A stretch of 64,000 nucleotides of DNA from Eucommia ulmoides (Eukaryota; Streptophyta; Magnoliopsida; Garryales; Eucommiaceae). The notes beneath the pieces were generated by a model. The model was not told where the DNA came from. It saw only the letters and a program-made list of their open reading frames with translations, and ran no database searches. Both the position numbers and the translations under genes were made by a program. This document shows positions 1-64,000 of the stretch, piece by piece (the first letter of the stretch is position 1; each line of letters opens with the position of its first letter). Where the stretch lies: positions 2,170,001 through 2,234,000 of the forward strand of contig CM028335.1 of the NCBI GenBank assembly GCA_016647705.1, in the 5' to 3' direction.

Positions 1-2292
1 AGATTGTTCTGATCTTTATATTATATAAAACAAGATGGATAAAAGAGTTACAGACGTTTTTCAACCGACTAATTTCATTGGAGACAAAAAACAATTCAGA
101 TCAAAACAAATTTTTATATAATAAAACATGATGGATTTAAGAGCTCTAACGTATGTTTGGTTGGAGTGATGGAAAAGAAAAAGAGAAATGAAATAATTTT
201 TTTTTTTTTTATCCTTTGTGGAAGAAAAATCATTTTTCTTCAGGTTGTTTGGTTGGAGGGATAAAAAAATATAATATTTTATATGTAGTAAAGAAAGAAA
301 AATAAAATATATATATATATATATATATACACTTATTTAATTTACTATTTTACCCTTATATATTACAAAATAAAATAAGAATTTCATCAATAAAAAAATG
401 AACAATTTTTTAACTAATAAAAAATAATTAATTAAAATAGGATTATAAGTATAGCAATCAACATTGAAGTTGAATACAATGTACGTAAATTACTAACAGA
501 TGAAATCAAAACAAAAAAAATTAAAAAATCACGGTGAAATCAAAACAAAAAAAATTAAAAAATCACGGTGAAGTGAATGGGTAGATGGGATACAACCGTG
601 AAATTAAAAAAAAAAAAAAAAAATCCAAAAAGTCATGGTGAAGTTGTGAAGTGAATGGGTAGATAAATAATAAGGGGTATAATGGTAATTTTATTACTAT
701 TTCCAACATATCCATCCATTTTCATCCCATTTTGGAGAGGAAAAAATTAAAAACATTGTTAATAATTTTAGTCGGAAAATGAGTTGTGCTCAGCATGTGG
801 CCTTTTAATGAAGATATTTTTGTCATTTCATCGCTTCAATAGACCTAATATGTTTTATCCTGACTTTTTTCTAACTAACGATTCGTCTGTAAAATGAAAG
901 AAAATAGCCATATTGTTTTTAAGGAAAGTCCGAGCATAACCCATTTTACATGAATTAAAACAAATCTAGATCTTAAGGTATCAAATGTGCAATTTGACAA
1001 ATTTCAGAGTCGACGTAAACACCATCCCATACTTAAGGGAGCAAAAATATGTTTTTCAGTTTCATGTTTATAGATTATATTTATGACATTTATGTGAATT
1101 GTGATAAGTCCGACATTGAAGGATTTATTTTGACCCTATCTTTAGAAACATTAGGGGCGCATTGCACATAATAATAATAATAAGAACAATAACACAAGTT
1201 CCATTGACAAACTTGTCCATAATATGTGCAAAAGGCATCTAGTCTAATGTGGTGGCCTGAAAATCATAGGGCAGTTGAATTTTGGAACGTCATGTAATAA
1301 TAATATTGGACTCCCTAACCTAATTTTTATTCAATTGGATTATTATTAGTTCTAAATTTTATAACAACTTTGATTGTGACACCCATTATATATTTAACTA
1401 ATTAATGATGTGGGGATGTGGGGATCCTTAAAATTATGGGACAATCGGTGGAAGATCTTCTATTTAAGTTCTAATTGGTCAAAAGTCTTACATGCGATAA
1501 TTTTTTTTGATTTACTCTCATCTGTTTTAAAAGGCGGAAACCTTATTCACGTGATAGTCATACGCTAGTTACATGTAATTACTTTATGTGTAATATTACT
1601 ATATTAGTTACATGTAACTAATTTATTTTAATTTATTTTTTATTTTTTTTTCAGTTATATATTTCAATAATATATAATTTTTTAGTTACATATGTAACTA
1701 AAAAAATTGATATTTTTCAGTTACATGTTTCAATAATATGTAACTTTTTAGTTACATGTCTCTGATATGTAACTAAAAAGTTTGATATTTTTTCAGTAAC
1801 GTCACAAAATATTATACATATATATGTAATTGTAACATGTAACTAATATTATATAAGTACATATAATTAGAATTGCCCAAATATGTGTGAAAAGTAACAA
1901 TTATGAAATTGTAACTAATATTAGTTACATGTAACAGAATTCATTATAAAAATCGAATGTACTCACTAAAAGACTCCCTACAATATTCCTGCAATTCCTA
2001 CAATGCCGGATTAAAACACAAGTGGAATCTAACTTAAAAGATTAAATCAAAATCTAATAACACGAAAGAATTTTTTCACCGATTAAACTTAAAAAATGGG
2101 ACTTTTCACCGATTTTTCCTAAAATTATTGTCCAAATTGGATTGATGTGTTTATATCTCATTATCCTAGGGATAAAAATATTTGAGTTTGATGTGTGATT
2201 TAATATAAAAAAAAAAAAAAAAAACTTTGTGGGTGGTCTTGATAGCAAAATCTAGGATATTAAAAAATAGATTGTGATGTTAATTTATTTGT
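1..2292. repeat. Copy A (left part) of a 3.47-kb tandem repeat unit
   Basis: This stretch is nearly collinear with 9983-12263 (copy B), and its first part also matches 18690-19270 (copy C). Subtracting the copia insertion, the distance from the window start to the start of copy B is about 3.47 kb. Subtracting the CACTA insertion, B to C gives about the same, so the units are in head-to-tail tandem and probably continue left of the window. Contents: a foldback-element remnant with a TTTGGTTG end (about 139-760), a dispersed-repeat segment (about 775-1060) also found in S1FA intron 1, and a palindrome cluster (about 1555-1945). No convincing coding sequence was seen. Confidence 0.9.
1555..1945. 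repeat. Palindrome cluster built on TTAGTTACATGTAACTAA
   Basis: The motif agttacatgtaact and its degenerate forms recur many times in both orientations. A perfect 20-bp palindrome lies at 1603-1622. Longer hairpins occur where tttttagttacatg is followed by a short loop and catgtaactaaaaa-like arms. The cluster is kept in copy B at about 11525-11925, with the same 20-bp palindrome at 11569-11588. Function unknown; the structure suggests slipped or foldback replication, or a binding-site array. Confidence 0.75.
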
Positions 2293-2622
2293 TGTTGAAA
2301 CAAATGAATTTTAATTTAATTTTTAGAATAGAAAGTGTCAAATGTGTCAAATTGGTTTTTTCCTCAAAACTTTTTGTCCCACAATGGTTGGGAGAGATAA
2401 AATTAAAGTGGATATTTAGGGGTATGTGAGACACTTGGGGTGTGCCACAAGGGGTACCCACATTTTGTGGAGGGGAGAGGAGTTACATCCCTATCGGTTT
2501 ACCACGCGCGCGCCGCCGTCCGTCCGGCCGTGCCGAGCCGCGCGTGTGATGAGGTGGCACTTATTTACTTTTTAGAAAAAATTTATTTAAAAATATTTTT
2601 TAATAAAACAGTTTAATTAAAT

Positions 2623-2671
<49 letters not shown>

Positions 2672-3328
2672 AATTTGAAAACCGTTAAAATAAAAAATAA
2701 AAAATAAAAAAAAAGGAAAACGTTTTGAAATCCAAACGTTTTAAGACTAAAACGTTTTAAATTAATATTTAAACGTTTTTTTTTTATTTATTACTTTCGG
2801 TTTCAAAACAAAAAAAAAAATTCCTATAAATTGAAGGTTTTTTTTTCAGTTGAAGCACGAAAAAAAAAACCAGTGAACTGTTCCTCATTTTTGTTCCTGC
2901 ACTGTTTCTGTTCCTGATCTGCACTGTTTCTGTTTCTGTTCCGGTTTTGTTTCTGTTTCTGTTCCGGATTTGTTTCTGTTTCTGCTTCTGTTACTGTTTC
3001 TGTTCCGAAACATTTTCGGTTTCATCTTCCGGAATTGTTCCGATTTGTTCCGGTACTGTTTAATCTGTCCGATTTTGGTTTCCGAGCAGTTTTGTTCGTT
3101 TTGCGAACAGTGTGTGGGGGTGTTTGGTTTTCGGGACTTCTACAGTGCAAAGAACGTCCTAGATAGAGAAGAATTCTGGGCTGTTTTATCCTGGGGACGA
3201 CGGGGCTGATACACTGCTTGCACGTTCTTGGGCAGAGCCGCGAAACGTCTTAAAGAGAACGACCTAGTCCGCGACTCATCCCAAGAAAATTTGGTAAACT
3301 CGTACTTTATTTATTTTCTGCGACAACA
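2293..3328 (+). repeat. Left LTR of the copia element
   Basis: It is about 1036 bp, bounded TG/CA, and matches 7793-8797 along its length. The U3 part contains a CG-rich patch (about 2500-2550) and a TA microsatellite (about 2622-2667). A TATA box is followed by a pyrimidine-rich block (about 2880-3065) of repeated CTGTTTCTGTTCC-like units, probably the R/U5 region. An open frame at 2970-3209 comes from these repeats and is not taken as a gene. Confidence 0.95.
2824..2832 (+). promoter_or_regulatory. TATA box of the left LTR
   Basis: CTATAAATT is the only good TATA match in the LTR. It lies upstream of the pyrimidine-rich block where an R region would start, and the same motif is kept in the right LTR at 8294-8302. 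Transcription from the left LTR should start roughly 30 bp downstream. This is inferred from position, not measured. Confidence 0.6.
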
Positions 3329-3355
3329 ATTTTAAGACGTTCAATATCTGCTAAG

Positions 3356-6300
3356 ATGTCTGCTGATCACGATTTTAAACAAGTAACTGTTGATCTCAAC
3401 AAACCCTTTCGTTTCGAAGGGTTTCATTTTAAAAGATGGAGACAGAAAATGTTATTTTTTCTTACTATCGAAAAAGTAGCATATGTCTGTACAACAGAAA
3501 AACCACAATTATCTCAAGTTCCTACAGACGCTCAGATTCAAGAAGTTAAGTCTTGGGAGGAAAATTATTTACGTTGTAAGAATTTTATTCTTAATGGTAT
3601 GTCTGATGATCTGTATGATTATTACTGCTCTAACAAAACTGCAAAGGAAGTTTGGGATGCTCTTTCGAAGAAATACGACACTGAGGAGGCTGGAAGTAAA
3701 AAATATGCTGTTAGTCGGTATCTGAAATACCAAATGACCGACGACAAATCAGTGGAGGTTCAGTCTCATGAACTTTAGAAAATCGCTCACGAAATAATTG
3801 CTGAAGGTATGTCCCTTGATGAACAATTTCAAGTTGCTGTTTTAATTGAGAAATTACCCCCCTCTTGGAAAGATTTTAAGAATACTCTGAGGCATAAAAC
3901 TAAAGAGTTTTCTTTAAAAAGTTTGATCACTCGTCTTCGGATTGAGGAGGAGGCCCGAAAACAAGATCAGAAAGATGAAGTGCTTGTTGTTTCTAACAAC
4001 GCTCACAAAAGATCATCTTACGCAATTCTGAAACCTAAAGGGAAAAATATGAAAAATCAAAATCAGAATCGCAACCACAACAACCAGAACAGAAATGTGC
4101 ATCAAAATCAGAATAGAAACAAACTCCCTTCAAGAAATAATTCTGAACAGTTTACTTGTTATAACTGTGGGAAGGCGGGCCATTTGGCTCGAAACTGCCG
4201 GCAAAGACGTCGTCCTGTTCCACAGGCGAATCTTACCGAGGACCAACTTATAGCTATGATTTCTGAAATCAATATAGTTGGTGGATCCGAAGGGTGGTGG
4301 GTAGACACTGGTGCTTCACGCCATGTCTGCTATGATCGTACCATGTTCAAATCTTATTCTGAAAGTGAAGATAAGAAAGTGTTGCTGGGTGATTCCCACT
4401 CCACTATTGTTGCCGGTTCTGGTGAAGTGAAATTAAAGTTTACCTCTGGAAAGACAGTCATCCTTAAAGATGTTCTGCATACTCCAGAGATGAGAAAGAA
4501 TTTGGTTTCGGGCTATCTTCTAAACAAGGCGGGTTTCACTCAAACTATTGGGGCTGATTTGTACACCCTAACCAAAAATAATATTTTTGTTGGGAAAGGA
4601 TATGCAACTGATGGAATGTTCAAACTAAATGTTGAAATTAATAAAATTTCTTCTTCTGCTTACATGTTGTGTTCTTTTAATATTTGGCATGCTATACTTT
4701 GTCATGTTAACAAACGCATTATTAAAAACTTAAGTAACTTAGAACTAATTCCTAAATTGTCTTTGAATGATTTTGAAAAATGTGAATTTTGTAGTCAAGC
4801 TAAAATTACTAAAACCCCTCATAAATCAGTAATTAGAGAATCAGAATCTCTTGACTTGATACATTCTGATATTTGTGAATTTGATGGAGTCTTGACTAGG
4901 AATGGTAAACGGTATTTTATTACATTCATAGATGATTGTTCTGATTTCACTTATGTTTATCTCATGAAAAATAAAAGTGAAGCTTTTGAAATGTTTAAGA
5001 ATTTTGTAACTGAGATTGAAAATCAATGCAATAAGAAAATTAAGAGATTACGTAGTGATAGAGGAATAGAATATGATTCCGATATTTTTATTGATTTTTA
5101 TAAATCTCATGGGATTATTCATGAAAAAACTGCACCGTATTCTCCTGAAATGAATGGAAAGGTTGAAAGGAAAAATAGAACTTTTGCTGAATCAGTAGTT
5201 GCTATTTTACTTAACTCCGATGCAGCTTCTTACTGGTGAGGTGAAATTTTATTAACGGTTTGCTATGTACTTAATAGAGTTCCCAAATCGAAAAGTAAAA
5301 TTTCACCTTATGAAGTTTTCAAAAATAAGAAACCAAATTTGTCTTATTTTAAAACTTGGGGTTGTTTGGCATATGTTCGAATTCCTGACCCCAAAAGAAG
5401 AAAACTTGCTAGTAGAGCTTATGAATGTGTTTTTATTGGCTATGCGGTAAATAGTAAAGCTTATAGATTTTACGATTTGAAAGATAGAGTTATCATTGAA
5501 TCAAATGATGCTGATTTTTATGAATATAAATCTCCTTTCAAATTGAAGAATAGTGGGGGGCTCTACTTCTAGTAATGAACCTATCATTAGGATTAATGAA
5601 TCTAATAAGGAACTAGATATTGAACCTAGAAGGAGTAAACGACCTCGTATAGCTAAAGACTTTGGTTCAGATTTCTATGCATATACCTTAGAGGAGGATT
5701 CACTTACCCTCCAAGAGGCATTATCCTCTATAAATGCCAGTTTATGGCAAGAGGCTATAGATGACGAGTTAGACTCTCTCGAGTCAAATAGAACTTGGCA
5801 TTTGGTAGATTTACCTCTTGGTTGTAAAACAATAGGATGTAAATGGATTCTTAAGAAGAAATTGAATCCCGATGGAACCATTGATAAATATAAGGCTCGT
5901 CTTGTAGCCAAAGGGTTTAGACAAAGAGAGAATGTAGATTTCTTTGATACTTTCTCACCTGTCTCTAGAATTACATCTATTCGTGTGCTTTTATCTCTTG
6001 CTGCAATTCATGATCTTATTGTGCACCAAATGGATGTTAAAACTACTTTTTTGAATGGTGAATTAGAAGAAGAGATTTATATGGACCAACCTGAAGGATT
6101 TGTTATTCCTGGTCTAGAAAACAAAGTATGCAAATTAGATAAATCTCTTTATGGTTTGAAACAAGCACCTAAGCAATGGCATGAGAAATTTGATAATCTA
6201 GTCATTTCACATGGTTTTAAAGTAAATGAAAGTGACAAATGCATTTACTATAAATCTGAAAATGATGTTTGCATTATTATATGTATTTATGTGGATGACT

Positions 6301-7238
6301 TGCTAATTGTTGGTTCCAATATTCATGTTGTGAATAATGTGAAATCCATGCTATGTGCTAATTTTGATATGAAAGATCTTGGTGAAGCAAGTGTAATCCT
6401 TGGTATTAAAATAACTAGGTCTAAACATGGAATTTCTTTGGACCAATCTCATTATATAGAGAAGATTCTAAAGAAATACAATTATTTTGATTATAAACCA
6501 GCATGTACTCCTTATGACCCTAGTGTGAAGTTGTTCAAGAACATCGGTGACAGTGTTAGACAAACTGAGTATGCGAGCATCATAGGCAGTCTCCGATATA
6601 CCACTGACTGCACTAGGCCCGACATAGCGTATGCTGTGGGATTACTATGCAGGTTTACAAGTAGACCTAGTATTGAGCATTGGCATGCTATTGATAGGAT
6701 TATGAGATATCTAAAGAGAACTATGAACCTTGGATTACATTATCAGAAGTTTCCCGCTGTTCTGGAAGGATATAGCGATGCTGATTGGAATACCCTTTCA
6801 GATGACTCCAAGGCAACTAGCGGCTATATATTTAATATAGCTGGTGGAGCTGTTTCTTGGAAGTCTAAGAAACAGACTATTTTGGCTCAATCTACTATGG
6901 AGTCTGAGATGATTGCACTAGTTTCGGCTAGCGAGGAAGCAGGGTGGTTAAGGAGCCTGCTTTCTGATACCCCTTTATGGGAGAGACCGATTCCAGCTGT
7001 CTTGATCCATTGTGATAGTACTGCGGCTATTGCAAAGATTCAGAACCGTTATTATAACGGAAAAAAGCGACAAATACGTCGCAAACACAGCACTATTAGG
7101 GAGTATATCTCTACAGGGGCTGTGAGAGTGGATCATGTACGGTCTGATGATAACTTAGCCGATCCTTTGACGAAAGGATTAGCTCGAGAAAAGGTTTACA
7201 AAACCTCGAAAGGAATGGGACTCAAGCCCATAGATTGA
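3356..7238 (+). pseudogene. Copia gag-pol polyprotein, disabled by two stops and a frameshift
   Basis: Domains in order: gag (from 3356); a CCHC zinc knuckle CYNCGKAGHLARNC (about 4156); the aspartic protease site DTGASRHV (about 4303); the integrase HHCC zinc region (about 4687-4795) and DDE core, with acidic residues in HSDIC, RSDRG and NGKVERKN; the reverse transcriptase with YVDD (about 6288); and RNase H (about 6765-7100). Lesions: an in-frame TAG at 3776-3778 in gag, a TGA at 5237-5239 in the integrase, and a frameshift in the G-run near 5552-5557 before the RT. Frame is kept across both stops, so each is a point nonsense change. The element could move only with proteins supplied by a relative. 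Confidence 0.95.
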
Positions 7239-7792
7239 CGAGTCACTTGTGAGGGAAACCCAACCTATAGACTGGAGATCCCAAGAAATAGGTTCAAAGG
7301 GTAATAACAATTCATGAAGTGATATGAGAAAAATCATGCTATAAATTTGAGTTCTATTTCATAAATGCGCTGTTTGAAGCATGATATCTTGAAGCGATAG
7401 AAGGTTGAGTTTTTATTAACTCTTAATGAAATCTATACTTTATTTTTGAGTGGAGTACCTAGCTACAAGAGTACTCTTGATAGATTCACCTATGTGAATG
7501 TAGAAGTGTGGCCGCTTCCTATGGAATTTTGGGCAAAATTCTCTAGAGCATTCACTATACTGGGATACACGTGCATGGCCGTAAAGCACGGGCTTTTGGA
7601 CTACACCCTGATAGGGTTGTGTGTGTGATGTTGTTAGAGATAGAGTTCAAAACTACGAGTTACTCTAGTATAATCTAAAGCATCTTCACTATGTAAAGGT
7701 TCAAGTCGATAGATACCTTTTCTTATGCACAATCTTATATTGAATTATACTACTCGATGAAAAAATTATTTTTAAAAATTCAAGTGAGGGAT
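7239..7792 (+). other. Long 3' spacer and polypurine tract of the copia element
   Basis: About 550 bp separate the RNase H stop from the right LTR, and no domain is recognisable. A 60-codon frame (7446-7628) shows no similarity that I know. The last bases, aagtgaggga (7782-7791), form the purine-rich primer site for plus-strand synthesis just before TGTTGAAAC. Confidence 0.7.
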
Positions 7793-8797
7793 TGTTGAAA
7801 CAAATAAATTTTAATTTAATTTTTAGAATAGAAAGTGCCAAATGTGTCAAATTGGTTTTTTCCTCAAAACCTTTTGTCCCACATTGGTTGGGAGAGATAA
7901 AATTAAAGTGGATATCTAGGGGTATGTGAGACACTTGGGGTGTGCCCCAAGGGGTACCCACATTTTGTGGAGGGGAGAGGAGTTACATCCCTATCGGTTT
8001 ACCACACACGCGCGCGCCGCCGTCCGTCCGGCCGTGCCGAGCCGAGTCGCGCGTGTGATGAGGTGGCACTTATTTACTTTTTAGAAAAAATTTATTTAAA
8101 AATATTTTTTAATAAAACAGTTTAATTAAATAAAAAAAATATATATATATATATTGAATTTGAAAACCGTTAAAATAAATAAAAAAAAAAAGGAAAACGT
8201 TTTAAGACAAAAACGTTAAAACGTTTTAAATTAGTATTTAAACGTTTTTTTTTTTTTATTTATTACTTTCGGTTCAAAACAAAAAAAAAATTCCTATAAA
8301 TTGAAGTTTTTTTTTTCAGTTGAAGCACGAAAAAAAAAACAGTGAACTGTTCCTCATTTTTGTTCCTGCACTGTTTCTGTTCCTGGTCTGCACTGTTTCT
8401 GTTTCTGTTCCGATTTTGTTTCTGTTTCTGTTCCGGATTTGTTTCTGTTTCTGCTTCTGTTACTGTTTCTGTTCCGAAACATTTTCGGTTTCATCTTCCG
8501 GAATTGTTCTGATCTGTTCCGGTACTGTTTAATCTGTCCGATTTTGGTTTCCGAACAGTTTTGTTCGTTTTGCGAACAGTGTGTGGGGGTGTTTGGTTTT
8601 CGGGACTTCTATAGTGCAAAGAACGTCCTAGACAGAGGAGAATTCTGGGCTGTTTTATCCTGGGGACGACGGGGCTGATACACTGCTTGCACGTTCTTGG
8701 GCAGAGCCGCGAAACGTCTTAAAGAGAGCGACCTAGTTCGCGACTCATCCTAAGAAATTTTGGTAAACTCGTACTTTATTTATTTTCTGCGACAACA
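7793..8797 (+). repeat. Right LTR of the copia element
   Basis: It is about 1005 bp and matches the left LTR. It is shorter mainly because the TA microsatellite is reduced (about 8140-8156). It has the same TATA box (8294-8302) and pyrimidine-rich block. It ends in GACAACA, followed by the target duplication tttgt (8798-8802). Confidence 0.95.
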
Positions 8798-9982
8798 TTT
8801 GTTTATAATAATCATCTCGACGATGTTTTGAATTTTTGGACTTTTGTAGATGGTGGGGGAAGATCACGTGTACGCCTGCTCGTTGTTTTTGTAATTTGTA
8901 AAAAAAAAAATCACGGGTGGTGTAGACACCCCATTTTGTCTCGTCCAGTCAGTGTCTAATCAAGTATAAGTTCAGATAAATTTTAAACTCAAGTTTAAAA
9001 GGAATGAATTTTTACCTGAGATCACACCTTACAATATGCAAAAACAACCAAAACCATGACAAAAATGCAAAAATGTTGAATTTGACAAAATACAGCTAAG
9101 TAAAAGTTTTGGGAACTTGTTTTCATCATCTTCCCGATTCTCCACTTCTTTCGCTATTCAAAATCTAGGGTGCGTTAGGTGGGTTTTTACCCAGTGAAAA
9201 ATCTTAAGTATAAGAGTAAGTAGATGTTTTGGGAGAGTGATACAAAATTTCAGTAGATGGAGAAGGAAGATCACGTGTACGCCTACTCATTGTTTTTGTA
9301 ATTTGTAGAATTTTTTACATGGGTAAGATTTTACCTAGTGAAAAATCTCGAGTATGAGAGTAAATAGATATTTTGAGAGAATGATACAGAATACTTGGTG
9401 AAATTAGAAAAGATATTTGCATGACATGAAAAGTTAGATTATCAGAGAATGTCGCAACCAACGGCGACATGTCGCGTGGAATTCGTTTGGGTGCTATTGT
9501 TAAGGGATCTCTCATGAGCGCCGTATGGCGAGTCTAACCTACGTGAAAAGAGAAGATTTGTGTGACCTTATCGAAGTTGGATGTCCCCGAGACCTAGCCG
9601 ATCGGAATGCCCTTGGCATTTAGAGACTGGCATATTGCCACATCATCAGCTAGCTACCATGTGGGCCACACAAAGGACACGTGTGCCACCAACTCGGATC
9701 AATCTCAATTTAATTTAATTAATTTAATTTAGTTGTAAGGATATCATTGTACCTGAGTGTGTTTAAAAGCACATTTAATATTTAATGAAAAAAAATAATT
9801 TTGGGTAATTTTAATTATTAGAATCGTGTGGGCTACTAATTAAACTTTATGGGTTTTTTTTTTTTTTAATAAAACTTTAATTTTTTCATATATAATTCAA
9901 TGGGTGAAAATATCTCTCCAATCCTCTAATAGATTTCAACCGTTCTATTAATAAATAAATAAATAATATATGAAGCTCACAT
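8798..9982. repeat. Copy A (right part) of the 3.47-kb unit, with an old LTR-like segment
   Basis: This matches 12259-13362 plus 18593-18689 of copy B. A segment starting TGTAGACACCCCATTTTG (about 8922) resembles the 5' end of many plant gypsy LTRs and may be an ancient solo or partial LTR; no second end could be fixed. There are internal direct repeats: about 8845-8905 recurs at about 9250-9310, and a block with GTGAAAAATCT plus GAGAGTAA/AAGAGTAA recurs at about 9198-9240 and 9337-9384. The uninterrupted target of the copy B CACTA element is at 9879-9881. Confidence 0.8.
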
Positions 9983-10286
9983 TGTTCTGATCTTTATATT
10001 ATATAAAACAAGATGGACAAAAGAGTTACGGACGTTTTTCAGCCGACTAATTTCATAGGAGACAAAAAACAATTCAGATCAAAACAAATTTTAATATAAT
10101 AAAACATGATGGATTTAAGAGCTCTAAGGTATGTTTGGTTGAAGTGATGGAAAAGAAAAAGAGAAATAAAAATAATTTTATTTTTTTTATCCTTTGTGGA
10201 AGAAAAATCATTTTTCTTCAGGTTGTTTGGTTGGAGGGATAGAAAAATATAATATTTTATATGTAGTAAAGAAAGAAAAATAAAAA

Positions 10287-10334
<48 letters not shown>

Positions 10335-11524
10335 TTATTTAATTTACTATTTTACCCTTATATATTACAAAATAAAATAAGAATTTTATCAATAAAAAAA
10401 TGAACAATTCTTTAACTAATAAAAAATAATTAATTAAAATAGGATTATAAGTATAGCAATCAACATTGAAGTTGAATACAATGTACGTAAATTTCAAATG
10501 AAATCAAAACGAAAAAAATTAAAAAATCACGGTGAAGTGAATGGGTAGATGGGATGCAATCGTGAAATTAAAAAAAATAAAATTCCAAAAAGTCATGGTG
10601 AAGTTGTGAAGTGGTGAAGTGAATGGGTAGATAAATAATAAGGGGTATAATGGTAATTTTATTACTATTTCCAACATATCCATCCATTTTCATCCCATTT
10701 TCGAGAGAAAAAAAATTAAAAACGTTAATGATTTTAGTCAGAAAATGGGTTGTGCTCATCATGTGGTCTTTTAATGAGGATATTTTTGTCATTTCATCAC
10801 TTCAATAAACCTAATACGTTTTCTCCTAACTTTTTTCTAACTAACGATTTGTCTGTAAAATGAGATAAAAGAGCCATATTTCTTTTAAGGAAAGTCCGAG
10901 CATAACCCATTTTACGTGAATTAAAACAAATCTAGATCTTGAGGTATCAAATGTGCAATTTGACAAACTTCAGAGTCGACATAGACACCATCCCATACTT
11001 AAAGGGAGCAAAAATATGTTTTTTTGTTTCATGTTTATAGATTATATTTATGACTTTTATGTGAATTGTGATAAGTTCGACATTGAAGGATTTATTTTGA
11101 CCCTATCTTTAGAAACATTAGGGGCACATTGCACATAATAATAAGAACAATAACACAAGTTCCATTGACAAACTTGTCCATAATATGTGCAAAAGGCATC
11201 TAGTCTAATGTGGTGGCCTGAAAATCATAGGGCAGTAGAATTTTGGAACGTTATGTAATAATAATAATATTGGACTCCCTCACCTAATTTTTCTTCAATT
11301 GGATTATTATTAGTTCTAAATTTTGTAAAAACTTTGATTGTGACACCCATTATATATTTCACTAATTAATGATGTGGGGGATGCATGGATCTTTAAAGTT
11401 ATGGGACAATCAGTGGGAGATCTTCTATTTAAGCTCTAATTGGTCAAAAATCTTATATGTGGTAAAAACTTTTGATTTAGTTTCATCTGTTTTAAAAAAA
11501 CGGAAATCTTACACACGTGATAGT

Positions 11525-11925
11525 CATACGCTAGTTATATGTAACTATTTTATGTGTAATATTACTGTATTAGTTACATGTAACTAATTGTTTTTATTTA
11601 TTTTATTTTATTTTTAGTTACATATTCTAATAATATGTAATTTTTTAGTTACATGTCTCTGATATATAACTAAAAAATTTGATATTTTTCAGTTACATGT
11701 TTCAATAATATGTAACTTTTTAGTTACATGTCTCTGATATGTAACTAAAAAATTTGATATTTTTTCAATAACGTCACAAAATATTATACATATATATATA
11801 TAATTATAACATGTAATCAATATTATATAAGTACATGTAACTAAAAATACTCAAATATGTGTAAAAAGTAACAATTGTAAAATTATAATTAACATTAGTT
11901 ATATGTAACAGAATTTACTATAAAA
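11525..11925. repeat. Palindrome cluster, copy B
   Basis: This is the counterpart of 1555-1945 with the same perfect 20-bp palindrome (11569-11588) and hairpins built from tagttacatg and catgtaacta arms. Confidence 0.75.
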
Positions 11926-12258
11926 ATCGATTATACTCACTAAAAGACTCCCTGCAATATCCCTGCGGGACTAAAATACAAGTGCAATCTAACTTAAAAA
12001 ATTAAATCAAAACCTAATAATACAAAAAAACTTTTCACCGATTAGATTTAAAAAATTGGACTTTTCACCGATTTTTCCTAAAATTATTGTCCAAATTGGA
12101 TTGATGTGTTTATATCTCATTATCCTAGGGATAAAAATATTTGAGTTTGATGTGTGATTTAAAAAAAAAAAAAACAAAACAAAAAAAAAAACTAACTTTG
12201 TGGGTGGTATTGATAGCAAAATCTAGGATACTAAAAAAAGGATTGTGATGTTAATTTA

Positions 12259-12263
12259 TTTGT
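12259..12263. other. Empty copia target site (tttgt) in copy B
   Basis: The flanks ttaattta...tttgt...ttataataatcatctcgacg are exactly what remains of copy A after removing the copia element and one target duplication. This is a natural pre-insertion allele next to the filled one. Confidence 0.95.
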
Positions 12264-13362
12264 TTATAATAATCATCTCGACGATGTTTTGAATTTTTGG
12301 ACTTTTGTAGATAGAGGGGGAAGATCATGTGTATGCCTGCTCGTTGTTTTTGTAATTTGTAGAAATTTTTACACGGGTGGTGTAGATACTGCATTTTGTC
12401 TCGTCCAGTCAATGTTAAATTAAGTATAAGTTCAAATAAATTTTAAACTCAGGTTTAAAATGAATGAATTTTTACTTGAGATCACACTTTACAATATGTA
12501 AAAACAACCAAAGCCATGACAAAAATGCAAAAATGTTGAATTTGACAAAATACAGCTAAGTAAAAGTTTTGGGAACTTGTTTTCATCATCTTCCCGATTC
12601 TCCATTTCTTCCGCTATTAAAAATCTAGGGTGCGTTAGGTGGGTTTTTACCCAGTGAAAAATCTTAAGTATAAGAGTAAGTAGATGTTTTGGGAGAGTCA
12701 ATAGATGGAGAGGGAAGATCACATGTACGCCTACTTATTGTTTTTGTAATTTGTAGAATTTTTTACATGGGCAAGATTTTACCTAGTGAAAAATCTCGAG
12801 TGTGAGAGTAAGTAGATATTTTGAGAGAATAATACAGAATACTTGGTGAAATTAGAAAAGATATTTGCATGACATGAAAAGTTAGATTATCAGAGAATGT
12901 CGCAACCAACGGCGACATGTCGCGTGGAATTCGTTTGGGTGCTATTGTTAAGGGATCTCTCATGAGCGCCATATGGCGAGTCTAACCTACGTGAAAAGAG
13001 AAGATTTGTGTGACCTTATCGAAGTTGGATGTCCCCGAGACCTAGCCGATTCGAATGCCCTTAGCGTTTAGAGGTTGGCATATTGCCACATCATCAGTTA
13101 GCTACCACGTGGGCCACATAGAGGACACGTGTGCCACCAACTCGGATCAATCTCAATTTAATTTAATTTAGTTGTAATGATATCATTGTAAGTGAGTGTT
13201 TAAAAGCACATTTAATATTTAATGAAAAAAAATAATTTTTGGGTAATTTTAATTATTTGTTAATTAATTACTTTAAATATTTATCTATGTACTGTAAATT
13301 AGAATCATGTGGGCTACTAATTAAACTTCTTTTTTTTTTCTTTTTGTAATAAAACTTTAAAT

Positions 13363-13870
13363 CACTACAACAAAAACAGACTTTAGCGGCAATTTTATTA
13401 GTCACTAAAAACTCATTTTTTAGCCGCTAAATATTTTAGCAGTAATTCATACAACTGCCGCTAATACTGTAGTCGCTATAGGTTATAGCGGCTAATTTAT
13501 AATTGCCGCTAAATATGAAAGATTTAACGGCTATTTAGATTTCATATAGCGGCAAATTTAAATGCCACTAAAAATAAATAAATAAATATTAAATATTTAT
13601 TTACACATTTAGTGGCAAATAACGATTTAGCCCCTAATAGAAAAGATTTAGCAGTTATTTAAATTTTGTATAGAGACAAATTTATATGCTATTAAAAAAA
13701 TATTAAAAATTTATTTTGATATTTAGTGCGAAAAAAAAAACAATTTAGCCGCTAAATATACAAGATATTTAGCGGTTAACTTAGATTTCGTATAGCGGCA
13801 AATTAAAATACCGTATTTTTATATTTAGTAGCAATTAACAATTTAGCCGCTAAATATTTATAAGATAAAC
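13363..13870. repeat. Left terminus and subterminal repeat array of the CACTA element
   Basis: After the TIR, about a dozen degenerate copies of TTTAGCGGCAATT/TAGCCGCTAAATA alternate in orientation, separated by AT-rich spacers that are themselves repeated about every 120-130 bp. The right end (about 18480-18589) has a shorter array of the same motifs. Confidence 0.85.
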
Positions 13871-15019
13871 TTTAGAATTAATCACCAACAAAAATGCGAC
13901 TGAAAATATATACAAATAATTGAAAACATAGATCTAGTATCCCTAAAAAATGTTACAAAAAATACATCAATGAAATACTATTAAATTGAACTCCTAATTT
14001 AACATAAATCAATCATCTAAACTAATAATCTCCGAAATCCCTTGGAAGAGTGCAATGAACATCAAACGTCTAATTAGCCACAAAAAAAAAAAAAAAACAC
14101 TTGCATATATACGAAAACAGAAACATCAGACAAAAAAAAAAAAAAACAGAAACAACAAAAATAATAAATGGCATTCACGCAAAAATTTCGACATAATTCC
14201 CTTTGTTTGTCTAACATTCTCAAAGTGCTTGTCATTTAAATAACACTATCAAATATAACCAACACCCAATAAGACAATAACCAATACAACCACAACAATC
14301 AAAGTGGTGTTTAACAATTATTTTCGAAATTAACAATATAAATGATAAGTCTACCACTTAGGACATCGGAGCGCACCACCTAGGGCTACTAGAACATACC
14401 TTGAATATGGATTATCAAAACCATACGATTGCTCTTATATCAATAAAATATCCCTCAGTTGTTCAAAACACTTGCTTAATTTACCTTGTATTCTTGAACA
14501 TGAAAAATCGTTTTGATTTCCACAAAATGACATAATTAAACCTCAAACTAAGTTATAGATACGAAAAATATTTAAAAATCCAAAATAAAAAATTATCAAC
14601 AACAATTTTTGATATTCAGAACAAAACAAAATAGAACAGAACAGTTGTCTATTCTATTCTGTTTTGCGGACAGAAACAGAACAAAACAGTTCTGTTCTGC
14701 GGACAAAAACAGAACAGAACAGTTTTTGTTCTGTCCATAGAACGAAAACAACAGTCATGTTATGTTTCTATTCTATTTTAACAAAACACCCTATTCTGTT
14801 TGTTTTGTTTTGTTTTTTTCAAAATAGAACAGAACTTCTTGAACAATTTCGACAAGAAACAAAATATTTCAGGAAAATTTCTTTGTCACCCAATTTAGCA
14901 CAACGATTTTAGCAAACAATCAAAATTTCAACACAATGGTTTCAGCACAATTTTTTGTATCACCCAATTGAACTATAATTTACCGATTGAACTTATAGGA
15001 AAAAGTAAAAATTACTTAC

Positions 15020-17456
15020 GGGATTTTTGGAAGGTTGAGTTGGATCATTCGGAATATAAGTAGTTTGAACCTATCAAGATTGAGTGAAAAAGAATGAACA
15101 TGATAATTACAGCATAACGTAATAAATAAGATAAGATAAAAGTTAATGACTTCATTACCTTTTTTAATTGAGACCTATAGTTTGATGATGATAAATTTTT
15201 TCGAGATTCAGTTGAATCATTCGAAGTATAAATAGTTTGAACCTATAAAGATAAAGTAACATAAATGCATGACAATTAAACCAATAAGGTAACGAAATAA
15301 ATATGAGTTAATTAGTTTTTTACCTTTCTCGTTTGAGACCCATAATTTGATGATGTCAAATCTGACTGTATTATTACCTGCTCAATTTGATACTCAGACA
15401 AATTTGTTCGAGATTGATTTGAGGTATCTGTATTTTGTGAAATCTCATCAACCTATCAAATAAATTCACATATAAGCATTGGCAAGGTTTTAAATCGCGG
15501 TATCGGGTTACGTAACGGTAACGGTCGCGGTGTAACGGTATCGGGAGTATCGGCTTGTCCGTAACGGGAATCGGCCGTAACGGTCGTGAATTTATTAAAA
15601 TCACCAGAACATCCTCAAAAACTCAATAAGAGTAATTGTTTTACTCATTTAACCTTTAATAAACATATTATAATATGTATTATGACATTTTAGAGTTATA
15701 TACAACACAATAAAGACAAAAAAAAAAGACAAAAAACCGTCGTACTTAACAATCTTAAAAGAATAAGATGATGCACACAATACTTAATAAAAATATATTA
15801 CACAAACATAATAAAAGAGTAAATTGTACTTCTACATCATATTACAAAAACAATACACATATAAAATTATCAATACCAAAACGAATTGCGCTCAAGCTCT
15901 TCATAGTCGGCGTCGGCATAATTCATACTATTTATTAAAATCATAATTAAAGCTAATTAACACTAAATTAACCATTATATATATAGTTATACATATAATG
16001 TCATAAATAATAATGACAAAAAAAAATGCTATAAAAATAAAAGTTAGAAAATTTTAGGACTAAATTGTAAACAAGCCATTTATCATTTTATAAATCAATA
16101 TTATTTCCAAATCCCCTTAATTATCAACCAAACACACCCATGACCCACCCAAATCAACCGACACACTCACTCACACACCCAAATGAGATGGAGAAAGAGA
16201 GAGACGAACGGAGTGAGGCGAAGACGAGGAACTGCAACGCGATGGAGAGAGCTAAGACTGTGACGACGAGTTATTTCTATTAGGGTTTGGCGACGCCGCG
16301 ATTGATATCTCAACTTTTGGCAAGGAGCTCTTTGATTTTCTGCTAATTGATAATTTTTTTTTTTTTATCTTCTACTATTTTTTTCTTCACTTCTGCTCAA
16401 TTATATGGAAGATTCTCTGAAGAAAACTGAAAAACTAGAGCTCACATGGGTGTCGGACCTGAAAATAGAGTTGTATAGGCCGTAACGGCTGTAACGGCCG
16501 TAACGGCCTCAGTAACGGCTGTAACGGCCGTAACGGCCTCAGTAACAGCTGTAACGGCCGTTACAGCACCGTATCAGTCCGTAACGGCCCGATACGGTGC
16601 GAATCGTCCCTAAACTCCGGAATCGGCTGTGTAACGGTATCGGAGGGTTCGATTTCCGATACGAATTGACCGTTACGGTACGTAACGGCCGATATTTAAA
16701 ACCTTGTGCATTGGTCAATATAAATAACATGGTACATTGATAATGGTAAAATCAAACATTGACATATAAAATATTATTTGAATTAATCGTGTTATTACCT
16801 TTGCCATTTGAAACTTACAATTCTACGATGACAACTTTTTGGAATTTTGATTTAAGGCATCCTGAGAGTTAGAGTTAACTTGAACCTATCACCGTATAAT
16901 TCACATATCCCACATGATACAAATACAAACATTATAAAACAATTCACAATGAAAAACTACAATAAATTAAATAAGTACAAACACTTACATTAGGTGTCCC
17001 TAACATGATATTAGCTTGCAAATTTTTAAAATTTTGATTTGAAGTATGCCGAGTGTTAGAAGTGATTTGAACCTATCATCGTATAATACACATATCCCAC
17101 CAATACATATACAAACATATAACATTATAGAATAATTCACAACGAAAAACTAGGACAAATAAAATAAGTACAAACACTCACCTCAGTTGTACCTAACGTG
17201 ATGTCACGTTGCACTCTTGGTCCTTGTTGACTTGAAACAATTTTTCAAACAATTGCAAACGGTTGTCCATTTTTTATTTCATCTCTGCATGCTTATGTTT
17301 CATTTCGTCTAGCTCTTTCCTCAATTTTTCATTTTCTTCGTTAATCGGATTATTCGATATTACAAGATTATCTACTATATTAGATTGTTTGCCACATATA
17401 ACTGAACGAGTGGGCCCTAAGTCATATGTACGCTCGATCTTTTCCAATTGCTCGAG
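15020..17456 (-). pseudogene. Decayed CACTA-borne gene with iterated short exons
   Basis: On the minus strand an exon at 17182-17456 (preceded by a TTGTAG acceptor, followed by GTGAGT) starts LEQLEKIERTYDLGPTRS. It contains a Glu/Lys-rich coiled-coil-like stretch (NEENEKLRKELDEMKHKH), then a TAA and a frame slip. Downstream are small exons with AG/GT borders, all phase 0: 16989-17072 (28 codons), 16799-16885 (29, with TAG at codon 21), 15324-15452 (43), 15159-15242 (28) and 15020-15070 (17). All start V-Q or V-D, and most share a T-S-N core, so they arose by exon duplication. The nested element at 15483-16706 sits in one of the introns. The location suggests the second (TNPA-like or Transposase_24-like) gene of a CACTA element; this is inference. 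Confidence 0.6.
15483..16706. mobile_element. Nested 1.2-kb non-autonomous TIR element, possibly hAT
   Basis: It begins CAAGGTTTTAAAT and ends ATTTAAAACCTTG, and inverted homology continues inwards through the unusual sequence of repeated GTAACGG/CCGTTAC words. The flanks agcattgg (15475-15482) and tgcattgg (16707-16714) form an 8-bp duplication with one mismatch, the size expected for hAT elements. The right subterminal part (about 16478-16700) is a dense array of TAACGGC words. The interior (about 16140-16340) holds a purine-rich gene-like stretch without a long frame. No transposase. Confidence 0.75.
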
Positions 17457-17801
17457 CTACAACACAAATAATCAAGCAGATGAATCAACAGTAAAGCTAA
17501 CTCTTCAATCTCATCCTTAACGGAAAGGCAACACATGAAGAAGTGAATATAATTAAGAATTTAGATACATCTAATTCGGAATAGCCATGGGCATAGATCC
17601 TCTAATTGATGCCATAATCCAGGATTCGGGAACGCCCATGGTTTTGGCGAAGGAGGAGGTAACCTCCTATAGCGAACAATTTATATACTAGTTTGCAATG
17701 GTAATACAACAAATAAAAAGGTAATGAAACCAAATATCTTTGCAATCCGATTAGTTTGCGTGTGTAACCATTTGTAAATGCAAAATCAACCAAGTGAATA
17801 A

Positions 17802-18075
17802 ATCAATCAACAAAACATACCGATTCAACTGGTGCACAATTGATTCAACGACGATAGAGAGAACAACGATTAGGAGGTCTTTGGCCGGCAAGGTGGGTGG
17901 ACAACGATGGCGTTGCATAAATATCGATTCAAAGAGATTACTTGAATGCCCAAACCAAATGAGAAATCAACCAACAAAACATACTTAGTGCACGATTGAT
18001 TCAACAGCAATTGCGAGAACGAAAATTGAAAGCTCTTTCGCCGGCGCTGTGGTTAGACAACGACGGCGCTGCGGC
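17802..18075. repeat. 164-bp direct repeat inside the CACTA element
   Basis: A segment starting atcaatcaacaaaacatac (17802) recurs at 17966 as atcaaccaacaaaacatac. The matching part continues through gtgcac(a/g)attgattcaac to the gacaacga(t/c)ggcg block. The second copy is more GC-rich. Overlapping open frames here are products of the repeat. Confidence 0.75.
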
Positions 18076-18689
18076 GATTGAGAGAGAAGTCGAACCGATT
18101 GAGAGAACGGTTGGTGCGATTGAAGCTCACGATTGAGAACACCAACTAGGGCTTTCATATCTGTACGATCTTCAACACGAACTAGCTCCCATCAATTAAG
18201 CAACGACGAGCACGATCTTCGATCAACACAAACTTGGGGGCGAGGAAGATGAGATTTTTTCGCGATTTCAACTTCTCGTCCATAGATATGTCGGCTATTC
18301 TGTTTTGGAATTCAGCCTCTGTGTTCTTCATTCGCTTTTTCTTTTTTTATCCTTTAATTGTTATGTATGCCTAATGAAATAATTGTTTTTAACTTTTTAA
18401 TTATTGATTTTAATTAAATTTTTTAATTAAAAAAATCGATATCCAAATTTGGCGCCAAAATTTTCTACTAAAATTATGACATTTAGCGGCAATTATAATA
18501 AATTAGCGGCAATTAAATAAATAGCCACTAAAAATATATCATTAGCGGCTATTTTTTAACTGCCGCTATAGTCCATTTTTGTTGTAGTGAATTTTTCATA
18601 TATAATTCAGTGGGTGAAAATAATCTCCAATCCTCTAATAGATTTCAACCGTTCTATTAATAAATAAATAAAAAAATATATGGAACTCG

Positions 18690-19270
18690 GATTGTTCTGA
18701 TCTATATCTATTATATAAAACAAGATGGACAAAATAGCTATCGACATTTTTCAGCTGTCTAATTTCATAGGAGACAAAGAATAATTCAGATCAAAACAAA
18801 TTTTAATATAATAAAAGATGACGGATTTAAGAGCTCTAAGGTATGTTATGATGGAAAAGAAAAAGAGAAATAAAAATAATTTTTTTTTATCCTTTGTGGA
18901 AGAAAAATCATTTTTCTTCGGGTTGTTTGGTTGAAGGGATAGAAAAAGAGAAAAATATAATATTTTATATGTAATAAAAAATAAAAGAAAAAAATATACA
19001 CTCATTTAATTTACTATTTTACCTTTATATATTATAAAATAAAATAAGAATTTTATCAATAAAAAAATGAACAATTCTTTAACTAATAAAAAATAATTAA
19101 TTAAAATAGGATTATAAGTATAGCAATCAACATTAAAGTTGAATACAATATACGTAAATTACTAACAAATGAAATCAAAACAAAACAAAACAAAATCACG
19201 GTGAAGTGACGAGTAGATACATAACAAGGGGTATAATGGTAACTTTATTACTATTTCCAACATATCTATC
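18690..19270. repeat. Copy C of the 3.47-kb unit, truncated
   Basis: It matches 1-730 and 9983-10700 from attgttctgatct through the foldback element, then loses homology near 19270. It is more diverged from A and B than they are from each other. In C the foldback element is complete (about 18837-19453). Confidence 0.85.
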
Positions 19271-19453
19271 CATTTCCATCCCATTTTCGAGAGGAAAAAA
19301 ATGGGCGGGAATGCACTTTTTCACATATTTTTTTTTCTATTTGATTTTCCTCTCGAACCAAACACACAAAAAAAATTAAAAATAATAATTTTCTACCATT
19401 TTTTCTTTTTCTTTTTCCATTCACCCTTTTCCACCCAACCAAAAATACCCTAA
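18837..19453. mobile_element. Foldback element with TTTGGTTGGG end, full-length copy
   Basis: The left side runs aaggtatgtt...gatggaaaagaaaaag. The right side, ctttttccattcacccttttccacccaaccaaaaatacc, is its inverted counterpart. Copies A (about 139-760) and B (about 10120-10720) lack the right arm. A MITE-like element of uncertain superfamily; no coding capacity. Confidence 0.65.
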
Positions 19454-19587
19454 ATATTTGTAAGTCGTATGATATCTTAGAAGACAAAGAATGTTTAAAA
19501 TTAAACTAAAATATAACATACACACACACACATATATAATATTTTAATATTTAACCTTATATATCTTGTACCTAAATTATACAGGTT

Positions 19588-19738
19588 AATAGCACTTTAC
19601 TCCCTGTGTTGGCACTTATCCCCCTGTGATTTGCACTTAATTCCAAAATCACAGGGGGTAAGTGCCAAGTCAAAAACTATACGGGGTTAAGTACAAATCT
19701 GCTAAACCATAGGGGTAAAGTTATATTTACCCAAATTA
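19588..19738. repeat. Small foldback element with strong central hairpin
   Basis: ggcacttatccccctgtgat (from 19611) pairs with atcacagggggtaagtgcc (ending 19666) across a short loop. Outer arms with ctttactccctgtg and cataggggtaaag also pair. The rest of 19500-21700 is AT-rich with no gene recognised. Confidence 0.65.
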
Positions 19739-20910
19739 TATTATCTTTCCTCAATTATTTATTATATAAAACTGTTTGCACTAAATTTTTGCTTAAATAT
19801 TTTACCTTCATATTTTGAGAAGCTATTCAAAGAAATTCTCATTAAATTTAGTATTAACAAAAAGTATTTTTAATCTTTAATTTTAATTAGATTTGTGAAT
19901 AGAAAGTGTTTAGTTTTCATTTAATTTTGGGGTATTAATTATAAAAAAATATAAAAATTAAAGGTAATAATCAGTTATATTTTAGGAAAATTTGCACTTT
20001 TGGTCTAAAGTTTGGGGATGAATTCCATTATTTTGGAGGGTTTTCATAATTTTCCGTCGGCATCCCTCTCTCTTTTTGCAACTATAACAAGCTAGTTTTA
20101 TTCAAAATCTGTATTTTCACTAATACACCTCGTAATTATGGAGAACAATTTTTTTTAAGAATTTAAAAATTAAGAGGGTTCATATAAAAATTTAATTGAA
20201 TTTTTATTAAAAAATGTGAGTATTTTTTTTTCATAACTTAATAAAAGATTTATAAAATTAAAAGAGAATTAATTAAATATAGGGATAAAAATTTTACTCT
20301 CCATTATTTATACAAGATTTATAAAAAAAAAAAAAAAAAAAAAGGATTTATATAAATATATAAGGATTTTAAATAATTTTTTATTAAAAAAATTATTTTA
20401 AATGATTATGAGATGTATGATTATAAGAACAAATTTGGGGAACAAAATTACTTCTTACAAATGTAAAAAGCGAGAGGAACGCGAAAAATAAGAAAATTAT
20501 TCCCAAAGTAATTTATTTGGTCCAATTTCTCAACAAAATGTTCGATTATACTAAATTAAAGCCAAATTGAAATAGAGTTGGTAATAAATTATTCGTTACT
20601 TTGAATAGAGGTGGTGATAGATTATTTTAATTTTATTTGTGGGAGAATGAGTGAAATTTACCCCAAGAGTTAGATAATTGGGTTATTCTTAGTAACAAAG
20701 CTGAAATTGTGTCGTTCTTAGGTAATCTCTAGCTGGAAAGTACGGGTACTAATGAGGGTAAAAATCATAAGATAACTCCATACATTAAAGTCTAGTGGGT
20801 CAATACCGAAATTGGCTTAAATGAGAATCTCATATCTTATAAAATTTGAGAAATAAGTAATTATCAATTCGGGTCGAAAAACTACAGTCCATAATGGTGT
20901 AACATTTGAA

Positions 20911-21375
20911 CTAGGGTTGATCATGGGCTTAGGGGGCTGTCAAATCCGGAACCCTTTTTTCAAGGCTTGGGCATAAGTTCTGAGCCCATAGGCAGGGTTA
21001 AGGCCTAAAAATTTAGGCTTGATCAATTTTAGGGTCGTGCTTGGGCACGACCATTTTAGTTCGGCTAGACCCGATCCGATCATTATATATATATGTATCG
21101 AATTATGGATGTATTCATTTTATTTGAGTATGAATTAAAGTATTTTTTTAGTGTGAAATGTGAATGAATGTATTTTATAATTTTTATTTGTATTTTAGTG
21201 TTTATTTTTTAAATTATAAAAATATATATATAGGGTTGAGTTTAAGTTTAATTTTTTTTGTAAGGTCAAGCTTGGACAAAATATTAGGGCTGACCATAGG
21301 TCCGAGCCGGATTAGGGCCTAACATTTTTTCATAATACTCTACGTAAAGCCGACCCGGCCCATGATCACCCCTAA
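20911..21375. mobile_element. 465-bp foldback element upstream of S1FA
   Basis: The ends CTAGGGTTGATCATGGGC and GCCCATGATCACCCCTAA are inverted. tttgaa occurs directly outside both ends (20905-20910, 21376-21381), a possible target duplication. The inside is GC-richer at the ends (words like GGCTTGGGC, CCGACCCGG). A related element is at about 36158-36640. Confidence 0.7.
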
Positions 21376-21795
21376 TTTGAATCGGTCAAATATGTTTTGA
21401 CTTATCTTCCTTAAATCAGACAGATATTGTTATTCCTAAATCAAGAAGATATTATTCTTTCCAAATCCAAAAGATTTTACTCTATAAATACAAGTTACAT
21501 TTATGATTGAAAATATCACTTAAATTTCTCAAACTTATTCTCACGCCAGGTGTTGATCAAGAGTTTAGGAATTAAAACCATTGACGAAATTTCAGCGTTA
21601 TCACGTGCTCTTAGTTCTTCTTATTTATGATATTAAAAGTTGTTTGAATTCTGAATATAATAAAGTTTGAGGACCTAAAGATAATTTTTCACCCGACTGC
21701 TTTTTGTTGATGCTGTGTCTAGAGCTTCCACTTCGGCTCCATCTCGAACTCTACGAAATCGAAGGCACTGAAGATCTTCTCTGATCCCGGCAGCC

Positions 21796-24250
21796 ATGGA
21801 TTACGAGCCGGACTTCGACGATCACATCTCGCCGTCGTTCGATCACGCGGTAACCTTTCGAATCTCTCAATCTAGATCTTTCTGGTTCGATTGAATTTTA
21901 TTTCTAGATCTCTAACGCTGCGGTTTAGGGTTTGTTTTAGATCTATGTTATGTTATCAACATCAGATCTAAACTTAACCTTGTTTCGGCCATAGATTTGT
22001 TTAAATTTTGGTTTCTTTTTGCCCCGCGATATAGTTTGAGATTGCATGTTTAAAGTTCTCAATCTCATAGACGAGAGCGTTCCGGTTTCGCAATTTAGGT
22101 TTTCATATTGCTAGACTGGAAAGGAAGAAGGAAAATGCTTTAGATTTTGGTGCTGGACTTTTAGGGTTCGTTTGGTTGTTCTTCGATTCGCACGCAAATT
22201 GAACTAATTTTAATTAGGCAATTTATGAATTGTTTTGGTTGTAAGAATTAAAATCGCTTAAATTTGCTAGCAAACCATTTTAGTTCTAGTCCTAGCGCAA
22301 TTTTCTCGTGTAATTGAAGTAAAATATAGATTGAAAATTTAACCAGAGTAAAACATTTGTATTGTTCGCTTGTTCCAACAAACAATGTATAAATTTGATT
22401 AAATCATAGGTAAATGGAGAAAATATGCAAATCAATTCATCGAAAACATGATAACTAGAAAAATAGTATAATTTGGGCAACCAAACGGGACTTGGAGAAT
22501 ATGTTATTTTACTCGAAATTTCTGCTTACTTTTTTCATTTTTAAGATCGAATATTGAATCTTAGATTTTTTTTTATTGAATTGGTCTAATAGACAGCAGT
22601 AATGGAAAATACGGGATTTTAATCGTTTCAAACTTTGAATAATGCCCGATCATATAGTCCTAGCCCTAGCTTATTCAATTGAATACTAAAATACGCGAAA
22701 GAATGAATAATTTTTTGTTTATGAATTATAGCAATCGAAATTGAAGCTGTGGAATTGGAATTTGAAATGTGAAAAAATTCTAAAATTTTACCCGCGAAAC
22801 GGATCATTTTTAATTCCAATTCCATTCAACCAAACACTGCCTTAATGCAAATGCATCCATTCGGGGTGGCTAAAAGATGTAATTTTTACATCATCATTCT
22901 CTTCCTCCCCCTCTTTATCTCCAGGAGGAAGAAACCAAGGTTGAAAAATGAAGGATCGGAGAGCTCCTGTGGAAGCTCTCAGTATGTAATGTAATCTTTT
23001 TTGGCTGAATCATTACATGCTAATATATATGTATGCATATGTGTGTGTGTATATGTATCTAGCTCTACTTATACTATTCCATGTTCGGAAAATTATACTT
23101 TTTGGTCCCTAAAGCATGGGGTGGGTGTTTATGCGGGCCCTGAGGTTTGCGAAATTTCAAATTTGGTCCCTCAAGTTTCACATTTGTTTCAATTACTTAA
23201 AAATAAAAGCCTTGCTAATGATTTCAGGCGGAAAATGAGTTGTGCTCAACACGTGGCCTTCTAAATCTAATAAAGATATTTTTGTCATTTCATCACTCCA
23301 ATAAGCCTAAGACGTGTTCCACTTCCTGTAACCTTTCCCCAACAACGATTCGTCTGAAAAATGAAAGAAATAAACCATATTGTTGTTAAGGAAAGTCTGA
23401 GCAGAAACCCATTTTACATCAAAAATCATTAATAACGTTTTCAATTTTTCGAATTGAAACAAATGTGGATCTGGAGGGATCAAATGTGCAATTTGGCAAA
23501 CTTCAAAGTCTAGTAGTCCACATCACTTGGTTGTAAGAAGTAAAAACAGAAAACACTGAAATTAGGTAGCTAAACTGAACAATTGTATGATTCTTTGTTC
23601 AAAGAAATAAACAATATGTAAATTTAATTAAATCATAGGTAAATGGAGAAATATAAAAATAAATTCATCAAAAGTAGGATAATTTAGACAACCGAACAAA
23701 CCCTTAATAAATTTTGTTAAGGACAAATTTACAAATCGCTTCTTGATATGAAAATACTTTCTTCAAATATACCTTTACCCAAACGCATCATAAAAGTTTG
23801 GTTTCTTGTGTTGCTGTTTAACGATTTTATCCCGATTTATATTGCATTAGAATCAATTCATAAAAAATAGGATAATTTAGAGAACCAAACGGACCCTCAA
23901 TAAACTTTTGCCCGAACGCGCCATAAAAAATTGGTTTCTTGTATAGCTGTTTAACGATTTCATCCTGATAATATATATATATATATATTGTGGAAAACCA
24001 TTTTTGAATAGAAGTTTTTTGATTTTATGAACAGAAAAATGTGGTGAATGATGGTGAAGTGAAAGGGTTCAACCCGGGATTGATGGTGTTGCTGCTTGTT
24101 GGTGGGCTGGTGGTGTTGTTTCTGATCGGGAACTATGCGCTCTACTTGTATGCCCAGAAAACGCTTCCTCCTAAGAAAAAGAAGCCGGTCTCGAAGAAGA
24201 AGATGAAGAGGGAGAAACTGAAGCGAGGTGTTTCTGCTCCTGGAGAATAA
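21796..24250 (+). CDS. S1FA: S1FA-like small DNA-binding protein
   Basis: There are two coding exons, 21796-21849 and 24035-24250, joined in phase 0 across a 2.2-kb intron, giving 89 residues, close to the usual 70-90 of this plant family. The ATG is in good context (agccATGG). Exon 1 is acidic ([10 protein letters not shown]). Exon 2 has the family signature GFNPGL, a hydrophobic stretch of about 20 residues ending [10 protein letters not shown], then [20 protein letters not shown], and ends GVSAPGE. S1FA was described as a factor binding the S1F negative element of plastid ribosomal protein gene promoters. The basic tail is a nuclear-localisation and DNA-binding candidate. The hydrophobic run looks like a membrane span and does not fit a simple soluble factor. 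The intron holds several repeats (22163-22490, 23090-23514). Confidence 0.95.
22163..22490. mobile_element. Foldback element in S1FA intron 1
   Basis: gggttcgtttggttgttc and gggcaaccaaacggga are inverted ends. The inside, with aaatttgattaaatcataggtaaatggagaaa, recurs at about 23625-23705, in IMPA9 intron 8 and in RH57 intron 11. This is a dispersed MITE-like family. Confidence 0.65.
23090..23514. repeat. Dispersed repeat shared with the tandem array
   Basis: It contains ctttttggtccctaaag, then cggaaaatgagttgtgctcaacacgtggcc and onwards. The latter part is homologous to about 775-1010 (copy A) and 10730-10970 (copy B). A shorter relative is at 43866-44045. The shared words are gaaacaaatgtgga and tcaaatgtgcaatttg. 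Confidence 0.75.
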
Positions 24251-24637
24251 AGTAGATTAATTCTATTTTATTTTTTTTTCTTTGGGTTGAGCTTTTATAT
24301 TCAAACTCTTCCTGTTGGTGTCTCATGTTCTTAGGGATTTGATTCACATAATTTAGAATTAGAAGAATGGATATTTATTTATTTTTGCTGCAATCTTTTT
24401 TGTTCTGGCATAATTTTTTTTTTCTTTTTCGGTTTATGTTTTTCAATTTATGCTCATTTTTTTGCTTGAATTAGTTAAATTTATACTCGTTAAGTTTTAT
24501 ATTTTTATTCAATTAACATTTTTTTTTAATAATTTGGAAATTAGAAATTAAATTAGAATGATTTATCTTTTAAATGTTTTTTAAGATTAAAACAATAACG
24601 ATTTTCAAGTAACTAGAGCACAATTTAAAATATTTAG

Positions 24638-25063
24638 ACCCTCTTTGCTTTCTGCTTCTGTTTTTTAATTTTTGTTCTCGTTCTCAAAATTTTAGGATTA
24701 ATATATAGAAAAACGTTTGGTAAACATATTTTTGTTCTCAAAATTTTAGAATTTATGTAAAAAAAAGGTTTGGCAAATATATTTTTGTTCCTAAAATTAT
24801 GGAATTAGTTTTTGAATTCCTTAAGAATCTTAAAACTAAATAAATATTGATTCTTATTTACTCCTACAAAACTATTCTTATTATCACCCAATGGACCATC
24901 ATATATTTAAAAAAACAGGAAAAAAAAATGTTGAAACCAAATTTCTTATTTCATAATTTCATAACAATAATAGTTACTAAACATGTTTTTCTTTTCGTAA
25001 TATTTCAGAACAGAAACAAAATTTACAATGGAAATAAAAATAGAAAAGCAACCAAATCACCTT
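24638..25063. mobile_element. Foldback MITE between S1FA and the peptide gene
   Basis: gaccctctttgctttctgcttctg at the left pairs with the right end cagaaacaaaa...gcaaccaaatcac. Inner words tttttgttctcaaaattttag and cgtttggtaaacat place it in the same family as 25971-26408 and 53066-53515. Confidence 0.6.
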
Positions 25064-25237
25064 AACGAACAAAATTTGAACAAGTGCTACTTGTCTAGTA
25101 ACAAAGATTTATTTATACATAATTTTTTTTTTCTTTTCTTTTTTTTTTTTAAATAATTATGAAACATCTAGAGAAAAAATAATATAGGCAAGTACTCATT
25201 TGGCATGCATGACTGTTCTTAGTCTCCAAACACAATT

Positions 25238-25649
25238 TCAACCATCCATGACCTGCTTCTTCATCCATTGATTTTCTTCCCCTTTCAAAAAATAAAAATA
25301 AAAATTATAAATTTTTAGAAACAATTTTGATTTGAAAATATAATTTGTGGGTGTTCTTACAATTCGATCTCTTGAAATTTGCGCCGTCGCAGTAGTCCCG
25401 GCGTCGCCGCCGGATTTATCCGGCGGAGGAATCCGAAAGTGGGTCTCCGGACCTCTGTAATCTATATCATATATCCCTGAATCCCTATCTGATTCTCCTG
25501 TACAAAACCCAATTCATCCATATCAATCTATACGTATAGAGAGAGAGAGAGATGTAGAGAGAGAGAGAGAGCTAACCTGTCGAGAAACATGGAACAGAGA
25601 GGAGGAGGAAGATGATAAAAATGGCGGTGAAGTTAGGCTTGAGCTCCAT
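25238..25649 (-). CDS. Candidate secreted peptide precursor (signal peptide plus Asp-Tyr/Pro motif)
   Basis: Exon 1 (25577-25649) begins ATG and encodes a clear signal peptide: MELKPN, a hydrophobic run FTAIFIIFLLLSVP, then CFST. A GTTAGC donor follows. The acceptor TTTTGTACAG leads into exon 2 (25497 downwards), which stays in frame across the phase-1 junction. It encodes a short acidic linker, then DYRGPETHFRIPPPDKSGG and a Thr/Ala-rich tail. The frame reads through to TGA at 25238-25240. Alternatively a donor GTAAGA at 25355-25360 may splice to a short last exon ending a few codons later. Signal peptide, small size and an acidic Asp-Tyr next to a Pro-rich end are the layout of tyrosine-sulfated plant peptide hormones (PSY, CIF, RGF classes), but the core fits none that I can name. 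The intron is rich in GA repeats (25541-25575). It lies tail-to-tail with S1FA. Confidence 0.6.
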
Positions 25650-25799
25650 GGGAGATTAATAAGCTTGCTATCTATGGTGTTTATCTGTTGAAGAACGAGA
25701 GAGAGAGAGAGGAGAGAGAGAGGGGTCATGGAAGAAGTATGGGAGAGGAGTAACGGTTTAAAGCTTCGGGCAAAATCAATGGCGAGGTGTTTTTAAAGG

Positions 25800-25920
25800 G
25801 AAATTAGCCCAAAAATCCCGTCCCATAAAAACATCATTTATGGAGTCCTTAACAGTAATTTTTTTACACATAAAATAATATTTAAAAAATTATTTTTAGA
25901 ATCTTGAGACCTCTCAAAAA
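25800..25920. repeat. Dispersed repeat near the peptide gene promoter
   Basis: Words such as cataaaa-catcattt, acagtaattttttt-acacat and gaatcttgagacctctc recur at about 42345-42475 after RH57. This is a two-copy dispersed sequence of unknown type. Confidence 0.5.
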
Positions 25921-25970
25921 AAATTTCTTAAATTAAAACGTGGATATGATTATCCCGGGTTGGAATAAAG

Positions 25971-26408
25971 GTCGCGTTCGATTAGTATTTCTGTTTTTCT
26001 GTTTCTGTTTCTATTTCTAATAAGCTGAGACTGGGATATAAATTTTATTCTTGTCCTGGTCTATTCTGGGAATAAAAATATGTTTGATAATAATCATTGT
26101 TCTGAAATCGTTTCTTTTAATTTACAAGAACCAAAAAAAAAAAAAAAACACATCTAGTCATAATATTTGATTTTTTTTTTTTTCCATTTAAATATAATAG
26201 CCGACAAAGTGATGGTAATTGCCGATGGGAGTGATGGTGGCATAGGAATCAATATTTGTTTACTTTTTGTATTTTTAAGAAATTCAATTAATATTCTCAA
26301 AATTTTAGGAATAGAAACTTATTTACTAAATATGTTTTTGTACATTAATTCCAAAATTTTAAAAACGAGAACAGAAATAGGGAACAGAAACAGTAACCAA
26401 ACAACACC
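25971..26408. mobile_element. Foldback MITE upstream of the peptide gene
   Basis: The left arm has ttagtatttctgtttttctg and the right arm has gaacagaaacagtaaccaaac. The centre holds gatggtaattgccgatggg/gatggtggc, a degenerate form of the GC-rich centre seen at 53260-53320. The 123-codon frame 26167-26538 runs through the element and is not considered a gene. Confidence 0.65.
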
Positions 26409-28154
26409 AATCATTCCTGGATTAAAAACAATTCTGATTTGGATCGATGATTGGATAATCCCATGTCTCATGTGTGTATTATTTGGAATCGAGGGACATC
26501 TCGTACCAATCTTGGCTCCACTTTATCTTAATTGTTGACTTTTATAATTATATATATATAATTATATATATAATTTGGTCATAATCTCAAATTTTGTAAT
26601 TTACTTTCATTAAATTCATTCAATACAATTTTTTTTTTTGAAATTCAATAATTTTATCAGAAGTACATAGTCACTAACTCACTGTATATAATAAAAAAAA
26701 TATATATAATTTTTTATTTAAAAAAATTACAGTAACTTTTATGTAATACAGTAATTTTGAATTTCTAAAAAAATTATTATAGAGTGTTGATTGCATGAAT
26801 GAAAATTTTAAGTTTGTGAACTGCTAATCGAGAACTCTTTTAATCTTGAATGACTATTTTTCTATTTAAAAATTTAATTTTATCATCATTGTGTCCTGCC
26901 AAACTTATTATTTGTATTTTTTTAGTAAATATATATTTTTTTTATTAATCCGACAATCTCTAACATTGTTGACGGAAATTAGTGTAATTAAAAATTGAAT
27001 ACTTAATTAATCGTAAAAATAAATTAATACGACAAAAATAATTTCAAAGTGAACATTAAGTAAACATGTAAAATTAGTAAATATATATTTAAGAAAATGT
27101 GTGTACGTGCATTAAGCATATGTTATATAGAAATGTAGTGAATATTCACTAAGAATGTATTATACAAATTAAGGATATGATTATGCAAATTTTGTGAATA
27201 TTAACTAAATATAAAACGTACAGTTTGGAATATAACGGTTTAGTAAACTTTAACTATAAATTCACAAGTTTATTGAATTAATGAACAAATGATGAAGTAA
27301 ATCGAGATTAGAGTCGAACTCTCTGCCCTCAAAGCAATTTTAAGTCCTGACACTGGTGTTAATGGTTGAATAAACGTTTATATCCCAAAATACAACAATC
27401 TCGAATTTTCGATACAACAATCGGAACAAAAAATTCAAGTGAATCGAACTTACGTTTAAACTCACGCAGATAAACTTTTTATATGTTAGTGTTGTGTTTT
27501 CATAAAGTTTATAGAATTAATAGTGTAATTTATTCAGTGCTATTGCAGTGATTAAAATAATTGCCATCATATTTAACCCTGCGAACAGAAACGTTCAGTC
27601 GCACTGATTCGCAATAACCAACAGATGTAATGTTTGTTCATTTTATATATTTTTGCCCTCAATAATACACTGATGGGTCAGGATCCGACCCTAATCTGAC
27701 TAATTGAGAATTAAAATCTCATTCACAAATCAATTGGATTGCTCTTCTATTTTAATTTTCAATCAATTTTAAGTGGGTATTTTGAGAATTAAAATCTTAT
27801 TTATAATTTAATAATTTTTGGCATGTAAAATAATTAATTAATTTAGAGACATTTAAAATACTTAATTTATGGAAAATTAGAGAAATGCCAATTTTTATCA
27901 ATAAAATTAAAATGGGTCACTACTTACAAGTTTATATTGTGAAAACAATATCTATATATTTATTATTTAAGATAAATTCAAATACATATTCTTTCACTAC
28001 ATCAACATCAACATAATAAATAGAGGGATGCAAATGTTACTGTTCAAAAACAATGTTAATAGCAACATAATAAGTGAGGGATTCAAATATTACTGTACAA
28101 CAATAATGTCAATAATAATATAATGAATGAAGAGATGTAAATGTTGCTGTACAG
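26409..28154. other. AT-rich intergenic DNA, nothing recognised
   Basis: About 1.7 kb of low-complexity AT-rich sequence with short TA tracts. No open frame, RNA gene or transposon terminus was seen on either strand. Confidence 0.5.
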
Positions 28155-28739
28155 TAGGCCCCGTTTGGTAACCGTTTCCATTTCAGAAATTCTCATCCCA
28201 TTCCCAGATTTTTGGGAATTCTGTTTGGGAATAGCGTTTAGTAATTTTTGTTTCCGTTTCCATTTCATTTCCATTTGAGAATTGTGTCAATTTTTTTCTT
28301 AAGAAATGAGAAACAAAAAAAAGTTGTTTTTCATTATTTCAATTCTATTCCTAAAACACATGGTCATTGTTCACCCGCAGGCCGACCACCTTCGGCTGCC
28401 GTCTGCTGGCGCCGGCCATCTTTGGCGACTGTCGCCGGTCACCGTCCGCCCGCCGGCCACTGTCACCCACCCGCATTGCTGTCCGGCCGTCGCCGGTGGG
28501 CGCCATTGCCTTCCGGCCGTCGCCAGCGCCACTGCCATCAGGCCAAAAGAAAAAAAAAAAAGATTTTAGGATAAAATCGTTACCATACACAATTCTCTTC
28601 CTAAAACAAAACAAAAAAAAAATTATCATTATCAAATGCAATTCTATTCCCAAGAAGAAAACAAAATTCTCATCCCATCCCATCCCATTCTCATCCCACT
28701 GCTGGAATGAAAACAGAAACGGTTACCAAACACTACCTA
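28155..28739. mobile_element. 585-bp foldback MITE with GC-rich core, 5' of importin alpha-9
   Basis: The ends share GTTTGGTAACCGTTTC and its inverse GAAACGGTTACCAAAC. The arms also pair through tctcatccca and similar words. The core (about 28375-28545) is sharply GC-rich, with repeated GCCGGCCAC and GTCGCCGGT words in AT-rich surroundings. Open frames on both strands (28248-28846) come from this core and overlap each other; none is supported. The right end is about 320 bp from the importin ATG. Confidence 0.8.
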
Positions 28740-29062
28740 AATATTTGTATTCGTCTTGGGATACAGATATCCGAGCATCCAAACACGGGTTGAACATTTT
28801 GGGTAAACGAAACGAGGAATCAAATTTCCCCCTTTTCCAGTATTGAGTGCGCGCGCCAGGCGCAGGGATCATTGCAATTTCAACCCAGCTTTTTCAATCA
28901 GTTGGAAAACCCATCATCATAATCATCAATTTTTTCTGAGATTACATTTAAGATTCGTATCTTTTGATTCTTCAATCGGAAAACCCTCCGTCCGGCGTCC
29001 ATTTCATCGCCGGAAGTGTATCGAAGTGTCTCTCTCGAGTTCTCTCTGTTTGGTGCTCAGCA

Positions 29063-32000
29063 ATGGCGGACGAAAGCCCAGCTTCCCACAAAAGAGACCC
29101 CATCAAGTCTTCGGGTCTCTCTCTATCTCTCTCTCTAAAACGCATATTTCTCTCTCTAAGGACACACGAGTTTGTGTTTGGGGATTTTTTTTTTTTTGGG
29201 TTTTGGTGTTACCGGCTAGTTTACGCGCAATTTGACTAAATCTTACCGGGCGATCTTAAGGGCATACTCCTCCACGTTGGCCTGGTATACTAATACCTCT
29301 TGTGTGGTTTGTGTCTGTGGATTTGCTGCAACCATTATTTATGAATAAATTGTACTGAAATTAAGCTTGAAGATTTTCCTGCTTATTGTGTTACTATGTT
29401 CTTCAATTTTTTGTCCTTTCAAGTGCATAGAGGATTAGGGTTTATTTCTTGCAGTATGACTTAGAACACATTCTTGACATTCCTGCAAATCAAATGCATA
29501 GAGGATTAGGGTTTAGGGATAGTTGGCGATTAGTCCTAAATGATGGGTGTAATTTTTTATTAGTCCCATTTGAAACATAAGTTTTTATTTAAAACCTTAA
29601 ATTGGTTTTTGATGCGTATTAGTCCGGTATGTGCTCACGCATATATAATATTAGTTACATGTATCTGTATAATATTTGTTACATCTAAGAAATATTTTAC
29701 AGACATATTAGATACATGTAATTATGAGAGAGCAGCCCGTGTAGTGGGCCTTTCGCCTTTTCTTAATGCGCGGAACTAAAACACAAGTTGTAATTACTTA
29801 TGGAACTTTTTTAAAATTAGGGGTAAAATAAGGGACTTGCTACAGGAGCACCCTAGGGTTTATTTCTTGCAGTCATGCTTAATTGCTCGAGTGAATGTGT
29901 GAAGTTTACTTCACTGAAGCTTCGTGGTAAACTGAAATGCTACATTATCACACAGAATCATAGATGCACCGAATCATGACTCTCATGTTTTACTTCAATA
30001 TATATATATATATTTTCAGTTGGAGATACTGCTGGGCATAGGAGACGGCAGCAAGCAGTGACCGTGGCAAAGGAAAGAAGAGAAGCATTGGTGAGAACGA
30101 AACGTTTATGCAGAGTGGGAGTCAGCGGTGAAAGTGATATTCCCGATGATAGTGATATGGTGATCGAAGAAGAACCATCAATTTTGGAGGCTCAGATTAC
30201 TTCTACTGTCGAACAATTAAAGTTTGCCGTTACATATCAGTATGTATCAATCTCTTATGATTTGCGGTAGATACAAAAAAAGTTGCATGAGTGGTTTGAA
30301 CAGTTTGTTAGTGTCTCAGAGATATGGTCTCTAATTCGATTCTCATATAAATAGTCCGATTCCGTGTTATTTATTGATTTTACGCGTATTGCTCTACTTC
30401 TCGGGATTCTAAGATCAGGTTTATGCATGATTTGCATCTTTGTGCTTGATGGGAATTAATTTTTAGTGATGTTACAGGCTGCCTTTCCCAAGTCTCCCTC
30501 ATAAATTACTAATGGCTTACTTATTGTATGAAAATCAGGGGGAAAGGTGCAATGCAGAAAAAGGTAGATGCTCTTCGTGAATTAAGGCGCTTGCTGTCGA
30601 GGTCTGAATTTCCTCCAGTTGAAGCTGCTCTTAAAGCTGGAGTGTTGCCTCTGCTTGTGCAGTGCCTTTCGTTTGGCTCACCTGATGAACAGGTTCGAAG
30701 AATTTGGTTTACTTTCTTCAATTTTTCGTTTCGAGGGTTCTAGGGTTTAGGATTTAGGGTTCAGTGCCATTATTTGTTTCTATATGTCCATCATTTTTTG
30801 AGCATGCTATTTTACTTGAATCGATATGGTGCTCTATTGTTGTCTATTGAGTGCTGAATGTAAAATTTGTGATTGTCTTGTAAAATGGAAACAAATAGTT
30901 GTCTGATACAGTTTCTTCTCGGGTTTACTCAACTGCAGTTGCTCGAGGCAGCTTGGTGCCTTACAAACATAGCAGCCGGAAAACCAGAAGAAACAAAAGC
31001 TCTATTGCCTGCATTACCGCTGCTTATTGCTCATCTTGGAGGTTAGTGGTGGATTCTGTACTGTATACTTGTTTCAAGAACGTTCACTTCTTTTTGTTTC
31101 TGTTGAAATGTTTGCCTGAATAGTTACTCATCTCAGGGTTCCTATATATCATTCTGTTTACTCTCAATAAAACATGTTTGTATATATATATATATATATA
31201 ATATATGTGTGTGTATATATATATATATATCGCTTATAGCTGTTACCTTAGAAAACCAATATGGTTCGGTCAAATACTTCTTCCTAAGTTTCCCTGTTGT
31301 AGTGCAAAAGCAGTTCAGACTTAAAACTAGCTAGTCATATCTTCAGCTCAGTTCAGTGATGCTCTCTTAAGCTGATTGTAACGTGTCCGAGTAGTTTGTA
31401 TGCTTCGATATTTTTTTTTTCGATGCAGGAGTCTAGGATCAAACAATTTGAAGACATTAGAATGAGGAAAGAGTGAATAAAAAAAAAAATATAGGCAGGA
31501 AGAAGCAACAGCATACAAGGAGTATCACACCGACAGAGAATATAAGACCGATGTTGAATTTCTTTTATGACCTTTAACCTGAATGTGCAGAGAAGAGTTC
31601 CTTGCCTGTTGCCGAGCAGTGTGCATGGGCATTGGGTAATGTTGCCGGTGAAGGAGAAGAGTTAAGAAATGTTCTGCTATTGCAAGGAGCCTTACCACCT
31701 CTTGCGAGAATGATGCTGCCAAACAAAGGTTCAACCGTGAGAACGGCTGCTTGGGCATTGTCAAACCTAATTAAGGTCTTAAACTCCTCATACACGATAG
31801 AAACAATCTCAAACTATTTTTTTATGGTGCTTAAAAATTTCCAAGTTTAGAATTGAAAAAGGGTCTTAAAGTCACATTTTACCCTGTTTGAAGAACGTGT
31901 TTTTTTTTTTTTTTGAGTTTTTTGCACTTTGCACACCGAAAGTTTCAGAAAAATCCCACTTTAGTCTTTGTCTTTTCAATTTGAATACATAAACCCTGAA

Positions 32001-35000
32001 GTTTCAGGGAAAACCCACTTTAGTCCCTATCTTTTAAATTTGAATACATAAACCTTGAAGTATCAAAATCGTGTTAAGTCAGTTCTTCTGTCATTTTGTG
32101 TGATGGGACTCATCCACGTGGATGATTCAGTGTCTGATACATGTTCGATTTCCGTTATAAAAAAATAACGGAGTTATCGATTTGGACCGACTTGACACGA
32201 TTTGGACTGACTTGACATGATTTGGATACTTCAAGGTTTAATATGTTTAAACTGAAAGTATGGGGGCTAAAGTGGGATTTCTTCAAAACTTCAGGGGAGG
32301 CAAAGTGCAAAACATCTTTTTTTTTTTTTTTATAACTAAAAGATATTATTCTGCTTTGAATTTCAGCCTTATTCACTACATTTTAATATTAACTTCATTT
32401 TGTGATTAGTTCGTTTTTTCTAAAAATAAGAATCCATAAATGTTGAATTAGGGGCCAAATCCCAAAGCTGCAACCGAACTCATTAAGATCGATGGGGTAC
32501 TTGATGCAATTCAAAGGCACTTGAAGAAAGGGTACGTCTACTTGTTTATCGATTTGTAGACGTTCAAAATTCGGTATCTAATCCAATCACGCCATTTGGT
32601 TATCTAGCTAGTTTGTTATGCCTAATCAAATTACTGGTATCAAACCAGAGATGAGGAGTTGGCTACCGAAGTAGCATGGGTGGTTGTTTACATCTCTGCC
32701 CTTTCGAATTTTGCTACCGGTATTTTGGTGAAGAGCCAAGTTCTTCCGCTACTTGTGGAGAGATTGGCGACGTCTAGTAGCTTGCAGTTGCTCATTCCGG
32801 TAATACAAAAAACTTTCAAATTGACTTCTAATGTACATAAATTGCTTCTAACGAGTTATATGTAATTCATTATATATATACTTCCCGTATAGGTGTTGAG
32901 AAGTTTGGGTAATCTTGTGGCTGGTGATGCTAATACTACAAATGTTGTTCTAGTTGCTGGACAAGAAATCACAGGCAAGTTTCTTAGGGCCTGTTTGTTT
33001 GTCTAAATTATCCTATTTGATTTGTATATATCTTCATTTACCTATTGATTTAATCAAATTTACAAATTGTTCGTTTTAACAAACATTTTAATTTAATTTA
33101 TTAAGTGTATACTTTACTCCGACAAGAGGGGTAGCCTTGGGTACAATGGTAAGCTTGCTCCATTGGTACCTGGAGGTCTCGGGTTCAAATTTTGGAAACT
33201 GTCTTTCTGTATGTAGGGGTGAGGCCCCGTACATCTGATCTTCCCCAGACTCTGTAATGGAGGGAGCTTTCGTGTACTGGGCTGCCTTATATACTTTTAC
33301 TCTGACAAAACGTGAAAGCATCATCTAAACTAGAACTAAAATGATAAATTAATTGTTTTTAATTTTTTACAACCAAACACCGAACTATAACATGTCATGA
33401 ATTAACGAATTGAATGACAACCAAACAGGCCCTTACGTTCTACTTCTGAAATCGAACATCAGCTTCTTCTAATCTCAGATTTTGTTTTACAACATTACAG
33501 ATACAGTGATAACAGCATTGGTTGGTTGTCTGAAAAGCGAACACCGTGTCCTAAAAAAGGTACATTTTTTTTACTACAATGTTATTAAGCTTTATCACAC
33601 GTTCTTAAACTTGAAGCTCGATAAAAAAAAAGGTACATTTTTTTTTACTACAATGATATAAAGCTTGATCACACGCTCTTAAACTTCAAGCTCGTTCAAA
33701 AAAATTTGTGTAGGAAAGTGCGTGGGTGCTATCAAACTTGGCCGCTGGCTCTGTTGAACACAAGCGGTTAGTTTATTCAAGCGAGGCAGTACCTTGTTTA
33801 TTACACCTACTTTTGACGTCACCGTTTGACACAAGGAAGGAAGCAGCATACACTCTAGGTAATCTCTGTGTTGCCCACCCTGAAGGCGGTGGAAGGCCCG
33901 ATTTGATTCTTGATCACCTTGTTTCACTTGTTGAAAGGGGATGCCTTCCTGGCTTTATCAATTTGGTCAAGTCTGCTGATATTGAGGCTGCAAGGCTTGG
34001 ACTTCAGTTCTTGGAACTGGTAAGTTAAGTTAATGTCTGTTTTTCTGGTTCTGCTTTTGAAAAAATAGGACGAGAATTATGTTTATGTTCTCAATAGTTC
34101 TGAGAACAGAAAATTCTTAAATTGTTTCGTAATTTATGAGAATAAAATCAAAGAAACACGTTTGGTTACAAAATTAGTTCTGTAACCAGGTTTGAAGGGA
34201 CCCTTGAAATTTTTAAAAATCCCGATCTTGTCCCTTCCAGTCAGAATAAGTAGAGAATATTTTTGGGGGAAGGAATGGAAATATATTTTTTTTTAATTTC
34301 TCAAAATCTCAAGAATTTTGGGATCACTCCAAAAATTCTGTTCTTGAATATGATAGATTACTGCCAAACTTATGGTCTGTTTGGATTTAGGGAAGTAGGA
34401 GTAGGGTTTAGGAGGGAAGATTTGGGAGGAAAGTGAATTCTTCCAAATTGGAAGTATTTATTTTTTACTTCCAAATTTTCCCTATTTTACCCTTGTTTAA
34501 TTTATTTTATTGAATCATATTTATGAATATGTTATATGTATAAAGGGTATAATAGTCATATAAAAAGTCAATTCCTCTCGAGTCTCGAGGGGAGGAGCTA
34601 TGAAGGGCCTCGAGGGGATGAAATTTTTCACTATTACCCCTAAATTTTTAGAAAAAAATCAAATAAAAATATTTTTTGGATCTGCCGCTGCCCTTCATCC
34701 AAACACAACGAAGGAAAGACAATTTCCCTCTACTTTCCTCCCCTCCATTCAAACGCACCGTTATGGTCTGTTTGATATTTGATGAAACTTTTATTTTCCA
34801 TTTGGATGAGGTATTTGAAGAAACTGTTTCATTTCGAGAAGGGAGTTGTAAAATTGAGTGAATAAAAATTGAAGAAATTGGGGTTTTTTTTTTTAGGTTA
34901 TGAGGGGAATGCCAAACGGGGACGGTCCGAAGCTTGTGGAGAGAGAAGACGGGATTGACGCCATGGAAAGATTTCAATTTCACGAAAACGTAGAGCTCAG

Positions 35001-35064
35001 AGACATGGCTAATGAGTTGGTCGATCGGTACTTTGGCGTGGACTACGGCCTCAATGAGGAGTAG
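29063..35064 (+). CDS. IMPA9: Importin subunit alpha-9
   Basis: Eleven coding exons: 29063-29114, 30020-30239, 30539-30692, 30939-31041, 31591-31775, 32452-32531, 32649-32799, 32893-32974, 33501-33559, 33714-34019, 34897-35064. Phases agree at every junction and give 519 residues, the usual size. Importin alpha carries proteins with basic nuclear localisation signals to importin beta for passage through nuclear pores. An N-terminal importin-beta-binding segment (about residues 22-50, basic, RRRQQAVTVAKERREALVRTK) is followed by armadillo repeats. These show typical signatures, AAWCLTNIAAG, EQCAWALGNVAGEG, AAWALSNLIKG and SAWVLSNLAAGS, with the conserved Trp/Asn pairs of the NLS groove. Intron 8 has a GC donor (ACAG|GCAAGT). 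Introns carry foldback elements and a SINE. Sequence and divergence from canonical alpha importins fit the plant IMPA-9 branch. Confidence 0.97.
31921..32313. mobile_element. Foldback element in IMPA9 intron 5
   Basis: tttgcactttgcacacc and ggcaaagtgcaaaac are inverted ends, and further inverted words such as cccactttag/ctaaagtggg lie inside. The left arm has duplicated a block of about 70 bp (the sequence with aagtttcag...cccactttag occurs twice in tandem). Between IMPA9 exons 4 and 5 there is also a TA/TG microsatellite (31180-31230). Confidence 0.7.
33000..33432. mobile_element. Foldback element in IMPA9 intron 8, host of a SINE
   Basis: gggcctgtttgtttgtctaa and gacaaccaaacaggccctta are inverted ends. 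Internal words match 22163-22490 and 41195-41835. It is interrupted by the SINE at 33126-33289. Confidence 0.75.
33126..33289 (+). mobile_element. Au-type tRNA-derived SINE nested in a foldback element
   Basis: It has the order of plant Au SINEs: a tRNA-like head with agccttgggtacaatggtaa, ctccattggtacctgg and the B-box-like cgggttcaaat; a middle gtaggggtgaggccccgtac; and a tail ending gtactgggctgcctta. Imperfect duplications tatactttactccgacaa (33108-33125) and tatacttttactctgacaa (33290-33308) flank it. RNA polymerase III promoter boxes are degenerate. Confidence 0.85.
34027..34373. repeat. Degenerate foldback MITE in IMPA9 intron 10
   Basis: tgtctgtttttctggttctg at the left, inner words gagaattatg, gtttggttacaaaattag, and a right part with ccaaaaattctgttctt mark a decayed member of the family seen at 25971-26408 and 53066-53515. 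Confidence 0.5.
34374..34764. mobile_element. Second foldback element in IMPA9 intron 10
   Basis: ggtctgtttggatttaggga and catccaaac...ccattcaaacgcacc are inverted, and aggaggga/tcctcccctcc-like arms pair. It sits directly beside the preceding element. The predicted frames 34648-35088 are not genes. Confidence 0.6.
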
Positions 35065-35422
35065 CAAAGAAACACAGAAGCGATTCATTGGCCCGGCCTG
35101 AATGGTGGCCGGACTTGTGTCTTGTATCCCTTGTATGCATCATATCGAACTAACATTTTAGTCGAACTTAACGACCTCTTTTTTTTTGGGGGGGGAGAGT
35201 AAATATTCGTTACGATTCTGACGTGGTGTTACGCTGTTTTTTGATTGGAGAGTGACACCACGTCAGAGATTTGTAGTTGTTTTAATGAAATATTTACTCT
35301 TTTGTAGTTTGTAGTTGCTTGTGAAATGGACTTTGAACATTGCTAACTATTTCAAGGTTCAAAGGGTGATTTTTTTTTTTTTAATTATTATTATTTGATT
35401 TTTTTTGGGTCGATTTAGTTGT

Positions 35423-35770
35423 TTAGGTGGCGTTTAGTTTTTCCTTTTCTGTTTCTACTTCCAATAAGCTAAGACGAGATTCTGTTTTCGTTCCGGAGTT
35501 TTTGGAATAGAAACATGTTTGGTAACAACTGTTGTTCTAAAATTGTTTCTTTTAATTTATGAGAATAGAAATAAAGAAATATGTTTGGTTACAATATTTT
35601 TTTTTCTCTTTAAATGTATGACAATAAATATACATATTTCTTAGTCAGTGTAATGGTAGTAGCCAGCAATATAGTGATGGTCGGCGAGACAGTAGTAGAA
35701 ACAGTTTTGTGAGGGTGAATTGGATTTAATATTTTTTTTTTATTTCTCAGTTTCTTAAGAATTTAGGAAA
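35423..35770. mobile_element. Foldback MITE fragment downstream of IMPA9
   Basis: ggtggcgtttagtttttcc, ttctgtttctacttccaataagct, aatagaaacatgtttggtaac and a central gatggtcggcgagacagtag match the 53066-53515 family. The right arm is truncated. The following 35771-36157 is AT-rich with nothing recognised. Confidence 0.6.
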
Positions 35771-36157
35771 TACTCTCAAAATAAATTGTTAATTTTATTT
35801 TATTTGGGTTGGATTATTTTTTTAATTTTATTTTATTAATTAAGTTATAATTTAATTTAAAATAATTTATATTTATATTTGTTTGATTAATTTAATTTGA
35901 TGCATATGAATTTCGAATCTAATTATTAAAAAAATTAGAAAATAATTTAAAATTTAATTTTAATACAAATATATTATAAAAATAACACATAATTTTGAAT
36001 ATGACTTCAAAGTCTGCAAAAAAATACTTATTAGGAGGGACAGTCACAAATCCCAAACGAGAATAGTCTCACACCCAAAGGGTGTGGAGATAGTCGTGAG
36101 AACCAAAAATAAATAAATAAAATTTTGAAAACAAGTATTGAATTACTCACTCTAAAT

Positions 36158-36640
36158 TAGGTAAGGGTGGTCATGGGCACGACCAAGCTTAGACTAGGGT
36201 ATTACAAAAAATTGCTAGAGCCGACCCTATGGTCGTGCCTCAATTCCATGCCCAAATCCGGTCCTATAAAAAAAAACCTAAATCCAGAGCCCGGCCCTAT
36301 ACCAAAAACCTAAGCCCTAGAAAAATAAGCCCAAAACCCTAAAAAAAATAAGCGCAAAGCCCTGAAAAACCCTGAACTCTAGAAAAAATCTAAACCCAAA
36401 GTCCTATGGTTGAATGTGTGTGTGTATTGTGTATGTATATATATATATATTTTAATTATTCTTCGAATTGGGCCGACCCTAAAATATTTTGGCCTTATCC
36501 AAGCTCGATCCTAAAATTGATCGGGCTTTAACACTTAGGCCCAAACCCTGTCCATGGGCTTAAAGCTAAAGCTTAAGTTCTAAAAAAATAGGGCCGAGCC
36601 ATTCGGACCGGGTAGCCCCGGGCCTATGACCCCACCTAAA
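36158..36640. mobile_element. Foldback element upstream of RH57
   Basis: taggtaagggtggtcatggg and gggcctatgaccccaccta are inverted ends. Inner words about gccgaccctatgg and gggccgagcc match the family of 20911-21375. It ends about 130 bp before the promoter motifs of RH57. Confidence 0.65.
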
Positions 36641-36689
36641 ATTAGGTGGTTCGTATTATTATCGGTATTGTTATATTGGGCAATGGTAG

Positions 36690-36815
36690 ACCAAATTTAG
36701 CCAGGCTCTTAATTACTAAAATTAAAGCCCAAACCCAGAAACAGGCTTCACCTGTTTCAGGCGATATAGCAGAATCCGGAGAAGAGAGTTACCGCCCACA
36801 GTATAAACCCTAGCT
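36690..36815 (+). promoter_or_regulatory. RH57 promoter with site II-like and telo-box motifs
   Basis: An AGCCCAAACC (site II-like, reverse of TGGGCT) occurs near 36728. A TATA-like agtataaac is fused to a telo-box aaaccctag (36805-36813), and the ATG is 160 bp downstream. The pairing of telo-box and TGGGCY elements is known from plant genes for ribosome biogenesis and translation, which fits this helicase. The start site is not measured. Confidence 0.5.
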
Positions 36816-36972
36816 TTACTGCACTGATCGACGGCGACACAGACCGGCTCGACGGGAACGGCGAAGGTCTCTTGAGATTCAATTCTTCACATTGTCTGAG
36901 AAGAAGAATTTATACTTCGCAAATTACAGACACGGAGCTTGGCTTAGTGTTTTTCTTTTTTGGTCTTTGAAG

Positions 36973-39900
36973 ATGAGCAGAGACTCTTCTTTTCTATTCT
37001 CAGGCATTCATTTTGATCGTACGAAGTTCGCCAGCGATTTTTCCAGATTCAAGGTATGTTTATGTATCTCTTATTATGTTTGGCTGCCGAATTTGTGTGT
37101 TGAATGGTTTTTCTATTGGCTTCCGAGAAAATTAAGGAAAAATGTGGCATTGATTGAGCTGTTTTTACGCGTTCTATGGGCTTCGAAATTCCGGAGTTTT
37201 TTTTTTTTTTTCCTTCTTTTCTTGAGGTCGAATATCAGCGTGTTCACTATAATCAACAGATAAATTCTTTTGAATATTCGCTTAGGATAAAAAACAAACT
37301 GAGGATTCAGTGGAGAAGCCGCAATTGGTTGATGGCGGGAACACTGAAGTGGAAAGGGAAGCAATTAGTGTGAAGAAGAGGAAGAGGAAGGCAGCTGATT
37401 CGGGTACTTTGTGCTAATTATGTCTGTTTATCTCATGAAAGCTATAATTTATTCAGCTTGTTGAAAGCTACTTTTGGGTTTTCTTTGTTTTTTGCTCTGG
37501 TTTTAGAACCGGTGGAAGGATTCAATGTGTTCAAGAGTTCAAAATTGGAATCTGTAACCGAAGAGAATGAAGCGACTGAAGATGAAGTTCGTAACAGAAA
37601 GAAAGAATTTCACAAGCAAATGGAGGTTCTACCTTCTCTCATTATTTCCCATATATAATTTGCTTGATATCTTGCAAGCACTATTTATTTCTATTCTAAT
37701 TGTGTACCATGTGCAAGCTTTTTATTTTGGATCTCTTATACTTCACTTTTTTTTTTTTTTTTTTCCTTTGGTTTTCATTTCATATGAATTGAGTATAGCG
37801 GGATGCCCTTCTGCGGAAGAAACATAATATTCATGTCTCGGGAAGTAATGTCCCCTCTCCTCTTCAGGATTTTGCAGACTTAAGATCAAGGTATTTCATG
37901 GGAATTTCTTTAATTTGTTGTTAAGAACACTACAAGAAATAGATCCTCAAATGGATGTTATTGTAGAAATGATCAGTACTAGCATTATATATTTTATTTC
38001 TATACAAGAGGGTCAAGTAACCATGTAAAGTTTTCCCTTTGTCGTTCTTTTTCCTTGTTATACTTTCAGTGCTGTCGATATCATTAGCTGGTTTATTCTT
38101 CCATTTATAATTTAAAAAAAAGGAAATTTTTTGCGTGCACTTCAGCTTCACCTTCCTTACAAAAATCAGAGGAAATGGATTTTCCATGTTGTCTATGAAG
38201 TAAATAAAGGCCTCAATCCATGAACTGTTTGATATTTTATGTGTACGGAGAAGTACTAAATTTCATCTTTGGCTAAAATTGTTAATATATTTGGTCTTGC
38301 ACAGATATAGATGTAAACCATATTTGTTGCGCAACTTTGCTAAGCTTGGATTCAAAGAACCAACACCGATTCAAAGGCAGGCGATTCCACTCCTCCTATC
38401 TGTATGATCTTTCATTAAAGCTCTTTTTATAGTACCTTGTTTCTCCCCTTTTGCATGAAGCAATGTTTATAACTTTATGGGCCTTACCTCTTCATTTGCA
38501 TCTGTATTTTGTTGAAACTTCCAAGCCTTAATGCTGAATTTCTGCAAATTTGATGCACTGATGCTTACAATGTTCTCTTCGTTTATTTCTTTTTCTAATT
38601 GATTTTGTTTTATATTTTTTGACAGGGACGTGAGTGCTTTGCCTGTGCTCCAACTGGTTCCGGCAAAACATTGGCTTTTGCCAGTCCTATGCTTATGAAA
38701 CTCAAGGTACTTCTGAATTCATTTAAGTTGCTTTTGTCACGGTTTCTTCAATCTTCTAATGGTTATTTCCATGCAATAGCATGCTTCAAAGGATGGTGTT
38801 CGAGCTGTTATCCTTTGTCCTACACGAGAGTTAGCTGCTCAGACGGCAAGAGAGTGCAAGAAGTTGGCTTCTGGGAAGAAATTTTATATCAAATTGATGA
38901 CCAAGCAACTTGCTAAATCTGCAGATTTTTCGAAACTTCATTGTGATATACTTATATCAACACCCCTTCGGTTACAATTCACTATTAACAAAAGGAAGCT
39001 TGATTTGAGCAGGTGAATACTCTATAGCATTCACTTACGTGATGACATTGCAAATTATTTCTTATGGCCCTTCATTAAATTTAATGAAGATAAAACGTGC
39101 AATTCTCCTATCAATTGAAGCACCTTGAAGTAATGCACCCCCACAAAATGAAGAGAGAGAAAAAGGAAAAAGTAATATGCATCAGCATGTATTATCATCT
39201 GAATGCTGCTGCTTATGTGCAGGGTTGAATACCTAGTCCTGGATGAATCTGATAAACTGTTTGAGCTGGGCATGGTGGAGCAGCTTGATTCTGTAGTCAA
39301 AGCTTGTTCAAATCCTTCAATATTGCGTTCATTGTTCAGTGCTACTTTACCTGATTCAGTTGAAGAGCTTGCACGCTCAATCATGCATGATGCTGTTCGA
39401 GTTATTATTGGCAGGAAGTAAGTATTACACATTGTTACTAAATCCATGATGGAAAGCAGGAAAGGTGTATGTTGTTCCTCGATCTGCAAGCCAAAAGAGT
39501 TGTATAGTCTATTTCAAAGGCATTTATATATATATATATATATATATATTTGTTCTCAGATACCTGCTTATTTTTGCAGGAATACGGCTTCTGAATCGAT
39601 AAAGCAAAAGTTGTTATTTGTTGGAAGCGAAGAAGGGAAGCTTCTCGCTCTTCAACAAAGCTTTGCAGAGGTATGAAGGTGAAATCCACGGGTGGTTGTC
39701 TATCATTTTATGCCTATAGTCTATAACTTTAAAAATTGAAAGAGGACTTGTCCGCAAGGTTTTTCGTTATAATGCTTAAATAGTGAATAAGCAAATATAG
39801 CTAACTTATTTGGTTGTTATGCTATGAAATCAAGACGCTAGCTTTGGTTGATACATGCCCCTTGTTTCCATTTGTCAATTTCCTCCTGGATTTACTCAAA

Positions 39901-42177
39901 TAAGCAAAGTTAATGGTTATATTTGTTTTAGTTGTTTCAATCAATCATGCACATTTATGAGACAGATAGGAATGATTTGATTGGTTTGAAGTTAACTGAA
40001 GGGATGACTCTTGAACAATCTGTATGGCATAAAAAGGATTCATTTATCCTCAAATCATTGCAATTTTTGCTCGATTCATTAATTCTTTCTGCATTTTAAC
40101 CTCTTGGATTCATGTCATTCTTCCATCCAGATTTTCCTGTCTGCTAAATTAGAAGTTCCAAATCTTGCTACATGATTAAAGTAGTCAAAACTCCATGCTC
40201 TTTTTTTATTGACAGCCTCTTGCTAAAGCAAGGTAAGGTTGCGTACAATAGACCCAACTAGTCCCACCCTTCCCCGGCCACCATGCATAGTGGGAGTTTT
40301 GTAGCACCAGACTGCCCTTTTTTATGAACACTAATGATACTTTTGACACATTTCACATCATGTTAGATTTATTCTGCATGGACTGATCAAGTAGTTTATG
40401 CTTGTTGCACAATATTTAAGTATTTTATTTAGATTTAAAGAAGAGATATCTTTGTATGCATGAAAAAAAAAACATCACCCAAGAGTTGGCTATTTATGTC
40501 ATTTTTTGTACTTTGAAGTGGGAAAAAGTACTTTGTCCTGGTTGATGCTTTGCCTTTTGCTGCTTGACTTATCCATCTTATATTTACAAGCAGAGTCTGA
40601 ATCCGCCAGTGCTGGTATTTGTTCAAAACAAGGAAAGGGCAAAGGAACTCTACCAGAAACTTAAATCTGATGAAATTAGAGCTGATGTAATACACTCCGA
40701 TTTGTCTCAAATAGAGGTAACCATGACCCATTTTTACTGATATAATCAAACTCCTGAAGTAAATTGTGTACTTCCCTCATCACAAACGCCACCTTTGGTC
40801 GATACCTACCAAATTGATGGTTGTGATCTTTCCAACAAGTATATATGACTCAGAATATGTTAATGTTGACATTTTTTTTTTACTTAAAATGCAGCGTGAA
40901 AATGCTATCGATAACTTCAGAGCTGGAAAAACATGGGTTTTGATTGCAACCGATGTTATTGCCCGGGGTATGGATTTCAAAGCCATCAACTGTGTGGTTA
41001 ACTATGATTTCCCAGATTCTGCTGCTGCTTACATTCACAGGATCGGTATGTCACCCAACCTTGTCATGATGCATCTCTCTGTAGTTGGTTGATATTATAA
41101 ATTTAGGGCCTGTTTGGTTATTCTTTAATTTGAAAAATTTAGAGTAAGTTATAGCTTTAAAAGTCAACTAAAATTAAAACAATTAGGGCCCGTTTGGTTA
41201 TCTAAATTATCCTATTTTACGAATCATCTTATTTTTTTGATGAATTGATTTTAATATTTCTCCATTCACATATGATTTAAAAAATTTATGTATTGTTTGT
41301 TTGGAGAAGAAACATATAAGGGCCCGTTTGCTAATTTTTTTTGTTTTGTTTAACTTAGGCGAATGCTAAAAAATGGGTGAAAATAATTTTTTCATCTAAA
41401 ATTTACATGAATGGACAGAACTACCCTTTATTTTGATTTTTTATTTTATTTTGTCTTTATTAGAAAAAAAGAAAAATAGAGGTAGAGAGAGAAACAGAAC
41501 TAAAGAGAAAATATTAGTTTTTTTCGTTCATTAACCTTTAAATATCAAATTTAAATTTAAATTTAAAAATAAAATAAAATAAAATATATTTGTTTTACAT
41601 TTTTAGAATAAAACGTGAGTTTCTCCTTCAAGAGTGGAAGGGGGTAATGTATAGGTTTTTAAAATAATCAACTAATTATAAAATAGTAAAATTTGCGAAT
41701 TGAAGGACAACCAAACGGGCCCTTAAACTTTTCCGTTTTCAACAAACAATACGTAAATTTGATTATATCATAGTTAAATGAAGGAAAATAAAGACCAATT
41801 GATCAAAATAGGGTAACTCAGGCAACCGAACGGACCCTTACTATCTGGCTCCCATCACAAAATAAAAGAGCAGTTAGACCATAACTAAAATGGATTCATG
41901 TTTTTTAGAATCTGTGAATTGAAGAACAAGCAAACAAGCCCTTATCTATGCTTTTGATGTAGGTCGGTCCGGTAGGGCGGGGAGAAGCGGGGAAGCGATA
42001 ACATTATATACAGAAGCAGACATACCATTTCTGAGAAACATAGCAAATGCAATGCAATCCTCAGGTTGTGAGGTTCCCTCTTGGATCATGTCTTTGCCCA
42101 AAAAGAAGTGGAAGAAGCACAGGCCTCAAAGAGACTCCATACCAACCAAACCACCCCCAGAAGATGAAGAAGAGTGA
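36973..42177 (+). CDS. RH57: DEAD-box RNA helicase of the ROK1/DDX52 type (RH57)
   Basis: Twelve coding exons: 36973-37053, 37286-37403, 37507-37625, 37799-37890, 38305-38401, 38626-38706, 38780-39012, 39223-39417, 39580-39670, 40594-40716, 40895-41045, 41963-42177. All phases agree and give 531 residues. Members act in early 18S pre-rRNA processing in the nucleolus. Motifs in order: basic KKRKRK (about residue 57), Q motif GFKEPTPIQRQAIP, motif I APTGSGKT, Ia PTRELAAQ, Ib TPLRL, II DESD (the ROK1/DDX52 variant of DEAD), III SAT, IV VFVQNKERAKELY, V ATDVIARGMDF, VI HRIGRSGRAGRSG. The basic C-terminus KKKWKKHRP and an acidic end follow. All catalytic motifs are intact. Intron 9 contains a truncated SINE, and intron 11 (917 bp) is almost wholly nested foldback elements. 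Confidence 0.97.
40213..40322 (+). mobile_element. 5'-truncated Au SINE in RH57 intron 9
   Basis: gacagcctcttgc, aaggtaaggttgcgtacaat, agaccca, cccttccccggccacc, gcatagtgggag and ccagactgccctttttt follow the 3' two-thirds of plant Au SINEs, including the T-rich end. The tRNA-like head is missing. Same orientation as the gene. Confidence 0.85.
41105..41943. mobile_element. Nested foldback elements filling RH57 intron 11
   Basis: At least three layers: outer gggcctgtttggttattc with caaacaagcccttat; inner gggcccgtttggttatc (41188) with caaccaaacgggccctt (about 41709-41725); and between them a piece (about 41330-41660) that is the reverse complement of part of the POP4 intron 4 element. Another end, caaccgaacggaccctt, lies near 41822-41838. 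No coding frame. Confidence 0.7.
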
Positions 42178-42702
42178 ACTTTAATTCTCTCATATAGCTT
42201 TGGAAGAACCATTCCGTGGATTATATTTTTGTGCCTACTTGAGGGGATGAAAAATTGAGTTACGATATGATAGCTGAGACACCTTTGTCATTTGGCCTTA
42301 TATGACCGGCGTATCCTATAATTTGAATAATATTTAGAGAAATTTGGTGAAAAGTCTCATCTCATAAAACCATCACTTTGCGGGGTCTCTGTAACAATGA
42401 TTTTTTAACACATGAAATAGTCATAAGAAAATTATTTTTTGAATCTTGAGACTTTTCTATAAAATTCTCTAATATTTATGACAATTTTTTTTATCGTATT
42501 TTGACGATAAAAGCTCTTGTAATATAATAATTTTTATTTTTGGTTTTATTTTTTTTTATTTTTCATTCTCCCTCTTCACTCTTTTATTTTTTAATTTTTT
42601 GTATTATGTTCTGTAATGACATATTTGTCGGCATCCAATGTCCCAACTCTTTCTCTCAAAAGTGTTTTACTATGGGCATTTGAGACTCTCATTTTGTCTT
42701 GT
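42178..42702. other. RH57 downstream region
   Basis: 3' UTR and AT-rich spacer. About 42345-42475 is the second copy of the dispersed repeat at 25800-25920. No gene seen. Confidence 0.5.
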
Positions 42703-43385
42703 CGTCTTTTGAGATGGAGGAATTCCTTGTGTTACTAATAGGTTCAATGATCTTTCTTAGACCAACTTGGTGCAGGTCACGTGCCCTACAACTTGGCCTT
42801 CGCTTTTTGAGGCATCGTCTACCGACAAGAAAAAAAATCAAAAATCAAAATAAAAAAATAATTTAATCAGAGTATTTTGGTCAATACGTCTTTTGAGATG
42901 GTGGAATTCCTTGTGTTATTAATAGGTTCAATAACCTTTCTCAGATCAACTTTTGGATAACTAGAAGGCGAGTAACTCTGCTTTGAACAAATCGAAAACA
43001 CAATCAACCACCAACTTGGTGTAAGCCATGTGACCTACAACTTGGCCTTTGCTTTTTGAGGCATCGTCTACCGACAAGAAAAAAAATCAAAATAAAAAAT
43101 AAAAAAATAATTTAATCAAAGTATTTTTGTCAATACGTCTTTTGAGAGAGTGGAATTCCTTGTGTTACTAATAGGTTCAATGACCTTTCTCAGACTAACT
43201 TTTAGATAACTAGAAGGCGAGTGACTCTGCTTTGAACAAGTTGAAAACACAATCAGCCACCAACTTGGAGCAGGCCACGTGACCTACAGCTTGGCCTTCG
43301 CTTTTTGAGGCATCGTCTACCGACAAGAAAAAAAATCAAAATAAAAAAAAAAAATAATAATTTAATCAGAGTATTTTTGTCAATA
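42703..43385. repeat. Three-copy tandem repeat of about 250 bp
   Basis: Copies start at cgtcttttgaga: 42703-42886 (184 bp), 42887-43135 (249 bp) and 43136-about 43385. Shared words are ggaattccttgtgtta, ggcatcgtctaccgacaag and aataatttaatca. The first copy lacks about 65 bp between two ccaact/tcaact words, so it was shortened by deletion at microhomology. No frame persists through the copies. Confidence 0.92.
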
Positions 43386-43644
43386 AAATACGATATGTGC
43401 GTTATCTCAATTTAAAAAATAAAAAATTGACGCCTAAAACCCTTGAACATCGATGCTCAAACCTCAACCGCGGGTTTTGTATTTGCTTGTTAAATTTCCA
43501 CAATTATAAGGTATTTCCACTTCATGAAATTGGTTTTGTATTTGCTTGTTAAATTTAACATCCCCGTAGAAAAATCGATAAAGTTGATAAACAATGGAAT
43601 ATATACCTCTCATAGTGGTTTTTTGTGGTGTCTTATGGCATTAA

Positions 43645-43845
<201 letters not shown>

Positions 43846-43865
43846 TAGTACCTGTTTGGTTCGCC

Positions 43866-44045
43866 CCCAAACCTTGTGGTTTCATGACTAAAAAGTAATT
43901 GGTTCTGACCCTTGATGTGGGGACGTGTTTAAGTTTGTGCAATTGAAACAAATGTGAACCTAGAGGGATTAAATGTATAATTTGACAGATCTCAGCTCCA
44001 TATCAACACCAACCCCATATTTTAGGGATCAAAAATATATTTTTT
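43866..44045. repeat. Dispersed repeat fragment (S1FA-intron family)
   Basis: Words ttgaaacaaatgtgaacctagaggg, ttaaatgtataatttgac and catattttagggatcaaaaata match 23450-23514 and 940-1060. Confidence 0.6.
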
Positions 44046-44339
44046 TCGATATTTTTTCTCAGTATATAAATATAATGAAAGTTTAAATTAATTTTAATTT
44101 TTTATTTTTTTTTCTTTCTTGGTTTTATTGTAAGGTGTGTTTCAACTAGCTCACAAACATCTCAACTAATTACCTTCTCAGACAATTTTGAGGATGCATT
44201 TTCTCACATTGGTCTGGTGCATTCAGGATTAAATTCAACAGTTGTTGAATGGACCAAATTGCCTCCATTTTCAACCTTTTAACATAAGAAGCGAATATAT
44301 GAATGTTTGGGGGGTCGAAAGTGTAATTAACTCATAATT

Positions 44340-45075
44340 TCTTATTATGTTCTTCTTCACCACCGAAATCGCCGCCATCGGCCGTCATCTCAGTCGTCCT
44401 TCCTTCCTTCTCTCTCTCTCTGTTGTTATTCGGCCGAAGTCCTCCCCAACCCAAGTGTCCCGGCGAAAATCCGCGTAATCGCCGTCGTCATATTAGCTAT
44501 GCTGCTTCTTCCATAGGCTGCCCCTCTCTTGCTCTCTCGGCCGCCGAAACCACCTACCACCGCCAGAGACGGCTCTCTACCACCAGGTTCTCTCTCTCTG
44601 TCTCTCCCTTGTTTCTGTATCTGCTATCAGTTTGGCTGCATTGGCGAACACCATAACCGATTCTTACTCTTCGATCAATTAATTATCTCTGTTTCTGAAT
44701 CATAATTGGTCAATTTTGAACCCAAAATTATATCTGGAGCGATGACGAAATTCGAAAATATGAATTTGGGTGAACTCATGAATCATAAATTCCCGAATGT
44801 TTGGTGAATTCAAGCAATTTTTTGCCTGTGGAATAGTCTACATTTATGATTTGGTTGTTGTTTCTTGTTCATCCCTCCAAATCCTGTCCGAGTCTGTAAC
44901 CAAATCGATTTCGAACCCGCTTTACAATCCTAATTTCACCCTTCTTCACCAACACATAAGAGGTCTTCTTCCCCCATCTGGATACAAGTGAAATTTCTAG
45001 GGTTCTATTGAGGTTCCAATCTGATTCGTCTACAGCTCTCACTTTCTTCAATTCGTTTCATCCACCAGTCCCAGC

Positions 45076-45106
<31 letters not shown>

Positions 45107-45818
45107 TTTGAATACGCTCTCAACATAGCAGCAACAGCAGTGGTTCCATCACCATCGCCATAGCTCCATCTCCGTCGGAGCAACTGGTATTTCTTCTTCT
45201 CTCTCCCTCCCTGCTTTCGCCGTTCCATTTTTTTCCAGTTGGGGTTCATTTGGTATAACTAAGCTAGGTTTTATCTTTTGTAATTTGTTTAATTTTCTGC
45301 ATTTGGTGTTATGGTTAGAGTTGAAGAAGAAGAACCAATTAGGGTTAAAATCTGAGAAGCACCGACACACTGCCAACACGTGTTGGGGCGTGTCCCTTCT
45401 TTTTACTTTTTATTTTAGATTTCGACACGGCGCCGATACGCGAGATGACACTTCAGAGGCGTGTCATTGTTTTTTTTTGGAGGGCGTTATTATTAACTTA
45501 TTGTAATTACATTATTACTGAAGGTGTATCTTATAGATTGCTATTGCCTTGTAGAAGAAATTAGGTACTTTTTTTTCCCACTGTTCTTTTTGCCACTTTA
45601 TTACATAAATATAAGATCATGCTTCGACTGGCATTTGCCCGACATGGGGTGACATTGACCTGGCGATTTCTCTAGCTGAATGAGGGATCCATTTTTAAAA
45701 CATTGTTGCTATTCTATTGGCTATTCTGATTACATGCTTCTAATTTATGTAATTTATTGCATGGTTCAAGATTGCGCGTGTTTATTGCAAAAGGTAGACT
45801 AGAACGTTATTGGCCTCA
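44340..45818 (+). other. Presumed promoter and 5' leader region of POP4
   Basis: CT-rich, CG-containing blocks (44345-44600 and 45060-45210, including a (CT)n tract at about 45078-45102) look like a plant 5' untranslated region. A candidate leader exon ends cggagcaactg before GTATTT at about 45186, and an acceptor caaaag precedes 45794. The open frame 44423-44656 shows no known domain and is not called. A segment about 45355-45465 has repeated words like cgacacgg and gcgtgtc, perhaps a transposon scrap. Confidence 0.4.
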
Positions 45819-48800
45819 ATGATGGCCAATATGACGAATCAAGACCAAAAGAAACGCACTTTGGACGCAATAGAGCGGAGGTTCGCTCTAGCTGAAACCG
45901 AGATTCGTCTACAGCAAGAAAAGAGCAAAAAGAGATCAAGTGAAGACAAGAATAAAACGACAACTCACGGCATCAATTCTTCGTCTACTGATGTGCATGT
46001 CATGCCCACGCCCTCACCGAATACTGTTTCTAAGAAAGGTTCTTTCCTACAATTTCCTTTTTCTTTATTTTTATTCTTCGTTGTTTCTAAATATTCTAAT
46101 GAACACGAAACCATATTGTTATATGTATGTGCGCGAGGATGGTGTTTGGTTGTCATTTTAAAATACACTTTTGATTGAGGCATACACGCTATGCATGTGC
46201 AAAAATATGCACTCACACACACTAGGGCTCCCCGTACGTAAAGGCACTATGTTGTAAGTGTAAAAAATAGTAAATAATAAAAACTGGCTATAAAGTACAT
46301 ACATGGAACTCAAAGAGTACAAAATATAATTTAATTCTACCGCTTTGGAAGTGGTGGTGTGAAATTCTTAGGCGGGAATTCCTTCCCCCCAAACAACTTC
46401 CACAATCCAATCTCATCCATCTATTCGCCTCAAATCAATCTCAATCCTTAACGAAAAGACATTTAAAAAAAAGGTCCTAATTTATAATATAGACTAGTAT
46501 ATATCCCCTGCCAAAATACTCTGATTTTAATTCAATGCATAAATCTTGAATATCCTATAATTAGTTGAAGTATATTAATCATGAACATACATTTTGTTTA
46601 GAGTTTGACATATAGTTTCTTAAGAAAATCTAAATCAATGGTTTGAAATGGCTACAATCATCCAATGGTAAAAAAATTCTCAAATATAAAATATTTCCAG
46701 ATTTATAGAATACGTATCTGTGTGTGTTGTGTTTTTTTTTTTAAATATTAAAAAAAAAAACGAGTCTATGAAATGGTCTCTCCCTTAATATATAATTATA
46801 GATAGGCGGCTTATGATAGGCGGTAGTGTTATATTCAGGAGATGATACCTCTGTTCATCAAGCATCATTTTAGAGCCAAGGTCTTGTTATGGTTCTTAGA
46901 GTTGATGTAAACTTGAACATATGTTCATGCTTTTATTTCTCAAAGACAGTTGGGAAGGAATAGTTTTTCTCCTTTTGAGAGTCTGAGAGAGACGAGTCTT
47001 CTTCGCACACCATCACAGTTATTTCTCTATTGGTATTGTGCCTAATGGTTAGCGCTCTTTTTGACTTTGGCTTTTTTAGAGAGCATAATTTGATTATCTA
47101 CTCTCGTATTATTAATACTTCAACACTTATAAATTGTTGGTTTTGGTATTTTGGACAATACATAGAGGCAAGAGCTTTCCCAAAGACCGGTGATCCCTTA
47201 ATAACTAGAAGATAAGCAATAGAAGTTTGGGTGGTGTTTGTTTAGTGTTTCTACTTCTGCCATCCCACTCGCCAAAAATTGGGATGAGATGAGAATTATG
47301 TTTCCATCTGGGAGCAGAATCATGTTTGGTAACAAACGGGGTCTTATTTTCTCTTTTCTGTTTTTGCCTAGCACAGAATTGAGTTAGTTTCTTGCTGAGA
47401 TAAAATTTGGCTTCTATCATTTTTTCAGAATAATGCATTTGCCTAATCCTTTTTTGGTTTGTTTGTAGGAAATTTTTCTTTCTCAGGTTATACTAGTAAA
47501 CAAGGTATGATTTTCTTCTCATAAATCAAATACTATATAAATTATTCAAATATATGTACTTTCAATATGAAAATATGTGTGTGTCTGTTGAAGCGCCTAG
47601 TTCTTTCTTATTATGTGCATCTCTGCGTATATTCTTAATTTCTTACTGAAGGCACTTGGGGTCTTTTAATATACAGATGCAGAACTAAAGGAAGCAACGT
47701 ATTTTCAGCTTTCTCATCCTGTACATGACAATCTGCTGGCAACCAACGTCAAGGTAATGCGTTCGAATTCGCATGTAGAACCAGATATTTGGGCCTTTTA
47801 AGTTTTTTCTGCCCACTGGGTTACCAAGATACGTACATGAAGTCATCTTTCTTGGAATATTTTCATGATTTATACAGGTCTCCAATATAACAGGAACAAC
47901 GGTTGATAGGATATTGCATGAGCTTCTCCAAGGTGGAGATGCAGCCCAGAAATACATGCAGGGATCCAGATGCATGAAAATTGACAATCATGTCCTTCTT
48001 GATAATTTTGTTCAGAAGAGTAGCTTGACTGGTGGCGTTCGTATTAGGGATTTATCGAGCCAACAGTCAAAACGATCTAAAAAGCGCATGTCTTTGAAGC
48101 AAAATAAGAAGTGTGGTTCATTCCATTTGCCTAAAGGGCTCCACAAGTACGTCAACTTTATTTTCTGTGTGGTTATAATTGCTACATTTTCCTTCGCTTT
48201 TGGGTTAATTGCTTTTTACCCCCTTATACTTTGGTCATGTTTCATTTTAACCCCTCTACTTTAAAAATTAATTCATCACCCCTTCTACTCTTGACCAAAG
48301 TGGAAAATTCACATTTTATTGAAAAAAATATAAAATGAATTAATTTCCATTTTTTAATTTAAATTTAATATTTAAAGGTAATAAACGAGAAAAACTAACA
48401 TTTTCTCTCTCTAGTTCTCTTTCTATCTCTACTCCTATTTAACGGCAAAATAAAATGAAAAATTAAAATAAAGGGTAATTTTTGTCCAATTCATGTAAAT
48501 TTTAGATGAAAAAAATTAATTTCACCCATTTTTTAGCATACTCGTTTAAGTTGAACAAAAACAAAGTTAGTTATTTAATTTATTACAAATAGAATGGGGG
48601 TAAAGTGTAGGTTTTTAAAGTAGAGGGGACAAAATGAAACAAGATCAAAGTACAAGGGGGTAAAAGGCAATCAACCCTAATTTTTTTTCCAGGAAGATTG
48701 TTTTTCTTTTCGAATGTTCTGTTTTACCTATTTATTTTTCGTGAGACGGATACGTTTTATACAAATGCTATTCCAAAGTTTGTTTCATCTTTATAATTAA

Positions 48801-50004
48801 TCTTATTGACCTTTGTACTTTTCTTTGGTTGATTCATTTACAGCTATGAAACATTCAAGCCAATGCATAAAATGTGGAAAGACTACATAATGCGACTTAT
48901 TAAAAATGTCGGGTGAGATATTTTACTTTTCGACTTTTGTTGTGATACTGCATTCGGGCACATTCTTTTGCCTTGTCACATACTAGCATAGTAGTTAGTA
49001 CTTAGTAGTCTAATTATTCACTAGTGATCGTTACACTTGCTCTTGACAGGAAAAACCAGTTGTCACAATGTCTTCTCAGCGCCGACTTACATGGAGCAAT
49101 TATACTAGGTTAGACTCTCTCTCTCTCTCTCTCTCTCTCTCAAGCATGAATGTTTAACAATTGCGCATAAAAATAGATTGTCGAGTTCATCTACTCGTAT
49201 GTCCTTTTTTGTAGGATGTATATGTATGCCCCATTATGATGCATGCTTAACTATCTTTCTATTTTTGGCAGTTGGTCATTGTAAAATTGCGTCCTTCGTT
49301 GGAGTGAGCGGTATAATGATTCGTGAAACTTCAGAAGCATTTGGAATAATTACAAAAGATAATAAATTCCGAGGTAAGAACTTCAAATAACTAAGCTGTT
49401 TCCTTGTACTTAAATTTCCAAAGGACATGATGTTTTAGGTAGTGTTTGTAAACGGGAATTGGAGCCATGAAATAGGTGGCCTATCCAAACAAATTAGTCG
49501 AGGGGAGGGTAATTTTTTTAGGGAGTTTATTAGATATTTTATTATTCCGGGAGGGGGTATATAAACTTTTAAGGGCTTTTAGTTGATCTTTTTCTAATTT
49601 TTTTTGTTTTTCCTTCTTTTTTTGGGGGTGGAGGTAGCCCCCCTTGGATCCTTAGGTGGCATTTGGTTAGTGTTTCTACTTTTCTATTTCTACTTCCAAT
49701 AAACCGGGAAGGGAATTCTAAACGTCTTTTTGTACATTAATCTCAAAATTTTTGGAGCGGGAACAAAAATCAAGGAACGAAAACCGAATGCTACCTTAGT
49801 GTTGTACTTGTGAATGTTTGTTTGATAACATGAAATACTGAATAGAAGTAGATGTTTGAATGTGTTGGTATGAAGTTTGTCTGAATTTGTTTGGGGTTTT
49901 TTGCAGTTGTGCCTAAAAGGGGATCTGTTTTTATGCTTCAAGCCGACTGTTGGAAGGTCACATTACAAGGAGACAAGCTCGCTTCAAGAAATTTGGTCCC
50001 TTGA
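45819..50004 (+). CDS. POP4: Ribonuclease P/MRP protein subunit p29 (POP4/RPP29)
   Basis: Eight coding exons: 45819-46038, 47469-47504, 47677-47753, 47878-48146, 48844-48912, 49050-49108, 49272-49373, 49907-50004. Phases agree and give 309 residues. The protein is a core subunit of RNase P and RNase MRP, acting in tRNA 5'-end and rRNA maturation in the nucleus. The start follows QDQKKRTLDAIERRFALAE, typical of plant members. The C-terminal half is the Rpp29/UPF0086 Sm-like barrel: HKMWKDYIMRLIKNVGKNQL, LLSADLHGAIIL, SFVGVSGIMIRETSEAFGII, and the end VPKRGSVFMLQADCWKVTLQ, closing with GDKLASRNLVP. ATG 45819 is chosen because two adjacent ATGs lie there and the frame upstream has no ATG. A 36-bp micro-exon (47469-47504) encodes FSFSGYTS. 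Several introns contain foldback elements. Confidence 0.96.
47229..47341. mobile_element. Foldback MITE fragment in POP4 intron 1
   Basis: gggtggtgtttgtttagtgtttctacttctg and atcatgtttggtaacaaac match the left arm of the 53066-53515 family; the right arm is missing. Confidence 0.55.
48202..48677. mobile_element. 476-bp foldback element in POP4 intron 4
   Basis: gggttaattgctttttaccc and its inverse (gggggtaaaaggcaatcaaccc) are the ends, and inner arms with acccctctactttaaaaa/tttttaaagtagaggg pair well. The interior is related in reverse orientation to 41330-41660. No coding potential. Confidence 0.8.
49651..49799. mobile_element. 149-bp minimal foldback MITE in POP4 intron 7
   Basis: cttaggtggcatttggttag and aaaaccgaatgctaccttag are nearly perfect inverted ends. 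It is an internal-deletion derivative of the 53066-53515 family, retaining the shared words cttccaataaacc and tttgtacattaat. Confidence 0.75.
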
Positions 50005-50217
50005 TTTAACCTTTTCTGTATATTTTTCTTTTCTCAGTTGGTTGGGGAAATATGTTTTGAGGTCCTGAATTGTGTTCAGCTTTATTTTGAGGTTTTTTAT
50101 TTATTTATTTATTTATTTTTTAAAGCTATTAATCCAAATTTTGTAATTCATTATTTATTTAATTCACTCGGTACAATAATTTTTTGAGAAATCTAATAAT
50201 TATGTCAAAAGATGGGT

Positions 50218-50340
50218 TCGAGTCGTAGAAACAATCTCTTGCAAAAATAAAATAAGGTTGAGTAGACCTAAGTAGTCCGACTTTTCTCCGGATCTCGTGC
50301 ATAGCGAGAGTTTTGTAACACTGGGTTATACTTTTGTTAA
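50218..50340 (+). mobile_element. Degenerate Au SINE 3' of POP4
   Basis: gttcgagtcgtagaaacaatctcttgc, aataaggttgagtagacct, ttctccggatctcgtgcatagcgag and acactgggttatacttttg follow the Au SINE order with many changes. The head upstream of the B box is lost. Confidence 0.75.
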
Positions 50341-51083
50341 TAATTCTCTCAAAAGTTTAAAATTACCGGACAATGAGTTTATAATAATTTTACAATATAT
50401 TGAATTTGGATTTTTGAAACAAAATAAGAATAATAATAATAAATTGGCTTAAGGCTGCACTTGAGTAAGCTTATTATAAAAATTATATTATTAGATATAT
50501 TTTTTGTTATTAAAATTTAATAAATTTTAAAATTTTGCATACAAATATTGTCTATCCAAAAATAAAATAAAATTATACAATTAAAATTTTCATCTAAAAT
50601 AATTGTAAAATAAAAAATTTATAAATAATAAAATTTTAAAATCTTATCATTTATAAATTCTAAAAATATCAAATCCTTTACTCAAACACAACCTAATTAT
50701 TTGTGGAGGGTTGAATAACGGAGCCGAGCCGACGTTCGACGGGCCAGTATTGGGCCTAAATGTTTGTTAAAGGCCCAAAAAAAGTCCACATTGGACATAG
50801 CCATATCTTAAATTTTGGTCAAGTTACTGTTCAAGCATAAGCCAATTTGTTGAGTAATAATTACTTCAACCTTAAATATGCATAAAAACCCAAAATGACA
50901 TGCATAAATAACAAATACCATAATAATTACAGAAAAAAAAAATGTGTTTTTTAAAAAACATTCTTAAAAATTCAAACCCAAATATGATTTACCATAATTG
51001 TTTTAATAACATCCAAGTCATATACAAGAGTCCGTCTGTGGAATAATGAAAAGAAAAGGCCCTAAATCATAAACATATATACA
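50341..51083. other. Spacer between convergent POP4 and UPL4
   Basis: AT-rich sequence. About 50700-50800 has words agccgagccgac and gggcctaaatg resembling foldback-element arms. Nothing else recognised. Confidence 0.45.
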
Positions 51084-51112
51084 CCCCCCCATCCCCCACC
51101 CCACCCCACCCC
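51084..51112 (-). other. G-quadruplex motif, probably in the UPL4 3' UTR
   Basis: The plus strand has C runs of 7, 5, 4, 4 and 4 separated by one or two bases. The UPL4 sense strand therefore has five G tracts within 29 bases, about 270 bases after the stop. This is a strong G4 motif by pattern; transcript extent is not known. Confidence 0.6.
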
Positions 51113-51377
51113 AGAGAGTAGCTACTACTAGTACTACTATGCTAGCAAACTAGATTTAGCAGAGATTAATTTACACATTCCACCACGTTGGAACTCCAGA
51201 TTCCTCTTGTTCCCTATATGCAGAGTCAGTCAGCTTCCTTTTTCCAATTTAGCACCACCCCCACCGCCGCCAGCCGCTGGCGGCCAGTCAATTTTATCTA
51301 CACCGCCACCGCCACCTAGTGTGATAAATTTAAATATTCACAGTTCATCATCATATATAAACTTACTTTGGATTCAA

Positions 51378-54300
51378 TCATGAGAGGTGGAATGCTCCTT
51401 GGCCTTCTACAATAGCATACAACATTCTCTCTTTCATCCTCTCCTGCCAAACACCAAAATTAAATCAACAAATAATTGGGGATAGATATTAATAATAAGA
51501 AGAAAAAAAAAGGGTTTAGGGTTTAGGGATGAAGGAGAAAGCTGAAAGGGCCTACTTTTGAAGAGTAAGGAGGCAGCTTTAGATAGTTTGCACATGTCAT
51601 TACACTTGGGAGGTCTGCATCCACCAATCCACCACAATGCTGAAATCCAAAAATTAAAAAAACAAATAAATAAATAAGAACACAAAAACAAAAAAAAAAA
51701 AAAATTGAGGGGGGGGGGGGGGTGTTGGTGAAGGGTAATGGTTGGCAAGGCCATGTATAAATTATCCATTTTAGGTATAGTGATTATAGTTCCACCGACC
51801 ACTGTCGGCAGACCACCATCACGTTGAAGTAGTGGAATATAACAAAGGGTATTTTAGGTATTTTAATTACAATAGTAACTAACTTTATATTAACTTGTGT
51901 AAGTAATGGAATGTTAAAAAAAGGGTATTTTAGGTATTTCAATTACAATTTTAAATATTTAATCAGTGTAAAGTAGCGAAAAGAATGTAACGATAAGTAT
52001 TTGAAATTAAAACTGAAACTAAATTTATATGAATTAGTGTAAAGTGCAAAGTAACGGAATATAACAAAGGATATGTTATAAGCATTTTAATATTTTTTGA
52101 ACTAGTTGAAATAGTGGAATGTAACAAAGATAAAATCGTCGAGAAAAATCGAAAGGACTAAAATTCAAGTTGCAAAAAGACCGCAAATCAAGGCATGAAA
52201 ACGTAATATGGGAGCCACCATCAAAATCCCCACCCCCAACCCCTGCCCACCTCACCCACCCACAAAAAAAAATGATTTTTAGGTCGAATTTACCTTGCGA
52301 ACAATTGTTAATTTAGGGTTGAGAGATGCCAGTCCTCCTGGAGGGAGCCGAGGTGCCCCGGTCACAAATTGCAGGAAAGCTCTTTGTTGTGCACGCTCAA
52401 ACTCTCGCATAATTTCAAGCAACTGCAATTTGCAAGTGAAAAATAAACAGTATATATAAAGACGTAAATGGGAGTCAGAAAGAGGAAGAAATACTTGAAA
52501 AAAACTACTGACATATATGATGTGAGAGCTGCTCGCTGTGTATCCATGATCAAACTTGATGTGGTCCAGAAGATCGGTTGGCTACAAGAAGAACAAGAAT
52601 ATTTGTCATTAATAAGACCAGTTAGGTAAGGCAGCATTTGGAAGTAAAAAATTTGCGGGCTTGGAGTTGGAATTTAGAATTGAACGCTCAACGCATGTGG
52701 TAACAAAATTGAAAACGTATATGCATTCATTTCTAATTCCAGTTCCTTGAAACCAAACGCTGCGTAAAGGGAATTTCAGATTTCAATTTTTGATCAAATG
52801 AGTATATACATACATTCCAGCATTCACGTTCTCCACATAGTAAATGTTCTAGCTCTTCCTCCGTGAAAATCTGTATATGTCTTATAGGGAAAACCTGAAG
52901 AATGAAGAACATGTTTCATTGGCCGAACTTTAAAAGATATTACGAAAATTCAGATTCATTTATCATACTTTCTCCAAAAGCAGAATTTGCTCATATTGAA
53001 CAATTACCCTAAAAAAAACCAAAAAACAAAAAAAGATATTCCAATCTACCTACAGACAGTATATAAGGTGGTGTTTGGTTAATGTTTTTGTTTTTCTGTT
53101 TATAATTCTAATAAATTGGGATTGGGTGGGATGAGAATTCTATTTCCGTTCTAGATTATTCAAGAAATAGAAACATGTTTGGTAACGACCACTTGTCCTA
53201 AAATTGTTTCTTTTAATTTATGAGAACATAAACAAGAAACACGTTTGGTTGCAGTGTTGGTGGTGGCCGGCGGGGTGGTGGCGGTGGCTTGCGGGTGGGG
53301 GTGGTGGCTGGCAGGAATAGTTTTGTGTAAGTAAATAGGAATCAACATTTTTTTGTTTCTCAGATTCTTAAGGAATTCAAGAAATAGTCGCAACTTACTC
53401 CCAAAATTTTGGGAATAGAAACATGTTTACCGAACACGTTTTTGTACATTAATCCCAAAATTTTGGGAGCGGGAACATGAATCAGGGAATAAAAACAGTA
53501 ACCAAATGGGGCCTAAAGTTTCTGCTCTGCATTTGTCAGCCTATAATAATAAAATCATGCCATTATGAGCAAGGTCTCTAGTACATGAAAAGCATAAATA
53601 ATTCAATACAAAGAGATTTTTCATGTTGCCCAAGACTAATAATTACAAGCATAAACCACTTTAAATCACTAATTTGAAGAACAAATTATATAATTTCATG
53701 CCATGAAAAATCCCAATTCTCAACCGACTGGTTTCTCATTATGCATGGAAAAAGACTATTTGTAATGGCACAAACCTGATCAAACCCCGATTTAAATGCT
53801 TCCAATTGTCTGGAAATTCCAGAATTAATAGTTGCATCGGCAATAAGTGAAACATATTCCTCCAAGTTACTCATATTCACCTAGAAAAAAACAACAAAAA
53901 AAGAAAAGAAAAAATGAGTTAGCTCTATAATCTATCAAAATTTAAAATCTTGAAAAAATCACGGGCAAACAGAAGCATAAAGAACCAACCATCTTGGAAT
54001 CAGCTTCAGGCTTAAGAAGGTAATCAGGATATCCAGGAAGAGTAAAATCAAGGCAAAGATCCTCAATTCTCGTGTTTCGGAAGTTCAAATCATGTTCTAG
54101 TATTGATTCTTCACAGAGAGATTCCAAATATCTTTTCCTTTCGACAATAGCAAGAAACTCTATAATAACCCTACCAAGTTCAGGATCAAATGATTGAATA
54201 TCATACACAGTGAGTTCCTGTGCAATCGATTGAAAAAGAAAAACATGAGGATAAACATTATAATTAACAGTAATAAGGAAAATGCACAACAGATCAAAGA

Positions 54301-57300
54301 AACATAAGGATTTTGGAGAGGAAGATAATATTTTGATATTATGTTCTATATTTTCTACAATAAGGTTTTACACTCCCTATTATATAGCCATAACGGTGTG
54401 GTAAATTAGGAAGAATATTACCATAATGAATGGGACAGTAAAAAGAAAAAGGAAGCTACCAAATTGGTCAACATGACTTAAGTACTGAATACTAAATAAT
54501 ACATTAATGTAAATATTAAATATTCCGACAGAAACAAATAAGACTAGAGGTGTACCTGTCCGAGAATTACTTTACAGAAGGCTTTAGACAACGGGATATC
54601 CAAAACCCTTCCGTCTTGAAGAGCCTTTGCCACAACCTGTCCCAGGAGAACAAACTTTTTGGTCACTTCCGAAAATTCTATGCCACCACATGTACTCACT
54701 GCAGACGACCATGGGCGGGGGAAGAGTCCAAGAGTAGACACCAGAATATTAGAATGCTCGTCGTCCACAAATTTCATGGAGGTCAATGGCATATTATCTT
54801 CTCTCCACATACCCAGGCCAGGCTTTTGGAACTCGTGACTGACTAGCGTATAGAATTCCAAAGTGGGACCCAGACCCGTACCAACTTCTTCATCATATTC
54901 CACCTCAAGTAGACCTTTTTCACGGGCATGGATGTCCATCATACGGGTTGCGGAGGCCAAAATTTGATCTCGGTAAACCAAAAACTTTTTACGAGGCAAG
55001 GCACCATGGCTTTGCTGCCTGCTGCTATTTCGCCCTCCTGAATTATTATGTGACGATGATGGATGAGGCTGAATATGCTGCTGACCAAATGCTGCCAACT
55101 TGAAATACTTGCATCTAGTATCGAAAGCAAATAAAAAAGGGCACGAATCCATTAATTTGGTACACCATGCAGGCAATCCACCAACAGACACAACCAAAGC
55201 GTCCCGTATTTGCTGTTCCAGTTTTTCTGTCAATTTATTGCTTACGAACTCATTCTGCTGGAAGTCAGTAACTGGAACCTTTAACTTATCGAAACTATCT
55301 ATTTTCCCTTCAGCAAAAGCATATATTCTCTCACGGCACATCAGATGAAATCTGAACTTGCTCATGCCTTCCAAACATTTAAGCAGAAACAAGATATCAT
55401 ATGCTGGACTACACTTTTCCAAAACAGAAGCAAGTTCAGAAGAAAACATTCCAGATAAAATCGGAGTGTAGCACCAATTTTTCTCAGCTTTCTTCAAAAC
55501 AGAAGAACATTGAACCTGATGATGAGGACAACTTTGTTCTGGTTTCACAGCTCTCCTGTATGTTACCCTGTATACTTGACTCCAAAATTTAGCATTTCTA
55601 CCCATATCATGTTCTACTTTCATTTGTTGTTGGAGAATTGCTTGATATAGAGTCAACGACTTGTCCATCGGTTGCCCTTCTATGTAAAATAGCAACTTTG
55701 GTAAATCACTTCCGTTGCTACAAGTTTGAGGATACTTGTTGCTCAAGCTACTCTCCTCTGACACAAACTTGCAATCCTCCTGCCCCACAGACTCCTAAAT
55801 TGAAAGAAAATAAGAAAAATAAAGATGATGTAAGGTTAAAATACACTACGTACTAAAAGCTGTACAATATTATGAAAGGGAACACAGAGAGACGCACATC
55901 CCATCGAAGATTACAAGAACATCCAAATTATAAGTACACAGATACCAAAAATGCCCGATAAAGGAAGAAGCATGACCCTTAAATAATTTCACAAGAAAAA
56001 AAGGATTTTATGCTGCATCAGACTGACAAGCAGAAACTCATGCATGAACAAGGATGGATCAACTTACATTACGTAATTCGCCTATACTTGTGGATTCATC
56101 AGCTGTCTGCCTTGAATCAGCTGCTTCTCCAGGTGCAGCTTCTGATAAATTACGCATGTCCTCCTGCACAAAAACAAAAGCAAAGTTTAACAGAATTTTA
56201 TCATATCTAGTCAAAGGAAACAAAAGAGTGAGCCGTTGGTAGGTGGGATTTGGAAAGGGGAGCACATGCATCATTGTTCCACCATGTTGGAAATGAACTA
56301 TATGACAAAAACCTGCATTCGATACCCTTCAGCAAGCATGCTCTCCAATTCCATAAAATATGGAATTTTGCCTTGTGCACCGCTCCCACCTGAAGCTAAA
56401 TGAGAGCACTCCTGTTCAAAGTAAATCCTAGCTGTCAATGCTGATGTTGATGCTGATGCTGTGGAGTCTCTTTTGTTTACAACTCTAGGCAACAAGTATC
56501 TTTCAATTTCATCCAAATGTGAAAAAGGGTCAACCGTAACAACATCTTTGGAGTAATCACTTAGAGATGCCTCTCCCTCTTCCCTCACAAATTGAACTCT
56601 CAAACATGCATGTTGTGTGCAACGTCCATATGGGACAGTAGCGTATGAGCTCCTGGGTCTAGAAAAATGGCTCAAATTTACAGGAAAATTTTCCACAGAA
56701 CCTAGTGCGTTTTTCAGTCTATGAATTAGCAGTATTGCAGGGCAGTCCTCTGTGGGAAAGTCAGGAGAAGACAGAAGCAGTTTTCCGAACACCTCAAATC
56801 TCTTCTCAATGATAAATATTTGATTAGATTCAACACCACCATCTAGATTTTCGTTGAGATATTGACCATTGGAGAGGTAAGTCATCAGCGCTTTCACTAT
56901 TCCACTCTCAACGAATTCAAACGTGGAAATATAGTCTCTTCCACTAAGCTGCGACACAATTTGACGCAATATACAACATAGTTCTTCTTCATGGTGCGTG
57001 GAAGCATCACTTTTTATAGGCATGTTCACTAGCTCAGTTAATTTGGCGGAGATCAATTTGAATTTCTGATGTACATCTGTCAATCCATCCTCGGGATTTG
57101 GTAATTCTGTGGCAAAGTAACTGGTCCGTATATGCTTTGCAAGATCATGAATAGAATCTTTATTAAGCCTGCAAGTACCCGGGTCTGAAACTGATAAAGA
57201 GCGATCAGTATCAAATGCGTAACATAAACATCTCATGACATCTCTTCCAGCAGTCTTTCTACTTGCATCTAATGACATCTGGATGCTATTGAACATTGGA

Positions 57301-60300
57301 AATGTGAAATGTGAACAATTCTCAGGCATAAAAATGGCATCAACAGCAAAAATGACACCTTCTTTAATGAAAGAGTTTAAGAAAGTATCAGACAGCTTTT
57401 CCAGGATAGTATCAACAATCTGAAGGGCTAATATTAGCACATGGTGATCCTTCCGTGTGAAAACGCCAGCCAAAAAGCTGCAGTATGATATACAAGAGAG
57501 TTGTCAGCCTAGGAATTATTTGCTACATGGAGGATTAGAAGGAAGATAAAACGACATTTTAACCTTGAAATGTTGGTGCTATTTAGCAATTTAAGAAGCC
57601 CCCCAGATTTGCTGAAGTAAACTATCTTGTTGATGACGGATAGACAGCAATAACAAACATATAAATTTGCACCAGAATCAACCACCTGTTTCAGGACAGA
57701 TCTCAACTATTTAGTAAGCCTTAAGAACACACACACACACACATATATATATATAAGTTAAGACCATCAACAAACCAACCTGGATTAACACAGGAAGTAA
57801 ATCCATCCCAAGCTTTTCCAAAAAATCAGGCCGATTAACTAGAAGGGCCTCCTTTTCTGATGCTACTGGAACATCTTTATCTCTGGAAACAGCAGGGAGA
57901 AGCTCATTCAATAGCTTTAAAACTTCATGCACCTAAAGGAAGACGATGCATCAGTTCCTTGAGCTCTACTGTGAAGTTATGGATATTATACAAGACTAGC
58001 ACGATATATACCAAACTCTAAAATCATGCCTATTGCGGTCCAACAACTACAAGTAGATAAATTATCAGGACGCTTTAATCAGGATAAGGTACCACAACAA
58101 CAAAAACAACAATCTATGTAGCTACCAAAAGTTGGCTCGAGAGAGCAATCTCCTCTCCATCCAATTGGATATTAAGTCTATGATTTTTTACTTTCTCAAA
58201 TCTACCTCCCGTACTTAATCCCACCACCCCACCCCTCCTGCAAAAAAATGGTCTACCTGTTGGTCTTGTAACACCTTCTGAATTCTAAATTGAAAACCTA
58301 TTTAGAATAAAACTCTATTTATAGGTCTACAACATATATATCCGAACTCCAAAAATTTTGACTTATTTTTCTCATCGTGTCTTCCATTAGTATTCAGTAC
58401 TAATACTATTATTTCCAGTATATATACCTTTCTTACTTTATCTTGTTTTAAATTACCACTCATTCATCTTATTCACACACATTATGCTGCTTCTTAGAAG
58501 CACGACACTAATCTATATAACATCATCTGCTCTCTCATGAACACAAATGAGAACCACACTTTTCACTTTAACCACTTATTCCAGGATGATTTTCATATCT
58601 TAGTCTATACTTTGTCAATCTCTCCCTGAGACAGAATTTCACTGTATAACTTAAAGTTCTATTCCACAATAGCTCATATGACTTTAAATGTCACATTTGA
58701 TGTCTTCGTCTATACTTTATCAAGATGTATAATATATGACCTAATGCTACCTAGAATGTCATACTTTCATCAATTTGGGATCGTGTGCACTTTAATCAGT
58801 AATATGGACAGTGGGGCTGATCTTAGATGGCTCACTCTTTCATGGTTTGCTTGGATTCCATATTTGTTTAGATTACATCCTTTGTTCATAATTTATTTTA
58901 CACGGGAATACTAATAGGAGCAATTTTACAAAGTGAAGAAGAACATATAATGAAACTGTTTAGTCAATATTTCCTTCTCTCCTTGTTTCTTAAAAAAAAA
59001 CTAACTATTGATACGATGTTCCTAAAATTTTCACGATAAAGATATAATTGCTTCAATAATTATAGTGTCTGAATGCCAACATGGCATGATATATCTCTTT
59101 TGGTTGTTGGTTCAAACAGAATACAAATTACAACTAAATTGAATATATAGTTATAAACCGATCACTGAGAAGTAAATAGCACATTAATTATTGAGGTTTC
59201 TTTTACTATTTGACTCGCAAGGAATTTTAACCCAAGATCTAATTATGAATGAAACCTTCCCAATAACTGAAGACATCTTTCTCATTTTTTATGGAAAATC
59301 ATATTTGAGGTGAGATTTACAAAATCAGGAAGCTAACTTTCCCATTTCCAGGATCCTCTTTCCCTCCCAATAACTGAAGACATCTTTCTCATTTTTTTAT
59401 GGAAAATCATATTAGAGGTGAGATTTACAAAATCAGGAAGCTAACTTTCCCATTTCCAGGATCCTATTATTCACTAGACTTAACGATCCAGATCAAAGGA
59501 GAACCTTCATCAGGAAGGCAAGAACCAAATCGTGGTTCATGCCTGCATGGCAATACCAGGAATTAGGTAACCCTTTCACAACTAATATGTTTTGTTCCTA
59601 AGAAAGTTTGTCCAATTTTGAATGCTATTCATTTTAATTGAGGTAGTAAAATATTTGTGTAGTATAAATGTCACATTGTACTCTATTTGTCACTCTCTTT
59701 CAAAGTTTTATAGTATGACTTTGACACGTCTTTCTCCAATCATTCTACGCTTTCTTATTCCTCAAGATGTTTAGAGCTCAATTAACTACTCTATCCAAGT
59801 ATCTAGTAAATTGTTTTATACATTACAAGGATTCTAGCCCGAACCTGCAAGTCTTCGACTTTAATCTCTTAAATGGTAATCCTCAATTTAGATATACTAA
59901 TGATCTGACCGTATCTTTAACACCTAGTCTAAGTTTAACAATGTGTTCTGAGTATGAGTCATCAATATTAGTCTCACTATTTATTTATTATTTATAAAAA
60001 TCCACCAACATTCTTCTATGTAGTATATACTCATTCACTAGACATTTTGGTTTTTTTAGTTTATCACACCAAACATTACTGAAACATCTTTTCTACTTTT
60101 CTCGTAGCTTAGAAAATTGTGTATAGATTTATACCTCCATCTTTGTTGAGAAAATTGAGACATAGTACGGCCTAGATTGCGGCTCCCTAATAGCTCATCA
60201 GCGACCAAACTAAGATAGTTGAGATAAACTATCCTCGTAAAAACGCTCATCTCATATATGACTCTAGTAGTTTTTTCTATTTATTCTTTGAAATTGTCAG

Positions 60301-63300
60301 CATGCTTTAACTTCTATTAGAAGCCTAGAAACAAACAAATGCTAACCCATCTAACAACAACATGCAATGTGACCGAGAAGAAAAAGAAACAACTTGCAAA
60401 GTCAAGTAGGCTATAAGTATAAGTAACGCCTTTGTTGAAATAAATAAATACAAGAGATATAAATAAATAAATCTGTAAGTAATGTCACGTTATGCTCAGT
60501 GTCAACTCCTTAAGAATCTCTTACAACAACCTAATACAATATGTAATCCCTATTATCTGATGGTGATTTCGGGAAGCTAGAAAATCATTAAAAACAATTT
60601 CCCATAATCTAAATTGCATATTTCCGAAATAGTTATAATAAGTGGGTGCTTTTAGCATTGACAACTCCTCTATGAAATTGACATATTGATCATCCTGGTA
60701 TAATGATCTGGTACATGAAGATCCATGTCTCAGCTTTTTGTCTAAAATAAAAAAGGCAAGATTGTACGAGGGAGCAATTAGAGGAAACCCACAAACCTTA
60801 ATTGTCAAATCAAATTCCACCCGGTCCAAGTTTTCATTAATAACCTTTTTAAGGTTGTTACTTGGCAACAAGTCAACTGAACATGGAATTACGAAATACT
60901 ACATCATCCTTTATTCTTATAGTTTTCAATTGCAGTGATGGACCATTGAAATTTATCCGAAGAGCTTAAGTGAGAATGACCATGATTAATTTTTGTCAAA
61001 AATTGTTAATGAACTGGTGCATGAACTTTATTAATATACCTCAATGCATAGATGGTACAATCTATCAATCAGACCATAAAACACAGTGTCATAATTCACA
61101 CAACGTTGTTGAAGTTGAACGATTTCGAATAAGGGTAATTGAGGGGTAACAGTTGCAATTCACCTTAAAAAGATAGCCGGTGAAATAATAGGTCGTTGGA
61201 AGCAGTCTAGATATGCTAAAACCTTTTCAATTCCTCTTAATATTACTCCCTCCGTTCCAAATTTATTGTTACATTTGACTTTGCACAAAATTTTAGGTAG
61301 TGTTTGAAAACTTTTTATTTTACTATATTGCCCTTGTTGCTCCAGTAGTGTTAAAGTGATAAAACTTTTTTGAAATTTTAATATGTGGTGGAGAAAAGGG
61401 TTATTTTGGAGAAAGTGAAAATATAATTGTTAAAAAAGAAAAGGTGCAATTAATTTGAGACATCCTTAAAAGGAAAGTAGGACAATCAATTTGGGACAAA
61501 GGAGTATATAATTTAGGAGCACATTATCGACTATCTAACAGCTCTTATATACAGGAGATGGAACTTTTCGCATTCCTTCTCAATATCTTTAGATGCACAA
61601 GAGTACTGTTATGAGTTCTCGTTTTATGCAAGCCTCAGATATAATTTTCTTTGGACTTGTAAATGACAGTATAATGTTTCATTTCAAATATAGCTGTCCA
61701 TTTAATTATACTCTACAAATCATGTCCCTAACTTCAAAAGGCTATAAGTATACAAAAAGCAACGAGAAGTAGATACGGAAAAGAAGGAAAATGTTGCATT
61801 ACAACTAAAATAAGATTTTTTTTAAGGAAAGGGTGCTGACCTGGTAGCAATGCCCATCACCCATTGATGGAGAAGGCATATGCAAGACTTCCTTCAATAT
61901 GAAGCTTATATTAAGTTCAAAGAGTATCCGGACAGCAGCAATAGAACCAGAAGCAAGTTTGACAAGTAAACCTATCAGACCCTGGCAATATTATAAAGTA
62001 ATTGAAATATTATCGAGAGGAGGCAGGGTGTATAAAACAGCTACGGCTTAAAAATAAACATAAAATTTTGCATACAGTGAAGATTGGTTGGGATAAAGGT
62101 GTCCGCGTATTCAACTCTATGAGATGTGCCACTTGATAAGGCAGATCATGCTTGCAAAGTTCATCCAGCATCTCAGAGGAGTGACAAACACGCTCCGCTA
62201 TCTTTATTAGGCAAGTAGCCACATTTTCAACAAGCTGAATGAGCATAAAGAAATGAACAAAAAAATGTCAAAAATCAATATACAAAATTGTTTTATGCAG
62301 AAAAAGTGAGAAAGTGGAGAGAACGCATTGTATTGTACATAAAATACCTGTCTATCCTCATACTGAAGAAGCTTACACAGTATCGGTACTGCCTCCATGA
62401 AAGGAGAAGGACTTTCAGACGGAAGTTTCTTGCATATGTTAACCACAGTAGAAAGTGCAACCCTCTAATGCAAGTAAAAGCAAAAAAACAAACAAAAAAT
62501 AAAATAGTTCAAAATCGAGCATCAGAAAACATGTCCAATGAATTATTCCCTCTCAGTTGCAGAAAGACCGAAACAAAAATATTTATAAAAAATCACCTGC
62601 ACACTAGTTGAGAAGAAATCGATATAACTCAGAACAGCCATAATTGCACCAGAATGTAAGCATGCAAGTGGTTGCTCACGCGAAATTTTCTCTAATGCTT
62701 GCAAGCACTACATTGAAGACCAACAACCATATCATACAAATGTTATTCGTGAAATATGACACACACACACACACATATATATAGTCATGTTTCGGAAATG
62801 TAAGTGCATACTTGTTCAGCGACATCAAAGTACTCAATGTCCATTAATCTTTGACACACAGCAGGAACCACGTCATGTCTAACAAGAAACGCCGAGGAAC
62901 GTGGATGAACATCACAGAGATAAGTTATAGCCCTGATAGCTAACAGTATTACATCAGGATTGTTTGCATGACTTGCCAATTTTACCAGTATAGGAGATAA
63001 CGAGTCAGCCACCATGCTCGGTAATGAACTATCGCTACAAAAGGATAATAATTCGCAGAGCTCAGTGAGAGCAGCCAACTTTCCTGATTGATCGGCTTCT
63101 TCACTTAAAGTTGACAAGACCCTCTTGAACTTCCCATGATCACCTGAAGATTGCCTGGGCTGATAGCCCCGGAAGCTGTAATCAGAATCACACGAGCCAT
63201 ATGCAGAGTCCTTCTCACCTTCCCCAGTTGTATCAGAATTCGATGATGATACATCCGTGTCATGTTCATGGGGTTCGTGAGTCGAATTTGTGGAATTTAT

Positions 63301-63417
63301 TATGGTTTGCGCTGAAGAGTTCGATGAGCTAGGTCTAAATTCCAAAATATTACACGCTCGCTTGTCTGCCGGTAGTTCTTCCATTGTTTCAGCTCTCTTT
63401 TGGCCCCGATTTTCCAT
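51378..63417 (-). CDS. UPL4: HECT-type E3 ubiquitin-protein ligase UPL4
   Basis: Seventeen coding exons (transcript order): 62812-63417, 62597-62707, 62348-62464, 62076-62234, 61841-61981, 57780-57932, 57564-57685, 56313-57477, 56068-56163, 54556-55794, 53990-54217, 53776-53880, 52814-52894, 52513-52581, 52294-52422, 51556-51639, 51378-51443. All phases agree and give 1556 residues, slightly above the 1502 I recall for Arabidopsis. It transfers ubiquitin to substrates through a thioester. The start MENRGQKR...[11 protein letters not shown] is the UPL4 signature. Armadillo-type repeats span about residues 95-430 ([24 protein letters not shown]). The C-terminal HECT domain has [50 protein letters not shown] and the active-site Cys in [13 protein letters not shown]; it ends [12 protein letters not shown]3 and UPL4 are paralogues; the N-terminus decides for UPL4. 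Intron 5 is about 3.9 kb. Confidence 0.97.
51828..52125. repeat. Degenerate tandem repeat in UPL4 intron 15
   Basis: About four imperfect copies of 70-90 bp share words gtaatggaat(a/g)taacaaag, ggtattttaggtattt and caattacaat. Nearby at 51709-51722 is a run of 14 G on the plus strand. Confidence 0.6.
53066..53515. mobile_element. 450-bp foldback MITE with GGTGGTGGCCGG core, UPL4 intron 12
   Basis: ggtggtgtttggttaatgtt and acagtaaccaaatggggcc are inverted ends. The core (about 53258-53320) is a G-rich run of ggtggtggccggcgg and ggtggtggcggtggc words. Two inner repeats, ccaaaattttgggaatag and cccaaaattttgggag, flank acgtttttgtacattaat. It is the best preserved member of a family with about eight copies here. 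Confidence 0.8.
59258..59465. repeat. 107-bp tandem duplication in UPL4 intron 5
   Basis: tcccaataactgaagacatc begins at 59258 and again at 59365, and the copies run to ccatttccaggatcct with only a few differences (one extra T, gag/aga). A young local duplication. Confidence 0.92.
61246..61504. mobile_element. Stowaway-type MITE (Tc1/mariner) in UPL4 intron 5
   Basis: It starts CTCCCTCCGTTCC after a TA and ends GGGACAAAGGAG before a TA. These are the classic Stowaway terminal sequence and target duplication, with two or three mismatches in the right arm. Length 259 bp; interior AT-rich without coding capacity. Confidence 0.88.
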
Positions 63418-64000
63418 TAACTCAAATCAAATTCTGCCCTAATTTTTTTCCACTCCTGCAGACAAATACAGTTCATCACTGCCCCTAAATCAATCATCAT
63501 AAACAAAACTATCAAACCCATCATCAACTCCTGAAAGAAGTAAGAACAACAATGGAAAACAACATTCATTTGCTTAAATACGAATCAATGTCACAATTAA
63601 AAACAGAGCACAAGATTATACAAACCATTCTATTCCAAAATTTCAAAAACAAAAACGAAAACGAAATGAAACAAACATCAATCCAACCGCATAGAAGTAA
63701 TCAAAACTCTCCAACTATTCAACACAAGTAGCATACAGAATTAACGACTACGAGCTCCGAATAACCATCATTAGTAATCAAATTTCTCATCATTATCCCA
63801 AAAAAAAAAAAGGAAAAAAAATCAACGATCAAACAGTACCTGGTTAAGGCGGCGATATTCGGTTTTCAACGATTTCAGGCGTAGCTAGAATCGAATAAAT
63901 TAGGGTTTGTTCTTCTTCTTCGATCGCCAAATTCCCTCCACGTTGAACATAGGAACAGATGGAACAGATGATGATGAAAACAGAGAGATTTTGTTTTTCG
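63418..64000 (-). promoter_or_regulatory. UPL4 5' leader with an intron
   Basis: On the minus strand a leader exon ends AACCAG at 63840 before GTACTG, and an acceptor CTGCAG precedes 63455. The predicted leader intron is 63456-63839, followed by about 38 bases to the ATG. A telo-box-like aaaccctaa lies in the upstream leader (about 63900-63909). The transcript start is not fixed; the promoter proper may lie beyond the window. Confidence 0.55.

Follow-up and report, generated by a model that had tools for sequence, protein, structure and literature searches.

A small three-exon gene in Eucommia ulmoides for a putative tyrosine-sulfated secreted peptide, and its duplicate on C9

Short open frames on the minus strand of the window (the whole 64,000-nucleotide stretch of DNA that was analysed here) raise the question of whether they form a real gene and, if they do, whether the product could be a sulfated peptide hormone. 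Joined by two introns, these frames give a three-exon gene on the minus strand at 25261-25649, with a predicted precursor of 76 residues. The features are as follows, in the order of transcription:

25577-25649, minus strand: exon 1, 73 nt, encoding MELKPNFTAIFIIFLLLSVPCFST and the first base of a Gly codon; signal-peptide-like
25498-25576, minus strand: intron 1, 79 nt, GTTAGC...TTGTACAG, GT...AG, phase 1; predicted, backed by the copy on C9
25361-25497, minus strand: exon 2, 137 nt, encoding an acidic lead-in, an Asp-Tyr core, IPPP and a variable linker
25439-25477, minus strand: conserved block GIYDIDYRGPETH, with the same residues in both copies
25412-25462, minus strand: putative mature peptide region DYRGPETHFRIPPPDKS; start placed by analogy and end putative, on the basis of conservation and of RGF6 and TWS1 cleavage
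25282-25360, minus strand: intron 2, 79 nt, GTAAGA...TTTGAAAG (GAAAG end), phase 0; predicted, backed by the copy on C9
25261-25281, minus strand: exon 3, 21 nt including the stop, GKKING-stop

Exon 2, read on from the phase-1 intron, carries ESDRDSGIYDIDYRGPETHFRIPPPDKSGG, and the onward reading is ESDRDSGIYDIDYRGPETHFRIPPPDKSGGDAGTTATAQISRDRI. The initial annotation had described a gene of two exons ending at 25238. Its first exon and the beginning of its second were retained, whereas its end was not, given that 25238 marks where the reading frame stops if it is left unspliced and that a third exon lies at 25261-25281 behind a second intron of 79 nt. After ...SRDRI, the sequence presents the donor GTAAGA, an AT-rich stretch and the acceptor TTTGAAAG, and it is likely that this second intron and the 21-nt last exon place the predicted end of the window gene at 25261. 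An alternative last-exon frame, EENxWMKK, is also alike in both copies at the DNA level. By inspection, it is reached in the window only through retention of intron 2, and in the C9 copy an acceptor 2 nt downstream could reach it. We preferred GKKING (RKKIHG in the C9 copy) to EENxWMKK because, by inspection, the ordinary donor and the first AG lead to it in both copies. At the other end of the gene, an upstream ATG at 25729 (minus strand) opens a frame of 68 codons (25523-25729) that overlaps with exon 1 in another reading frame and could limit translation of the precursor if transcription starts upstream of it.

A protein search of the genome (947 Mb in 391 contigs) for relatives of the gene returned one other place, C9:30017701-30017793, with 71% identity over 31 residues. 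In its full extent (C9:30017518-30017994), this second copy has three exons, as in the window, and encodes a precursor of 90 residues, MELKPSITAFFLVILLLALPCSSRGIKRISDRNTGIYDIDYRGPETHSYIPPPNRSRGKHNNIHQSKFVPNTKSEALRGQINGGRKKIHG. Exon 1, which in the C9 copy encodes MELKPSITAFFLVILLLALPCSSR, and exon 3 have the same lengths in both copies (73 and 21 nt, respectively), and the homologous exon 2 measures 179 nt in C9 versus 137 nt in the window. Intron 1 (96 nt in C9 versus 79 nt in the window) agrees in position and in phase (1), and intron 2 (108 nt versus 79 nt) lies at the corresponding place in phase 0. Exon 3 of the C9 copy reads RKKIHG-stop and matches the window GKKING-stop at 18 of 21 bases. 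Besides the core, both copies keep IPPP and the MELKP start, and their KKI-x-G tails are similar. Beyond IPPPxxS, conservation between the copies fades and they diverge in sequence and in length: the window precursor is 14 residues shorter, 3 of them before the core and 11 after it, and where the C9 copy has a basic RGKHNNIHQSKF part the window copy has a stretch rich in G, A and T.

Since the C9 copy repeats this layout with an identical 13-residue core, in which only synonymous changes have occurred, the gene is not a product of chance, and the comparison of the two sequences confirmed that the tiny split gene in the window is real. The proposal that a signal-peptide exon is joined in frame through the intron at 25498-25576 was thus borne out by the same layout in C9, and the acidic lead-in, Asp-Tyr core and proline run that had been singled out in the initial annotation were recovered, with the core and IPPP conserved between the copies. 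It had also been anticipated that the DYRGPETH block would be kept while the rest drifts. In two copies of one genome the block is indeed kept and the linker drifts, but the KKI-x-G end is conserved as well.

The selection pressure on the precursor was estimated from 61 comparable codons of the window and C9 copies (25 of the signal peptide, 30 of the core and 6 of the last exon), with the remainder of exon 2, which could not be aligned, and three codons found only in C9 ahead of the core left out. By Nei-Gojobori counting, these codons hold 24.5 synonymous and 23.5 non-synonymous differences, which correspond to a dS of 1.08, a dN of 0.19 and a dN/dS of about 0.18. When an equal number of substitutions was placed at random 20,000 times, and sets containing a stop were scored as not conservative, none of the sets was as conservative overall. 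Taken by parts, the observed degree of conservation was matched in the 30-codon core by 20 of the 20,000 sets, in the signal peptide by 19 and in the 13-residue block by 3. The block itself, GIYDIDYRGPETH, shows five synonymous and no non-synonymous differences between the copies. Exon 3 alone, which is very short (6 codons), has two non-synonymous differences and one synonymous. Aligned DNA identity was 52/73 in exon 1 and 93/137 in exon 2, compared with 53/79 in intron 1, where CT repeats help, and 44/79 in intron 2. As intron 1 offers no clear contrast to the exons at the DNA level, it is the codon pattern that carries the case, and it showed purifying selection on the predicted precursor.

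Judged by hydropathy alone, the N-terminus is signal-peptide-like. Of the 605 ATG openings in the window that run for 24 codons or more, 8 reached the hydropathy of exon 1, its own opening included, and 4 passed a stricter signal-peptide-like filter, which was devised after the sequence had been seen. Sulfated peptides of the DY type have their conserved motif at or close to the C-terminal end of the precursor, and C-terminal extensions are described for CIF3, CIF4 and TWS1; here, the core occupies residues 32-53 of the 76-residue window precursor and is followed by a partly conserved tail. Within the core, D-I-D-Y is the same in both copies and places Asp at positions -1 and -3 of the Tyr, which fits the site described for plant tyrosylprotein sulfotransferase (TPST), whose preference is given in the excerpt of PMC13074997 as an Asp-Tyr motif with further acidic residues. 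The precursors of 76 and 90 residues fall within the range of 71-180 residues tabulated for Arabidopsis sulfated peptide precursors, which carry an N-terminal signal peptide, and their Pro residues fit the same table (PMC11534595, in the part available). Regarding processing, the available text of PMC13082318 tabulates a cleavage of RGF6 directly before Asp-Tyr under SBT3.8, and reports that TWS1 is cut before Asp-Tyr by SBT1.8 in a reaction that requires sulfotyrosine.

On these grounds we give a probability of about 0.6 to the reading that the gene encodes the precursor of a tyrosine-sulfated, processed apoplastic peptide hormone that would act via a receptor kinase. Under such a reading, the nuclear gene would give rise to a secreted precursor of 76 residues, which the signal peptide would direct into the secretory pathway. 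There, TPST would sulfate the Tyr of the acidic D-I-D-Y, and the prolines of IPPP may be hydroxylated. By analogy with TWS1 and RGF6, a subtilase would cleave ahead of Asp-Tyr, leaving DYRGPETH as the putative start, and other proteases would trim the C-terminal side. The putative product, approximately DY(SO3)RGPETHxxIPPPxxS, would be an apoplastic ligand whose sulfotyrosine and core are read by a receptor kinase. Its mode of action would be like that of a PSY, RGF or CIF hormone, without membership in those families by the sequence tests presented below.

The same features can be read in another way, namely as those of a small, conserved secreted protein that is not cut into a hormone but acts intact in the apoplast or the ER, for instance through binding to a component of the wall or to a partner protein, with Asp-Tyr as part of its binding face. 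We took this possibility seriously, because the core sits in the middle of the protein and the KKI-x-G tail is similar in the two copies, so that, together with the MELKP start, both ends are alike too. Nevertheless, after IPPP the copies differ in sequence and in length, with 11 more residues after the core in C9, which gives no sign of a folded domain, and the precursors of CIF3, CIF4 and TWS1 are likewise extended C-terminally (PMC13082318, in its available text). We regard a protein that works whole as unlikely, although it is the foremost of the alternatives.

Less probable still is decay of the window copy, with the C9 copy as the only duplicate that still functions. Such decay would agree with a length 14 residues below that of the C9 precursor, with the G/A/T-rich stretch found where C9 has the basic RGKHNNIHQSKF part and with the out-of-frame overlapping frame that begins at the upstream ATG 25729. 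However, the window copy keeps its four splice signals, its frame and its core intact, and the 13 codons of the core show no amino-acid change, though a dS of about 1.08 should have brought some if the copy had long been unconstrained. That the N-terminus might stay uncleaved as a signal anchor, which would make the product a tiny membrane protein, is suggested by a single strongly hydrophobic stretch in 76 residues; but this stretch is short and is closed by small residues (VPCFST in the window, LPCSSR in C9), and by inspection both copies have C and S where positions -3 and -1 could lie, and we hold an anchor to be very improbable. Finally, a chance arrangement of open frames, to which the short frames and the AT-rich region might lend some plausibility, was rejected in view of the second copy, its shared splice structure and the result of the selection test.

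The core was also compared with the known families. Four families of tyrosine-sulfated plant peptides are named in the available parts of PMC11534595 and PMC13074997: PSK, PSY, RGF, and CIF with TWS1. From each copy, the 20 residues that follow DY were compared with the 27 non-PSK motifs tabulated in the excerpt of PMC11534595 (13 RGF-type, comprising RGF1-10, GLV8, GLV9 and CLE18, 9 PSY and 5 CIF/TWS1), the shared DY being ignored, and each of the 54 comparisons was expressed as a z score against 500 shuffles. Beyond Asp-Tyr, none of the 27 PSY, RGF and CIF-type motifs was clearly above shuffled letters. The best z was 1.4 for the window copy (with RGF10) and 1.6 for the C9 copy (with RGF9). 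A z of at least 1 was reached in 7 of the 54 comparisons, all of them RGF-type: RGF6 and RGF10 with both copies, CLE18 with the window copy, and RGF8 and RGF9 with the C9 copy. We see in this a faint tilt toward RGF, which we did not count as membership. In the identical test, the window copy against the C9 copy gave a z of 10.8, and within-family controls gave 9.0 (PSY1-PSY2), 4.0 (RGF1-RGF5), 13.2 (CIF1-CIF2) and 2.9 (CIF1-CIF3); as even CIF1-CIF3 reach only 2.9, very distant kinship could escape this test.

The nearest single motifs belong to RGF/GLV/CLEL, namely RGF10 (DYMQPTTHPPHHN), RGF6 and RGF9. Common to this family and the present peptide are the Asp-Tyr start, a Pro at position 5 (in several), Pro-Pro and a short precursor, and RGF10 shares with it Thr-His at positions 7-8. 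In contrast, the tabulated RGF motifs, which begin with (D/E)Y, finish with HN or NN, at residues 13-16 (PMC11534595, as available), an end that the window copy does not have. The C9 copy does contain HN, but 22 residues in and followed by 29 more, which is unlike the end of an RGF motif. Neither the scores against the 13 RGF-type motifs (at best 1.4 in the window and 1.6 in C9) nor the missing HN or NN end in the window thus supports membership in RGF/GLV/CLEL. With CIF1-4 and TWS1, whose family is defined by binding to GSO1/GSO2 as ligands, the gene has in common the Asp-Tyr start, the richness in Pro and the short precursor (76-102 residues in that family, some extended C-terminally, according to the excerpts of PMC11534595 and PMC13082318), but it lacks the LIPN, PIPH/PVPH or IEH end, and z against the five motifs ranged from -1.1 to 0.1, which does not indicate membership. 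PSY peptides resemble it in Asp-Tyr, in Pro at position 5 in several of them, in the later Pro-Pro of PSY1 and in precursors of 71-104 residues; nonetheless, by inspection the present gene has no N-x-(K/R)-H-x-P block, which 7 of the 9 tabulated PSY entries contain, and z against the nine motifs ranged from -1.9 to 0.9, so that PSY membership was not indicated either. The PSK motif YIYTQ/YIYTH was found by inspection in neither precursor, and both full-length precursors, searched against Pfam with E up to 10, matched no family.

The view in the initial annotation that the core is unlike those of PSY, CIF and RGF was therefore upheld, with no clear match among the 27 motifs and no Pfam family. 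Its further suggestion that the peptide may be undescribed was not established, since two families are candidates for it. Ghorbani et al. (2015; PMC4526923) listed, in the part of their article available, the tyrosine-motif families f131, f409 and f919, which had not been reported before, and f919-2 (AT4G34600) later became CIF2 (PMC4526923, PMC11534595). The PlantSSP families f131 and f409 are described as secreted, conserved and bearing a tyrosine in their motif, a likeness by description as far as the excerpt of PMC4526923 goes, and the present gene may belong to one of them. At somewhat less than even odds, and hence tentatively, we propose that it represents an uncharacterised family of sulfated hormones, with the core DYRGPETHxxIPPP, a three-exon gene, a micro-exon end KKI-x-G and a receptor of its own. 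If true, a further sulfated family would mean another pair of hormone and receptor, and the candidate is a short peptide, open to synthesis and immediate testing. The case also illustrates that such genes, here with exons of 73, 137 and 21 nt, can be detected in raw sequence, with an old duplicate in the same genome as support.

Further relatives were sought with the core and with the full protein. Allowing up to one mismatch, the core pattern occurred at 2 places in 947 Mb and a reversed control pattern at none. The full C9 protein, with E up to 10, gave nine matches in the genome, four of which were the two known genes and five of which were weak and lay elsewhere. Translations were read for four of the five weak matches, and three of them contained no core-like sequence. 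The stretch at C5:50013541-50013711 (minus strand), SYRGPETHALRNPIPPTMRRV-stop, reads YRGPETH followed by IPP instead of IPPP, without Asp-Tyr or an acidic lead-in, and was taken as chance. Because the search scores its best candidates only, two copies are a lower bound. In a collection of viral contigs, 35 stretches matched the pattern and none was confirmed, and in a prokaryote collection one of 24 stretches, from a bacterial MAG, matched over 19 residues with 58% identity and was taken as chance; these two scans do not bear on conservation in plants. Chance was likewise taken to explain the one PDB match of the 25-residue core, a ribosomal protein with an E of 0.77. DYRGPETH and six shorter or varied strings were absent from the paper text that was searched, which did not extend to figures, supplements and most subscription papers. 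Similar unnamed proteins may exist in other plants, a point to which we give no weight as evidence.

The origin of the gene pair was approached through its neighbours. One of them in the window, which is not part of the peptide gene, is:

24023-24250, plus strand: end of an S1FA gene, an open frame of 75 codons (Pfam PF04689, E 1.3e-37)

This gene lies about 1 kb from the peptide gene, tail to tail. A copy of it at C9:30153414-30153608 (minus strand) stands some 135 kb away from the peptide gene of C9 and is convergent with it too. Altogether, three S1FA matches above the family cut-off were found in the genome. A weaker match lies at C5:52256104. The S1FA pair has a dS of 1.25 versus 1.08 for the peptide pair. 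Given that S1FA stands convergent near each copy and that the two dS values are similar, the peptide pair likely arose by one old segmental or whole-genome duplication. A second copy on C9 was also searched for, and not found, for the UPL4 exon and the importin-alpha exon of the window. As these other window genes are without a C9 partner, the duplicated block rests on S1FA and the peptide gene only. The large ubiquitin ligase exon at 56298-57503 (minus strand), which we take to be UPL4-like, has its other matches in the genome only on C7, with 35-47% identity, including C7:2677462-2678583.

The surroundings of the C9 copy were examined by tblastn, with the 1565 window frames that have 25 codons or more as queries and 100 kb (C9:29968001-30068000) as the target. 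This search gave 12 matches: nine Copia-type frames, two exons of the peptide gene and one short match, and thus no further shared gene within the 100 kb searched beyond the Copia-type frames and that short match. The latter extends over 34 residues (50%, E 7.7e-6), joins the window frame 53363-53512 (minus strand) to a site roughly 2 kb beyond the peptide gene of C9 (L013:1429-1530) and could be a shared repeat. In the window, a Copia-type retroelement occupies 2877-8678 (plus strand), with its frames at 3254-7238. Two near-identical frames of 110 codons, 2877-3209 and 8346-8678, flank these Copia frames and look like terminal repeats. Farther out, the frames 61-336 and 10039-10338 (minus strand) are alike, as though the Copia element had inserted within another repeat.
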